DNA of 64,000 nt from Macrocystis pyrifera (lineage: Eukaryota; Sar; Phaeophyceae; Laminariales; Laminariaceae), in contig JASSKH010000006.1 in the NCBI GenBank assembly GCA_031763025.1, positions 12,335,979-12,399,978 on the forward strand. The letters run 5' to 3'. Both the position numbers and the translations under genes were made by a program. Shown piece by piece: positions 1 through 64,000 of the stretch (position 1 is the first letter of the stretch; every line of letters begins with the position of its first letter). A model generated the notes under the pieces. The model did no database searches and had not been told where the DNA came from. It saw only the letters and a list, made by a program, of their open reading frames with translations.

Positions 1-112
1 CACCCACTATGTAGTACTTCTTTCATAAGGATAAGAAGGGAAAAAAAATCAAAATGCATACCGAACGGCCGCAGCAGTTTGCGGTACGAGTAGCAAAGAA
101 AAATCCAACCTA

Positions 113-455
113 TTTTTTTTTTTTTTTTTTTTTTTTTTTATCATCACTTTTACTTTCCAGCCCACTCGTAGGAGGTTTTTACCCTCGACGATCTTCTGGA
201 CAAGCCGTGGTCACGAGTGTCGTCCCTTCTCCCCCCCGGTACGTGCCTTTAGTTTTTATCGCGCATAGGGTTCAGCATTCCCACTGCTCGTCGATTTTCA
301 TCGAATGTACAGCTAACTCACGCTCTCGCGCTTTCCGCTAATCAATTTTATGCAAGAAAAAGTCCCTATGAGCATGCACTCGGTGAGACTCGAACTCACG
401 AAATTGATCTTGATAGGCTCGCGGACCACCTACCAAGCCACCGGGGACGCCGGAT
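113..455 (-). mobile_element. tRNA-headed SINE, copy 1
   Basis: Read on the minus strand, the element begins with a tRNA-like head (about 455 to 375) and ends in poly(A), seen as the T run at 113-139. The head contains an A-box-like TGGCTTGGTAGG and a B box inside a perfect T-arm: stem GTGAG/CTCAC around the loop TTCGAGT. The body between head and tail is about 240 bp. Two further near-full copies (597-946, 59291-59620) and one diverged piece (about 63102) define the family. The tRNA origin is inferred from the box sequences. No long target duplication is evident. Confidence 0.85.
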
Positions 456-595
456 ATTCTATTAGGATATACTATACCGGTAGCTAAAATGAAATGACGT
501 GGGGAACGGAAATTGGGAAACAGCTGGCAGAGAAGTGTATGAGGGATACCACTGATTTACGGAAGGACATCCGGTTTATTATATAGGAAAGGCAT

Positions 596-596
<1 letters not shown>

Positions 597-626
<30 letters not shown>

Positions 627-946
627 ACTCATCACTTTCATTTTCCAGCCTAATTCGTAAAAGAGGTTTTACCCTCGACGACCTTCTGGACAAGCCGTGG
701 TCACAGGTGTTTTCCCTTCTCCCCCCCGGTACGTGCCTTTATTTTTTGTCGCGCATAGGGTTCAGCATTCCCACTGCTCGTCGATTTTCATCGAATGTAG
801 CTAACTCACGCTCTCGCGCTTTCCGCTAATCAACCCCTTTTATGCAAGAAAAAGTCCCTACGAGCATGCACTCGGTGAGACTTGAACCCACGAAATTGAT
901 CTTGATAGGCACGCGGACCACCTACCAAGCCACCGGGGACGCCGGA
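597..946 (-). mobile_element. tRNA-headed SINE, copy 2
   Basis: Same structure as the copy at 113-455: poly(T) at 597-626 on the plus strand, a shared body, and the tRNA-like head with the TTCGAGT-type T-loop (here one base changed) at about 860-946. It abuts a fragment of the TGTCGGATGGCA repeat family at about 955-975, so it probably landed in or beside an older repeat. Confidence 0.83.
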
Positions 947-1504
947 TATACGCCATATTGTCGGAAGGCAAGCATAATAATACTAAATATTAATAGAATA
1001 GTACTGCTGCTATTACTTTTGTTCTCATCGCTGAATGCTGTACCAGGTAGGAGGTATACATCATGATGATCCTGCGTTCGACGCGGCAGGTTGTCTCTGT
1101 GGTATATCGCTTTTTGGTCACTCACCACCCGCACGTGCCTCGTCCTTGTGCTCCCCCCTCCTCCTGGTCCTCCTCCTCCTGGTGGTAGTGGTTTGTGGAA
1201 GTCTGGAGATACTTTCTTCTGGCCAGAAGGGGAGAGGACACAAGCAAACAAACATGCATATATGTATTCGGTACAAAGACACATATTTAACTTTCTTCCG
1301 TAAAATTCAGACACCACATCATATCATTATCATTTACTGCTACCCGGAGAGTAGGTTTCGCAATCTGGGAGAAGGGATCTTTAGGGGTGTTTTTGACTTG
1401 AAAATTGCGTCGCGCGGTCTGCGCTTCGGATTTGTCGTCTGCAATTGAGAAATTTCCTGGTTCGATGCAAACGCGGCTGCGCCGCGTTTATGGCCAGTTT
1501 TGGC

Positions 1505-1585
1505 CCGTTTTGGCTGCGGATTGGGGTCAGGGTTGAGGTTAGGGTTAGGGTTAGGGTTAAAGTCAGGGGTTGGGTTGGGTCTCCG
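1505..1585 (+). repeat. Interstitial telomere-like tract (short)
   Basis: About 80 bp of degenerate GGGTTA-type repeats with three adjacent perfect TTAGGG units near 1536-1557. Flanked by ordinary unique sequence, so it is interstitial and not a chromosome end. Confidence 0.8.
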
Positions 1586-1759
1586 CCCGTACCTTGATCC
1601 CAACAGGAACCAAAATACCTGAACAGCGTACCAACCTAAAGATCCCTTCTCCCAGATTGCTAGGGGACCTCGAGCCGGAAGTAGTGACGATGATGGTATC
1701 CAGATATATATATATATATTATTAATATATATATATATTAGTACATACTGCTGGAGTAA

Positions 1760-1939
1760 GATGTAGTAGGGAGCAAAGACAACACATGGAGTATCGTAGA
1801 CAAAGCATAAAATGAAGTAGACATAGAAGAAGAGAGATAGACCTTGTGCATAGGTTTCCTTCGTATCCGGGGATCTCTTCTTTCAGGAATGTTTTGATCG
1901 ATTAACGGTGAAGCTCATGCTGCACAGCGTCGGATGGCA
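1760..1939. repeat. Dispersed repeat family ending TGTCGGATGGCA, copy A
   Basis: Shares a long stretch with copies at 2500-2738 and 3479-3716, including GTGCATAGGTTTCC, TTCTTCTTTCAG and the 3' block TGAAGCTCATGCTGCACA followed by CGGATGGCA. Class is unknown: no terminal inverted repeat or poly(A) was found. Confidence 0.7.
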
Positions 1940-2053
1940 AGCCTAATAAAAATAATGATATATATCTACAGCATATATTTTAAAGCAGTAATGCCAGGTG
2001 TCTGGTACAACATACACACCCGAAAAAAAGGGGGGGGCAGGGGTGGATTTCTC

Positions 2054-2199
2054 CAGGGCTGTTCACGGATCGGGTAAAAAAATTGCGGGTCGGGTCGGGT
2101 CGGGTCGAGCCGGGTCACCTATAACCCGACCCCGACCCCGACACGTGAGATGTTGAAGGTCTCCTAACCCGACCCGACCCGCGAGATTGCGGAGGCCTG
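2054..2199. mobile_element. hAT-like MITE, copy 1 (8-bp TSD)
   Basis: Starts CAGGGCTGTTCACGG and ends GGCCTG, and is flanked by the direct repeat GATTTCTC at 2046-2053 and 2200-2207. The interior is built of GGGTC/GACCC repeats. An 8-bp target duplication with CAGGG termini is typical of the hAT superfamily. Related copies lie at 38071-38288 and 53903-54111. Confidence 0.8.
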
Positions 2200-2499
2200 G
2201 ATTTCTCACTCGTGACGAGCTACAGCAGTAGTAGTACGTGCGACCTCCGGATTTTTTTTCTTGTTTTTTTTTATAAATAAATATAGACACACCCACTCCA
2301 GGTACATTGTATAGCTTCTGAAATTCAGATGTTGTCTTCCTCATATACGCGGACTCTTGTATACCCTCCATGAAGCCAAATAAAACCCGCAGTGCGCGCG
2401 ATCGAAGTATCACACACAGCTTGCATGATGAGTTTCGAGCAAATCCCCGATCTCACAGCTGTTTTTTTTTAAAAAATATATACGAAGTATGTATGTAGT

Positions 2500-2738
2500 G
2501 GGGATGGAGCTTGGATGCGGCTTAGGATATAAGAATATAATGTAAAAAAGCACATCTTGAGACGCAGGAGGGAGCAACGACAACAATGGAGTATTGCAGA
2601 TACAGCACACAGCGGGAAGTAGACATGGGAGATAGCTAGACCTTGTGCATAGGTTTCCTCTGCTTCCGTGGTATTCTTCTTTCAGCAAGATTTTGAGTGA
2701 TCAACGTTGAAGCTCACGCTGCACATTGTCGGATGGCA
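2500..2738. repeat. Dispersed repeat family ending TGTCGGATGGCA, copy B
   Basis: Roughly 240-bp copy sharing a 5' block (GATGGAGCTTGGATGCGGC) with copy C and the common 3' block ending CATTGTCGGATGGCA with copies A and C. Confidence 0.72.
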
Positions 2739-3478
2739 TGAGGCTAAGAATATTAACAATATACGAAGGACACAATATGAGACCACGGGTAGTATGAAGG
2801 AGTACTTGTATTTGTCTTATGTACCAGGTATACGATACAACGTGTACTATGCTTGTGAATCTTTCGTGTTTTTCGAACATGTCTCTTCGTGAGCACCTTT
2901 CGCACGAACGCTATATATAAAGGCTTTTCCATTTGCTTTTTGACAATGTGCGGTGCTTATTCCGATAATGTCATCTACATATATATATAAAAATCGTAAA
3001 AGGATAACCATATCAATGAATATCATACACAAAATACACCGCATAAAATGCCCTGTTATTGAACTCTTTCTTCTGCTTTCCTCTTCCAAGAGGCGCAACA
3101 AGACGCCTCCCCTCCGCGCTTGAATCTTTAACTACACCCCCGAAGGACCGTATCTGCATAGAGAACCTCAAATTAAAATCCAAGAATTCTTAGAATGATG
3201 ATGCGGATCGAACCATACTTCAGCAGTGGAAAGCTTTGGACGTCTCGGGGTAGAGGGCAGTAAGTTCGTCGACCAGCTGGCAGCTATAGTGTCGTGGGGG
3301 GGAGGGACGGTGGGTCGATGGGAAGGAAAGGAGTGATGAAGGAACGCCTACTCCAAATCGTCTCGGTGACTACACAGGTCGCCATCTCGAAGAGAGTGTC
3401 GCGATTCAAACTCCAGCTTAGGGGTCGACAGGAGTCGAGAAGGAGCAGGGGGGGGGAAGATGACAGACCGATGGCGTA

Positions 3479-3716
3479 GGGATGGCGCTTGGATGCGGCG
3501 TAGGATTTAAGAATAGAACGTAAAGAGTACGCATTGAGATAAAGGAAGGAGCAAAGACGACAAACAGAGCATCGTAGACAAAGCATAGGAGGGAGTGGAC
3601 ATAGAAGGCAGATAGACCTTGTGCATAGGTTTCCTTTGAATCCGGGGATTTCTTCTTTCAGGAATGTTTTGAGTGATCCACACGTTCAAGCTCATGCTTC
3701 ACATTGTCGGATGGCA
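3479..3716. repeat. Dispersed repeat family ending TGTCGGATGGCA, copy C
   Basis: Third near-complete copy; it aligns with copy B over its whole length with scattered differences. A short 3' piece of the same family recurs at 33389-33446. Confidence 0.72.
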
Positions 3717-3892
3717 GGCGTAATAATAATAAAGATGCAGTACTTTGCCCGTCACAACGTGGACTGCCCTCAAGATATACATATATACATCACGGCATCA
3801 CGGCCCCCGATGTTCCCATGCAGAATGCGTTGGCTTTATTGGTTTCTACTTCATCATGGGGCTTTTTGTTACGGGTGTACGTACGGACTCGG

Positions 3893-4668
3893 TGTCATGT
3901 CGACTCGCGAAGAGAGAGGGGCAAAGGAAGACAGCCACCGGGTAAGGCAAGACCGAGGGGGTCGAACAGGCCGATGGCGGCCCGCAAACCAAAGGAGTCA
4001 GGAGAATAAAGGAGTCGGGAGTATAAAGCGGTAGCATCAGCAAGACCGAGAATCGAACCTCGGATAGGAAAGAGCTACAATACAACAAGATCAAGTATGT
4101 CTCTCTTTGCGGAGCAACAACAGCGAAACAAATCTCCAGGAGCAGCTTGCAAAGTTGAGTATCAACTATTTAATAAGTCGAACTCACAGCTGACGTATTT
4201 CAAAATTTATAAAAAAAAATAGAACGTCCGTGTCTCCTCTCCATATTCTTCGAGTTCGTGGTCGAAAACGGGATTGTCAGTTTGAACCAATAAAAAATCG
4301 TTCAGATCCTGAGTACACGACTGCTGTTCACGCGTTCATGCGTGCCACCCTTGGACCTTTTAGAACGACAGGGAACTCAAATTCCAGGAGGGGAGAAAAT
4401 AGAACGTCCGTGTCTCCTCTCCGCAGCAAATATCCCTCGAGTTCGGGGTCGCCGCGCTCGTCGGCGGCGCAAGACTCCGAGACGCGCGCACGGGAGAACA
4501 CCGGTCGGAGGCCGGCTCGCGCGACCGTCGAGGAAAGCGGTCGAAAAAGCAATCACGAAACCAGGAAAGCGAAGGCGTGTGGAATCCGAGCCTAAATTCA
4601 AGACGAAATCGGAAGCGAATGCTGCGCTCTCAGGCGTCGAGAATCATTGTATATATATATTTACAAGA
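3893..4668. repeat. Segmental duplicate, left copy
   Basis: Runs from GTCGACTCGCGAAGAGAG to about GTCGAGAATCATTG and is repeated with few differences at 6513-7207. Within it the block AGAACGTCCGTGTCTCCTCT occurs twice (near 4222 and 4402). A 121-codon ORF (4230-4595) survives in both copies but differs by many amino-acid changes, so there is no good sign of protein constraint. This copy carries an extra hairpin insert at 4130-4215. Confidence 0.85.
4130..4215 (-). repeat. Short hairpin repeat family, copy h1
   Basis: Insert GCAGCTTGCAAAGTTGAG to about TTTATAAA, absent from the other duplicate, where AAATCTCCAGGA runs straight into CCGCGAAAAATAGAACG. The reverse complement is found at 5955-6045. 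It folds as an outer CAGCT/AGCTG pair and an inner TGAGT/ACTCA pair. Confidence 0.7.
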
Positions 4669-4689
4669 GCTTCGCATGGGTGCCTGCCG

Positions 4690-5950
4690 GCACCCATGCT
4701 CCGGATAGGGAAATATACCTCAGTGCCAATTCGTGATTACTTTTTTTAGCAGTATAAATACGCAATTCGATCTTATAAATAGTACGAACATGATGATCTG
4801 ATCAGGTCAATGCCAAGTGATGCAGGAAAAAGGCAATGCCGAGTTTTCAGTTCTCAGCTTTGTCTCACTCGCATTACTATTGACCAACTTTTACTTGACT
4901 TTCAGGATTTTTTTTTGCGACGTTGTTTCGTTTTTCTTTCAGCGATCTCTGAAGCCGAAAAAAAATTCAGAACCGTCTATTATTATGGGGGGCAGGAAAC
5001 CATCGATACTATTGATCTTTGTCCTGGAGGGGGCAGAAGTCAGCTCAGATCTGAGAGGTTTATCACATTTCTCAGAACCGAGATTACTTGCATTTTGTGG
5101 ACCATAGTACTGCTGCCCTTTATCTGCCCAGTTGCCAAGTAGTACCCCATACCCACGCCGAAGTATCATACCAACCTATCTACGGCGAGTTGTACCTACT
5201 GCCAACGGTGCTTGTGCAGGAGAGATGGCCTCTCATTTGGACATGAAAACGATAGCAGCAGCAGCAGCAGCAGCAGCACAACAGCACCATTGCTGCTGCT
5301 GCTGCTGTGTGCAGACGCAACCGCAACATCAGCAGCAGCACTACCGAAGCAGCAGCAGCAGCAGCAGACAACATGTCAGCTTGCAGCATCCGCCCAAATT
5401 ACTGCGAGTACGGGACGCGTTACGCGTATTTTTACCGACCAGTATACTTACTACGCGCATTATCTACACTGGTACGAAATACTCCATCATGACTACAGGC
5501 AGTAATCGCAGCATATATTCCGAGATGCTGCTAGTAGGAGCAGTATCAAACACCTGATACCTGATACTTGGTACGTGATATCGATCGGCAATACAGAACA
5601 ACCTGACAACCGCAAAATACACTGCTAACATGGGCTGAATTCTCAGTGTGAACCCCGAATTCAGGTCGGATACACGTGAAGCACACGCAGCACAATATCC
5701 ACAGCACCACACAACCCCGATATACTGCCAGCACTCGCAGTGGAAGCAAACAGTCTCGAACCCTCGATTACCTCCAGCAGTAGTGCTCGCCGAAATAACT
5801 TGACGTGTTTTCACCAGAAAATGGTAAGGCGAACATCTTATCTTGCAGTATTAATAGTCGTATACCGGTACCTGGTAACGAAGGAGCGAGACTGTATGAA
5901 ATACCGGTAGTATCTTGAATTTCTTTATTTAGTAACAGTAGATACCTGGC
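4690..5950. other. No gene recognised; CAG/CTG cluster
   Basis: Contains interleaved CAG and CTG tracts at about 5250-5370 whose arms can pair with each other. ORFs across it are alanine, glutamine, leucine or cysteine runs caused by the trinucleotide. Nothing else recognisable was seen. Confidence 0.5.
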
Positions 5951-5954
5951 AGCT

Positions 5955-6045
5955 GGATATGATTTTATAAATTTTGAAATACGTCAGCTGTGAGTTCGAC
6001 TGATTAAATAGTTGATACTCAACTTTGCAAGCTGCGTAATACGCC
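5955..6045 (+). repeat. Short hairpin repeat family, copy h2
   Basis: Reverse complement of the insert at 4130-4215, with a few substitutions. Contains GTGAGTTCGACT and AGTTGATACTCAAC forming the inner stem, ending GCAAGCTGCG. Confidence 0.68.
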
Positions 6046-6107
6046 TCGTCTATATTCCATTTTTACCTAATTTTACAAGTATTGTGATAAAAGATTGAAA
6101 AAACCGT

Positions 6108-6175
6108 CTGCTGTGAGTACGGCCGATTAAGTGGTTGAAACTCAAGTTTGGAAGCTGCGTTATTGCGTGATACGT
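6108..6175 (+). repeat. Short hairpin repeat family, copy h3
   Basis: Diverged copy next to h2. GAGTACGGCC and GGTTGAAACTC can still pair although both arms differ from h2, suggesting either compensatory change or an old hairpin. Confidence 0.55.
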
Positions 6176-6512
6176 CAGACACGCTCATCGGGCGCGCTTG
6201 TTATGGATATTTGGTTTTGCTTTGTACATCTTCCAAGTAGAATACCTCTGAACTACTACTACTGCTGTACTGTTGGCCGTAGTAGTACGCGTATTTCAAT
6301 GCGCCTCCAGAGATCAAACCTTGCAGCAGCAGTAGACAGTCCGGGCATGTACGACCACCTGTATGATATCCTCCGATGTGATTGGTCGGTTTTTCTTATC
6401 GACCACACTCGGTCGAATTCATACTCTCCCGTTCCTACGCGAAAACAAATGACGTGCCGATTTTTATCGAACGATCTGGTAGCAAGAGCGGCGCGATACC
6501 CCGGGAAGGCGC

Positions 6513-7207
6513 GTGTAGTCGACTCGCGAAGAGAGAGGGGCAAAGGAAGACAGCCACCGAGTAAGGCAAGACCGAGGGGTTCGAACAGGCCGATGGCGGC
6601 CCGCAAACCAAAGGAGTCAGGAAAATAAAGGAGTCGGGAGTATAAAGCGGTAGCATCAGCAAGGCCGAGAATCGAACCTCGGATAGGAAAGAACTACGAT
6701 ACAATAAGATCAAGTCTGTCTCTCTTTGCGGAGCAACAACAGCGAAACAAATCTCCAGGACCGCGAAAAATAGAACGCCCGTGTCTCCTCTCCATATTCT
6801 TCGAGTTCGTGGTCGAAAACGGGATTGTCAGTTTGAACCAATAAAAAATCGTTCAGATCCTGAGTACACGGCTGCTGTTCACGCGTTCATGCGTGACACC
6901 CTTGGACCTTTTAGAACGACAGGGAACTCAAATTCCAGGAGGGAAGAAAATAGAACGTCCGTGTCTCCTCTCCGCAGCAAATATCCCTCGAGTTCGGGGT
7001 CGCCGCGCTCGTCGGCGGCGCGAGACTCCGAGACGCGCGCACGGGAGAACACCGGTCGGAGGCCGGCTCGCGCGACCGTCGAGGAAAGCGGTCGAAAAAG
7101 CAAGCACGAAGCCAAGAAAGCGAAGGCGTGTGGAATCCGAGCCTAAATTCAAGACGAATTCGGAAGCGAATGCTGCGCTCTCAGGCGTCGAGAATCATTG
7201 TATATAT
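6513..7207. repeat. Segmental duplicate, right copy
   Basis: Second copy of the 3893-4668 segment, in the same orientation, lacking the hairpin insert. The 121-codon ORF here is 6781-7146. Both copies end near the same TATATATAT run. Confidence 0.85.
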
Positions 7208-7214
7208 ATTTATA

Positions 7215-7262
7215 TAGTTTTTTGTGTGTACCATAGGTCCTATTTACTATGCCCCCCCGTAA
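7215..7262. mobile_element. MITE family A, fragment
   Basis: Only the right end of the TTACGGGGG...CCCCCGTAA family is present (GTACCATAGGTCCTATTTAC, then GCCCCCCCGTAA). Confidence 0.65.
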
Positions 7263-7269
7263 ATAGCAT

Positions 7270-9200
7270 CACCTTAGAACAACAACTCCATACGAAGAAT
7301 CGCACCGCTGATGCCAAAGCTAGTAGTACTCGGGGTTAACCCCCATCATATTCAACAGACTACCGGGGCGCGGATCCCTCCGTAGTGTGTTGAGTAGTTT
7401 CTGGATCCTGTTGGAACTTCAGATGGAAAAATTGACGGTAAAAAGTGACTGATTACAGACAACGGTCATTGCGCGATTGGGGGATGATATTCTTCCAACG
7501 TGGTGTCCGAGTTACAGCAGTTCAAGGAGTCGTACGGCACGGCTGCGAGATGAGGTATATACCTGTACTGCTGAGCGCAAGCTTTTCGCAGACCATTGAT
7601 ATTAATAGCAGCGAGCGATAGTAATGCTCATGTCGCTATCTCGGGGCCCCAGAGAGGTTCATGTCTCTCCCAACTTTGCGCGAAACGCGCGGGTCGACGA
7701 CGACGGCAAGTCGTAAACCATCTACGACTGGTACTTCGTATGACACTAAATGATATGCACAAGAGACGAAACGTTACGCCGTCGGCACAGTCGAGAGAGA
7801 CGGGCTGTCCCGCCAATGTGTGCATCTGTATGCGTGTGAATCTCCCGCCACGCGCTGCAGTGTCACAAGCCATGAGGGTATCCGCAGCCCGCAGCGATCG
7901 ACCTTGAAAAGCCGTATCCCGCACAAAAAACGCCTTCCTATTTTGGAAACCCTACGTGCCGAATAGTTGGCACCCCCGTCTCACGACTGCCTATATTCGT
8001 CCGACTGGCAACTAGTCGGAGACTTAAGCCGTGACAGCTCATGGCCCTAGGTGAATGGCTACGAACGAGTATGAAGTAGCTTTACGTACGTCTTGATTCC
8101 ACTTGATATTGCGTTGGCGGCGCGTATTCCGGTAGTTCGTGAACACTTGTTTTTCAGACGTGAGCCATTCGACAGAAAATCGTATACCAGATAGGAGCCG
8201 GTGTACCAGTACGGTTTTGTTGGGCTCGGCACAACTCCCCGTGGTGGATACCCCCTATACTGTCAACTGGCGGGGAAAAAACGCAGTATACCGTTTTAAG
8301 GCATTTTTCGCGTCGGACGGACACATTTGGACTTTCCTCCACAGCAGAGAACCTCAGTAGACTGGGGAATTGCGCCGAGCCTCTACTACGAACACTGCAA
8401 GTAGTCGTAGGCAGGCGCAGGACAAATATACATGTATTGGATTGCCGTCTGCCCTACTGAATATGTCTGTCTCTCCTGGTGATGGCTTGAGGGGACAACA
8501 GGCGTTCTGCATTGTTGAACGCAGTTATTGCGGGAAGTAACGGCCCCTTGTTAGAACTTTATGCCACTGCTGCTGTCGTGTACCGCGTGCCCGACTCCCT
8601 AAGGCCAGAAATAAAATCAGTCAGCAGCATGAGCGATATCATGGGCGTCTGCTTAAGAAACCTCCAAAAAACAACAAAAAAAAAAACGCCGCCAACAGCA
8701 AACTACGCCACAGCCCACAGCACGCCTGCTCACTGACATCCCAAAACGAAAGCAAAAGACGTCTCGTACAGCAGTAGTACAACGGCACGACCACAACATA
8801 CCCCATCAGTCTCCATAAACTCCCGATTTATCAAATGACGAAACGCCTGTTCCCAAAGAGCAACACGAGAGGAGGGCACCCCAAGGTGCCCCGACGCCTC
8901 TTCCTCTGCCCCGGGGCCCCTTTCCCCCCCCCCCCCACTTCTCACTCAAAGAAGGAAAAGCTCGCCCCCATGAGACACACACCCCCTGAGCGTCGAAGGG
9001 TCCCTTACATACTCAGAAGCTCGACGCTCCCCCCCCCCCCAAAGCTTCGGAGAGCGTTCCCTTCTGCCATGAGATGTCGTGCAAGAGCCGGATCATACAT
9101 ATCTCAACCGGTAAGCTGACAGCATGTGCGCGAGACCCCACCCGACCAACAACTATCTACTACAGATCGCGCGTCTCACGTATATCAGGGATCTATGATA
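7270..9200. other. No feature recognised
   Basis: About 1.9 kb with only short overlapping ORFs, a C-rich patch near 8925-8937 and 9033-9042, and a small inverted pair (GAGCGTCGAAGG and GAAGCTCGACGCTC) around 8987-9031. Nothing here could be tied to a gene or repeat family. Confidence 0.5.
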
Positions 9201-9275
9201 TCTATACCGCGAAATAGCTAGATCGTGAACTGGGGATTCGATCTGTCCGCTATGTTGCGAAGAGCTCCCCGTTTT

Positions 9276-9395
9276 TCACCCGTCTTCGTCCGAACATTCG
9301 CCGTCGTTCCACCCGGCGCGGATGGACCCCATCGATCTGCCGTGCTCACGGGCACCCGTGCCCTCTGGGGCGTCGCTTTGCCCGTACACGATCGC
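9276..9395 (-). CDS. TXNDC9: TXNDC9 last exon with stop codon
   Basis: Follows an acceptor with a good pyrimidine tract (GTTCTGTCCCCATCAG). Encodes 39 residues from AIVYGQSD to CSDEDG and stops with TGA at 9276-9278. The SIRAG plus acidic ending matches the basic-then-acidic tail known in TXNDC9 proteins. Phase 0, agreeing with the exon at 10505-10654. Confidence 0.85.
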   Translation of the reverse strand, partial: AIVYGQSDAPEGTGAREHGRSMGSIRAGWNDGECSDEDG

Positions 9396-12300
9396 CTGAT
9401 GGGGACAGAACGCCAAGCCCAAAGAACAGCGGTGGGAGGTATACAGCAGAGAGAATAGGTGTGAGTGTGTGTGCGTATGTGTACCATCGGAGGATCCCAG
9501 GACCTAGGATCTCTACTGCAAGCAGTAGAAACCAAGACGGACACAAAGAGCGGCGCAATTTCAGCTTCTTTTCCTTATTTTTTTGTGGCTGTGCTGGGCC
9601 GTGCTGTCTGCAATTGTCGCTGAGCAGCTCTATTACGCCATCCTTCAAGTTAGTTACATTTTGGCAGTCATGGTACAACAGCAGCCGCACTTCAAGGTCT
9701 TCCCTGCGTGGCAGCCACGAACGGTGCTTCTCCGTGTGTGCGTGTGCGTGTGTGTGATCCTGAACACAGCCCGGACAGTTTCAACCCACACTTCCTCCGA
9801 ATTTCAAAAAGCACCCTCGCAGCGCGCAAGACAGCCCAACAGCAGTGGTATAAACAACAGCAGCGAACTTCACACAGGCTCATACACATAGGAACGTCCG
9901 TGTTGCCCCCTTTTTCAACTTGTTACACCCTCGGGACTTTTCAAAGCCAACCACATCCCGAAGCGGAACTTTGTAGTATACCCCTGAAATATCGAATCCT
10001 CAAGATGTCACTGCTGTAATATTAAATGCCTGGGATACCACATCGACGGCAGGCACGATAAAATAGGGGTATCGTATCGCTTTTGGGCAAACATATTTCT
10101 GACTGAATATCAGTAGGCTCCTTGACCCAATATCGTCGGATGCCAATATGTATGTGTAGTGTTCAACAACAGTATTCGTCATGTAACTATTACGGGTGAC
10201 CATAGTAATCAGGACCCATCATATACACAAAAACCTATATATTCCAGCATTTATACTAAAGTATATTTGGTCCGGATTACTGCTGTGTCCCCCTGCAATA
10301 GGCTTTGGGACTCTTCGTCGGGTTGAACTTTTCAGCGTTTCTCAAAATCAGTTTTTACGTGAGGTCCAAAGCTCCATAAGATCAAGCCGGGAGCCTCGCG
10401 AAATTCTCGTAAAATTCAGGTGCTATATATGATACCCCCACCATCCAGTTGCACGCTTCCAATCACACCACAAGACCAATCGCATCCGGCGGCGATAACC
10501 GCACCTTGGCGAGCGCGAGCTCTCTCGCCAGGTTGGACAACGGCCACTCGTCAAGTTTGTCTTCCGGAAGGCCGGCCGTCAGGCCGTCGAAGCCGATGAT
10601 GTTGTGCACAGCCACGCCGTCGTTGAAACAGATCACCGTCGGGAGGATTTTCACCTGCGTGACGCCAACAAAAACATGCACATAGGGGGGGGGGGGGGGG
10701 AGTGGATCGAAAGGCTACCGGGGGGAAGCGGGGGGAGGGGCACTAATCGGAGGTGAAACCCGGGATTTCGACCACGGGAATGAAAAGGGCGATATCGCTC
10801 CCCTCCTATTTTGAACGTTTACGAGTATTACTACTGCTGTAGTAGCATGCTTATACTTTTACCGCATACGTGGAACGAAAGCGAGCATGTCATGCTGCTC
10901 GCATGTAGTAGGTTTCGAGCGCAAATTTCATCATTCCCCAAAGCCAGCACGACGCTTAATACCAAAAATCGAGCGGCCATATGTTGCTGTAGATGGCATG
11001 CAGTTTCGTCACTCCCCCCTCCCTCCTTTCTAAAGTCCCACACGGGTTATAACCTTTTGAGGGCTGCAGTCCCATTTTGGGGGCAAAACCATTCAAATTC
11101 CAAGTAGTTTGTCCCCAAAACGGGACTGGTGTCCTGAGAGGGCTATAAGATAAGAGCGCGCGGAAATATCAATGAGCCGTCGATAAATTGCCGGGCAAAC
11201 AGCAGTGAGCTGATTTGTACCGAGAGGCCTAGTCCGTCGCACCGGCGTCCCCCCATGCCGCTACCGTCACGGCTATATACACTCGAAACCCCGAACAACA
11301 GCAAAGGCACCCTACGGTTCTGAGTTCCCTCGGATGCTATGACCACATTAACAAAAACGAAAAGAAAACATGACAAAAAAAGAAAAGAAAAAAAGAAGCG
11401 CAGCACGAGATTGAGCGGCACCAAGCCGCGCTGAGAAACACATCAAATCAAAGTTCAACGAACGAGCGTATGTACAGTTATTGCCGCCGCTGCACTCATG
11501 CTGCTCGTCGCATATCGTCTCTGCGGCTATATATCCCAGCCCTTACGGGGCACACAGGTTTATAGCGACCAAAAAAGCGAGAGAGAAAAAAATAAGAGAA
11601 GAGCTTTCATCACCCGTCTAATTGGGGGGAACATACTATTACGGGGGTCCATAGTTAATAGGACCTATGGTACACATAAAAACCTGTATATTTACCTTTT
11701 TCTACTAACAATATTTGGTCCTATTTACCATGGTCCTCCGTAATATTAATAGTAGAGAACCAAGTACGATGTCAAAACATAGGAGAGTACCACTCCGACC
11801 CAAAATATAAGGACCGTTTAGACTGAATAATTCTATGCCAAAGTTCCCCATATTTCGGGTCAGAGTGGTATACGATTTTTGGGCTCCATCGTCGGTTCTG
11901 ATTACCGCCCGCTCTGGACATACATAAAACGACCGCTTGGTCTCTACATGTACGACTAAACGGTCCTTATAAATCCGCCCAGAGTCCTATGATATGGCCC
12001 CCCGTAGAAGAAAGAACGGACAGCAGCGTAGTACAAGCACCATATAAGCTGCGCTCGTGTCCTAACATTCATCCCCCTAGGCTTGACCTTCGGGCGTATC
12101 TCTCAACTCCAGCTGAGCCCGGGGTGGTTCACGTGATGACCGACGCTGAAACAGCAATAATCTTTTATTTCCCACAGCTGTTTTTCATCCCCAAGTTCCA
12201 AAGGTGCTGTAATAAAAGGCTCCGCAAGACTTTCACGGGGTGGAGGGGGAATGGAGCAGAAACAATTGCGGATTGACGAGGAATCGAACACCGCGTGCAT

Positions 12301-15300
12301 CAGGCACGAGAGCAGAACAGTCTGCGAGTAGAGGCCTACAGCAGTACTCGCGCGGACTGGACATCCTTCCAAACAAGGCATAGTAAACCTGTACCAGGGT
12401 ATCAGATACACCAAACACAAAATAATGTGTGACCCGGAAACAGCACCGGGTATTCCGCCTGTTCAGGATAACGTACAGCAGGGGCAAAACAACATCCACC
12501 CCCCCCCCCAACCGTCATAATCTAGCATGGCACTTCGAAAAGTAACGCAAATACGGCAGAGGAGTCATGTGTGAGTTCAACCGATGGATTGGTCGATATC
12601 ATTCTCAGCCTTGCAAGCTGTCTCGTACATCGGCTTCGCGTGACCTACATTCTTCTCAATGACAGCGAGGGGTATGCGATCGGTCTGTGACCCCCCTGGT
12701 GACACTTAACATCGCTGCGAAGGGTCGAAAGGACGATTACTATACAACAAGGGCGGTTTCGGTTGACGGTCTACTCATTCTGCGCACGGAGACCACCGGT
12801 GTAGAACACACAATGAGCGGGGTTTCTGGGGCGTGGGAGGGGGGGGGTGTACTCATGTCGGTCGAAGTCGTATGACCATCGGTATCGACACTCTCTCCCT
12901 ATCACACCTCGAGGCCCTCAAGAAAGCTCAATGCAAGAGCTTCGGACCAACCGTCCGAAGACAGGGGTGGGGGGGTACTCATGTCATGCATGGCCGTAAT
13001 CGTATGACCATAGACCCTCGCATCCCTACAATGCCGGGATGGAGAATGTCTGGTTTGTCACCGACCAGGCAGATCGTGGAACAGGGGGGGGGGGGGGGTA
13101 TTACGAAATGATACCGCTATAATAGCCTGGCTAACTGACCTGCAACTTCTGAACGAAGAACGGGCACTTCTCGGCATCTATCCGCAGGAACTTGGACTCC
13201 AGATGCCTGGGGGCCAGCTCGCTGAGACGCAAGTCCATCACCTTGCACCTGCCCAAATAATCGGCGGGAGGGAACCCAGTTGGTTGGAGGATCGACGGAT
13301 CGACGGATGGACGACGTCAAAATCAACGGACATGATTTATTGTACTCGAACCGACGGGTACACGACACAGCAGAGAACTCCAACAAACTAGAGAATAATA
13401 GCTAATGAAATGCTTGGGGCGAACGCCGCGGGCAGGTTTCTCTCTCTTGTATGGTTGTGGTGTGGAGTAGGCACCGAGGGAGGTGGGTTCGTACCTCGGG
13501 TCTACACTGAACGGAGTGGCAGACCTTGGGTATAATGAGGCCGCACCATCTAGGGGAGGGGGACCTGGTGTCCACATCATCAGGGGAACTGGTTTCCATA
13601 TCACCCCCCTTGTGTTATTAGATGTGCGACCGCGCGTCTAACATAAAAGGTCAACAGTAATAGGGTTATAAAAAGGGGTGCAATATTTGAGTAATTGAAT
13701 ATTTTCAGGAGGCAATACATACCGGGTATTTATGCCACTTCATCATGGTTGATGGTTGGGGGTTGGGTCGCCTTAGGTTGACCGATGAATCATGCCATGG
13801 TCGACAGGTTGCCTTGGTTGGCAAGGCAATTCAGCGAAGTCGATGCATTGGTTACTCGGTTGATCGATTGACAACAAACTGGTTGTTGGCTGCTGCTCTC
13901 TCCCTTCAACGATGAATTGAGTCGAAGTCGAGCTCGATTTCAATTTTCAGCTTCGATTCGACTCCGACCGATGGGTTGGTTTATCCATGGACCCATGATG
14001 CGTCGGCTCACTGGTGGATACATAAAGCCCGTGGTCGGTTGTTTGGTCTATTGGTTGAGTGGGCCGCTTTCACAGTCCATCGAAAATGTTGTTTTTTCTT
14101 CTAGGGTGACACACCAGGGTAGCACACCCGGCGTCATTGCTAATGTACCTATTCCCCGGGCGATGGCGCCTCCGACATCCGCAGGAAACCCTCAACGACA
14201 AACTACACACCGTAAGGCAAGGCAAGCGTACGTAACGCCGGAAATGTTTTAGCACTACAGGGAGCAGTGGCCCTCGTCAACTGGTGTGTGCGACACCTAC
14301 TGTAGCCAAATGGCCTTGCCGGCGGGGCAACGGTGGGTGGGGGGTCGGGGTGTACTCATTATCATGAATGGCCGTAGTCGTATGGCAATAGACTATGTGG
14401 GGGGAGGAGGGGGGTACTCATTATCATGCATGGCCGTAGTCGTATGACCATAGGTGGGGGGGGGAGGGGGGGGGCGTACTCATTTGTTGCTTGCCTAGTC
14501 ATTGACCATTGACCACGCATTCCTTTCGAGACGGAGCACCGTTCCCACTCCTGATAGACACCTCCAACATTTGGGCGCTCATTACGTTGTTTCCATACAT
14601 TACGTAGAAACGTTTTGCTACTAATAATCTTATCCGCTTCCTGTTTCGCGGGAGGGGGGGGCGGTCAACGGCATGCATGTCCGTAGTCGTACGACCATAG
14701 ACCCTCGCATCGCTGCAGTGCCGGGACGGAGCAAGTCGGGTTTTCATCGACCAGGCAGACATTGAGTGCTTGCACCAAGCGCGAGGGGAAACGCGAGGTG
14801 ATCGGCGAGTCACACCAAGGGTGAGCTGCACCCTACTAAGAACCGCTTCTGAGGCGAATTTCGGCACCCTGTGCGCACTGTCATGCACACGGATGAAACC
14901 GTCCAATGCTTTACTTTGGGGGGGTGTACTCATGGCATGTATGGCCGTGGTGGTATGACCATAGACCCTCGCACCCCTACCATGCCGGGACGGAGCTCGT
15001 CGGATTTTTACCGACCAGGCTTTGGGGGGGAGGGGGGTAGAGGGAGCATCCCTATAGGATATATCGGCGCAATCAAGCGAAACCGCTGCTTGCGGTGCTG
15101 GATTACGACACCGACTCGCACATGCACCCCTCTTCCCCTCTCTCTTTCTGTCTCTGTGAACACTCCGCCGAGACGAATGATGTCGATACTGTATACCATA
15201 TTGCTCGCTCCCTCGGGAGAATTCCGATCTGATTGCTACGGACAACAGGGAGACTGCGAACACCGAGCGATGCGCCTAAGAAAATATCTCGATGAGGTAT

Positions 15301-16129
15301 TTCCAAAGTCACCATTTTCGTTGTGTATGCCCCGCTCAAGAAATGATTTGGAGAAAATCGGTTAGGAAAAGCCTCCTAGGCGGTGTGTAATCTTATCACC
15401 CGTATGATACGGTACAATGCTGTTGTTGTACCGCACTTTCCCTCTGCATGCCAACGTGCCTGTTTCAGTTTTGGTGCGGTGTGTGGGGTCAGAAACCCCC
15501 GGCGTCGATCTACTCACCGTTGGAAGTCCTTGTGATAGAAGTGCACGATGACCTTCTCGCTCGAGGTCACCTCCGGTAGGAACTCGTCCTGCGTAATATC
15601 GCGGAACTGCGCAGGGACGGGACCGGCAACAAGTAGCAGGAGCAGCAGCGGTGGCAGCCAGGACGCGTTAACCCTTTTACCACTGCACTGTACCTACACA
15701 TATACATCACTCCGGCCCAAATTACAAGGATATCTTAGGCGTTAATATCAAGACTAAACGGTCCTTATATTGCCGCCCGAAGTGTTATAGGTCAAATTCT
15801 AAGTAATATGCCCCCAAAACGAGCGTGCAGCCCCGTAAGGGCTAGCGGCACCGACAATGAAAATTCTAACACCGGCCTGGCAACAGCAGAGAGGCAAATG
15901 CTTGCGCAAAGGTAACTCCAGCAACTGCTAAAACGTCCAAAGAAGCGTCCACAAGGCCCCCACACGCGCCGATGGCGACATGTGAACACACGCAGGTTGC
16001 CCCCTACCACTTGTTCTGGCCTTGAACCTTGCGCTTCAACGTCAACGACAACAACATAGGCAACAACAACCGCAACAGCAACACAACAACAACAAAAGTA
16101 ACAACAACAATAACAGCAAGAAGAAGAAG

Positions 16130-16199
<70 letters not shown>

Positions 16200-19100
16200 G
16201 CAACAACAACAACAACAACAACAACAAAATTGAAACCGAACCATTGGCGAGGTTTCGCGTCGCACCCATACCCCTGGAACAGCTAAATTGTACCAGGTTG
16301 CACGTAGTGTGCTATCGTCCCGACATTATTCGCAGAAACAATACGGAGGCACCAAAACGCCCATTCCTCTCAACCAAAACCGCAGAAGACGCAGAATCTC
16401 GCAACTACGTAGACGCATACTGACATTTTAATCCTCGTGAACCTTCTCGCCGGCCGGCTGGCATCAAAATACGGCAACCGGTACGTACCTGCCTGCCTGC
16501 CTGCCTGCCTCACGGGGGAAAAACCGTCACAGTGTGTGCGCGTATTGAAAGATAGAACGGACACGCTCATCTTACTGTGAACCCCTACACGGTGCGGCAA
16601 TGGGGTCGACAACGAGGAACGCCCATAAGCAAGTTTAGGGGCGACCGACTCGGGGGTAGTCTCAATTTGCTGTCACGATATATACAACATCACGACAACG
16701 TATTCTGCCAAACGGTTACGCAGAGCTACCAGCCGAACAGTGATACATTCGTCGGTGCATTGGCTACTACCGTAGCTTGTCAACAGCTGTTTGTCGTCGG
16801 CCAATCAGCAACGACGGCAGCGGGCGCAAGACGGAACCGGTAGCGAGGGGACTGCTTGCACAGGTCCAGGCATCGGGAAGATGGTCACAAGCTTCACCGT
16901 CGACGACAAACCCAGCTAAACATGCCACCATTTTCCCTTCCTCCTAAACGCAACCGTATCACAGGCGGGATACTCTATCGCGCCGCATGAAGCACACTTC
17001 GACTTGTACAGTGTACAAGGGTCACACGCGCTCAGAGACCAAAACCAAGACGCCAAAGCTCAGCGCGCGTCAAGCGAAAAACAACTGTAGCGCCCGCCTT
17101 CTATTACCTTCTGGATAAAACTAATCCCAATTAAAACTCAGATAACGTAGCAGCAGCAGAGACGGTGGCAACGGTGGAAGAGGCAGCGGCGGCAACGGCA
17201 ACGGCGGCAGCGGCGGCCGTAGCAGGAGCAGCAGCAGGAGAAAATCCTACAGCGCTCGTCCGCTATCACCACTTCCAATTAAAACTCCGATAATGCAGCA
17301 GCAGCAGTAGCGACTACGGCAACAGCAGCAGCAGCAGGAGAAGCAGGAGGAGCAACCAGCGGCTGCCGTTGCCTCAGACACACGCGACGCCATCAGATGG
17401 CGACAACGGCTAGATAGAGTCAGTCCCCCTACCTGGCCATGTCCCTTGGCGATGTTCTCTGCTCGCGCCTCGTACACCCGCTTCATCTCACGCATGCGGC
17501 TCTCTCGGATGCGTCGGACCTGTTACCCCCACGATCAAAAACGAAACGTAAAAACAAAAAAAAGAAACATCAGCGTGCGAAAGGGCACAGTAAGAAGGCT
17601 ACGGGCTAGGGAGTGGCGGGGGAGCGGCAACGCTCGCGCACTGGCAGCGGAGAGGGATAGCGGTGTTGCCGGCACAGACATGCATAAAAGCACGTGCCAC
17701 TTTGACCCTAGATGTAACAACGTTTTGAATAAATATGAAAATACAAACGTTCCTTATATTGAGAGACACAGTGGTACAGTATAGATACTCCGTGGAAAAC
17801 TCGCGCGACCGTTTTTTTGCTGCCGCACCCCTTGTCGTCGACAGGAAGCGCGCGCTGACACTCCCCGCATCCCAGCAGTATTGCCGTAAAAACAAATCAA
17901 CCCACTGTGCGACCACAAGCCTCAAAGACGGCGCCTGCATGGCGGTGCCTGCGCCGCCTCAAAGAGGGTAACAGGTTGAAGCCAAACACGTTGACGTCAC
18001 GGCATCCGATTGGGTAACTCTCGGCCGTTTTTTGGCCCCCGCCACTGCCTCCTCCGGCGCACGCGATGGGTGCAGGTCGCGAGCTTCCGGGCGAGGCACA
18101 GAAGATCGTTGGTAGCGCCGCCTTCGACCACGGCCGTGGTCGGGCATACGAGTAAGTCCCACCGTTTCGGGTGTACGCTGCCGGCGTCGGGCATAGGAGT
18201 AAGTCCCACCGTTTCGGGTGTACGCTGCCGGCGCGGACCGGTCCGTTCATCACAAAAAACGCCTCCTAAAGCGTGGCGACAATGAAGGCGGCATCCTTCG
18301 ATCCGCTCCCCCGCTACGCGGACACGACAAGCATGCCTTTGGTCGACCCAAAATAGCGCGCACACAATACAGTCGCCCCACCCTCTCCGGTCTCGAATCT
18401 CGTTTAGTGATTCATCCGTCGACGGTACGTCGGCCGACGTCTCGCAAAGGAGTGAAGCCTTAGCCTCTTCGTTTTTTTCCATTCTTCTTTTTTCTCATCC
18501 GTCTTGTATCCGTCTCTCTCGCTCTCGCTCTTTCTGTCTCTCTCTGCTTCCCTCGCCATCCCTGATTGTCTTTCCCCTCCCTTTCCCGCTTGTGATCTCC
18601 CTCTCCCTCCCCTCTGTTTGCGTCTACATTTTGCCCACGCTGGCTCGAAGCGTCCTCAGAGGCCGCCAAAAACCGTTCCGGATACTCTACTGACACGAAT
18701 ATATATACGCCGCTATCCCTCAAAACGACCAGGCTGAGCACGCAACGGATCAGCGAGAGACAAGCGAGCGGCCGCCCCCCCACCTCAGGGTCGGCGTCCA
18801 GCCCCGCGAGCATGTCATCGTCGCTGTCCACGTCCCCCTCGTCCTCCTCCTCGTCCTCGTCCTCCTCGTCATCGTCCGAATCCACCTGTCGTTGTTCGCG
18901 ATGAGGATTCAGCATAGCAATTGTGGCGTTTTCGTGTCGAATTTGTTCTCCTGGTCGTTCGCGATGAGGTTTTCACAGAAATGGTGGCGTTTTTGCGTGG
19001 GTTATGCTCGTCAAGTGTCGTTGTTCGCGATGAGTTTACCACGTACCGTCGTTTGCGACGAGGTTTGTACATAATTGGTGTCGTTTTTGTGCGGATTAGA

Positions 19101-22100
19101 ATATCATGTGTCATTGTTGGCGGTGGTGTTTTTAAAGAATTGGTGGCGTTTTTTTTGTGGATTTTTCGCTTGTGGCAATGCGATGCAATACTTGCGGAGC
19201 GGCGATCCGGCAGAAAATGTGCCGGGAGCAACTACACCATTTCTGAGGGTGAAAAGGCATGGCGCGAACGGAACACACAATGCTAAAGTTAAGGTACTAC
19301 TCTGGCCAGTAATATAGTCCCCGTTTGGACTCTGATGTGTATATCAAACGTTGATTATATTCCAAGCCACATTGGTAAGACTCTTACGGGCTGGCGAGTG
19401 TTTTTCTAGCGCTTGGTAAACTATTGTTCTTTCTCTCAGGAGTCTCTGGTGACACCGGCCATCATCAAGATTGGTCGCGTTTAGCCAATATACCAGTGAC
19501 AGGCGAGAGGAAAAAAAAAAACGTGTTTCTCCCCCTCAAAAGCATGCTGCTGCCGCTGCTGCCGCCGCCGCCGCTGCTGTCCCTGGTAACGCACGGCCAT
19601 CACAGTTGCGCTGTGCACACATGCACCCCCCTTTTGAGGCGAGTGACGACACCAGAGAATCAGATCGAATGGACTCTACACACAAAAAATATAGCACCCA
19701 GGTATCAATTCACCAGGAGATCATTGTTACCTCCCCGTTGAGTCTTGCCGAAGCCTTCATCTGCGCAGCCAACTCGGCGTCCTCCTCGCGAAGAGCCGCT
19801 CCGGCCGCTAGCCGCTGCTCCTTCGCCGCCTTCTTCCGCTGCGCCTGCTCCTCTCGCGCACGCGCGTACGCGGCTCCGGTCGGCTGCGGGGCATCATAGA
19901 TCGCCCGAGGTTTAGGGTTAAGTGTTGGGGCTAGGGTCAGGGTCGGGGTTAGGGCTAGGATCAGGGTCAGGGATAGGGCCAGGGTAAGGGTTTAGGCTAG
20001 GGTCAAGGTGAGGGTCATGGTCAGGGTAAATATCAGGGCTAGGGTCGGGGTTAAGGTCAGCGTCAGGATTACGGCCTGGGTTAGGGTCAGGGTCAGGGCT
20101 GGGTTTAGGGTCAGCATCAGGGCCAGGTTTACGGTCAGGGTCGGGGTTAGGGGAAGTGTCAGGGTCAGGGTTAGAGTCAAGGTCAGGGTTGAGACCAGCG
20201 TCGGGGTCAGGATCAGATTCAGGGTTAGGCTAAGGGCTGGCACTGATGTTGTGGCGTGTTGGCTATGATAGGAGGTTGGGGGGGGAGTGACGGGGACAGC
20301 TTGCACCGAAAAAGAAGCGGATCATGTCACGAAACCGTCGTCCATTAGGCGGTCGAGCGACGGCGGTCGTGGGGGTTTAGGGACGAGGCGCGAGGGGGGG
20401 GTACTCGATATTATGCATGGCCGCAGTCGTCTGACCATAGACCCCCGCATCCCTACAATGCCGGGACGGAGCACGTCTGGTTTTTATCGACCAGACAGAC
20501 ATTGCTTGCACCAAGCGCGAAGCACCGTGAGGTGTTCGGTGAGTCGCAGGAAGGGTGAGCTGTATCCTACTATTAATATCTAAGAACCGTTTGTGATGCG
20601 GACTAGCATATGGATAGCAGCGTCAATGAGTTGGAGGGGGGGGGGGGGGACTCAAACCTCTGGCCTGGCCTCGTCACCTGCGCGTCGGAAGCGGCATCGT
20701 ACCCCTTGCCGCCGCTTTCGTACTTCTCCTGCAGCTCCCCCACCGCGCGGCCCATGCGGTCGTTAACCTCGTTCGCCACCATCTCCTGCATACTCGCCTT
20801 GTGAGAGGACGGGGGGGGCGGGCAGAGGGGGGGGTAATCGTCAGGGAGGGGAGGGTACGCGTCAGGCGGGGAAGGGGGGGGCGGCATATAGGCGTCGGCG
20901 GAAGGAAGGGGAGTGGTTTTCAATCGCACCGCAGCAGTAACTTCCCTGGGTACAGTGATGCATTTATGCCGAGATGCGAAAAACAAAGGCTACTGAGAGC
21001 AACAGCATGTGAACACACGACTTCTGCTGTACGATGTACGATGCTGTCTGTGCACCGGTCGTAAAGAGTCCGGCAGGAGGGAACATCAACTCAAACCTCC
21101 TAAAGAAAAAAATCGGGTGCCCCGATCCCAGCTGGTACGTATGTATCTGCTCTTACACCCTTACATAAAACTATTCCGGGGCTATATACCGCCGTGTACT
21201 GCTACAGCAGCATCATACTATTACGGGGGGCCATATTAAACAGGACTAAACGTTGTTAGTAAAAATACGTAAGTATATAGGTTTTAATGTGTACCGTAGG
21301 TCCTATTTACTATGGTCCCCCGCAATACTGCTGTACTCGTGTTATACGTGCAGAAATGCTGCTACTGCTGCTGATGCTGCAGCTGCCGTACGAGTGTACC
21401 GAAGGGGCCCCTTAATATGTACAGCAGTAGTTTAGTCTGTTGAGGAAACAGCTTCGTATTCATTCCCCAGAACATACTTCGTACTGGTGAAACCTTTTTT
21501 GTCACCACCGCACTCATGTTTGGGGACAAAACACTTGGAATTAGACTGCGATTTGGTAGGAAAAACTCGAGTTGTTTTCGGCGACTCACGTTGAATGCAG
21601 CTTGGCAAATGTGTCGAATTGACGCTACTTACAAACATGTTGGCTGGCAGGCACTGCCTGCCGCCTACCCGTTACAAACATGTTGGCTGCACACATCAAA
21701 CATCCAACTACTCTATTAATACTTTTACGGGGGGTCCATAGTCAATAGGACTGGTATACATAAAAAAACTATATATTTCCCGATTTTTACTGACAATATA
21801 TTTGGTCCTATTTAATATGGACCCCCGTAATACTCTATTAATAATACTACTAAGATGAATACTGTACATACAGTACTACTGCTGTGCAGCACAGCAGTAC
21901 CGTAAGTGTACACCTCGGGGAACGCCTACGTACCAGCAGTGCAGCAGTACTGCTGCTTGCTGTTGCTCGTCCTGTGCCTGTACTACCATGGTATACCCAT
22001 AAGCCTCCTGAAAGCCTCAGCATTGAAGAAAACTACGGGTTGATGTACTACTTACCACTGTTACTGCTGTCTGGACTGCTGTATTCGGGGATGTCGTGCG

Positions 22101-22372
22101 CACGGCAGTCGCGTGGTATCCTTTGCTCGGAAATGTAAGGACCGTTAGTGAATTAATCAGGATATATAAACGGTCTTTACTTTCCGCCCAGCGTTATCTC
22201 CAAGAACTGGCTCAATTCATCATTGGAGCTCTGTGGTTTCGTTTTGAATAATTTTTCCGAGCATGGTTCCTGCTATTAATATCATCCCTGGTGCTGCTTT
22301 CGCCAATGAAGGCTTACCTCCTCCTGGTCGGCCCCGAGGGGGTCCACCATCGTGAACTTGTCGAACTTAGAC
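9276..22372 (-). CDS. TXNDC9: Thioredoxin-domain protein of the TXNDC9 / phosducin-like family (nine exons, 5' end missing)
   Basis: TXNDC9-type proteins are cytosolic, have a thioredoxin fold without a CxxC active site, and in other eukaryotes act with the CCT chaperonin in tubulin and actin folding. Exons, in transcript order: 22318-22372, 20678-20797, 19731-19883, 18784-18885, 17433-17519, 15518-15606, 13140-13248, 10505-10654, 9276-9395. Every junction has AG/GT and the phases agree throughout. Visible product about 327 residues: a charged N-terminal part with an acidic run, the helix ending KGHGQ, then the thioredoxin core (FRDITQDEFLPEV, VIVHFYHKDFQRCKVMD, FLRIDAEKCPFFVQKL, VKILPTVICFNDG) and an acidic tail CSDEDG before the stop. 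Only one cysteine sits at the usual active-site place, as expected for the family. The exon with the start codon was not found; the N-terminal part before the acidic exon is longer than in animal members. Confidence 0.88.
10189..10300. mobile_element. MITE family A, diverged copy
   Basis: ATTACGGGTGACCATAGTAA at the left and TGTCCCCCTGCAAT at the right; the interior matches other family A copies. It lies in the last TXNDC9 intron. Confidence 0.65.
10505..10654 (-). CDS. TXNDC9: TXNDC9 exon: C-terminal half of thioredoxin fold
   Basis: 150 bp, phase 0 to 0, from VKILPTV through IIGFDGL to LARELALAK. Contains the conserved proline of the thioredoxin cis-Pro loop (ILPTV) and the FNDG turn. Acceptor CACGCAG and donor AAG/GTGCGG. 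Confidence 0.9.
11057..11146. mobile_element. MITE family D (piggyBac-like ends), diverged copy
   Basis: AACCTTTTGAGGGCTGCAGTCCC on the left pairs imperfectly with the right side (GGGACTGGTGTCCTGAGAGG). The TTTGTCCCCAAAACGGGACT core matches the intact copy at 62054-62139. Confidence 0.55.
11638..11744. mobile_element. MITE family A, full copy
   Basis: About 107 bp with inverted ends ATTACGGGGGTCCATAG and CCATGGTCCTCCGTAAT. In a TXNDC9 intron. Confidence 0.82.
11788..11871. mobile_element. MITE family C copy (TACCACTCTG ends)
   Basis: Inverted ends TACCACTCCGACCC and GGGTCAGAGTGGTA around the inner block ATATAAGGACCGTTTAG. A second copy, in another arrangement, follows at 11910-11987. Confidence 0.75.
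11910..11987. mobile_element. MITE family C copy, adjacent
   Basis: GCTCTGGACATAC at the left, ACGGTCCTTATAAATCCGCCCAGAGTC at the right; imperfect inverted ends of the same family as 11788-11871. Confidence 0.6.
12570..12635 (+). repeat. Short hairpin repeat family, copy h4
   Basis: TGTGAGTTCAACCGATGG followed by ATTGGTCGATATCATTCTCA and CTTGCAAGCTGTC. The AACC/GGT and GAG/CTC pairs of the hairpin remain. Confidence 0.55.
12835..13100 (-). mobile_element. C-tailed repeat family, two partial copies
   Basis: Two truncated copies, each marked on the plus strand by a G run then GTACTCATG, and the second continuing through GCATGGCCGTAATCGTATGACC to CACCGACCAGGCAG. On the minus strand the family ends in GAGTAC plus C homopolymer. 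Confidence 0.7.
13140..13248 (-). CDS. TXNDC9: TXNDC9 exon: thioredoxin helix and strand
   Basis: 109 bp, phase 2 in, 0 out. Encodes CKVMDLRLSELAPRHLESKF then LRIDAEKCPFFVQKLQ. The K-VMD-L-H-ETKF-K-EKAPF layout is characteristic of TXNDC9. Acceptor TTGGGCAG, donor CAG/GTCAGT. Confidence 0.9.
14337..14455 (-). mobile_element. C-tailed repeat family, two short 3' fragments
   Basis: Two successive short pieces, each a G run then TACTCATTATCATG(A/C)ATGGCCGTAGTCGTATG, truncated after about 50 bp. Confidence 0.68.
14456..14650 (-). mobile_element. LINE 3' end remnant with C-rich tail
   Basis: On the minus strand the codons read through NNVMSAQMLEVS to CVVNGQ and stop, followed by GGCAAGCAACAAATGAGTAC and a C-rich tail. 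The same C-terminus, with the same tail, occurs at 46646-47130, where the upstream zinc-knuckle-like motif is also present. Inferred to be the end of a non-LTR retrotransposon. Confidence 0.7.
14655..15035 (-). mobile_element. C-tailed repeat family, two copies
   Basis: First copy at 14655-14905 (about 250 bp, through AAGAACCGCTTCTGAGGCG), second truncated copy at 14917-15035. They share GACCATAGACCCTCGCA and the CCGACCAGGC block. Confidence 0.75.
15518..15606 (-). CDS. TXNDC9: TXNDC9 exon: first strand of thioredoxin fold
   Basis: 89 bp, phase 0 in, 2 out. Encodes FRDITQDEFLPEVTSSEKVI then VHFYHKDFQ and two bases of an arginine codon completed by the next exon. The HFYH-F-RC pattern is a TXNDC9/phosducin signature. 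Acceptor CCTGCGCAG, donor ACG/GTGAGT. Confidence 0.9.
15668..15845. mobile_element. Family D MITE halves flanking a family C MITE
   Basis: TTAACCCTTTTACCACTGCA resembles the left end of family D, and GTGCAGCCCCGTAAGGGCT near 15827-15845 a diverged right end. A family C copy (CACTCCGGCCC ... GGCGGCAATATAAGG on the minus strand) occupies 15708-15790 between them, suggesting a nested insertion. Confidence 0.5.
16040..16226. repeat. (CAA)n microsatellite
   Basis: About 190 bp of CAA with a few GAA, CAG and TAA variants, in a TXNDC9 intron. ORFs here are poly-Asn, poly-Thr or poly-Gln artefacts. Confidence 0.95.
17433..17519 (-). CDS. TXNDC9: TXNDC9 exon: helix before thioredoxin fold
   Basis: 87 bp, phase 0 to 0, encodes VRRIRESRMREMKRVYEARA then ENIAKGHGQ. 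The R-MK-...-GHG helix precedes the thioredoxin fold in known family members. Acceptor TAACAG, donor CAG/GTAGGG. Confidence 0.88.
17694..17776. mobile_element. MITE family C copy, diverged
   Basis: GTGCCACTTTGACCC at the left and GACACAGTGGTAC at the right, with AACGTTCCTTATATT inside. Inverted ends are weak. Confidence 0.5.
18139..18232. repeat. 47-bp tandem duplication in TXNDC9 intron
   Basis: Two adjacent near-identical units beginning GTCGGGCAT and ending GTACGCTGCCGGC; they differ at one base. Such similarity implies a recent duplication. Confidence 0.85.
18784..18885 (-). CDS. TXNDC9: TXNDC9 exon: acidic segment
   Basis: 102 bp, phase 0 to 0. Encodes an Asp/Glu run ending MLAGLDADPE, which joins in frame to VRRIRES of the next exon. 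Acceptor GACAG, donor GAG/GTGGGG. Confidence 0.8.
18893..19165. repeat. Degenerate minisatellite with GTTCGCGATGAGG units
   Basis: Four to five imperfect units of about 55-65 bp, each with (G)TTCGCGATGAG followed by a GTGGCGTTTTTG-like block. Lies immediately upstream (5' in the transcript) of the acidic TXNDC9 exon. Confidence 0.65.
19303..19376. mobile_element. MITE family C copy, diverged
   Basis: CTCTGGCCAGTAATATAGTCC on the left and GATTATATTCCAAGCCACATTGGTA on the right approximate inverted ends of the family. Confidence 0.45.
19731..19883 (-). CDS. TXNDC9: TXNDC9 N-terminal exon: coiled-coil-like
   Basis: 153 bp, phase 0 to 0, encodes PTGAAYARAREEQAQRKKAA through ALREEDAELAAQMKASARLN and GE. 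Rich in Ala, Glu, Lys and Arg, likely helical. Assigned to TXNDC9 by strand and phase. It has no clear counterpart in animal homologues, so it could be lineage-specific or belong to a neighbouring transcript. Confidence 0.65.
19908..20236 (+). repeat. Interstitial telomere-like tract (long, degenerate)
   Basis: About 330 bp of 6-bp-period TCAGGG / TTAGGG / CTAGGG variants. It lies in a TXNDC9 intron, directly before the exon at 19731-19883; on the coding strand it is CCCTAA-rich and supplies the pyrimidine tract for that acceptor. Confidence 0.9.
20392..20638 (-). mobile_element. C-tailed repeat family, 250-bp copy
   Basis: Plus strand: G run, GTACTCGATATTATGCATGG, CCGGGACGGAGCACGTCTGG, AAGCACCGTGAGGTG and AAGAACCGTTTGTGATGCGG, ending near GCGTCAATGAG. 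Complete over the conserved 250-bp core. Confidence 0.82.
20678..20797 (-). CDS. TXNDC9: TXNDC9 N-terminal exon
   Basis: 120 bp, phase 0 to 0, encodes ASMQEMVANEVNDRMGRAVG then ELQEKYESGGKGYDAASDAQ. Acceptor CTCACAAG preceded by a very C-rich intron end, donor CAG/GTGACG. Assignment to the same transcript rests on strand and phase only. Confidence 0.65.
21220..21326. mobile_element. MITE family A copy
   Basis: ATTACGGGGGGCCAT at the left, ACTATGGTCCCCCGCAAT at the right, about 107 bp. Confidence 0.8.
21725..21830. mobile_element. MITE family A copy, opposite orientation
   Basis: TTACGGGGGGTCCATAG left, ATATGGACCCCCGTAA right. The interior runs in the reverse direction relative to the copy at 21220. 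Confidence 0.8.
22130..22196. mobile_element. MITE family C copy
   Basis: GTAAGGACCGTTAG on the left and ACGGTCTTTACTTTCCGCCC on the right; short version without the CCACTCTG ends. Confidence 0.5.
22318..22372 (-). CDS. TXNDC9: TXNDC9 most 5' exon found
   Basis: 55 bp, phase 2 in, 0 out, encodes SKFDKFTMVDPLGADQEE. Acceptor GCCTTCAG, donor GAG/GTAAGC. It may be part of the same transcript; the upstream start exon is not identifiable between here and the divergent gene. Confidence 0.55.
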
Positions 22373-22379
22373 CTGAAGG

Positions 22380-23575
22380 CCGCAGGTCAGCAGCATGTCG
22401 CGGCCGATGCCCGAGCATCCCCCGAGAGCACACAGCGCACCAAAAACAGATACAACACCAGGCAGGCAGGCAGACCGGCCGGCAAAGTCAGTTGGAAAGA
22501 CAAGGAGAGAGAGCAGCAGTTGGCGTTGTTGGGCCAATGCATGCCACAATCATCACTAGGCCAGCACTATCAGCGCCGATGTGATGCACTCTCTTTTGCG
22601 TGTGGCATCCCTAGCGGCAGGCGCTCGGCTAGATCGGACGGGACTCGGGCTTCTCTTTGCTGGGAGTGCTTGCTGCCTCTCGAGGAGGGCTGCTTGTGCT
22701 TGTTTCGCCTCTGATGACGAGGCTCGACACCCAAGCAATGCCTTTGGAGCAAATATGTCAGTTGACGGTCAACAAATATATTTGACCCGTCAAGTTATAA
22801 GGAGACCTAATATACTTTATTTAGTATTACATTTCACTTGACGGTCGTCCGTCAAGGGTCAAGCGTGCCGTCAACCGGCATCTTTGTTTAGGAAAAGGAA
22901 ATTTTGAGGCAAATAGGTTGGGCTACGTAACCATCTGGACTGCTGCTTTTTGTTCGCATAGTAACACCTGCCGCACACTCACATGGTCGCTGCGAGCTTC
23001 TAAGCTCGGTCTTCCTCGTGTACAGGTTGAGTGGCCCCCACCCGCGTGTGCACCTGCGAAGCTAGCCCTTTTGCTGTGCTCCCGCGATGCTCCCTGCTCT
23101 GCGCTCGCACAACCCCCCTAACGAATTTTGGTTTTGGTTTCTCAGCTTTCAAAAATGGTTGAAAAATTCAAATCTGAAACCGTCATTTTTTGTCTCTCGT
23201 CTCGACCGAGTTCCTGGCGACGACAACTATCGAAGTATCTTACGTATGGATAGGGATATCCGGTACCGCTGCACTAAACTGTACCCACAACCGACGATTG
23301 ACATGTGCGATTTTTTGTAATCTGATATCAACGGTCATCAGGTCATGCGGGTTCCATCGTCGCTCATTACATGTGATCGCTGATCCCGGGACGAGCGCGA
23401 TAAAGGTCAGTACCAGGCACCTGGTACACTGCTGTGCTGGTACTGGGGTAATGACGGCGCCGCAGTGTCCCACTACACGCAGAGAGTGCTCGTGATTCAG
23501 TTCGTCTTTGGGGGAAAGATGCTGGGATGTTCGAGTACTTCGACCTCCACCGGACTTTCGCCGGCGCTGCGTCAA
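22380..23575. promoter_or_regulatory. Head-to-head intergenic region between TXNDC9 and the IQ-motif gene
   Basis: About 1.2 kb separates the first visible exons of two divergent genes, so both start exons and promoters should lie here or just inside the flanking introns. Contains a small cluster of (T)TTGACGG(T) and its inverse around 22755-22880. No core promoter motif could be assigned. Confidence 0.35.
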
Positions 23576-23580
23576 CTGAG

Positions 23581-23704
23581 GGACTGTCGACACACATTCG
23601 TGGCTGCAACCACAACCACCACCCCCGCCGTTGCCACCGGCACCGCCGCCAGTAGAAGAACCTATGGAGTTGTTCCACAGCTTGAGGGATGCCTCACCTG
23701 CAAG
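23581..23704 (+). CDS. IQ-motif gene, proline-rich exon
   Basis: Phase 1 in, 2 out. QPQPPPPPLPPAPPPVEEPM followed by ELFHSLRDASPA. Donor GCAAG/GTATTA. The acceptor CAACTGAG lacks a strong pyrimidine tract, so the left edge is uncertain. Confidence 0.5.
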
Positions 23705-26700
23705 GTATTATCGTATTTCAGGCTTTGTGCCGTTAGCCGTTGATGGTAAAGGAACAGACACCCAACACGTTTGTCGTTGACGTTGTAGGAACAGACTCTA
23801 CCTTGTCTTCTGATTGTGAACAGTGTTCGATGTTTCTTCGGCATGCCTGGTATGTACAACGGTACTATTTGCTCACAGATGGCATCGACTCTTTCCAGAA
23901 CAGGTTACTTATTATCTGTACGCCACGCGTACTATACCGCTGCCGCGCGTGCTATTGCTATTGCTATTGCTGCATGGCAGCTTGCAGCACGTGTGCTGAA
24001 AGATATCGAGATAGAGCAGCGTGCGGCCGAGGTTCTTCGGCAACAGGAGGAGGCGACACGAGAGCTGCTTTGGGCGAGGTCGTGCCGTGACATCCTCCTA
24101 ATGCGTCATCCTACTAACTGGGCAGGGGCTTCGTTGCTGCAGGTACTGCTGTAGCGTTCCCCCTTCATGCGTGCACGGCGTTCTCGCTCGTTCAATCAGC
24201 GATAACCGGCCCGCTTACCCCATCGTGGAGAGATGTAAAGTTGTCGAGCTACTACTCTACGTAACCTATATGCGCTCCGCTTGAAGTGGTTCCAGATAGA
24301 ACTCTTCAGCAGAATCTGCAGCCAACGACGCAACGTTCGCGAGGGCTATAACCGATCTCGCAGCAGGGTTTTTTTTTTCAAGTTAGCCATGTCTTTCAAA
24401 TTCGAGAGGAACGCAACTTCGGTGTGCGTGCGAATTCACTCAACTGAAGCGAGTGGTGCAGCAACAGCCGCAGCTAGGACATACGCATTGGTATGATATA
24501 CCTGGTATGCCGCAAAATAAAAGGGGATTTCAAGCACCTCACGACTACTGTGCCCATGCGGCCAGCTCAGGCCTAAACGCATACCCGATTGACCGCACTG
24601 GAATGATTTTGCCCCAAGGGACAGTAGTATACCAGATGCACTAAAAAAAACATCACGCAGCTTGCGAAGTTGAGTATCGACCGATCGGAAGGAGTCACAG
24701 CCTACGGATTTCCTGCAGTAGACTTTAAAAAAAGGCAACAACACGCGCTGCTAATGTTAGGACAATCTTCCGCTCGCAGGGCCTCCTACCGAGCAAGGCA
24801 CAGGCGCGAGAGTTGGTGAACGCCGACTACGTCGGCCGCGACGGAGCCCGAGAAGCTGGTCGGGACGGAGCAAAGGGAAGACCAGGCAGGACCCGCATCA
24901 AGGATGATGCATTCGCCCGTGGGGGGGCGAGCATGGGCGCGGTGGGGGACTCTCGGCCCAAGCTTGTCCCAGGCGTAATGATAACCCTATCTGCTCTTGG
25001 GGCTGAGGCTATCATGGAGCTGACCGAAGAGGTGAGTTGAAGCGAATGCTCGAACACTTGAGGTCACTGCACTTCGAGATTGTAGATACCCCGACGGCGA
25101 CCGAAGCATGCGCCGTTCATTTCCAGTGACGTGCGTACGGAGTCGTACCAAGTACGTTTTCAAGATCGTTGACCGTTGGATTAAATCAGATCGTTGGGTC
25201 TCATGGAAGACCGCGAAGAGACCCTTCCTCGACCACGAAGAAACGTGGTGACCACAAAAAGGACAGCCGTGGAGCATGGGATGAGCTCGGCCGAAAAAAA
25301 TGCTGGGTTGTCTTTCCCTTTGACTTGCGGAAACACAACATGAGATCGTTTCGTCTAATGGGAGACGACACGAGACTTCTCCTCGCCCACGAAGAAGTTT
25401 GGTGACCATAGACAGAAAGCCTTGGAGCGTGGAGCGATCTCGACCGGAAGAGTTCACTGCGAGGGTTTCCTTGTGTGGCGTTCTTGTCCAAGACGCGTGC
25501 CAGCTACGGTGGTACATCCGGGTGGCACCTCATATTTATGAAAGCTCCTCGCTAGAGGAGCTCTATACTGCTAGAAAGTAACCGAAAACCCGTTTTTTTA
25601 AAAACCGAATTGCATGCAAAACGCGACGGACAATCCAACGGCCTATTAGCTGCTGTAGTTATGGGATGTAACGAATGATATTCTCAAACATCACGGGGAT
25701 ACCGACAACAATGGGTAGTTACAGTAGTCACCTGACTAACCCTTCTAGAAACCTAAATAAATATTAGTCTACTTATCCCGAGCGTTTTCGTCCCCATAAC
25801 GGGAGAGTGCAAGTCCTAAAAGGGGTTTTGAAAAAAAAGCCGTCAGCCATGCATATTCTAACCTAAACGTGGCACCCACTACCTTAGCGCGCGTCGACAA
25901 AAAAAAAGGTTGAGTGAGTGCGCCCCAGACGCTCGGATTTATCTGGCGGGCATAGATAGACATCAAGAGCCGCCCCTCCATCGTATCCGCGCTGTCTGTC
26001 GAAGACTGTCGCCGGCCTCGGATTGGGGAGTGGCAGTCGAAGAAAAATGTCGCCACCTCTGGTTGAGGAGTTCTCCCCGTGTGGGTGTAGGCTTCGAGAC
26101 GTCCGCTTTAAGAGCGGAACCTACGCTTTCATGTCATGTCATGCCGTGTTGGAAAGTCACCACGCCGAACGACGGGGAGATAGTGGTTCCCAAAAGTGTC
26201 ACACGCTCTACAGCAGTAGTACAGCTCCAGTTTTTGTTTCCAAGAAGCTATACATTACTAGATAACGTAAGAGGGCCTCGTGGTAGACGAACCTACGATT
26301 TTATATCATGTCAATGCGTGTCAGAGAGTCGCTACACCGCACAACGGGGAGAGTGTGGTTCCTAAACGTTTCACGCCTACTTCAGAGAATCTCCAACTGG
26401 TTTCCAGGACGCTGTATCCATGCATCTACCGTAGATGACGCAAGGGCTACCGAAGCGAAGAGCAGTAGGTGGGCAGCGGCTTCACACCCTGTGCAGCCCT
26501 CATGTACGTCTTTAATTTATACAGATACCAGGTAGTACTGTGGTCACCGTACCACTGCAGAGTCACGGGCTCCCCAGCTTGCAACAGCAGGCTTGATCTA
26601 AACCACACGTTATGTGGCAGTAGCGACGTCCGTGTTGTTGTTATTGTTGTTGTTATTGTTGTTGTTGCTGTTGTTGTTGCTGTTGCTGTTGCTGTTGTTG

Positions 26701-29700
26701 TTGTTGCTGTTGCTGTAGCTGTTGCTGTTCTTGTTACTGTTGTTGTCGTTGTGAAAATGTTATCACTTTAACGCACCACCTTAACCGCGCATAGATGCAC
26801 GCACAAATGAAACCGCTCGTTATCCCCTGGGACGACTTCGAACAGGTACATTGTGAACAACATCCCGGAACGCGAGCTCAAAAAGCGCTCGGAATCGTCC
26901 ACGAGGCAACGGCAGAGGTGGCGTTCGCCAACCGGCGTGATAGCCTCCGGACTGGAGTTCTTGTTGTGAGTCAGGCGTCTTCCGGGTGGTCTGTAACTGA
27001 CATACGTAGCATCGACATGCGCGTACTGTACAAGGTTTCCCTTTGGAGGCGTTAATTCGTGGGGTAACGCAAGGTAACATTCGATGACGTTTCGTGCAGC
27101 TGGAAAAAAAGCGAGAAACGCCCACCAGCAGTTGAAATTTAGAAGAAGAAAAACAGGCCAAAGAACCAAAGGCAGATGTAACGACTAGCGAAAGGCAGTC
27201 GGTGCATGTGTCTATGTGCCTGGTTTATACCTGGTAGCATTCTTCTGTTCCACAACGAGAGAGGATATTGTCTCCGACGACACCTAGGAAAAAAAAAGAA
27301 ATCGCCGGCACATCTTCCGTCACCTCATCGTCTCCCTACGTCTCGTCGGTCTGCGGACGTACGGTAGTGTCTTTGGCAACTACCGTATGCTGTAATCAAA
27401 ATGGAACACCTCCCAGGCGACGAAATTTAGAACCGGTTTTCTCCAAGGCGTGCTTGAGGGGGGGTGCACACAACCAAAATGGTGGCGTTTGGAAAGATGT
27501 CGAGTCGAGATGTTCTCATGGACGCGTCGCTCGGTTGGCGTTTACACTACCAGTACAGCAGTAGGTTACTCCTGTCCCGTCGTCGAGAAAGCCCATCTTT
27601 GAAGTTCGTCCGTGGCGGTTTGTTGTCTCCCGTCTTGTATATACGGTATAGCACCAACCACACACGCCTCCTCCTCCTGTGGATAACCCCGTGTACCCCG
27701 ATGCCCCCCCTCTCGCCGAACCCGCGCTCGCTTGAAACCCCCTGCAAAAGATAAAGCTGCAAGCCATCGCGAGGGGCTGGTTGGCTCGCCGCCGCGCCCG
27801 TGTCCTCCTCCTGCGAGGTGGCTGCCGTCGAGAGCTGGACCAGGCTTCCGGAGCGTGGCAGTACGTCTGGCGCTACCACTCCGTAGCCGGAGCTTCCCTG
27901 GACAATAACACGAGAGGACGCGACAGCGAATTGAGGTTGTCGTGCAGAGCAGGCGGTGGGGACGGCGGTGGCGGGAAGGCGTTTTTTAGGTCGTGGTACC
28001 CTCCCGCGTTACTGAAAAACGAGGCTCTGCCGAGCCCGCGGGCTGCGACGAGGAGAGTGGAGACAGAGGGGAGGAAGAGGGAGGCCCGGCTAGCCTTCGC
28101 GAACTCTTTGCTCGACGGCCAGAAAGGTGTGCTTTCGGTGTATCAAGATAAAGCGTTGGCAAAACCCTTTGCTCGGGGATCAGAAGGATGCACTCATCAG
28201 ACAGATCGCTCGTTTTTTTCTCTCTCTTCACGATAAGTAACGTCTCAGGTAATTCCCTGATATATTTGTACGGCACTGTTTAAGCAAACGTTGTCGAGTG
28301 GTAGCCCTATGATCGGCATAGTATTTTGAACGTGTTATTCCTCGGTTGCATTTGAACTCTGTACAGACTCTGCACAGCAATCAGAACGGCAGTTGTGGGA
28401 CCTATTCATGGATTGTCTACTGTACATCGTGATATCTCCGATATGATGGAAATTGCGCCAATATAGAGCGTTCGCACACTCTTTAGCTCGAGGATCAGAG
28501 AGGTCGGCCGATGGATGAGAAGTGTCCGAACGGCACTACCCCCATGCTGCACTTACCTGCTTCGCGACACGTTCGACCGACAGAGCGCCTGAGAAAGCGC
28601 GACGCTCGTGCCGAGCGGCTGCTTGCGCTTGCCGAAGTGGTCAAGTCGGTCGAGCGAGCAACGGGATGCCTCGAGAGCGCGGCCGTCGACTGTATCGGGA
28701 TGAACAAGTGAGACAGACAGCAAAGCAAAGTGTTCGCGTCGTGGTCATACTGCTGCACATCTGGGGATAGATCATGATCTATCTATCTAGATCATGCAGA
28801 TCCTCACCTGCCATTGTGTGACGTTGGGTAGGATCTGCATACCACCGATCCAACCCAGAGAAAATGTGCTGCGTAGGTTAAGCAGATTATACGGTTCTCA
28901 CCCGGCAACATGAGCTAGATCATACAGATCGTACAGATCATACAGATCAGGGATTTACTATCTTCCCTCTGAAAGGTCTAGATCATGACCTGTGGGAACT
29001 GATGATATATCTCGTCTGTTCGAGGTGTGGATGTTCGACGTCGCAACGGCAACCAACCTCCCGTTTGCTTCGTTTTCCGCTGTGCATTGTTCTTGGGGGC
29101 GGGGGGGCAGCACAGGGCGTCCCCCGGTTTCTCCCTGAGGGTTTTGCACCCTCGAGGAGGGCAGGCCGGGGACGGGGAGCGGGATGCTGTGTCGGCCGAG
29201 ACTTTGACAGCATGGCGTCGGGCGGAGACCAAGGCGAGATACGTACCAGGCTAGCCTGTATCTTCGTTCGTGCCAACCAGCCGCAATTTTTGCGCCAAAC
29301 ATGAAAATGTTCCATATTTTGTGGAATTATCGATAGCCCGGGGATGTGCCCGACCATCCCCTGTTTAGTCTACGGGGAGTTATTTTCCTGTCTCCAGGTT
29401 GTTGAACCAACATGATACGTGTACATATTATACGAGCTGTCTTTTCGATACTATACAGCCGCATAACGCAACAAACGTGTATAACGGTACATGTATTATT
29501 GAATTACGCCGCGGTCCCTATCCTATGGATTAGGGCATGCACCTCTTTTCTGGGTTGGGTTGCTGCACGTCGCACTGTCGCTTCCGACAGTCTCTTCGGC
29601 GTGGGTCAGCCACACACTTATACTTCGAAATTTGATCGCAACGCATGCGTCCCACCCCGTCGTTAAAAATACCACAATCCGGGATCAATCTTGTGAATCA

Positions 29701-32468
29701 TAATATTTCACGCCTCGGACAGGTATATCACAGTCTATCTATATGATCTATCTACAGATAGATCATCTAGATCCTACCCTGCCCTAATGAGATGCTGTAC
29801 AGGATCTGTGTATAGTACGGATGCGATCCTGAAATCGCTTGCTCGCTAGACGGTGCGTGTTTTTGACGGCTCCTACCCAGCAACATGAGCTAAATCATAC
29901 AGATAATTCAGATCAGGGATATATATATCTGATCTGAAAGATCTAGATGGCGAAGTGTGAATGGTCTATCTGATATGTACGGCGTGTGGAACACTTCCTT
30001 CCACCCTGTAACTCCACGAAATGGTGGAGGCAAGGCAAGATACCTACTTTTTGTGCGGGATAGTTTCGCTCCGCCGACAGATCACTGACAGATCATCGAT
30101 TCCTGCTTGATGATCTAGAGCTTCCACGGTAGATGATCTATTCCCGGTCTCGTTTGACCTAGTGCATGTTGCAGGGTGGGAGTCGTACAGTCTGCATGAT
30201 CTAGCACATTTTTCACGGGTTGGATCTGCCCTATAAGGCAGGTCCCGCACAACCTCTCACAACGGCAGGTGAGGAACTAGATCATCTACAGATAGATGAA
30301 TAGATACTGATCTGTATGATCTGTACGATCTGTCGGAGGTGTGGATTTTTTAGGTGCACACCGCACTGTGATGGAGAGCGACTCTTCGACGTGGGTGAGA
30401 CATATCAATAAAAACGGTCGCAATTCATCTTGCGTCCCCCCTAGTTTCAAGGAAGAGGTCCGGGAGTAATCTCGCCGGCAGTTTACCCTATCCTCCTGTT
30501 CCCCGACGCCCATGGTATGCTTTTATCTTATTGTGTTTGTTCCATCCCATATATTTTCTTCGCCCTTCTTTCTCCTAGTCCCTCCCTACTGTAGTCGGAA
30601 CTCAGACTCGGGGTCACGTAGCAGGTTCTTCTCTCCCCCCCTCACGGCGCTTCGCGCTTGGTGCAAGCAATGTCTGCCTGGCCGGTGAAAACCCGATGTG
30701 CTCCGTCCCGGCATTGTAGGGATGCGAGGGTTTATGATGGTCGTACGACTACGGCCATGCATGATATTGAGTACACGCCCCCCCCCCCCCTCCCCCCCCG
30801 CTGAAACTTGCGCAACTTGCATTTTTTTAGCGAGAATATTTCATTGTGCACTTTCTTCTCTCGTCGACTTGCGTCTTATTACCAGGATTAGTTGTTGGCG
30901 ATACTCTCACGAAGGACAGAACAGCTCAGCCAGTTACGACCTGAATATTCCACTCGTCGGACAGACAGATCATTTACAGATAGGTACCCTACAGCCATAT
31001 ACAGATAGATCACCTACAGATATATCATTTAGATAATCTAAAGATAGATCGTCTACATATAGATCAGGATCTAGATCATCCAGTTCCTCACCTGCCGTTG
31101 TGAGAGGTTGTGCAGGATCTGCCTTATAGGGTAGATCTAAACCAGGGAACATGTGCTAGCTAGCTCATGCAGATTATACGGGCCCCACCCGCCAACATGA
31201 ACTACGAAGATCATACGAGATGGATAGTAGATGATCTATCTGCCCTGAAGGATCTAGATCATGAACTGTGGTAATGATCTGTGGAATGATCTGTACATGA
31301 TCTGTACATGATGTGTCCGAAGTGTGTAAATGTTCCGAAAGTTGCTAACGCTGGGGCAAAACACTCATCCTGCAGGCCAACGTGGCGTGCTTGAATGCGA
31401 GGTAGAAGTGAAACCGATAGCCGTAGCCGTGAGTAAGTGAGTGTCACCCCGGAGCTTTTACGCCACACTTCGTACGCTCGCAGTCTGGAGGTACCGGTCA
31501 GCTCTAACTAACTGTAGCAACTACCCCAAACCAAACCATATCCGAAAACAGAAGTCGTGCCTAAAAGCCGCCGGGCAGGCCCTTTGCCAAAAACCGAAGC
31601 GATTTTTTCGTCGTACCGCCAGGCGCCGCACCTCACCGCACCGCTTTGCCTCGCACCGCATCAAATCAAGCAAAACTATACCAAATCAAATCGAAAACAA
31701 AACGCTCGCTCGCCCAATAAAACGCTTCGACACGTAGCGGCGCGAGAAAGAGGAGGCCGCGGCGATACGGGCGGCGCACGACAGCAGGAGGCACGGAAAG
31801 TCCCCGAGATCCAAATCTCCCGCCGGCGGCTTGGGGGAGGGGGCGAGGCTGGAGCTCTCGCCAACAAGCGGCCGAGAGCCCCGTGGGCGGCAAAAACGCG
31901 AGAAGGACTCTCCAGGCGCGGTTCCGACGACTAACGACAACCTGGCTGCTTTTGAGCAGGTAAGTGATGAAGAAAAGGGCCGAGATGGATGCGGCGCCGG
32001 GGCGGAATACTAAACAGGTGGAAACTAATCGATGCCTTCACGAAATAATCAAATACTTGGTGGTGTATCGTACCTGGTAGTATTTTGTGCGTAAAATGGC
32101 ATGTGTCAAAGGGGGGTCGGGTGTCACAGGGATATATGCTATTACGGGGGACCATAGTAAATAGGACCAAATATTGTTAGTAAAAATAGGTAAATATATA
32201 GGTTTTTATGTGTACCATAGGTCCTATTAACTATGGTCCCCCGTAATAATTAGTTTCCGCAGTATTGCTCTTATTACATCTGTCACGGAAAAAAAATGCC
32301 ATCCGACGACGTGCAACGTGTGTCAATCCCAAAAAGCGAGGAAGAAACAAAGCTGAAGACGAGGAGAAAATTGAACGACACACACATATCCCAAACCGGT
32401 TGACGCACGAAGACCCTCCTACACCACAACGTCACTGCATCTGTCTCCTCCATCAAACAGCCACTGAG

Positions 32469-32539
<71 letters not shown>

Positions 32540-35500
32540 AATATATTACCAAGGGAAACCAAAACAAAAGCAAACCTATTGGCCTGCAGTAGACTATCGG
32601 ACTACAATAGCCTATTGCGCTACGGTAGCTTCAACGCTAGTCACTCATAAAAAAATCGCAGTGACAAGAAAACCAAAGGAAACCAAATTCAAAAAGGAAA
32701 TCTATGCGTGAAGTCTTCGCTTCCTGCTGAATCTACTTCCTGGTTAACCTCCATATCTGCTTCAACTGCCTGTTGCTGTTCTTGCTCCTTCCCTTATCAT
32801 TCCATGACCCTTTAACTTGCGCCTGGCACTGTCATGACTGACATACTGTACTGTAGCGTAACAGCCGTCGTAGTTGATGCGCATCACCACTAGAATGCTG
32901 TAATTGCACCACCTCTCAAGCCCTTCCTTCGATTTCTTCGTGAACTCGAGCAGAGAGCTCTGGAAGCCTCCCTGCATAAAAAACGCTTTCGCGGCTGTCG
33001 CCTCCCTCCTCCAGCGGAAGCGGGCGGTCGTGGCGATTCGCGAATCAGCGCGCTTGGGTCGCAACAAGGACGCGTGGTCGAGGTCGGGCACATCCCCGTT
33101 TTGCATCGGGGTGAGAGTCACTGAACCCGAATTGGGTGTCACGCGACTTGCTGTGGTCTTGCCGAACAAATAGGTACACTTGCAGTTGCCGCAAGCGAGG
33201 TCCACGTACGTACGGCACGTACGCGACTTCACTAAAAAAATAATGGGGGCTGTTAGGTTTCGACTCGAACTTTCGCCCCGAACGTTGATTAAGAAAAGTC
33301 TCTTTTGTTTATTCCGAAATCGATTGTAAATAGTGCGGGACACACCCTGGCTAGTACAATAGTAATAGGTGTCTCTTCTTTTGGCGAACGAATGCGCATG
33401 AGTGATCAACGTTGAAGCTCATGCTTTGCAACATTGTCGGATGGCAAACGCAACATTGAAAAAAATAGATAAGTAGAGTAATAACTTGACACATGAGGCT
33501 ATTTAGAAGAACTTGGGCCTTTCCCGCGACAATGGTTTCTTCAAGTGATGCCGGCATGCATCTCCGCGTTGTCCGTCGAAGCTCTCGATTCCCCTGCGAA
33601 GGAACTTTAGATCCTTCGATGTCGAACGCCCCGCCAAACCACAGGCCCCGCATTTGGCGACTTTCCCGAGCAGAAATGACGCTTCCGACTGCAGTGTAAA
33701 AAAAAGTACAGTAAAACAAAAAGTACATCAGCTGCGAGATCGAACATAACGTTTCAATGTCGCATCTCGTCTCTGCAAGCTGCGTGTGATACTTCGGCCG
33801 CGCGTACCACAGGCAGGGGTCTTGTATGACCTCATGAAGGATATGCATTCCTTATCGAGAGGGGAGCAAAGGCGACTGTAGCAAATTCCAACGACTAACA
33901 ACCAAACGCCGGCGAGAGACGAGACAGGTCTCGGTGAAACCGTACTGAAGATGCGGCGCAACCATTGCAGCGTCAACTTCAAGGGCGTTGCCCTCGTCCC
34001 CCTAGTCAATCCTCGCTAACGACCCCTTTACGTACTGGGCATGGGTAGTCCATTCACGTCTTAGCGTTCCCCAACGGTATGCCGGCTACCGTAGACGGGC
34101 ACAAGAGGTGGTCGTGGAAAACAATAACCCTCAACAAAAGGGGGGATAAAAAAACGGACAATGTGAAACGTTGGGGCAGGTAGAGCGCTGAAGCAACTGA
34201 CTAGAAGCGAAGTCAGACCGTTGCGGCAAGCCCGAAGACCTCAAGTATCGGAAGGCACCCACCCACCAATTCCCGCTCCTGATGGGAGAGTGGTTGAAAA
34301 AACAACCCGACACCCGCACTATCCATTTGAAAGACCCAGGCAGGGGGGAGGTATACTAAAACCAAGTCAAACCAAAAACTGAAACACGAAAACGCTGTGC
34401 GTAAATTCCTCCAGAGATAAAGCCATCCCCTGCCGGCTTGTTTTTTTTTTTCATTTTGACCTCTCTTGGAGTGTGTTGTCGTTTTTCTCTTCTTTTTTTG
34501 GTCGTGCTCCCTTGCTTTCTGCCGCGAACCAAAGCTGTACTCGTACGCTGCATCGACCTCGTCGTCGTGAGTCCGACTGTAGCAGTTCTACCTACGCCGT
34601 TGTTGCTTGTGGCGGCGACCGGCTTGATGCTTTCTTCTATGTCCTCGCCGGTGACAAATCTCTGGATTTTTCGCAAAAAAAAACACCGGCTGAGTGCGCG
34701 CAGATCCAATCCCTCCCTTCATGGCTGGATGCCTCCCGGAGGTTCATCGCCTTCGCTCATCGCGGCAGACTTGTGGCCGTATCTCAAGCATCGCCGTTCA
34801 TCTATTGGGAAACCCTGGTATGTGTGTGCGTACTGGAAATGTCGTCTTCTACTAAAAACGATACTTATATAAATATATCGTCTCCAAAAAAATGAAAACA
34901 TTTAAAAAAAAACACACGCACATTCGAGATATTGATTTGTTTTCCTCTCAGTGCTTTCTTCCTACGAGTGACATGCTGGGTCCGGTCTGTCTTTAGGCGT
35001 ATACATGACTGCTTCTGCTCACTTTTTATCTCAAACAGTCAGTTTCTGGGTGAGCTACTCAAGCGAGGATCCTCAGAAGGCAAAAATAGGTGCTGCGACA
35101 TATGATGCCTCAACACCTGCCGTGGCCACGGGTCTCTTCTCACATACGCCCCCAAGTGCCAGAAGCGAAACCACAAGCCACGTCTGATATTCACCAAAAA
35201 CGGCGGGTTAATCATCGCCAAGAAACGACAGCCAGTCGCCCCTCCCCTGGTCAATGCAAACCCGACGTGCTAACCCATCCCGGCATTGCAGGGGTGCGAG
35301 GGCCTATGGTCATGCGACTACGGCCATGCATGACGTGCGTACACCCCCCTCCCCCCCCCCCTCGGAACCAAAAACCGGAAACCGAAAACCGAACAAGGTG
35401 ACCGAACAAAGCAGGAGTCGGGTACTGCGCGGAGTCCTCGCACCCTTCCTCGAGAACGCCGACCTCCTTAAGGGTATGTTCGCCGCTAGCGTATTGCCGA

Positions 35501-38500
35501 CGAGGACGACGACACTCGCCGAAGAATCTACTGCAGAGTTGTCTGCCGAAAACACGAACGCCTCCAATGAAAACCCCTCGTTCACTACCACCACTGCCAC
35601 CGCCGCCGCTACTTCATCTGGCAGCGGTGGCGGCAGCGGTGAGGTTCCGGGTCGTGGACAAGACGGGCGTGGGGACGGTGCGTGGTCGCAACCTCCTCCC
35701 GTTGCCGCCGCCATCAACGCTGCCACCGGTGTGGCCACAGATCCCGCTAGCGGCCGAAGCGGCGCAAGTGAGGAGGAGGAGGAGGAGGCGGAGGAGGAGG
35801 AGAAGGAGGAGGAGCCCGGCGGCGGCTGCTCGTGGGGCTATCTGTCCAGTCTCGCGTCGGGAGGCTGCTGGAAAGTGGACGCCGCGGAGATCGCACGCAG
35901 AGACGATTCGGTGGAGTTGGGGTTCGACTCGATAGCGTTCGACGTGTTCGTTCGCACGGGTGGTCGAATGCCGGAGAGGTGAGCCGGCGGTTTGATTTCG
36001 CGAGGGCATCTGTCTGACGAACGTTGGGTTCAATAGGAGCCATTCTCACCGAAGAGTTTTTGGTTGTGCTTTCCCCCCCCCCCCCCCTTGGTTCTCCTCG
36101 TTGTATTCGTTTAGAAAATCGTGAAAAATGTCCTAAACACGCAAATTTTGTCAGAGAACGAAAAACAAATAGGAATAATTTTCACATAGCAGAAGTCGTT
36201 CAGGGGGAATAAAAAAAAGACCAACAGGGAACAACCCCCCCCCCCCCCCCGCGCGCGCGCGCGCCTCCCAGGAAAACAAGGAATATCAGGAAATTTAGGA
36301 CAAATTGTGGGACGGTAGTCCCACAGCAAGTTATCTCTTTATATGCTGTGGGTGTGGAGCACACCGAGATGGGTTGTTCGACGTTTCAACCCTCTCGGGG
36401 GTCAGCAAACGAAAGTTGTCCCAGAGTTGCCCCCGAGGAGCCAAGATGGCCTTGAAGGATTTATGCAGTAGTCACAATGAGGTGATACGATTTAGGGGAT
36501 AGACACACCTGGTATCCACGAAAAGTTATTCGTATACCTGGTATACAGGTTTGTGAGCGACGGCAGGCAAGCAGGCAGGCCGTACGTACGTGACAACTAC
36601 GCCTTGTTTTTTGGTGTTGGGGAGGAAGCTGCTCCCGTTTCGAGGACGCTGGGCCCCGGTAGCCGGGAAAGATGGTCCCCAAGGTGACTATTCATTGAAG
36701 CTTACCGTAGCTGACGCAAGATGTCAAGCTTTTCTTCGATACCACCCCGTCTCTTGGAGAACACAGGAACCCCCCCCCCCCCCGTCCCCCCCCCCCCGTC
36801 CCCGGGCGACGTAAGAATATCAGGCAAAACACACCAAATAATCATCACCCGGGTGGTGGTTTCTTGACGTCATAATGAAAAAAAGAAACCCAGCTAATAA
36901 ACGCGAAATAATTATCACCCCGGCAAAAAACGAAAGCTTGGTCCCAAGAAGGTTGACGAGAGATAGAAGGAAGCTTTAAATTATCTGTTTTTTTTTTTTT
37001 GCTTGGCTCTTTTTTTTAGCGCTGCGGTCCCCTTTTTGGGGACAAACTGCTCGAAAATTTTGCGTGGTTTTGTCCCGAAAGCGGGAATCCAGCCCAAAAA
37101 ATGGCCAAAAATGGTACTCCAAAATGGGACTGCAGTCCTGAAAGGGCTAAAAAGGAACTCCAAAACGGGACTGCGGTCCTGAAAGGGCTGCCTCCTAAGG
37201 TGGGCTTCGGAGCTCCTCGCTGAGCCGGGCCGCGGTAGGTTTTGGAGTTGCGTCTTTTGGCCCAATCGTGTCTCAGCCTCTGCATCAACAACGCGCGTTA
37301 CGACGATCCAGATGGTCCTGCTGTTCAGCCAGACTTTTTGGAAAACAATATGTATGTGGAGCTCCTCAGCTCAGAAACTACCCGGCATCACGCCGTTTTG
37401 TGTCGCGATATTTCTTGGTTTAGAGCTGCGTAGCCCACGGGATACGCCTACCTGTTTTCTCAAGAGCCAGTCTTTGTGGGTGAGGCATGGAGCTCCTACA
37501 CTACAATCAGGCGAGGAGCCTCAGAAAATGAAAGAATTTCCCCTGCCGCAGCACACGTCCAACCATTGCAAAAGTGAAGAGCTGTGTGCGTACCCACATT
37601 CCTCCGGGTTCGATGTGTGTGTGTGTGTACTTTTCACGAAAATATTTATTGAAATGGTTGGATGCCTTAACCCATACGAAGGTTTGTTTCCGTGGCGTCT
37701 CGTCGGGGACTTTCGCGTACGTTTTTTGTTTTTTTTGTGTTTCGGAGACGAAGAAATCGGGCTGGGGTGTTTTCGGCGGAGGCGTAGATAGAGAGCCACC
37801 CCCCTCTTGAAATGACGAGCCTCTCAGCGAAAACTAAATGGTGCCTCGTGTGTACCCCTTAAGGGACTGACAATTGCTGCGATAGAGGTATATACGTAGT
37901 TTTTGTTTTCGGGGGCTAATATATTTGTCACTGGGACTGACGACGCTCTTCAACTGATGGACCACCCAATGAGACATGCCTTGTCGCCGGAACACCATTC
38001 CTTCTTTATGCATGATACTCAGTAGGCAAACAATGGGACTGCGCATCGGGCTGCACTTTCCCTTTTTTTCCAGGGCTGTTCACGGGTCGGGTCGCAAAAA
38101 GCTCCACGGTCGGGTAGGATGAGGTCACCTAACCCGCCCCGCCCCGCCCCCGCGCCCCGCCCCGACTCGACCCATGGTATTTATAGCTTTTCGACAATAC
38201 CTTTTGACCCAACCGGACACGACTCGTGAGGTTTTGAAGATCTCCTGACTCGACACGTGGGTCAGGTCATAACGCGTGAACAGCCCTGAGTTTATCTTAG
38301 AGCTCCTCAAATGAGGAGAGCCTCAGCGAAAAAATGGTTGCTTCGTACATGTATTTACCCTTGCCATATACATAAGTATATTCGCAACACGTCCGCCTCC
38401 TCCTCCCCCTCCTCCTCCTCCTCCTCCTGCTGCTGCTCAATTTGTTTGCGAAGCGTTCCACTCAGTCGTCCACATTTCTGTAGGCAACGCCGATCTATTA

Positions 38501-39305
38501 TTTTTGTTTTTTTTTTTTTGTTTTCGCACTCCAGCGAATGTCGGAGAGCTGCGGCTGAAGATGGGGAGAGAGAGAGACAGAATCTATCCAACAAGGCAAA
38601 CCTACACCGGGCACTGCTTTCAGCGGTAGCAGGGCCGAGTCGTCGGCAAACTACCGCGATCGCGATGGCGACGCCACCTCCACCCCTCTCGCGATAGTGA
38701 CCACCGCGGTGCCGTTCCGCCTGGAGCACGGGCTGCCTCGAGAGCTCGGACCCGTCCTGTTCGACGCGGACGCGGACGCCGCCGTTCTGGCGGGAAAGGC
38801 CGACTCTTTCTTCTCGTCTCGGCCAGAAACAGACGCGTTGCTATCAGAGACGGAAGCTTCGGGAGCGTCACCAGGAACGAACGCGTCAAGTTCAAACCTG
38901 GACGAGCAGAAGAGGAAAGAGGACGAGGAGGATGAGGAGGAAGAGGAGGACGACGTTGATGGGGATGATGATCTAGAAGAGCAAGGGCGGGGGAGGGAGA
39001 AGTGGACGCGCAAGCCTCACCCCCTCGGCGCCGGAGATGTTCTGAGCCACTCTGCGCGCGTCGGCGGGTGGCTAGACGATGGCGATGGCGGAGGTGCCGC
39101 TTGCGTCGAGGTTCGGCTACGCGCCGCACCGCTGAGCGCGGCGCAGTTGGCGAAGGCTGGGCTGCCCAAGGATGTGTCCGCGTTGGTGGTGGGCGTCAAT
39201 GATGACGATACCGGCAACGGGAAAGGGACGAGCGGCGGAGGCAACGCTGGCGGCGGCGACGTGGGCTCTTCCCGAGGGAAGGCGGTAACATCTCGCGCCT
39301 ACTGA
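23581..39305 (+). CDS. Large multi-exon gene with an IQ-like helix, function unknown
   Basis: Candidate exons: 23581-23704, 23899-24142, 24780-25031, possibly 26795-26845, 27757-27817, 28584-28707, 29111-29242, 31738-31959, 32954-33110, 34535-34817, 35415-35978 and 38624-39305. Phases agree within 23581-25031, within 27757-28707, within 29111-31959 and from 35415 to the stop; the links 28707 to 29111 and 33110 to 35415 do not close, so exons are missing or mis-framed. The product has a proline-rich segment, Ala-rich helices, an IQ-type motif (LQAIARGWLARRRA), an acidic Glu run and a long C-terminal region with more acidic stretches. IQ motifs usually bind calmodulin; that role is inferred from one motif. 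I do not recognise the protein. It could be two genes. Confidence 0.55.
23899..24142 (+). CDS. IQ-motif gene exon, Ala-rich helices
   Basis: Acceptor CTCTTTCCAG, donor CAG/GTACTG; phase 2 in, 0 out, matching both neighbours. Encodes YYTAAARAIAIAIAAWQLAA then RVLKDIEIEQRAAEVLRQQE, a basic-Ala helix followed by a charged helix. Confidence 0.6.
24655..24720 (-). repeat. Short hairpin repeat family, copy h5
   Basis: ACGCAGCTTGCGAAGTTGAG then TATCGACCGATCGGAAGGAG and TCACAGCC. Same order of blocks as h1, in the intron between two exons of the IQ-motif gene. Confidence 0.55.
24780..25031 (+). CDS. IQ-motif gene exon
   Basis: 252 bp, phase 0 to 0, acceptor TTCCGCTCGCAG, donor GAG/GTGAGT. Encodes GLLPSKAQARELVNADYVGR, a Gly/Arg-rich middle, then PKLVPGVMITLSALGAEAIM and ELTEE. 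No domain recognised. Confidence 0.65.
25190..25445. repeat. Diverged direct duplication, about 150-bp unit
   Basis: AGATCGTTGGGTCTCATGGA to GTGGAGCATGGGATGAGCTC (25190-25282) recurs in changed form as AGATCGTTTCGTCTAATGGG to TGGAGCGTGGAGCGATCTCG (25343-25443). Intronic. Confidence 0.65.
26100..26420. repeat. Diverged direct duplication, about 165-bp unit
   Basis: The block with GGAACCTACGCTTTCATGTC, ACGGGGAGATAGTGGTTCC and GTTTCCAAGAAGCTAT recurs at about 26288-26415 as GAACCTACGATTTTATATC, ACGGGGAGAGTGTGGTTCC and GTTTCCAGGACGCTGT. Confidence 0.65.
26632..26752. repeat. (TTG/CTG)n microsatellite
   Basis: About 120 bp of GTT and GCT triplets, in an intron of the IQ-motif gene. Confidence 0.92.
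27757..27817 (+). CDS. IQ-motif gene exon carrying the IQ-like sequence
   Basis: 61 bp, phase 0 in, 1 out, encodes LQAIARGWLARRRARVLLLR. It fits the IQ pattern (I-Q-x3-R-G-x3-R) with Ala at the Gln position. The following exon starts in the matching phase. An alternative is that the frame stays open to 28236 as a terminal exon. Confidence 0.5.
28584..28707 (+). CDS. IQ-motif gene exon, charged helix
   Basis: 124 bp, phase 1 in, 2 out, acceptor GACCGACAG, donor AA/GTGAGA. Encodes RLRKRDARAERLLALAEVVK then SVERATGCLESAAVDCIGMN. Confidence 0.5.
28763..29030. mobile_element. MITE family B (CACCTCGGACAGAT ends), copy 1
   Basis: Rich in AGATCAT; the internal CTCACCTGCCATTGTG block and the right end CTGTTCGAGGTGTGG match other copies. 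The left end is eroded. Confidence 0.65.
29111..29242 (+). CDS. IQ-motif gene, tentative exon
   Basis: 132 bp, phase 0 to 0, between GGGGGGGCAG and donor TAC/GTACCA. C-terminal part reads DGERDAVSAETLTAWRRAET and KARY and would join in phase to RREKEEAAAIRAAH of the next exon. The phase does not match the preceding exon. Confidence 0.35.
29709..29990. mobile_element. MITE family B, copy 2
   Basis: CACGCCTCGGACAGG left end and GTACGGCGTGTGG right end, with TAGATCATCTAGATCCT inside. Confidence 0.7.
30068..30344. mobile_element. MITE family B, copy 3, inverted interior
   Basis: Left end GCTCCGCCGACAGATCA and right end TGATCTGTACGATCTGTCGGAGGTGTGG; the interior CTTGTGAGAGG-type block is in reverse orientation compared with copy 4. 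Confidence 0.72.
30640..30795 (+). mobile_element. C-tailed repeat family, partial copy in sense orientation
   Basis: Plus strand reads CCCGATGTGCTCCGTCCCGG through GACTACGGCCATGCATGATA to TTGAGTACACG and a C run at 30777-30797. It shows the tail directly: GAGTAC then C homopolymer. Confidence 0.8.
30950..31327. mobile_element. MITE family B, copy 4
   Basis: CACTCGTCGGACAGACAGAT left, ATGTGTCCGAAGTGTG right; longest copy, with duplicated AGATAGATC units. Confidence 0.72.
31738..31959 (+). CDS. IQ-motif gene exon, charged
   Basis: 222 bp, phase 0 to 0, preceded by an in-frame TAG that also forms the acceptor CACGTAG; donor CAG/GTAAGT. Reads RREKEEAAAIRAAHDSRRHG then a Ser/Pro/Gly-rich part ending NDNLAAFEQ. 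A second open frame (LQARFRRLTTTWLL) exists, so the frame choice is by composition. Confidence 0.5.
32141..32247. mobile_element. MITE family A, best-preserved copy
   Basis: 107 bp with near-perfect ends ATTACGGGGGACCATAGTAA and TTAACTATGGTCCCCCGTAAT enclosing an A/T-rich middle that itself contains GGTCCTATTTAC-like inner repeats. Confidence 0.88.
32469..32538. repeat. 70-bp C homopolymer
   Basis: Uninterrupted C run. Unlike other C tracts here it is not preceded by the GAGTAC tail, so its origin is unclear. Length in an assembly may be inexact. Confidence 0.9.
32954..33110 (+). CDS. IQ-motif gene, tentative exon
   Basis: 157 bp between GAGCAG and GTGAGA. Two frames are open: RALEASLHKKRFRGCRLPPP (in phase with the previous exon) and AFAAVASLLQRKRAVVAIRE (higher GC at third positions). 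I could not decide between them. Confidence 0.4.
33389..33446. repeat. TGTCGGATGGCA family, 3' fragment
   Basis: GAGTGATCAACGTTGAAGCT followed by CATGCTTTGCAACATTGTCGGATGGCA, matching the 3' end of copies A-C. Confidence 0.65.
33726..33795 (+). repeat. Short hairpin repeat family, copy h6
   Basis: AGCTGCGAGATCGAACATAA then CGTTTCAATGTCGCATCTCG and CTGCAAGCTGCG. The arms CGAGATCGAACAT and ATGTCGCATCTCG pair well although their sequence differs from h2. Confidence 0.55.
34535..34817 (+). CDS. IQ-motif gene exon
   Basis: Long pyrimidine tract then AACCAAAG acceptor; donor CTG/GTATGT. Reads FYVLAGDKSLDFSQKKTPAE, CAQIQSLPSWLDASRRFIAF, AHRGRLVAVSQASPFIYWET. Protein-like composition, no domain recognised. 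The left edge may lie further in. Confidence 0.5.
35255..35365 (+). mobile_element. C-tailed repeat family, partial copy in sense orientation
   Basis: CCCGACGTGCTAACCCATCC to GACTACGGCCATGCATGACG and GTACACC plus C run at 35345-35361. It sits just upstream of an exon of the IQ-motif gene and its C tract may serve as the acceptor pyrimidine tract. Confidence 0.75.
35415..35978 (+). CDS. IQ-motif gene exon, Ser/Thr-rich and acidic
   Basis: 564 bp, phase 2 in and out. Reads SRVLRGVLAPFLENADLLKG, a Thr/Ala/Gly linker, a Glu run (about 35770-35815), then GGCSWGYLSSLASGGCWKVD and VELGFDSIAFDVFVRTGG. Donor GAGAG/GTGAGC. Its two-base overhang AG joins the C of the next exon to give Ser. Confidence 0.65.
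36030..38060. other. Intron of IQ-motif gene with C runs, alternating GC and family D MITE pieces
   Basis: C homopolymers at 36072-36087, 36235-36250 and 36772-36783, an alternating CG run at about 36250-36264 and, at 37018-37195, two to three tandem pieces of MITE family D (GGGACTGCGGTCCTGAAAGG). AGAGCTCC...GGAGCCTCAG motifs occur near 37489 and 38300. No clear exon. Confidence 0.5.
38071..38288. mobile_element. hAT-like MITE, copy 2
   Basis: Perfect inverted ends CAGGGCTGTTCACG and CGTGAACAGCCCTG around GGGTCGGG/CCCGCCCC-rich sequence. The flanks TTTTTTTC and AGTTTATC are only a weak 8-bp duplication, so the insertion is probably old. Confidence 0.82.
38624..39305 (+). CDS. IQ-motif gene last exon with stop
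   Basis: 682 bp, acceptor CTGCTTTCAG, TGA at 39303-39305. Reads PLAIVTTAVPFRLEHGLPRE, LGPVLFDADADAAVLAGKAD, an acidic DE-rich stretch, VLSHSARVGGWLDDGDGGGA, then ALVVGVNDDDTGNGKGTSGG and a Gly-rich tail ending VTSRAY. No family recognised. The repeat-like GATATTTTTGTTTTGTTT follows the stop. Confidence 0.65.
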
Positions 39306-39627
39306 GGAAGCCGCATTTTGTTTGACTTCACGGTCATGGGAAATCGCGATATTTTTGTTTTGTTTTCTGGGGGGGGGGAGTTGTTGAACGCAGGAGGGCG
39401 AGCTGTGAATTGCCGACGGTCATGGAAAATCGCGATATATTTGTTTTTTTTGGGGGGGGGAGTTGTTGAAAACAGGAGGGTGGGCTGTGAGATTGCAGCC
39501 GATTGGTCCGATTTAACGCGTGTACCGTTCAGTCCCCATCGCAATGGAAAAATGAACTAACGATGGTTGTTTCGAGATAAAGTCATCACGAGTGTACTTG
39601 CTTAGTATAGTGGCCCCCTCACCAGCC

Positions 39628-40165
39628 GCGGGTGGGGGGGGGGTGTACTCATTATCATGCATGGTGGTGGTCGTATGACCATGGGCCCTCGCCTCCTTAC
39701 AATACCGGGACGGAGCATGTCGGGTTTTCACCGACCAGGCAGACATTGCCTGCACCGAGCGCGAAGCGAAACGTGAGGTGCTCGGCGAGTCGTCACATGA
39801 AACGTGAGCTGCATCGTGCAAAGAACCCCTTGTGAGGCGGTCTTGCACGTGGATGACAGCTTCCATGAGTTAATCTATTTCCCGGTGTGGCCACTTCCAG
39901 AGACAGCAATGGGAGTACTACGCAACTGCCTCGTGGGTGCCTCGGTAAACCGTATACACACTACGTGATGTGAGCATTCCCTTGTGCGGAGTAAAGGTTC
40001 TCCACCCCGCACAACTGATCCATAACTTAATCGCCAGCTGTGACCGACTGCCAAGAAAGAACAAGAACAAAAAAACGGCACCCTCGTTGTCTAGCTCAGG
40101 TAGTGAGCGGCATGTTTTACAGTGTCGTTGCCAACCGACGCGAACTCAACCCATATATAGCATAT
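39628..40165 (-). mobile_element. C-tailed repeat family, long copy (about 0.54 kb)
   Basis: Plus strand: G run, GTACTCATTATCATGCATGG, the 250-bp core, then an extra half with CCAGAGACAGCAATGGG, TGTGCGGAGTAAAGGTTCTC and TAGCTCAGGTAGTGAGC, the last resembling a tRNA A box. The same extended form occurs at 40255-40790 and 62325-62850. Confidence 0.82.
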
Positions 40166-40171
40166 AGGTGC

Positions 40172-40225
40172 GGCGGGGGGGGGGGCGTACTCGTTCGTTA
40201 TTTTTTTCAGTCGTTTGACTGACAC
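40172..40225 (-). mobile_element. Short 3' piece with C tail
   Basis: G run then GTACTCGTTCGTTATTTTTTTC and GACTGACACC; on the minus strand the end AACGAACGAGTACG plus C run resembles the LINE 3' end. Confidence 0.45.
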
Positions 40226-40254
40226 CAGCCGAGCGGGTGTACACATACCATGCG

Positions 40255-40790
40255 TGTCCGGGGTGGGGAGGTGTACTCGATATCATGCATGGCCGTAGTC
40301 GTATGACCATAGATCCTCGCATCCCTACAATGCAGGGGCGCGCATGTCGGGTTTTCACCGACCAGGCAGACATTGCTTGCACCAAGCGCGAAGCGCCGTG
40401 AGGTGCCCGGCAAGTCGCATGAAGGGTGAGCTGCACCTTACTAAGAACCGCTTTAGAGGGGGATTTTCTTGCATTTGGATGACAGCGTCAATGAATTGAT
40501 TTAATTTCTGGTGTGGTCAGTTCCAGAGACAGCAATGGGGTTACTATTACTATGTAACTGCCTCGTGAGTGCCTCACCATATGCACACGACATGATACGA
40601 TCATCCCCCTTGTGCGGAGTAAAGGTTCTCCCCGCACAAAAATGGTCTAACTCGACCGCCAGCCGTGGTGACCGTCAAAAATCTAAAGCAAAACAATAAA
40701 ACGGTACCCTGGCTGTTTAGCTCACGCAGTGAGAGGCGTGTTTTACAGCGTCGTAGCCAACCGACGCCAGCCCAACCTATATATACCAGG
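40255..40790 (-). mobile_element. C-tailed repeat family, second long copy
   Basis: Same order of blocks as 39628-40165, in tandem with it. Includes TTTAGCTCACGCAGTGAGAG at about 40717. Ends near TATATATACCAGGTATATAA. Confidence 0.82.
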
Positions 40791-40993
40791 TATATAATAT
40801 AGGCCGGGGGGTGCCGGGGGGGGGGAAATTGATACTTGCTTTTCGAAATTTAAGCGGGCCGAAATATTTGGCAAGTTCGATAAATCTGCTTCGCCGACAA
40901 AACGATGAAATCCAATCGAGCTTTAGCTTTCGCTCCGATCCATAGGTCTATATATACTACGTCATAGTAGAACGATGTCTGGAACCACCCTTC

Positions 40994-41236
40994 CATACCT
41001 CGGACAGGTGGATCAGATAGATCAATTACAGATAGATCATGATCTACAAATAGATGAACTAGTTCCTCACTTGCCGTTGTGAGAGAAGGTGCAGGATCTG
41101 TACAGTACAGATCATCCAACCCACGAAGCATGCACTAGACCTTGCAGATCGTACGCGTCCCAGCCGGCAACATGACCTACATCATACGAACAACATCGGG
41201 AAAAAAAAACTGCCTTTGAAATACCTAGATGATGAT
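40994..41236. mobile_element. MITE family B, copy 5
   Basis: CATACCTCGGACAGGTGGAT left end and the CCTCACTTGCCGTTGTGAGAG block; the right end is degraded. Confidence 0.68.
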
Positions 41237-41585
41237 AGCGACCAATCTTACGAGGAGCGCTTTCATGAGTCTCAGACCAGGCCAGACCCGTAATCTGTGC
41301 GAACCTCCGATCGCATCAAAAGGCATAGTCTCAGTGGGTGAATGGCGACATTTTTCAGGCACGATGCAAAAAAAGGGCTCTCTGCAATACACCCCAACGT
41401 CTAGCAACTGCTGAAGGGGCGATGGCGTGGTGATTCCAGAAGACGCTACGTATCCCCCGGGCAATCCGTATAGATAGACACTGTAGGTTATGCTGCTGTG
41501 GTATCGATCCCGAAGAGACACTTCGGCGACCCCCCACGATACATAGTGGCGTTAGTTACAGAGTAGTGCCGCGAAGCACCGGAGT

Positions 41586-41695
41586 ATTACGGGGGACCAC
41601 AGCAGTAAATAGGACCTAATATTATTAGTAAAAACAGGTGAATATACAGGTTTTGGTGTGTACTGTAGGTCCTATTTACTATGCCCTCCCGCAAT
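41586..41695. mobile_element. MITE family A copy
   Basis: ATTACGGGGGACCACAGCAG left, ACTATGCCCTCCCGCAAT right. It borders the 15-bp minisatellite. Confidence 0.78.
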
Positions 41696-41735
41696 AGGAG
41701 TCTTATCCGACCGCCACGAACGTGTCTATCTTGAG

Positions 41736-42056
41736 TACCGTAAAGAGTACCGTACAGAGTACCGTAAAGAGTGCCGTGTAGAGTAACGTAAAGAGTACCG
41801 TAAAGTGTACCGTAGAGAGTATCGTCAAGAGCACCGTAAAGAGTACCGTAAAGAGTACCGTAAAGAGTACCGTAAAGAGTGCCGTCAAGTACCGTAGAGA
41901 GTACCGTAAAGAGTGCCGTCAAGAGTATCGTCAAGAGTACCGTACAGAGTGCCGTATAGAGTACCGTGAAGAGTACCGTAAAGAGTGCCGTCAAGAGTAT
42001 CGTCAAGAGTACCGTAGAGAGTACCGTAAAGAGTACCGCAAAGAGTACCAGCAAGA
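41736..42056. repeat. 15-bp-period minisatellite
   Basis: About 21 units of GAGTACCGTAAAGAG-type sequence with variants at two positions. ORFs across it are five-residue repeats (LFTVL), a by-product of the period. Confidence 0.92.
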
Positions 42057-42192
42057 GACTTGAGTTCGCACATTAGGGGTGGGACCTTTTTTCAGCGGTC
42101 GTTTTTTTCTCGGCAACGGTATTAAGGGGGTTAAAGTCGTACCAGGTACGTTCTATGTCCGGAACCCTGGACTGGATAATCGATCGATCTTT

Positions 42193-42262
42193 TACCCCTA
42201 TAACTCAGCAGGTAATGCCTTCACATTTGGCGTCGTCGGCAGGACACGGGTTTGAATCTCAC
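42193..42262 (+). repeat. tRNA-like sequence (possible SINE head or decayed tRNA)
   Basis: CCTATAACTCAGCAGGTAAT matches a type 2 promoter A box and GGGTTTGAATCTC a B box about 45 bp on, but the T-stem does not pair fully and no clean acceptor stem is seen. A related A box (TATAGCTCAGTAGGTAAC) occurs at about 42735. Confidence 0.5.
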
Positions 42263-42446
42263 CTCGAACGTTTCTTTCACAGAAACGCTTGCACGTGTGG
42301 TCCCTAAAGACATACATACATATTATATATATATATATATATATATCCCTGGTTCCCCAGGTATCGAAACGAAGCGGGTATAGGCCAGTCAGCGTGCGAC
42401 CGCACCAGGTATACGGTACCGACGCCCCGAATATCCCGCCGTTCAG

Positions 42447-42720
42447 AGGGGTGGGGGGGGGTGTACTCGATAGGAGAGATGTACTCGATCTCATGCATGG
42501 CCGTAGTCGTATGACCATAGACCCTCGCATCCCTACAATGCCGGGACGGAGCATGTCGGGTTTTCACCGACCAGGCAGACATTGCTTGCACCAAGCGCGA
42601 AGCGCCGTGAGGTGTCCGGCGAGTCGCATGAAGGGTGAGCTGCATCCTCTACTAAGAACCGCTAGTGAGGCTGACTTGCATATGGATGGCAGCTTCAATG
42701 AGATAGTGAGGGGGGGGGGG
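42447..42720 (-). mobile_element. C-tailed repeat family, 270-bp copy
   Basis: G run, TGTACTCGATAGGAGAGA, TGTACTCGATCTCATGCATG (tail motif duplicated), then the full core to GATGGCAGCTTCAATGAG and a second G run at 42710-42727. Confidence 0.82.
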
Positions 42721-42728
42721 GGGGGGGT

Positions 42729-42910
42729 TATGAGGATTACACTATAGCTCAGTAGGTAACACCTTCACAGTACCAGGTATGTTATATTTTCGGAAGGCTT
42801 TCTCTCGACCAGATCTTTCCGAAAACGCCTGATTATTCGGTATTGATAATTGTGATGGCAGCCTTCCTTCCCTCCCTTAGTTCTGGAAAGAGCGAGCGCT
42901 GAAAAACGAA
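42729..42910 (+). repeat. Repeat with tRNA-like A box and TTTTCGGAAGG body
   Basis: Begins with TATAGCTCAGTAGGTAACAC, then TTTTCGGAAGGCTTTCTCTC, ACCAGATCTTTCCGAAAA and CTTAGTTCTGGAAAGAGCG. The body recurs at 49149-49272, where no tRNA-like part is attached. Confidence 0.55.
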
Positions 42911-43744
42911 CGCCACGCTCTCAGCGGGTATATCGACCAAATTCAGCAACCCCGCCGATCGCTGCACGCCTCCTCCATAGTGTCATCGATGCTGGGGTCA
43001 CTTTACTAGCGACAAGGACAGGAGTCTTCCACGCGGGTCTCAGGGACGTGTGTAGCACATACCACTTGTTGTGTGCTTCGACCGTAGGGGGGTGTGACGC
43101 CTGGTGCTGGTTGATAGCGATCGCATAAAAAAAACATTGCCCCGGCGCCGCTGGGTATTCTGGCTGACTTTTTTTTCCGCACGTGGTGTTGGGCTGGTGT
43201 TCCGTTTCCTGGTAGTCCTTTGACGGTCGTCCCGCGCTTATCGAAACACGCTGGTAGGGTTTTCCTGCTGGCTTTTTTTGGCACTTCTTGTGTTGGACTG
43301 TATGTATTGGTTTCCTGGCAACCTGTAACTTCCACTCCGCTCAGCCTTAAGTATATGATGGCAACGCCCACAGTAAGTTTTTTCCCGGCAACACGAAGCT
43401 ACAATACCTTAGAAATGATATATCCTGGCCTTCTCTACTACCAGGTATAGGACGAAGCCGGGTGACAGCGCTCAACCCAGGAAAATGTGCTCAATCTCGC
43501 AAGGTGCAAGCGCCGGCACCCGGGAAATATCGAGGTCGAGTTGAGGGTTACTTTTTCTCGGCCTGGGTACCGATGTCCTCTGACTACCGCAGGCCGCGCT
43601 GTCCGAAGCGCTACTAGTGAGAAGAGATGCCCGGGTTAAACCGTTTAGGGCTGCACTCCCGTCAGGAGCTAGAGTCCGATGCAGGCACTTGTAAGGTGGA
43701 GCGGTAAAAGGTTTTCACTTAGGGTTGGGGCCAGGGATAGGGCT

Positions 43745-43849
43745 ATTGCGGGGGGCCATAGTAAATAGGACCTACGGTACACACAAAAACCTACATATTT
43801 CCTATTTTTACTGACGGTATTTTGTCCTATTTACTGTGGTTCCCCGTAA
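43745..43849. mobile_element. MITE family A copy
   Basis: ATTGCGGGGGGCCATAGTAA left, TACTGTGGTTCCCCGTAAC right. Confidence 0.78.
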
Positions 43850-44002
43850 CAGGCTTAGGGCACTCTCCACCGAGAAAGGCGGAAGGTTCATTCGGGGGAA
43901 CATACGGTAGCAAGCAGAACCAACCTTGGTGTGTAAACATAGTGTGTAAAGATAGGGGGAGTACCGCCTTTTATTTGTCTCCATCGTGGGTTCTGATGTA
44001 GT

Positions 44003-44019
44003 ACTACGGGGGACCATAG
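44003..44019. mobile_element. MITE family A, left part, split by a transposon
   Basis: ACTACGGGGGACCATAG is the left end of a family A MITE. It stops exactly where the transposon at 44020 begins; the rest of the same MITE resumes at 46448. Confidence 0.8.
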
Positions 44020-44441
44020 GCGCCTTCCGCAATCGACCGTCCCAGGCTCTCCCCAGCTGAAAAAAAGATTTTTTCAAAAATCGTTTTTTTTTCCCGCTTT
44101 GAAACGCCCAAAAACGACGTCTAAAAAGTTGAACAAAAAAAAAATGGTTCGGGAACCCTTTCATTTTTTTTTTTTTCGCCGCATTCCCGAACTTTTTTTT
44201 CATCGTTCACCTCGGCAATCGCTTCCGCTTGGCCGGTTTAGGGGGGGTAGAGCCACTCAGAAAGTTGCTCAGACCAAAACTCAGTTGGGCAGAGGCTCTT
44301 TCATGAGCTCGGCCGAGGCAGGGCCAGCGGCAGCTGGGCCAGCGGCGGCTGTGACCAACAGGGGGGTGTGAACGCACAGTCCTTCTTGGAAAAGACAAGC
44401 ATGTCGTCAAGCTCACTTGGAGGTATGTTTCCTCACGCGGG

Positions 44442-44705
44442 GTGCTGGTGGTCACGACTCTCGTGGACAACAAGCACAAGGGCAGGGCCTCAAACGTTGC
44501 ACGTGCCTACGTTGTGGAGAACACCGAAGAAGCGGTCAGAGCAAAAGTCGTGGAGCTGACTGACAAGGTCCTCAAGAACAAGCGCGAGAAGTGGGAAAAG
44601 GCACAACAGCAGTCTGGCAGCAGCAGCAGCAGCAGCCGCGGCGTGAGGAGGAACGCAGATAGAGAGGTCGCCGATCCTGTCATCGTGGGTATTCGGGCTG
44701 GGGGG
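44442..44705 (+). CDS. Transposase N-terminal part in a shifted frame
   Basis: Frame 3 reads MLVVTTLVDNKHKGRASNVA then ENTEEAVRAKVVELTDKVLK and a Ser run. It appears to belong with the main ORF that follows in frame 2, which is open from 44663. The switch could be at the G run 44700-44706, as a one-base length change, or an intron. The expected first acidic catalytic part of a DDE enzyme was not seen, so the protein may be truncated. Confidence 0.45.
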
Positions 44706-44731
44706 GAAACCCGGTCTGTGACGCCGAGGAG

Positions 44732-45946
44732 GTGGTGGCCATCGTCCACTTCAACCCGCGCACGCATGTGGGGGGTGGACGGGTGCACGTGACGGAGACA
44801 TGGATCTTTGCATCCGAGGACATGCAACACGACTGCGATTTCCACGTGCACGGCCTCGCCAGGATCGCGGACTACTACCTGAGGGGAGGTGGGAGTGAGG
44901 CAACAGCGGCCGCCCGGAAGGAAGGCCGGACGCCCCGGATTCAAATGTTCACGGATGGGTGCGGGAAGCAGTACGAGGGACGGCGGAAATTTCGCTTTTT
45001 GGCGGACAGCGTGCGGCAAATCGGCTTCTTCATCGACCACCACTTCGCGGCCACGTCTCACTTCAAAGGCTGCCACGATGGGATCGGTGGAGTGGCCAAG
45101 AACGCGATGAAGAGGAGAGAGAGATTTGGCAAGCGAATTATGGGGGCGGACGGGGTAGTCAGCTTTTTGCGAAGCTTCTTTCGGGAGAGGGCAGGCAACG
45201 AGGGCGAGGAGGGCATGCGGAAATACTTCGCGAGATGGTCTCCGTACCGCATGCGGAGGGTGCACGTCGAGTTTATCGGCAAGACGGAGATCTATCGGCC
45301 TAACTCGACCCTGGACGGCATTGCGGGTACGCGAGAGATGTACCACTTCGCGGGAGCGAACAACCCAAAGTGCGATGGGTCCACCACGACCGATGGACTC
45401 GAGGATGACTGCAAGCTGGTGCTGAAGAGAGAGAGGGGGGGGCGGGTGCGCTGGTCGGCAGCAGAAAAACGCCGGTTGGAGGAGCTGCGGGAAGTCAAGG
45501 TGTTGGGTGGGCTAGCAAGCAGGTGGAAGGGAGAGGGGGTTCCGGTAGAGGGTCCAGTATCGGGCGAGGAGGAAGTGATTTGCAGGAAGGTGAAACGGGT
45601 GTTCAAACTCAGGACCCGTTTGGCGTCATGCTTTTGCTCGTCGTGCCAGCGTTCTGAGTACGAAAAATGCTACGTCAACGAGACGTACCCCCGTCTCGTT
45701 CCCGCAATGCAGGACGGCCACGTAACGGAAACGGTGGTCATGGACACTGGAGTAGCTCCCGTAGGCACAGAAGTATCCCAGAGGATCCAGTTCCAGTCAT
45801 ACAAGAAGGAATGTACGGTGCAGAGAGTAACTGGGACACAGTGGCAGGCGTGTCACTCGGAGTTCGCTTCAAAGATTTGGGAGGAGCTTGGAACGGAGGA
45901 AGAGCCCAGTATTGTTGCCCGTTTCGGGAGGTGGGCTGGTCTTTAA
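44732..45946 (+). CDS. Transposase-like protein, unassigned superfamily
   Basis: 404 codons from a GTG at 44732 (the frame is open upstream to 44663, so the true start is uncertain) to TAA. Notable blocks: RIQMFTDGCGKQYEGRRKF with Asp75, about 40 residues later FAATSHFKGCHDGIGGVAKN with Asp116, and a Cys cluster CFCSSC near residues 300-305 followed by C at 313. A D-G-C-x-x-Q-Y strand followed by a H-x-K-G-x-x-D-G-x-G-G-x-x-K helix start is a pattern I associate with DDE-type transposases of poorly described eukaryotic elements; that link is from memory of the pattern, not a search. Its position between inverted ends supports a transposase role. If active it would cut and paste the element in the nucleus. 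Confidence 0.7.
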   Translation: MVAIVHFNPRTHVGGGRVHVTETWIFASEDMQHDCDFHVHGLARIADYYLRGGGSEATAAARKEGRTPRIQMFTDGCGKQYEGRRKFRFLADSVRQIGFFIDHHFAATSHFKGCHDGIGGVAKNAMKRRERFGKRIMGADGVVSFLRSFFRERAGNEGEEGMRKYFARWSPYRMRRVHVEFIGKTEIYRPNSTLDGIAGTREMYHFAGANNPKCDGSTTTDGLEDDCKLVLKRERGGRVRWSAAEKRRLEELREVKVLGGLASRWKGEGVPVEGPVSGEEEVICRKVKRVFKLRTRLASCFCSSCQRSEYEKCYVNETYPRLVPAMQDGHVTETVVMDTGVAPVGTEVSQRIQFQSYKKECTVQRVTGTQWQACHSEFASKIWEELGTEEEPSIVARFGRWAGL

Positions 45947-46447
45947 GTGATCGTTACTTGTTCGTGGAGCAATGGTGGGTTCCGAAGCACGTGGGAAGGT
46001 CGAAACTTGAGGGGTTGGGGGGGCTTCGTGTCCGAGATGATGGATGTAAACACTATTTTTTTTCTTGTTTTCTTCGTGAGCCGCTGCCTTGCGGGACATG
46101 CCTGTATCTCAAAAATGGAAGTGCAATTAACAAATCCGACAACGGATTCGTACTCCCCACCCCAAAATTACCCTGACCTGAAATTCTCAGATCGATCTGA
46201 CCACTTTTCAAAACCGGGGATGTTTAAGCGCCATCCCCGTGTTTCTGCATGTTGCGAATTCGCCTACTGAAAAGGGGAAAATGCATTGAAACCCGGTCTA
46301 AAACAGTGTGAAAAAAAAATAAAAAATGAATCCATCATTTTCATGCTCGGAGTAATATGTGATAAATTTTTCAGACCTTAGCCGGGGATGGTTCGTCGCC
46401 ACCCCCCCCCCTTCAAAAAAAGTGGGACGGTCGATTGCGGAAGGCGC

Positions 46448-46543
46448 CCATAGTAAGTAGGACCTATGGTACACACGAAAACCTATACATTTACCTATTT
46501 TTGCTGACAAAACTTGGTCTTATTTACTATGTTCCCCCGTATT
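46448..46543. mobile_element. MITE family A, right part, split by a transposon
   Basis: CCATAGTAAGTAGGACC through to ACTATGTTCCCCCGTATT, the remainder of the MITE whose left end is at 44003-44019. Confidence 0.8.
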
Positions 46544-46645
46544 CTGTATTGCCACATGCCCTCCGTAAGAGCACATACGGCACCTCGACAAGAGTGTCAC
46601 ACACACGACAACCGCCCCCCCCCCCCCTCCCCTGCCCCGTGTCTA

Positions 46646-47130
46646 CTTCGCGAAATATACTGCGCTTTCGTGTAGGTGACCTAGACCTGCCAGAAAGAAG
46701 AAAGAGGTACACCAGTAGCCGGGAGGAGGAGGAAGTAGATGCACAGATGTGCCCGTGTGGCAAAGCAATAGAGAGTAGAACTCACATAGTAGAAGAGTGT
46801 GAAATATACAAGGAGGAACGAGATGTGTTAGATAAGGAGATGAGGGATATAGACGAATGTGACATGGAGGAGTTTGATACACTGAATAGCAGCGAGAAAA
46901 CGATCGCTATCCTAGGATAGATGGTGGCCACAGGCGGCCAGACATGAAGGGGAAGAGATTAGCAAAAAAAATCTATGTAATATATGGAAACAACGTAATG
47001 AGCGCCCAATTGTTGGAGGTGTCTCTATTAGGAGTAGGAACGGTGCTGCGTCTCGAAAGGGATGCGTGGTCAATGGTCAAATGACTAAGGCAAGCAACCA
47101 ATGACTACGCCCCCCCCCCCCCCCCCCCCC
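46646..47130 (+). mobile_element. 5'-truncated LINE with poly(C) tail and target duplication
   Basis: Codons to 46920 read FRVGDLDLPERRKRYTSSRE then AQMCPCGKAIESRTHIVEEC and EIYKEERDV, ending SSEKTIAILG. The CxCGxxxE-x-H-x5-C motif is the zinc-binding C-terminus common after reverse transcriptase in non-LTR elements. A stop at 46918-46920 and a frame change separate it from NNVMSAQLLEVS, so it is broken. The element ends GGCAAGCAACCAATGACTACG and 21 C (47110-47130). GTGTCTA flanks both sides (46639-46645, 47131-47137), preceded by C on each. Confidence 0.82.
46650..46920 (+). pseudogene. Reverse transcriptase C-terminal fragment
   Basis: Only the last ~90 residues of the LINE ORF, with the Cys-Cys-His-Cys knuckle (C-P-C-G, H, C). 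The conserved palm motifs of reverse transcriptase are absent because of 5' truncation. Confidence 0.7.
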
Positions 47131-47451
47131 GTGTCTATCCCACCCGCCATACATTGCGCACCAAGGAACCCACCTCTCCCACTCACTACAATTGTGTGTG
47201 CACTTATACATAGCGAAGGCCGGGGGACTGCCTGCCTATCTCGTTTTTTTTTGTTTGTTTCCAATCCTCCAGCGGATTGGTAAAAATATAGCTTAAGCTC
47301 ACCTATCTCGTCGGTCGATGTCACGACACGAAGAAAATTCGGCAGTGCCTACTATCCTACCCACAATGCATTCGCACACCGAACCAAACGCCCAGGGCAC
47401 CCACTCACTAAAATGACGCTGCTCTGGAAGGAAACAAAAGGAGGTTTTAGG

Positions 47452-47500
47452 CGGTAATATGACAACGAAGCGGTCCTTCACACTTCCGACCAGGGTTGGG
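47452..47500. mobile_element. MITE family C fragment
   Basis: TAGGCGGTAATATGACAACG and AGCGGTCCTTCACACTTCCGACCAGGG resemble the family but ends are eroded. Confidence 0.4.
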
Positions 47501-47514
47501 TATGCACTCATGTG

Positions 47515-47697
47515 TCAGCGTAGGCGGGGACTGTCCGTCTCGTCGCCCGAAAGCATGGCCATGCTGACGGTATCGTATGACCCAGTCGTGCTGTCTTCTT
47601 GACGCCGCCGCTCCTCGGTTGCTGGCGCCCTTCCGTCGTAACCCAAGCCGGGAGACGGGCCCAAACCCAGTGGAATTTTAGCCGTGATGCTTGTCTG

Positions 47698-47732
<35 letters not shown>

Positions 47733-48529
47733 TACTGTCGCCACTACTGCCTCCGCTGCCGCCCCCGCCGCTGCCTGCTGCCACGGAAGGGTTCCTTGCG
47801 GCGTCTTTCGCTTCTTCTGTGACAGTCCGCACGTTGGCGGCTCGCCCGTTTTCCTCTCTCTGATCTCGGAAGTCGTCGACGGGGCCATCCGCGTCCATCG
47901 TCACTCCTCCTTTCTGCGCGGTGGACAAGCTACGGTGGCGACGGGATTCCTTTCTCGTCCGTCCTCCTACAACGGAGACTGCCCTGGCTGGAGCAGGAGT
48001 AGATTTTACGATCGGAGCCGACGTCGCTCGGAATATCAGTGGTAGCTGGGCCCTCCCCGGCTCTCGGTAAGCTGGAATCGCCGACGCGAGATCGGCCGGC
48101 AGAAGTTTTATGGCCTCCGCTTCAAGCGTGCCGTTCGAGAACACGCTTTTCTGGAGCGTCAGCACTCCCGATGGTCTTATACCAACGGTGGTAGTGGTAG
48201 TATTAGCACCCGCAGGTGTCAGCGGGGCGTCGTCGCCTCCTCTGCTCTCACCCCTGTTTTCGCCTTTGCGCTGCTTTCCCCTCTTAAAGTTGCTTCGCAT
48301 CGGTCCCTCGCAATTCAAAGCGCCCCCTATCCGCCCGTCGGCATCAAATTTTCTTCCTATCCGTCCCTCGCTATTGAAATTGCTCCCTGCCCGTCCCTCG
48401 CCGAGCAAGTTGCTTCCTATCCGTCTGTCGCCGTTGAGATTCCTACCATCTCCGTATCTACCGCCCCTGGAAGCCGCCGCCGCCGCCACCGCCGCCGCCT
48501 CCTCTCTCCGTGCGTTTCCACGCGATGCG

Positions 48530-48561
<32 letters not shown>

Positions 48562-48951
48562 GCTCCCCTTTCCCGCAGTGGTTCGTGCTCGGTCGAGATG
48601 AGGAGCTGGTTCAGCGCTGTCTAGGGTCGTGGTGGTGCCCCACGCGCTCGTCCGTCGCCGGTTCACCGTGACGAGCACGTCCCCGCTGCCGGTCAGGAGG
48701 CGGACGGCCTTGCTGTGGTAGCTGTCCTCTTGCCGCCTGCGCTCGTCGGTGATGTTGGGCCTCTCCGCGCGCGCGAAAGACGACGGGCCGACGGTCGGCG
48801 GACGCCGTCGCTGCCCCCCTCGGCCGCGTGCTCCCGCCCCTACGCCCCCTGCCGAGGGCGTTGTTGCTGTTCCCGCAGCAGACGGGTTTTTTGTTCCCGG
48901 TCGGCAACACCGGTCCATTTCGGTCCCGACCCTTGTGCGGTCGCCGGCGCG
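47515..48951 (-). CDS. Last exon of low-complexity protein gene
   Basis: 1437 bp, phase 0 in, stop at 47515-47517. 478 residues from RAGDRTRVGTEMDRCCRPGT to SGDETDSPRLR. Contains ITDERRRQEDSYHSKAVRLL near the start and ATEERRRQEDSTTGSYDTVS at the end, a poly-Asn run (GTT repeat at about 48530-48560), a five-unit, roughly ten-residue repeat around GRAGSNFNSEGRIGRKFDAD, and a Gly run. Acceptor CCCCTACCCAG. High confidence as coding by length and by the repeated motif. Confidence 0.75.
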
Positions 48952-51900
48952 CTGGGTAGGGGTAGGAGGATAAGATAGTGCGCTTAGTAGCTACAGCAGT
49001 GGGTAACTGGTTGGAACCGTGAGGAGTAGGGGCTTTGAGTTTGAACGGGGGCTTTGAGTTTGCACAGGGATGTGTGATGATCTTTCTTCAGAGCCTCGTT
49101 TTCCTATCGACAGCGGTACTAAGGGTGCTGAACACTGCCTGGTGGATACATTTTCGAAAAAGGCTTCTCTCGACCAGATATTTCCGAAAAATCACCGTAA
49201 TGTTGTTCGGTAGTATTGGCATCCTTAAACCTTCCCTTAGCTCTGGAAAACTCGAGCCCTGAAAAAAAACGACCGCACCGCGGTGTGAACTCAAACGATC
49301 TTTGCGGTTCTTTCGTACGTTTGGACGCACGATACGGTAGGCTAGGGGGTGACGGGGTGACGGGGTGACACACCTGCAAGTTCCTGCGGCTCCTCTCGCT
49401 TTGAGAGGAGCTCTCTATATGTCTCACATCGCAAAAAAAAACGACTCTTTAAAGAAAAAAGGCACGCTTAACCCCGAGGAATGAACGAGTACTCAGTCGC
49501 CTGTATAGCCTCGTACCCAGCAGATCTGCAACGAAAACTATTTGCAGAAAACAAACGATGTTGGGTGCCAGGCATGCGTTAGTTCCTCGCTGGATAGCTC
49601 CCATCATTCCCAGTGACAAATAAAATGGCCAAAACATAACACGTACAGCAGTACCCCTATCGTGAAACGCCTCCCTATCGCGGAACGCCTCCCCGACTAC
49701 TTACCCGGCTATAGTTTTCATTTTTTCATACAGTAGGTACTGCTGCAGCCCATTAAAAGGAACTTCTTCAGAGGGAAAGCGGTGACAGTATGAGGGACCT
49801 CACATTTCTGCTCACCGTTTTTTTCCAACCACTGACTGTGAAGGCCAGCACCAACTCTGATGAGGAACGCTGGTATTTGACGGGTTTTCAATCCCGAGCA
49901 CTGGCACTAGGGTCACTGAAAAGGGGCTCGTACCTACCGTACCTCGAGCCACTCCGCACGGAGATGTAAGGACCGTTTGGTACTCGTCTTAGCGTTTAAA
50001 CGGACATTATGCTTCCGCCCAGAGTGGGATGGAAGTAAAACATATCCGGCGGGTGGCTTCTACCCGGCGGGTAGGTTATACCCGGCGGGTAGGTTTTACC
50101 CGACGGGTAGGTAATACCCGGTGGGTAGGTTCTACCCGGCCGGGTAGGTAATACCCGGCGGGTAGGTTATACCCGGCGGGTAGGTACAACAGGAGGCGTT
50201 GTCTCCCTGGGATTATCTTTCTCTGTGAATGACGTCGAGATGTACGCTGCTCAGGTGAAAAACAAAACGTGAAAGTAGTACAATATTATATGTACCCGGC
50301 GAGTAGGTTATACCCGGCGGGTAGGTAATACCCGGTGGGTAGGTTCTACCCGGCCGGGTAGGTAATACCCGGCGGGTAGGTTCTACCAGGCCGGGTAGGC
50401 TATACCTGGCGGGTAGGTAACCGGGGTAAGGATGCACGGGTACCTCGAGGTACATAAGCCACCAACCAAACGTACCTTCGGAGGATTGTTCTGAGGATAC
50501 GGGTAGGTCGGGAACAGGGGTCTTCCGGTGGCGGCCTGGTTGGCGGAAGCAGTTACCGACCGGGCGTGATAGCTTTGTCGTCGGGCGATGGAGTCCTCGC
50601 CATATTCGTCGATACCTGTCGCTACCGACGAGTCGACCGACATTTCGCAGCTGCTGGACGTGGGGCAGGCGAAGACCGTGGTCCTCGGGCGGAGACGGCG
50701 CACCGGTTCGCAGAACATGCTTGACTTCGGAACCGTCCCGCACACTTGCTGATTCGTTAAGAGGAGGTGTTACATAGGCGTTTATAAACAAGGGAAGGTG
50801 GTGGGCGGTTGAGGGGGCATATGGGCGGGCAAGAACAAGAAAAAACACAAGAAAAACGTAACAAATCAACCGCACAAACTGAAGAGGTTAGCTTGCAGTT
50901 TGGACCTGCCTGAGGTGAGAAAGGAGGGCAGACAGATAGAGGGGCTGAATAAAACGATGGACGCGAAGACTTTTCGACATCACCGATTGGGCAGGCAGAC
51001 CACTTCTCGTTGCCGCATATTGCTCTAGGGCAGCAAGCTCTGCCGATTTTGGGTCCGATCGGGATCCGTTTTGCTGGAAAACACAACCGAACGCCAACGC
51101 GGGTGCATTTTGGAACAACTCCCACCACCGATACGTACACCGCGAGCCCCTTTTCAAATCCACGCTTGCTGCATACAGCAGCACCAGTGCTCCGAGTGCA
51201 ACCTTAGGTGCTAGAATAATGAACTACGAAGAACGAAAATATGTGCGTTGCGAACGAGCTGGCGCAGCCGAGTAGCATCTCGACCTCGCTCGCTTTTCGG
51301 CTCGAGTGTCGGTGCGAGCTTTGCCATTATCAACCAAAAACAATACTCCTCAGCGCATGACCACCCACGTCCTCCCCCACCTGGTAAATTACTAACTCTT
51401 AGGGAATCGCGTGAGGTCTTTATCGCCCCGGCGCGCAGTCTATACAGCAATGCTTCGAGTATAACCTTGGGAGCTACATCAGTCAAGTACGAAGGGAGAA
51501 AGGGTGCAAGAGAGTCATTCGAAGTTGAGGGGGTAGAATTGGGCCATGAGATCTACGATTCATCGAAACTTCCTCATCAGCTGAGGAATTACCTACCAAA
51601 ACTTTTCGCACCTGGGACAGATCATGTATAGATCATCTATATATCATCTACAGATCGTCTACAGATCATTCTCACTGGATGTTCTAGATCTTTCAGGGCG
51701 GATATATCATCTATCTGTACGATGTGTATGTGATCTAGCCCATTTTTCCGGGTGGGACCCGTGAAGTCTTCATGTTGTAGACACGTTTTTTCCTGGGTTG
51801 GATCTGTACTACACAGATAGATCCTGCGCAGCCTTCACAACGGCAGGTAAGGAACTATTAATAGATGATCTAGATCATGATCTGTGTTGTCTAAGGTGTA

Positions 51901-53310
51901 CAATATTTCCAACCCTGCTTGTGTATTTGCTGTTAGCTTCGTTGTGTGTAGGGGTGTTCACCATTTTTCTTGCGAAGGAAAGTCAGTTTTAGGGCGGGGT
52001 GTATCCATGTAACAAAACCCGTTCAGATCTCCCATCAGACATGGCACGAAAACTACGTGCAAATATAATAATATCTCTTTGCGTATATTTTATAACACAG
52101 TGGGGGTAGGGCGCATGAAAGTAATCAAACAAATTTCTTCTTGAGTGTAAAATATCAAGCTTGTATGCTGACAGCGTATGCTGGAGTTAGTTTGAGGATT
52201 TCCAAAACATTTACTCAACGCGCTAGAGTAGTCCCGTGCGGCCGCGCGTACTACTATGCGCCCCTCTCGTGCTACAGTTATCACATGTTTCCACAATAGG
52301 AGTGTGGATTAATTAGCTCTGACAAAAGAGGGAGAGCATATAGAGCCTGAGAAGACGAAGGTACCCCCCGCGCGCTCTCCCCTGCTGCAGCCTGACTCAA
52401 AAGAGAGCGCTGCGGCCAGCGCGGCCTCACCTTGACCTCCCACGGGTCCTGCAAGTTGTACGATGCTGGGCCCGGTTGCGGGCCTCTTCGGTTCCCGTGG
52501 CATCCTCGATCGAGTTGGTTGGCGCGGTTCCCGGCCGGACTGCATGGAGTGGCACGACTGCCATCTAGACTCCTGGACGCGACCGGCGAGGGAGAGTTTC
52601 GGGCCCGCCTCGGTCCTGTACCACTTGTCCCCCACCGCGTGGGGCGGCTTGTAGTCCGGGGCGTGCTTGAAAGCGGCTTCGCCTGGCAGAGCGGCATGGT
52701 TCGTTTTTGTTACGTTGGGTGGTGTGGAGTGACGCGACGCTCCTACCAGGCGCGTATCTTTTGTAGACTTCATTCGCAACGCGGACAGATCATCATCGAT
52801 CCCCACTTGATGATCAATATCTTTCAGGGGCGGGTATGCTTCCTGATCTGTAGGATCTGTAAGATCTAGCTCATCGTGTTACCGGGTAGGAGCCGTGCAA
52901 TCCCCATGAATGATCTATAGGGAACGTGATTCCTGACTTGGATCTGAACTGTACAGATCCTGCCCGACATCTCATACAACCGCAGGTTAGGATCTACTGT
53001 ATGTATATGATGTGCAGTACGTAGATCGCGATCTGTTCGACGTGTCATGTAGACTCGAACCGAAAATTATTTACGCGTTCTGTGCTACTGTACGTGCCAG
53101 GTACTATTTAATAGATATGCGTCTTTTCCTGCACCCACTCTTTCGAAATCGAGGAACTCTGGACCAAGTCCTGCCAGCGCGCCGCCAGTGGTGAGTCGTC
53201 TCCCGCTTGTGGTGGTCTGCGCCGGTGTCAGAGACGTTCGCAAACCGCAGCTGCGGGACGCAAGCGGGGTCGCTCACGTAGGTGCACCGGAAGGGCTTGT
53301 ACTGCGCCAT
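47515..53310 (-). CDS. Low-complexity protein gene, possible sperm-tail PG-rich (flagellar) type, four exons
   Basis: Exons in transcript order: 53139-53310, 52431-52682, 50476-50748, 47515-48951; an additional exon at about 50911-51160 is possible. Junctions: GA/GTGGGT, AAG/GTGAGG, AAG/GTACGT, all with AG acceptors. The second exon holds KWYRTEAGPKLSLAGR and, in another frame, GPQPGPASYNLQD, which resembles the PGPxxY repeat of SHIPPO/STPGR flagellar proteins. The last two exons are Ser/Arg/Asn/Gly rich with repeated ERRRQEDS. Flagellar role is an inference from that one motif. The frame conflict in exon 2 may mean an assembly error or a decayed gene. Confidence 0.55.
48300..48450 (-). repeat. 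Coding minisatellite, 30-bp period
   Basis: Five imperfect 30-bp units with (C/T)ATCCGTC...TCGC on the plus strand. Each gives a ten-residue unit of the type RxGSNFNSEG in the minus-strand protein. Confidence 0.75.
49149..49272. repeat. TTTTCGGAAGG-body repeat, second copy
   Basis: AAGGCTTCTCTCGACCAGATATTTCCGAAAAAT and CTTAGCTCTGGAAAACTCGAGC align with 42788-42906. Confidence 0.6.
49962..50029. mobile_element. MITE family C copy
   Basis: GATGTAAGGACCGTTTGG left and AACGGACATTATGCTTCCGCCCAGAG right. Confidence 0.55.
50042..50412. repeat. Palindromic-unit minisatellite, two arrays
   Basis: About sixteen units of (T/A)TACCCGGCGGGTAGGT, 17-18 bp, in two arrays (50042-50193 and 50293-50412) around a 95-bp spacer. 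The core TACCCGxCGGGTA is self-complementary, so each unit can form a small hairpin. Lies in the intron just 3' of the exon 50476-50748 of the minus gene. Confidence 0.9.
50476..50748 (-). CDS. Exon of low-complexity protein gene
   Basis: 273 bp, phase 0 to 0. Reads QVCGTVPKSSMFCEPVRRLR, then EMSVDSSVATGIDEYGEDSI, ARRQSYHARSVTASANQAAT and PTYPYPQNNPPK. Donor AAG/GTACGT agrees with the consensus. Confidence 0.65.
50888..51635. other. Region open on both strands, coding strand undecided
   Basis: Minus frame 50888-51184 reads FQNAPALAFGCVFQQNGSRS and could be an exon of the minus gene (phase 0). The plus strand has two related stretches, STLAAYSSTSAPSATLGARI at about 51160-51220 and RSLYSNASSITLGATSVKYE at about 51435-51500, followed by LPHQLRNYLPKLFAPGTDHV and a stop at 51629-51631. 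The plus-strand duplication suggests a repeated protein unit or a TE gene fragment. I recognise neither. Confidence 0.35.
51608..51900. mobile_element. MITE family B, copy 6
   Basis: CACCTGGGACAGATCATG left end; interior GGATCTGTACTACACAGATA, and TCACAACGGCAGGTAAGGAA in reversed order. Confidence 0.68.
52431..52682 (-). CDS. Exon with PG-rich-like motif and frame conflict
   Basis: 252 bp between CTGCCAG and AAG/GTGAGG. First half in one frame: EAAFKHAPDYKPPHAVGDKW YRTEAGPKLSLAGR with high GC at third positions. Second half in another: RRGPQPGPASYNLQDPWEVK. A one-base shift between them would join both. In phase with the exon at 53139-53310 only for the first frame and with the exon at 50476-50748 only for the second. 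Confidence 0.5.
52777..53047. mobile_element. MITE family B, copy 7
   Basis: CGCGGACAGATCATCATCGA left, GCGATCTGTTCGACGTGTCA right. In the intron between the two first exons of the minus gene. Confidence 0.65.
53139..53310 (-). CDS. First visible exon of low-complexity protein gene
   Basis: ATG at 53308-53310, or the frame may continue to an acceptor at 53323. Reads MAQYKPFRCTYVSDPACVPQ, LRFANVSDTGADHHKRETTH, then HWRRAGRTWSRVPRFRK. Donor GA/GTGGGT leaves phase 1, matching the first frame of the next exon. Confidence 0.5.
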
Positions 53311-53902
53311 GGGAGACTCTACCTGTCCTTTCAAAAAACAAAAGAACGTACGCGTGTTCATAAAAAAGGAGGCTTTCAGCTGTGCTGCCTGGGCTACTGT
53401 TGGATGGGAAGGAAGAGGTTCCGACGTGTTTCGACCGAGTAACGCCATATGAAAATGATAGGAAACCTTGCATGGTTGGTGCCGGGAGGCGGTGGAAGCG
53501 CTGTGAGCTACTGCCGTGATCAACTTATCATGTCCCTTTTAATCATAGCCAAGGGTTTTACTGCGAATGTGCGCACTTAAGATGAAACATGCGACAAGCG
53601 CGAGCTTAAGTATCTGCTGAAAACCCACAACTCGCTGGTGGCGTCCGGCTAAACCAGACAAATATGCTTCCCTTCATCACAAGAACAACGTTTTCCCTCT
53701 ACATGTAGGCTGTACGCCGTGAAGCGAACCATCGATGAGCTAGCAGGCAAAGGACTTCGACCAAAACGAGTACAGCAGTAATGGAGTCGGCATGTACCCG
53801 AGAAGAAGCACGGCATACGCTCGCCATTGGGGGTAAAAAATCTGGGCGGCACCAGGCATATCGTGTCATATGGAAAGTTACCCTCGACTTGGAGGATAAA
53901 AC

Positions 53903-54111
53903 CAGGGGTGTTCACGGATCGGTTCAAACGTCGCGGGTCAGTTCGGGTTAGGTGGAGTCGGCTGGGGCCGGGCAAGGGTGACCCGACCCGACCCGACCCG
54001 ACCCGACCCGACACCACCGAAATCTACCCAACCCCAACCGACCTAACCCGTGAGATTTCTAAAACTGCCTGACCCGATCCCTGGTCGGGACATGAACCCG
54101 GAAGAGCCCTG
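53903..54111. mobile_element. hAT-like MITE, copy 3 (8-bp TSD)
   Basis: CAGGGGTGTTCACGGATCGG left and AGCCCTG right, flanked by GATAAAAC (53895-53902) and GATAAAGC (54112-54119), an 8-bp duplication with one mismatch. Interior GACCC repeats. Confidence 0.85.
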
Positions 54112-54119
54112 GATAAAGC

Positions 54120-56630
54120 ATCGTACCCGCATCGCTGATGGGTGGTGCTGGAGGTACCCGGACCCGGTAGAAGTTTGTCCAGGCTTCCAGGAAGACCATG
54201 GCGATTCGACCGGGGACGACGGTCTTTCCGCTTGTTGGCGTATGAGCTCTACGAAAACTTCTCCTGCCGCTGTTTCGAGGCCATTCATCGCCTGAGAGTG
54301 CGAGTTTGCCAGAACATGCCATCCCATCCACGGACGGACGCCGTCTGTGTTTCATTAATACAGTGGGTGTCCACACGCTCAGAAAATAGCACAGTTATGC
54401 GACCGAAACAACGGTAACTTAGGGTCATTCTTATCCCAGAGCTTTTTCATCCTTAATTTCCATTTCTTTTGCGCAATTTTTTAATCATCCAGAGTTTCCT
54501 GATTTTTTTCCCCTCATGTATGAGATCTAACTTTCCTGGAGTTTTTTTCGCTTCCGAAAGAATTTCACAAATTGTGACAGAACGCCTCCGTACCTTGTTG
54601 CATGTTTCCAATAATTTCCAAACTTGAGAACTCTGGAAAAAAAGCTAGCTGATAAGAACGGGCCTTAGGATCGTGTCGCGCCCGTTCCGTACGACTTCTT
54701 TCGTCGCAACTCGGGAACCAATGTGCATTGTTATCCCCCAATCACTACGTACGCAATGACGGTTACCTTAGTCGTCACTTTTATAGATATTTCCCTCTCT
54801 GCAGTCTCAAGAGGGTTACAAGAGACCAGACCGGCTAGACCCGCCTATGATATACAGCACTAAAGCTGTACCACCCTGGGCGGAAATATAAAGAACGTTT
54901 GTAGATCACTATGGATATCAATCGGTCGCTGTGTTTACTCCCAGCGTGGTGTATTTCCCACTATACATAAGAGAGGGCGAAACTGCCGTAGTTAAGAGAG
55001 GTGCTTTCGGCCTGTACCATACCTCTCTTCAAGCGGGGTAGCCACTGCTGCTGTAGTTGTTCCCTCAACGGTTTGGCATATAGCCACCCCTCACCCCCCC
55101 CTTCTCCCGGCTAGGTAATCGTCGTAGAGAGACATAATCAACCACACAGCAAGCAAAAAACAAGCACAACAACAGCGAAACACCCGACCCGACCCGACCC
55201 CCCACTCGGCCCTAATATCTTCATCGCGGTATCGTTGGCACTCGTGTCGAAGTAGCGTTGAAGGGGAAACACGCACGCCCGTATGTACGTGGGTACAAAT
55301 ACTGTAATACTGCTGACGTATATTTTTTGCTGTATTTTCAGAACACTCTTCGAGAGACAAGAGCTGTGTTTTGAATGTAGTCAACGTTTTGATGGCGAGA
55401 TAATCAGAGCGTGCCGTTGTGGCGTGCAGGATATATGGCCAGCCGCCATACGTACCACGGCCTAACGTACATAACTGGTACCTACACACGTTTTTACTGG
55501 CGAGTTTTGCAACTTTTTTTCTGTCTCAGGCGTCAACGCCCGGAGACGCGATCGTCTCCAATCTACCGCAGTGGTACCAGGATATACCGGGCAACATCCT
55601 ACCTGCATGGTGCAGCGTTTAATATGTTACAGCACTTCGAACCAGTACTATTACTGGTACATTACGGTGAGTATATAATGCTGCTGTGGCACAGCGGTGA
55701 TGCGTTCACCGCCAAACAAGGGCTCAAGTTGTTTCTGACTATGATGTGTGTGTCTGAAATTAAAATCACGCTCACGTCGACGTCGAGAGAGAGCTCGCCC
55801 CCGTCCGTCTTCGAGATGAATCGTTGGGTCCACGGATCTCTCTGGTCATAGTCGGAGGTGGGCAAGCCCGGGGAGGGCGGGGGACCCGGTCTCCATGCCA
55901 TTGGCTAGCCACTCTGGCTGCGTGCTCTCTTCCTCCTCTCCCTCCTTTGTGTACTTGTGTTTTGTGGTTAATGGTTCATGTCGTTCGTCGTTGATCAAAT
56001 CATGGTTGATAACTCCGGAACACGAACCGGAACAAAAACAACCACGAACCGGAACAAACTCCAAGCGCGGCGCAATAGCGCGAAGGCTCCAGCGCTCCAG
56101 CTCCAGCTCACACCTCGCAACTCGCAACTCATGCGGCATTGTAGAGGGACCACAGCCGTGCACAATTCATAACTTCTCATGATGAACTCCCCTGCGCAAG
56201 AAGCGATGCGACGTTGATTATATGGACCCGAGCAGATGGATCCCCAGGATTTGACACAAAAGTACAAGTTGATTCCAGCATCCAGCCTAGGAGCATCTTC
56301 GGGGAATTCCGTCACTCCCCCAAAGCCTGATACGGGGGGGCATATCATACTCCCTAATCAGAACCCACGATGGACCCTATGCTTGTACATGATGATTGGT
56401 TCTGATTATTATTAACACCACTGTAATATCTTCCCCCTAAAACACGCGAGGACAATATAGGGTTTGCGTAGAGAAAAGTACAGAGGATGCTTGAAACTGC
56501 ATGCAGTATGTTTAGATCGGAGGTCGGGACACTTCGTATCCCGGGGCAGGTTTCCGGGCTTTCAGCCTCATTCAAAGCAGTGCCATAACAAGTACGAGTA
56601 TGTACCTTAGAAATTTTACCTGTGCGTACC
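54120..56630. other. No gene recognised; a family C MITE at 54868-54951
   Basis: Family C copy with ACCACCCTGGGCGGAAATAT left and TTACTCCCAGCGTGGTG right. The rest holds short overlapping ORFs without a recognisable domain. Confidence 0.45.
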
Positions 56631-56642
56631 ACATACGATATC

Positions 56643-56993
56643 CACACCTCGGACAGATCATCCACAGATCATGGATTCCCCCTTGATGATCTACTACTAC
56701 TGCTGTAGATATTTTCCGCGAGCAGATAGGTCAGCCCCTGGTCTGTATGATCTGCAGCAGCTCGCGGTTAGGGGTGGGACCCTTGTTGATATCTGCATGA
56801 CCTACAGTAGGATATGCTTCCTCGGTTGGATCTGTTACTACTAATATACTGTATATATACCAGGTACGTACGTACTCGTGCGGATCTTGCATAGGTCCTC
56901 AGAAACGCAGGTTGTTAGGATCTAGACGATCCAGATCGTGGATCTAGATTATCTAGATGATCTGCAGGTAGATCGTCATCTGTCCGAGGTGTG
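56643..56993. mobile_element. MITE family B, copy 8, both ends intact
   Basis: Left CCACACCTCGGACAGATCAT and right ATCTGTCCGAGGTGTG are inverted repeats; 351 bp. Defines the family ends. Confidence 0.82.
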
Positions 56994-56999
56994 CACGTA

Positions 57000-57980
57000 T
57001 TCGATGAAACCCATCCATTAGTCAACACACGAACACAACAACACACATTTGCACCCTTCTCTGCTCTCGCCTGCCACCCCTGGTCCAACCCACAGACCTG
57101 ATCCCACTCGGACCTGAGCCCTCCAAACTGACGCTCTCGGTACGTACATAGCTAGCCGCCGGCAGGGCCCACCAAAAGCACCTTCTAATCCCACGCCGAC
57201 CGACATGGAAGGTCGGCAGAACACAGGAGATCGGGGGTCGGCTACAGCCTGGACAGAATTTTGTGCAATTATTCTCCATGCAGGTAGTTGCACTCATGTG
57301 ATAGTCTACCCTTCCTTGCTGCTGTACAGTGGGCGTCCGGTGTAAGAAAGGTCAATTTTGTGTCCAGGCTCAAACGTCTTATTTTTTCCAACCTTGATCT
57401 AACATTTAATCCAACCTTACGGCAAATGATGATTGGCGGAAGAAGCGCAACAACATATATTATTGCGAGTGCACGCTACAGAGTAGTTCCTATTATAGTA
57501 CAATGGTATTTGCGCCGCAAAACTTGCCGAACCACAACGTATGATAAACTTAAGTGACCCCATTGGGACTCACAGCATGGGCCACACAAAGCAGCCCACG
57601 CTGCCGAAGTAGGCGATGCGTGCCCGAGCCGAAACGCGATGAGATCCCCGATATACGTGCAGCATGACACTGCTCCTAGCCGTACTGCTGTGCGCTCCCA
57701 CTATTTCTGGGGAACATACAGCAGCAGTAGTGATCAGAACCAAAGATGCTGTGTGAACATGTGAACAGAGGGGGATACCTGGTTTCTGGGTCCACATCGT
57801 GGGTTCTGATTACTGTGATATGTAGTACTATGCCCCCCCCCGGTGTGTGTTGTTCACATTAAACACTTCTTTCTACCCGCGGACATCCCAGCACAACCAA
57901 TGTCCGTGCCGATTCTTCAATTCTAGAGAGATATAAGTTAAGTGGTCACAAAACTACGCCACATAAAGATACTACCGTTG
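57000..57980. other. No feature recognised
   Basis: Roughly 1 kb with short ORFs on both strands and no motif I can name. Confidence 0.4.
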
Positions 57981-57985
57981 CCACG

Positions 57986-58069
57986 TACCACTCTGACCGG
58001 GAATATATGCTCCGTTTGATCTTGATATCAGATTCCAAATGATTCTTATATTTCCGGTCAGAGTGGTGT
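57986..58069. mobile_element. MITE family C, best-preserved copy
   Basis: 84 bp: TACCACTCTGACCGGGAATATA left and TATATTTCCGGTCAGAGTGGT right, near-perfect inverted ends. Confidence 0.85.
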
Positions 58070-58489
58070 GCAGTAGGCACAGTGGACGACGCAATGCCAT
58101 GCCATCATACTGGATACGACAGGCACGAGATACACATTCTATGAAATAGAGAAACGAAAGAAAACAAAGAAAAAACAACAACAAAGAAGAAGACAAATGG
58201 AAGGAGAAAAAGAAAAAAGTACCCCTATACTATGTGCCTGGTATGTACCTGGTATATATATATATATATACAAGGCTTTCCTTCGGAGTGGTTATTCCGT
58301 CGTTTCGTGTACATATAACTGCAATTAATTGGCGACATAGCCCAAAGCCAACCAAACTAAATGTATTTGTGTAAGAAACGGTGAAGGATGTAATAATCGC
58401 GTTTATTTATGAATGTAATGTGAAACGTAAGATCGGGTGACGCAAGAGTAAGAATGACATTCGTCTAATAATAAGAATAACATATTGCA

Positions 58490-58820
58490 TCAGTGTGGGG
58501 AGAGAGTGGAGTAGTGCTTGGCATGTGGATGGTATATAACATACAGGCTGTTGTTTAAAGGAAGGTTTGGGACAGGAGAGAAAGCAGCAGTGCCGGCGAC
58601 GACAACGGTTATGGAAATGTTGTATAGTTGCTGGGCGGCCGCGATTTCGAAATAGCCAGCATAGGAGTTTGGATGAGACATGATATGTAAATAGTCTTCC
58701 AGGATGCTGTAGAAACGAGGCGGGAGGCCCATAATGTGGATATGTTCGCTGTTGAACCCGTTGGATATGTGTAGGAAGAAATAATCGTGCTTTTGGGAAA
58801 TGTGGGAAACAATTTGTTTG
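58490..58820 (-). pseudogene. OTU-like cysteine protease, C-terminal fragment
   Basis: Codons read KQIVSHISQKHDYFFLHISN, ... MSHPNSYAGYFEIAAAQQLY, NISITVVVAG and a closing HYSTLSPH before the stop. The G-x-(H/F)-E-(I/L)-x-A-x-x-x-L-Y-N pattern followed by a terminal HY-S/N-x-L is typical of OTU deubiquitinase domains, with the His as a catalytic residue. The part with the catalytic Asp-Gly-x-x-Cys is not seen in the same frame; upstream sequence reads better in other frames (VRGKCYNCRLTDSTIKDGDI). Probably a decayed gene or one carried by a mobile element. Confidence 0.5.
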
Positions 58821-59041
58821 CCTTCGTTCGTCCTGGATGGCGACAATCTGCTTGGTGTACTGCTTCGGAATTCCGCGAAGCCCTGGAGCAGGCGAAATGG
58901 AAGGGAGTCTTTTTGCGCTTGATGATGATGTCTCCGTCTTTGATGGTGGAGTCCGTCAGGCGGCAGTTGTAGCACTTGCCACGGACCTGGTCGAAGTAAA
59001 CATATAGGGTGCGCGGGGCGGGAGTGACGTACAGGGAATGG

Positions 59042-59071
59042 CGGGGGAGGGGGGGGGGGGGGGGGGGGGGG
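59042..59071. repeat. G-rich homopolymer
   Basis: GGGGGAGG then 24 G; on the minus strand it encodes a Pro run in a chance ORF. Confidence 0.85.
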
Positions 59072-59099
59072 AGAGTTCATTATTTGTACTACTCTACAG

Positions 59100-59785
59100 C
59101 GGCAAAACAGCAGTACGTAATCGCTTGCTATACGACGGCAGCAGCAGCAGCAGAAGCAGCAAGTACGTAATTTCCTTGACGATACAGAAATATGTACACA
59201 CACAAGTGTAGTACAGTACACACACAAATCACGTCCAGCATGATGCACGGCAACAACGCAGCAGCACCACAAAAAAAATCACATTGACGATTTTTTTTTT
59301 TTCATCATCATCACTTTTACTTTCCAGCCCACTCGTAGGAGGTTTTATCCTCGACGATCTTCTGGACAAGCCGTGGTCACAGGTGTCGTCCCTTCTCCCC
59401 CCCCCGGTACGTGCCTTTAGTTTTTATTGCGCATAGGGTTCAGCATTCCCACTGCTCGTCGATTTTCATCGAATGTACAGCTAACTCACGCTCTCGCGCT
59501 TTCCGCTAATCAATTTTATGCAAGAACAAGTCCCTACGAGCATGCACTCGGTGAGACTCGAACTCACGAATTGATCTTGACAGGTTCGCGGACCACCTAC
59601 CAAGCCACCGGGGACGCCGGATACAGAAATATGGACACACGCATAAGTTTAAGTTTAATAGACACACAAATCATGTCCAGCATGATGTACGGCATCAACG
59701 CAGCAGCGCCACAAAACGACCAGGAAACACAATTATCCGAGTACATACAAACATTCAGTGAATACTGCGGCAACACTAAAAGCAG

Positions 59786-59816
<31 letters not shown>

Positions 59817-60890
59817 GCAGCAGAAGCAGCAACGGATCGCCACAGCGTTGGCAGCAGCAGCATAGCAACGATATGAAAAGAAGGGAGAAAAAAAGTATGT
59901 ACCCCGAGGCCGTCCGAAAAGTATTTTCGGTACCTCACTATAGACCCACCTCCGCATGCTGTACGGCAACAACGCAGCAGAAGCATAGCAACAATACGAA
60001 ATACGAGAAAAAGTAGTACGTACGCAAAATGCAGGAGCAAAACGACCAAAATATTTTTTTACGTATCAAAAAAACTATTTGGGTACAAAAATGGCCAATA
60101 AAAACAATAATCCGCGTTGGCAGCAACCGCATACGTAGCAACGATATGAAAATAAGGAAGAAAAAAAGTATGTACCCTGGTATGCCGCAATCGCAAAACC
60201 TACGGAATTTCATTGACGATACCGAAATATGTACACACAAAAGTGCAGCATGATGTACGGCAACAAAAAAAAACGCAGCAGCACCACAGCAGCAGCATAC
60301 GTAGCAACGATATATATGAAAATAACCAAGCCAAAAACGAGAAATTGCAGTACGTACGCAAAATGCAGGAGCAAAACGACAAAAATATTTTTTTCACGTA
60401 TCAAAATGAACCATTTGAGTACAAAAACGACCAAGAAAACAGTAATCCGAGTACATACGTACGAACATTCAGTGGATATTGCGGCAGCATTAGCAGCAGC
60501 AGCAGCAGAAGCAGCCACAGCATTAGCAGCAGCAGAAGCTGCAACGAATCGCCGCAGCGTTGGCAGCGTTGGCAGCGTTGGCAGCGTTGGCAGCGTTGGC
60601 AGCGTTGGCAGCAGCAGCAGCAGCATAGCAACGATATGAAAATAAGGAAGAAAAAAAGCATGTACCCTGGTATGCCGCCATCGCAAAACCTACGGAATTG
60701 ACGATCCGAAAATATGTACGCTTCCAGCATGATGCACGGCAACAACGCAGCAGCACTACATACAGCAGCAGCAGCAATTGCACAGGAGCAGCAGGTGAAC
60801 AGCACGGCAACAACGCAGCAGCACTACAGCAGCAGCGAGTGCACAGGAGAAGCAGGTGCACAGCAGCAGCAGCACTCATGGCGTGGCGCT
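59100..60890. repeat. CAG-rich tandem array of 0.25-0.5-kb units
   Basis: At least four units share (T)TGACGATACAGAAATATG(T/G)ACACAC, CCAGCATGATG(C/T)ACGGCA, AACGCAGCAGCACCACA, TAGCAACGATATGAAAATAA and GGTATGCCGC(A/C)ATCGCAAAAC. Each carries its own CAG run. At 60551-60612 GTTGGCAGC is repeated about six times. ORFs are Ala/Gln/Ser/Cys runs from the triplets and I do not consider them genes. Confidence 0.8.
59291..59620 (-). mobile_element. tRNA-headed SINE, copy 3, inserted in the CAG array
   Basis: Poly(A) tail at 59291-59302 (as T), head ending GACGCCGG at 59620. It interrupts the array unit between CATTGACGA and TACAGAAATATGGACACAC; the uninterrupted unit at 59174-59195 reads TTGACGATACAGAAATATGT, giving the empty site. 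Confidence 0.9.
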
Positions 60891-61284
60891 GACAGCAGCA
60901 GCAGCAGCAGCGGCAGCCGAAAACGAGCAAAAAATGAGTACGTGGGGTCACCAAAACATGTACACACAGAAATCGTGTGCATGCACCGAAAATGCACCAC
61001 AGTAGCAGCAGCACTCACGTCGTTCGGTGCAGCGGTGACGGCGACAGCTGAATCCTCCGTTCCTTCGTTCACGTCCCGCAAACAGTTGTGCATGTGCGCG
61101 TTCGCGTGCACTACAGTTCTGTGTGTAAGAGGAGCCGACGCAACGCACGAAGGGGAAAGAACGAGCATGGATGAGTCAAAAAAAAGAAAACGCTTTGACG
61201 TAGGATTGCATGCAAAAAGGCAGTTGAAAACCCCCAAAAAACGTACTGGCAACATACAGCATGCACAATAGACGTAAGACACTC

Positions 61285-61510
61285 ACCACTGTCAGCAGTC
61301 TCGAGGGAGTACGAGACAGTCCCTTCCTTGATCGGGCGAGCACAGAACTCGCAGTCGGTTGCCCTGTCAAGATGATCCCGCCACCACGCACGTGAGATCC
61401 TTGCAGGTGGCGAAGGCCACGTTTTTGCCACCAGGCGCGGAGTTCTTGACCAAGTGCTGATCCGTGCACTGGTCGCAAACAACAGCCGGCACCAGGTCGG
61501 TCTTAGTCGT
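61285..61510 (-). pseudogene. Cysteine-pair (zinc-binding-like) fragment, frame broken
   Basis: One frame gives AVVCDQCTDQHLVKNSAPGG then KNVAFATCKDLTCVV, the adjacent frame gives ATDCEFCARPIKEGTVSYSL and ETADS before GTGAGT. CxxC pairs spaced this way suggest a zinc ribbon or treble clef, but they lie in two frames separated by a TGA. Either a frameshift or two chance matches. Confidence 0.35.
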
Positions 61511-61699
61511 TGCCGCTCTCTTGCCAGAGGGCGAGGACCACGCGCCTCTCGACGAGGGGGAGGTGAGCTTAGGGGGCGTGGAGAAGGGAGAGGCGGGGGT
61601 TGCAGCACCAGCAGGTTCGCCACCGACAGCAGCAGCTTGGCTGCCGACAGCTGCACCTATCTATGCCGTTCGTCGAAGGCGAGACGGCTCTTTTAGGCG

Positions 61700-61890
61700 C
61701 CGTGCGAAGAGCTGTCTTTGGTTGGCAGTTTGCGGAAGAAGAAAGAAGAAAAGGTCGTTTGGCTGTTTGGCGAAGAAGAAAGAAGAAATGTTGTTTGTGG
61801 CATTTCGGCTGTTTCAAAGAAGGAAGAAAGGTTGTTTGGCTGTTCGGCTGTTTCAAAGAAGAAGGGTTGTTTGCGAAGAGCTGTCTATCA
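61700..61890. repeat. Degenerate GGCTGTTT(C)...AAGAAGAA minisatellite
   Basis: Units of about 45 bp with TTGTTTGGCTGTT(T/C) and CAAAGAAG(A/G)A; three to four copies. Confidence 0.65.
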
Positions 61891-62053
61891 GTCGGTCTGT
61901 CTGCCAAGAGCTAGCAAGTGACAACGACCTCAAAAATCGTAATTATAGTTGTATCTATATAGGTTGGGTTGGCGTCGGTTGGCGACGGACGCATTCTGCG
62001 ATAGAGGCAGCACATTTCCGCCGAAATATTTTCTGAATGACGGGGTTCCTTAA

Positions 62054-62139
62054 CCCTTTTAGTACCGCAGTCCCGATTTGGGACAAATCACTTAGAATTA
62101 GAGTGGTTTGTCCCCAAATCGGGACTGCGGTACAAAAGG
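62054..62139. mobile_element. MITE family D, intact copy with TTAA duplication
   Basis: 86 bp, left CCCTTTTAGTACCGCAGTCC, right GGACTGCGGTACAAAAGG, with TTAA at 62050-62053 and 62140-62143. CC(C/T)TTT termini and a TTAA duplication are those of the piggyBac superfamily. The inner GATTTGGGACAAA/TTTGTCCCCAAATC extends the inverted repeat to over 30 bp on each side. Confidence 0.85.
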
Positions 62140-62324
62140 TTAACCTAAACTCGTCGGAACGCCAATCTTGTATCGAAAAAAAAACCGTTTTGTACACTTG
62201 GGCCATGCATGGGATATTTATCGGGATGCAATTTGATTTTTGCTGACGTCAGTTTTCGGGTTAAATAGGTATGGAGCTCCTTAAGGTCAAGTACGGAGCC
62301 TCAGAAAAATTAGGGTGAACCTCT

Positions 62325-62921
62325 ATCGTAGAACGCCTCGACGACTTTGTAAAGCACGCCTCTCACTGCGTGAGCTAGGCAACCAGGGTACCGTTTTTTT
62401 TTAATGGATATATTCTTTTGGCGGTCACCACGACTGGCGGTCGAGTTAGATCCTCTTTGCGCGGGGTGGAGAACCTTAACTCCGCACGAGGCGGATGATC
62501 GTATCACGCTCTGTGTACCTGGTACTGGTATACGGTAAGGCACCCACGGGGCAGTTACATTGTACCCCCATTGCTGTCTCTGGAAGTGGCCACACCCGAA
62601 AAACAAGAAAAATTCATTGACGCTGTCACCCACCCGTATGCAAGAAAATCCGCCTCAAAACCGGTTCTTAGTACTCGAAGGATGTATGTAGCCCACCCTT
62701 CATGCGACTCGCCCAACACCTCACGGCGCTTCGCCTTGGTGCAAGCAAAACGTCTTCCTGGTCGGTGAAAACCCGACGTGCTCCGTCCCGGCATTGTAGG
62801 GACGCGAGGGTCCATGCTCATACGACTACGGCCATGCATGATAAATAGTGCTCCGTCTCGAAAGGGATGCGTGGTCAATGGTCAAATGACTAAAGGCAAG
62901 CAACAAACGAGTACGCTCCCG

Positions 62922-62967
<46 letters not shown>
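62325..62967 (+). mobile_element. Chimeric C-tailed insertion: repeat family fused to LINE 3' end
   Basis: 62325-62850 is the extended C-tailed repeat (antisense A-box-like CACTGCGTGAGCTAG at about 62371 through GACTACGGCCATGCATGATA). At about 62852 it changes to GCTCCGTCTCGAAAGGGATG, the LINE 3' end, with GTGGTCAATGGTCAAATGAC and GGCAAGCAACAAACGAGTAC, then C homopolymer at 62921-62967. Confidence 0.78.
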
Positions 62968-62968
<1 letters not shown>

Positions 62969-63101
62969 CCCGTAGTAAAAAACAGTTGACAAGACCGCAC
63001 TTGTCACACAGTTAGCAGTTTCGGTCACTATCAAACGTTTTCCTTCTTTCAACGTACGATAAGAAACGAAAAAACACTTCTACGTTCCCTTTTCTCAGGA
63101 A

Positions 63102-63270
63102 ATGCCGTGGGGTCGCAAGTAAGAGGCTTGTCCCCTCTTCCCTGTGTCCTCCCCTTCATTCTTATCGCGCATACTGTACGTAGGGTTCATTCAGCATTCC
63201 CACTGCTCGACGATTGTCATCGTTTTTTTTTTTTTTTCTCACCTCACGCTCTCAAGCTCTCCGCCATGAG
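63102..63270 (-). mobile_element. tRNA-headed SINE, diverged body fragment
   Basis: TTATCGCGCATACTG, CAGCATTCCCACTGCTCGAC, GATTGTCATCG and CTCACGCTCTCAAGCTCTCCGC follow the order of the SINE body. A T run (about 63223-63237) interrupts it, and the head is missing. Confidence 0.6.
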
Positions 63271-63378
63271 AACAAGGCACACACATTACGTACATAGATG
63301 GCAAGGTGGAGTTTTTTGTTTGGTTTTGGGAACCCGCCGGGCTCCGATCCCCGGCCGTGATACGCTATTAATATCAGC

Positions 63379-63466
63379 CTCATCGGAAATATATTGTACC
63401 TGGCAGTGTACTTTCGTGCATATTGTGGCCGTCAAAACGTACCGTATATTTCCGATCAGGCACGTG
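63379..63466. mobile_element. Small inverted-repeat element with ATCGGAAATATA ends
   Basis: CATCGGAAATATATTGTACC left and ACCGTATATTTCCGATCAGG right, about 88 bp. It resembles family C in size and in the GGAAATATA block but has different ends. Confidence 0.55.
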
Positions 63467-63911
63467 GGTAGTTTTCGAGGTTTCGACTATTGAGACAACC
63501 GGGGGCGACCGGCTTACTATTACTACAGTACATACCAGTACAAATCAAAGGGGGTAACAGGTGGGGCGCTGCAATCGAAACAAAAGGCGGCGATCAGCAC
63601 ACCGGCAGGTGCGTAACCAGTGAGGGTTCGCCCAAAGTTCAATCGCTCTCTCTCTCTGACAACTAATGATGAGCAGACCGCCATACGGGTATATTGTCAG
63701 CCGAACAAGCCGCCGTACCCGGGAAACCCACTATACTACTTCAAGTAACCGCACGAGATGTTCTCGCCTTCCACTGACGGAGGAATGGCTTCTTCTCTAG
63801 ACTTGATTGACATCACCGTCATCGTCGAACGCACTAACGATCGAATCTTAATTTTCTGACGATGATGATGTCGAATGCACGTATTGATCGTGCGTCCAGC
63901 TGAGAAATCTT

Positions 63912-64000
63912 CCACACCTCGGACAGACAGATCACGATCGATCTGTCTACAGATAGATCATCTAGTTACTAACCGGCCGTTGTGAGAGGTTGTGCAGGAT
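63912..64000. mobile_element. MITE family B, copy 9, cut by window end
   Basis: CCACACCTCGGACAGACAGA left end and CGTTGTGAGAGGTTGTGCAG block; continues beyond the window. Confidence 0.8.

Follow-up and report, generated by a model that had tools for sequence, protein, structure and literature searches.

We found that the insertion at 46639-47137 of the window (the whole 64-kb stretch of Macrocystis pyrifera DNA analysed here) is likely a truncated, poly(C)-tailed copy of an APE-type LINE, which would have integrated at a C/G homopolymer tract by target-primed reverse transcription. The poly(C) tail extends beyond this single insertion: it is a trait of the family, common to the LINE and a SINE-like partner, and the preference of the LINE for C-run targets is itself part of the finding. 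The insertion and its surroundings are organized as follows, in window coordinates:

46615-46638, + strand: C-rich target tract, C13 T C4 TG C4, upstream of the insertion (read directly)
46635-46645, + strand: left copy of the target-site duplication, CCCCGTGTCTA (direct reading and duplication tests)
46646-47109, + strand: LINE 3' end, 5'-truncated, a frame-shifted C-terminal part of ORF2 (alignments and frames)
47102-47104, + strand: ORF2 stop codon TGA of the inserted LINE, with 5 nt between stop and tail
47110-47130, + strand: poly(C) tail of 21 C, the final 4 possibly target (read directly; family tails)
47127-47137, + strand: right copy of the target-site duplication (direct reading and duplication test)

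A preceding sequence-only reading had described a tail of 21 C with GTGTCTA on both sides, and direct reading bears this out. The C run occupies 47110-47130; the motif stands at 46639-46645 and 47131-47137, and two of its four occurrences on the + strand of the window fall exactly at the insertion edges. The longest direct repeat at the insertion is CCCCGTGTCTA (46635-46645 and 47127-47137), which includes adjoining Cs, so that 4 of the 21 tail Cs could be a copy of the target and 17 cannot. The earlier statement that the C run lies inside the element therefore holds for 17 Cs, and up to 4 may belong to the target. The identification of the stretch as a truncated LINE 3' end stands: among the best 40 of 2,896 candidate places scored in the genome, 39 further places match it at 92-94%, mostly from query position 7 on, and all 39 alignments cover 14 or more nt of the C run. 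For the right flank, no full-length second copy that could serve as an empty-site paralogue was present among the best 40 places scored in the genome, where 39 places match a ~60-nt stretch only, at window positions 47244-47303. The left flank holds a repeat, ~94-108 bp long, at window positions 46448-46541 and at six further places in the window, 78-88% alike and on both strands.

The LINE is abundant. In the genome searched (537,376,219 bases in 223 contigs), a 40-nt 3'-end pattern with up to 3 mismatches detects ~7,600 LINE 3' ends (3,782 + 3,820 matches), and the reversed control of the pattern has zero matches genome-wide. Mutual identity among 36 copies of at least 300 nt is 86-100% over that length, with a median of 94%. 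Two further LINE 3' ends lie in the window:

14456-14608, - strand: second LINE 3' end, tail C9TC9
62844-62967, + strand: short LINE 3' end of ~75 nt that adjoins the end of a SINE-like copy; its tail includes C46

Judged by its sequence features, the element is an APE-type non-LTR retrotransposon (LINE), with reverse transcriptase (RT), endonuclease, 5' truncation and duplications all present. An RVT_1 domain (E 2.5e-31) was detected in fragments of single LINE copies, and the best matches of the RT among solved structures are R2 and LINE-1 ORF2p. Upstream of the RT, one copy possesses an Exo_endo_phos domain above the cut-off (E 4.8e-7, L010:4334-4705), with Exo_endo_phos_2 below its cut-off in the neighbouring pieces; the motifs GDFN and TDH, which we take to be endonuclease motifs, were recognised by eye in this region. 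Among 20 copies examined with 7.5 kb of upstream sequence, L015 and L022 match each other furthest, from a common point ~4.8 kb before the tail, which is a candidate 5' end of the full LINE. Truncation is frequent, in that the match to a long copy begins within the ~900 nt examined in 36 of 60 sampled copies; at least one of the apparent 5' ends, that of L050, is by eye an internal deletion. At the other end, 44 of 48 copies that comprise 120 nt or more of the element have the ORF2-frame stop as the second codon after the 3'-end anchor, with 3-5 nt left before the C run, and the LINE is thus practically devoid of a 3' UTR. Relatives of its C-terminal piece were absent from the viral contigs searched, as were relatives of its RT piece from the prokaryote contigs searched.

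Poly(A) at the end of most copies would have contradicted the sequence-only reading, and a genome-wide comparison of tails on one anchor did not refute it. The anchor AATGACTAAGGCAAGCAAC has 2,040 forward and 2,031 reverse genome matches, and C6 follows within 6-20 nt at 1,849 of the 2,040 forward places (91%); forward counts were used for tails, and the reverse count of 14,327 lists single sites repeatedly. A poly(A) tail of the L1 kind was not found after the anchor: A6 occurs at three sites only, one forward and two reverse, and at all three a C run precedes it. For a closer view, 60 copies (L029-L088) were taken in listing order from the 7,602 matches by an exact 40-mer, skipping one place already contained in L027. 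All 60 are C-rich at the end; the first clean run of at least five Cs stands at the expected place in 53 (median 20, range 5-81), and the tail is interrupted or shifted in 7. The 30 3' ends printed from 20 other loci (L009-L028) are likewise C-rich, two of them decayed. Five of the 60 copies, on small contigs, have a common 3' flank next to runs of 22, 41, 54, 58 and 81 C, which indicates a duplicated locus whose run is unstable or badly sequenced and copies that are not all independent. The published M. pyrifera assembly is based on PacBio Sequel II reads, and Canu-corrected reads are mentioned (PMC10498591). Tail length did not correlate with divergence (Spearman -0.12, p 0.41, n=53).

The origin of the Cs admits a variant of our preferred explanation, in which they are added without a template before reverse transcription, either as Gs that the RT adds to the nicked primer or as Cs that a cellular enzyme adds to the RNA. 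Tails that are mostly pure homopolymer and variable in length would agree with such an addition, as would the varying base before the run (G, A or none); tails copied from the C run of a source copy would look identical, and the present data do not separate the two. We regard untemplated addition as possible, if on the doubtful side.

The targets were characterized in 56 LINE copies with a visible 5' end, comprising 35 of the 60 sampled copies, 20 from L009-L028, which had been chosen as best matches, and the 46639 copy. C6 lies within 30 nt upstream of the 5' end in 40 of the 56, G6 in none, an A run in one and a T run in one, relative to backgrounds of 1.8% (C6) and 2.0% (G6) in the window and of 3.0% (C6) and 0.7% (G6) in 3' flanks. 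The base before the target C run is A in 20 copies, G in 9 and T in 8, compared with T 76, A 67 and G 53 for runs in the window; these counts are too few for a nick motif to be called. By a simple motif test, 9 of the 56 copies are nested in older LINE or SINE-like copies, at their ends or tails.

Target-site duplications can be judged where a run of at least four Cs lies no more than 20 nt away and is separated from the breakpoint by 3 nt or more, which holds for 32 copies. The segment is repeated at the tail end in 15 of these 32, the 46639 insertion included, as opposed to 101 of 1,760 mismatched pairs (5.7%), under a sharper definition that was chosen after the sequences had been seen and with several of the 15 segments short or C/T-only; the duplication is absent from 17. 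The duplication claimed for the single insertion is hence of a kind that recurs in the family. An earlier version of this test at the C-run end gave 12 of 28 versus 4.8%, and a looser first test, which took the longest exact match anywhere, gave no excess (at least 5 nt beyond the Cs in 17 of 56, control 25%). The duplications comprise the last Cs of the run and a further 3-14 nt. Since a short segment sits between the C run and the 5' end in the 15 duplicated copies, the C run is target sequence, not junction filler.

These targets lend themselves to another explanation, according to which the RNA stops at GAGTAC(G) with a few Cs at most and the right C run is the target's own, grown by slippage: where the target is a C run, as it mostly is, an apparent tail would come for free. 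The differing tail lengths of the five copies with a common 3' flank speak for this explanation, as does a right run no longer than the target run in 4 of the 15 duplicated copies. Two observations oppose it: i) the final right C run is the longer of the two in 11 of the 15, with 21 as opposed to 4 Cs in the 46639 copy, and ii) 16 of the 56 copies are without an upstream C6, yet every one of the 60 sampled tails is C-rich. We judge it improbable that the RNA is devoid of a C tail, and an RNA with a C run of its own is retained as the preferred reading.

The same tail is carried by a SINE-like repeat of ~510 bp, of which three copies were delineated in the window:

40273-40777, - strand: SINE-like copy, used as query; tail C-rich, C runs on the 5' side
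39645-40151, - strand: second SINE-like copy (78% identity), ending in poly(C)
62341-62843, + strand: third SINE-like copy (80% identity), followed 3' by the short LINE end

In the window and at the loci inspected, this repeat has an AT-rich start with GGTTGGGTTGGCG and a GAGTAC(A) end, mostly followed by poly(C). Its 21-nt head occurs 2,081 + 2,109 times in the genome. On the reverse strand, from which the counts were taken and where each place is counted once, C6 lies 5-35 nt upstream of 1,648 of the 2,109 heads and G6 of 3; some heads stand in tandem or duplicated stretches, and not all are therefore separate insertions. At ~1.50-1.62 Mb of one contig (G000:C125), heads recur on one strand, many ~11 kb apart, as if in a large tandem array. 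The last ~75 nt of the SINE-like element align with the LINE end, with 54 of 83 columns identical in one pair. Scored against one LINE copy, 33 SINE copies have a median shared-end score of 51 (range 38-68), and 2,000 shuffles of one SINE copy reached a maximum of 22.5. A convincing structure common to the LINE and SINE ends was not found; the end of the 46646-47109 copy has a mildly stable fold only (z -1.9, 10 of 200 shuffles equally good). As regards an RNA polymerase III head of tRNA, 5S or 7SL origin, Rfam gave no match at gathering score in the window, SINE-like copies included. In most cases the AT-rich head directly adjoins the C run, and an unscripted inspection by eye of 14 near-full-length SINE copies revealed no clear duplication beyond the Cs, suggesting that the second-strand cut may fall inside the run. 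The SINE-like element probably uses the LINE machinery by way of its ~75-nt 3' end and the same tail. That the association with C runs is incidental, an artefact of assembly or of chance in a genome where such runs are common, has next to no probability: the window does hold 23 C/G runs of at least 10, of which 16 lack a GAGTAC-like end immediately before them, yet chance would not produce a strand bias of 1,648 versus 3 at SINE heads, nor a fixed place behind the ORF2 stop at 1,849 of 2,040 anchors with a C6 background of 1.8-3%.

Taken together, a model for the mobility of the two elements can be proposed. The LINE RNA would end in, or contain, a C run directly after the ORF2 stop codon. The endonuclease would nick the strand that carries the G run and so produce a 3' end of Gs, which would anneal to the RNA's C run and be extended. 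A cut of the other strand some 3-14 nt downstream would then generate a duplication made of the C-run end and a short segment. The new poly(C) tail would offer a further target, and copies would come to nest in each other's tails; the ~510-bp SINE-like element would be moved by the same LINE. Among the genomic copies, the tails, a strand-specific target bias, duplications in part of the copies, a shared 3' end and nesting can be read directly, and a bottom-strand nick with a G-run 3' end, joined to pairing with a C-run RNA, would account for tail, target, strand and duplication at once, in what amounts to the L1 scheme with another base pair. That C in the RNA pairs with G of the primer strand, as the sequence-only reading had envisaged, is likewise supported by the strand specificity of the C-run targets. 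In a broader form, for which we see slightly better than even chances, C:G has taken the place of the A:T logic of L1 throughout the LINE/SINE system: nicked G runs prime on poly(C)-tailed RNA, and insertions lay down new C runs as further landing sites, building and spreading their own targets through the genome.

L1-type LINEs possess a poly(A) tail and a TTTT/AA target. The kelp LINE resembles them in its APE endonuclease and RT, its 5' truncation and short duplications, and in a tail that could base-pair with the primer end predicted for its target; it departs from them in using C:G for A:T, in having almost no 3' UTR, and in a conserved ~75-nt 3' end that is common to a SINE-like element. 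LINE/SINE pairs of the UnaL2/UnaSINE1 type share a 3' tail and end in short tandem repeats. Here too, a non-autonomous element carries the LINE 3' end and tail, with the differences that the kelp pair ends in poly(C) and that the common stretch overlaps the last part of ORF2. LINEs and LINE-dependent SINEs are already known. Insertion into simple repeats is known as well: one study describes microsatellite-targeting non-LTR elements, namely some HERO-clade families and Togen, found in (TG)n (PMC4640811). The kelp LINE is like these in inserting into a simple repeat. It is unlike them in that its target is a homopolymer and also its own tail, and in that the groups named there are elements with a restriction-like endonuclease (PMC4640811). 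No description of a poly(C)-tailed LINE or SINE with C-run targets was found among the titles and abstract openings listed in the open-access literature under C-run and G-run terms, which may miss papers spelling only 'poly(C)', nor among those listed first on kelp repeats, the host, site-specific elements and brown-algal LINEs, nor of a poly(C)-tailed LINE or SINE in passages of PMC10498591, PMC10663159 and PMC4640811. As far as these searches reach, poly(C) tails matched to C-run targets are new.

How closely RNA tail and primer need to match is a standing question of target-primed reverse transcription, and most work on it has used poly(A) elements. A natural system of thousands of copies, in which tail and target are both C:G, would allow a direct test of the coupling between tail and primer, and the LINE is a source of an endonuclease with a possible preference for G runs. 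The poly(C) elements may also account for some of the long C/G runs adjoining repeats in the genome.

Two minor observations may be added. The window contains a C70 run (32469-32538) without a recognised element end before it. Among L029-L088, 10 of the 36 match starts fall into an 18-nt interval ~55-72 nt upstream of the tail, in a sample whose 40-nt anchor leaves out shorter copies and in which one of the ten, L030, may extend upstream. The clustered starts fall near the start of the 3' domain common to LINE and SINE, and these tiny LINE copies perhaps reflect an RT stop or a minimal mobile unit.
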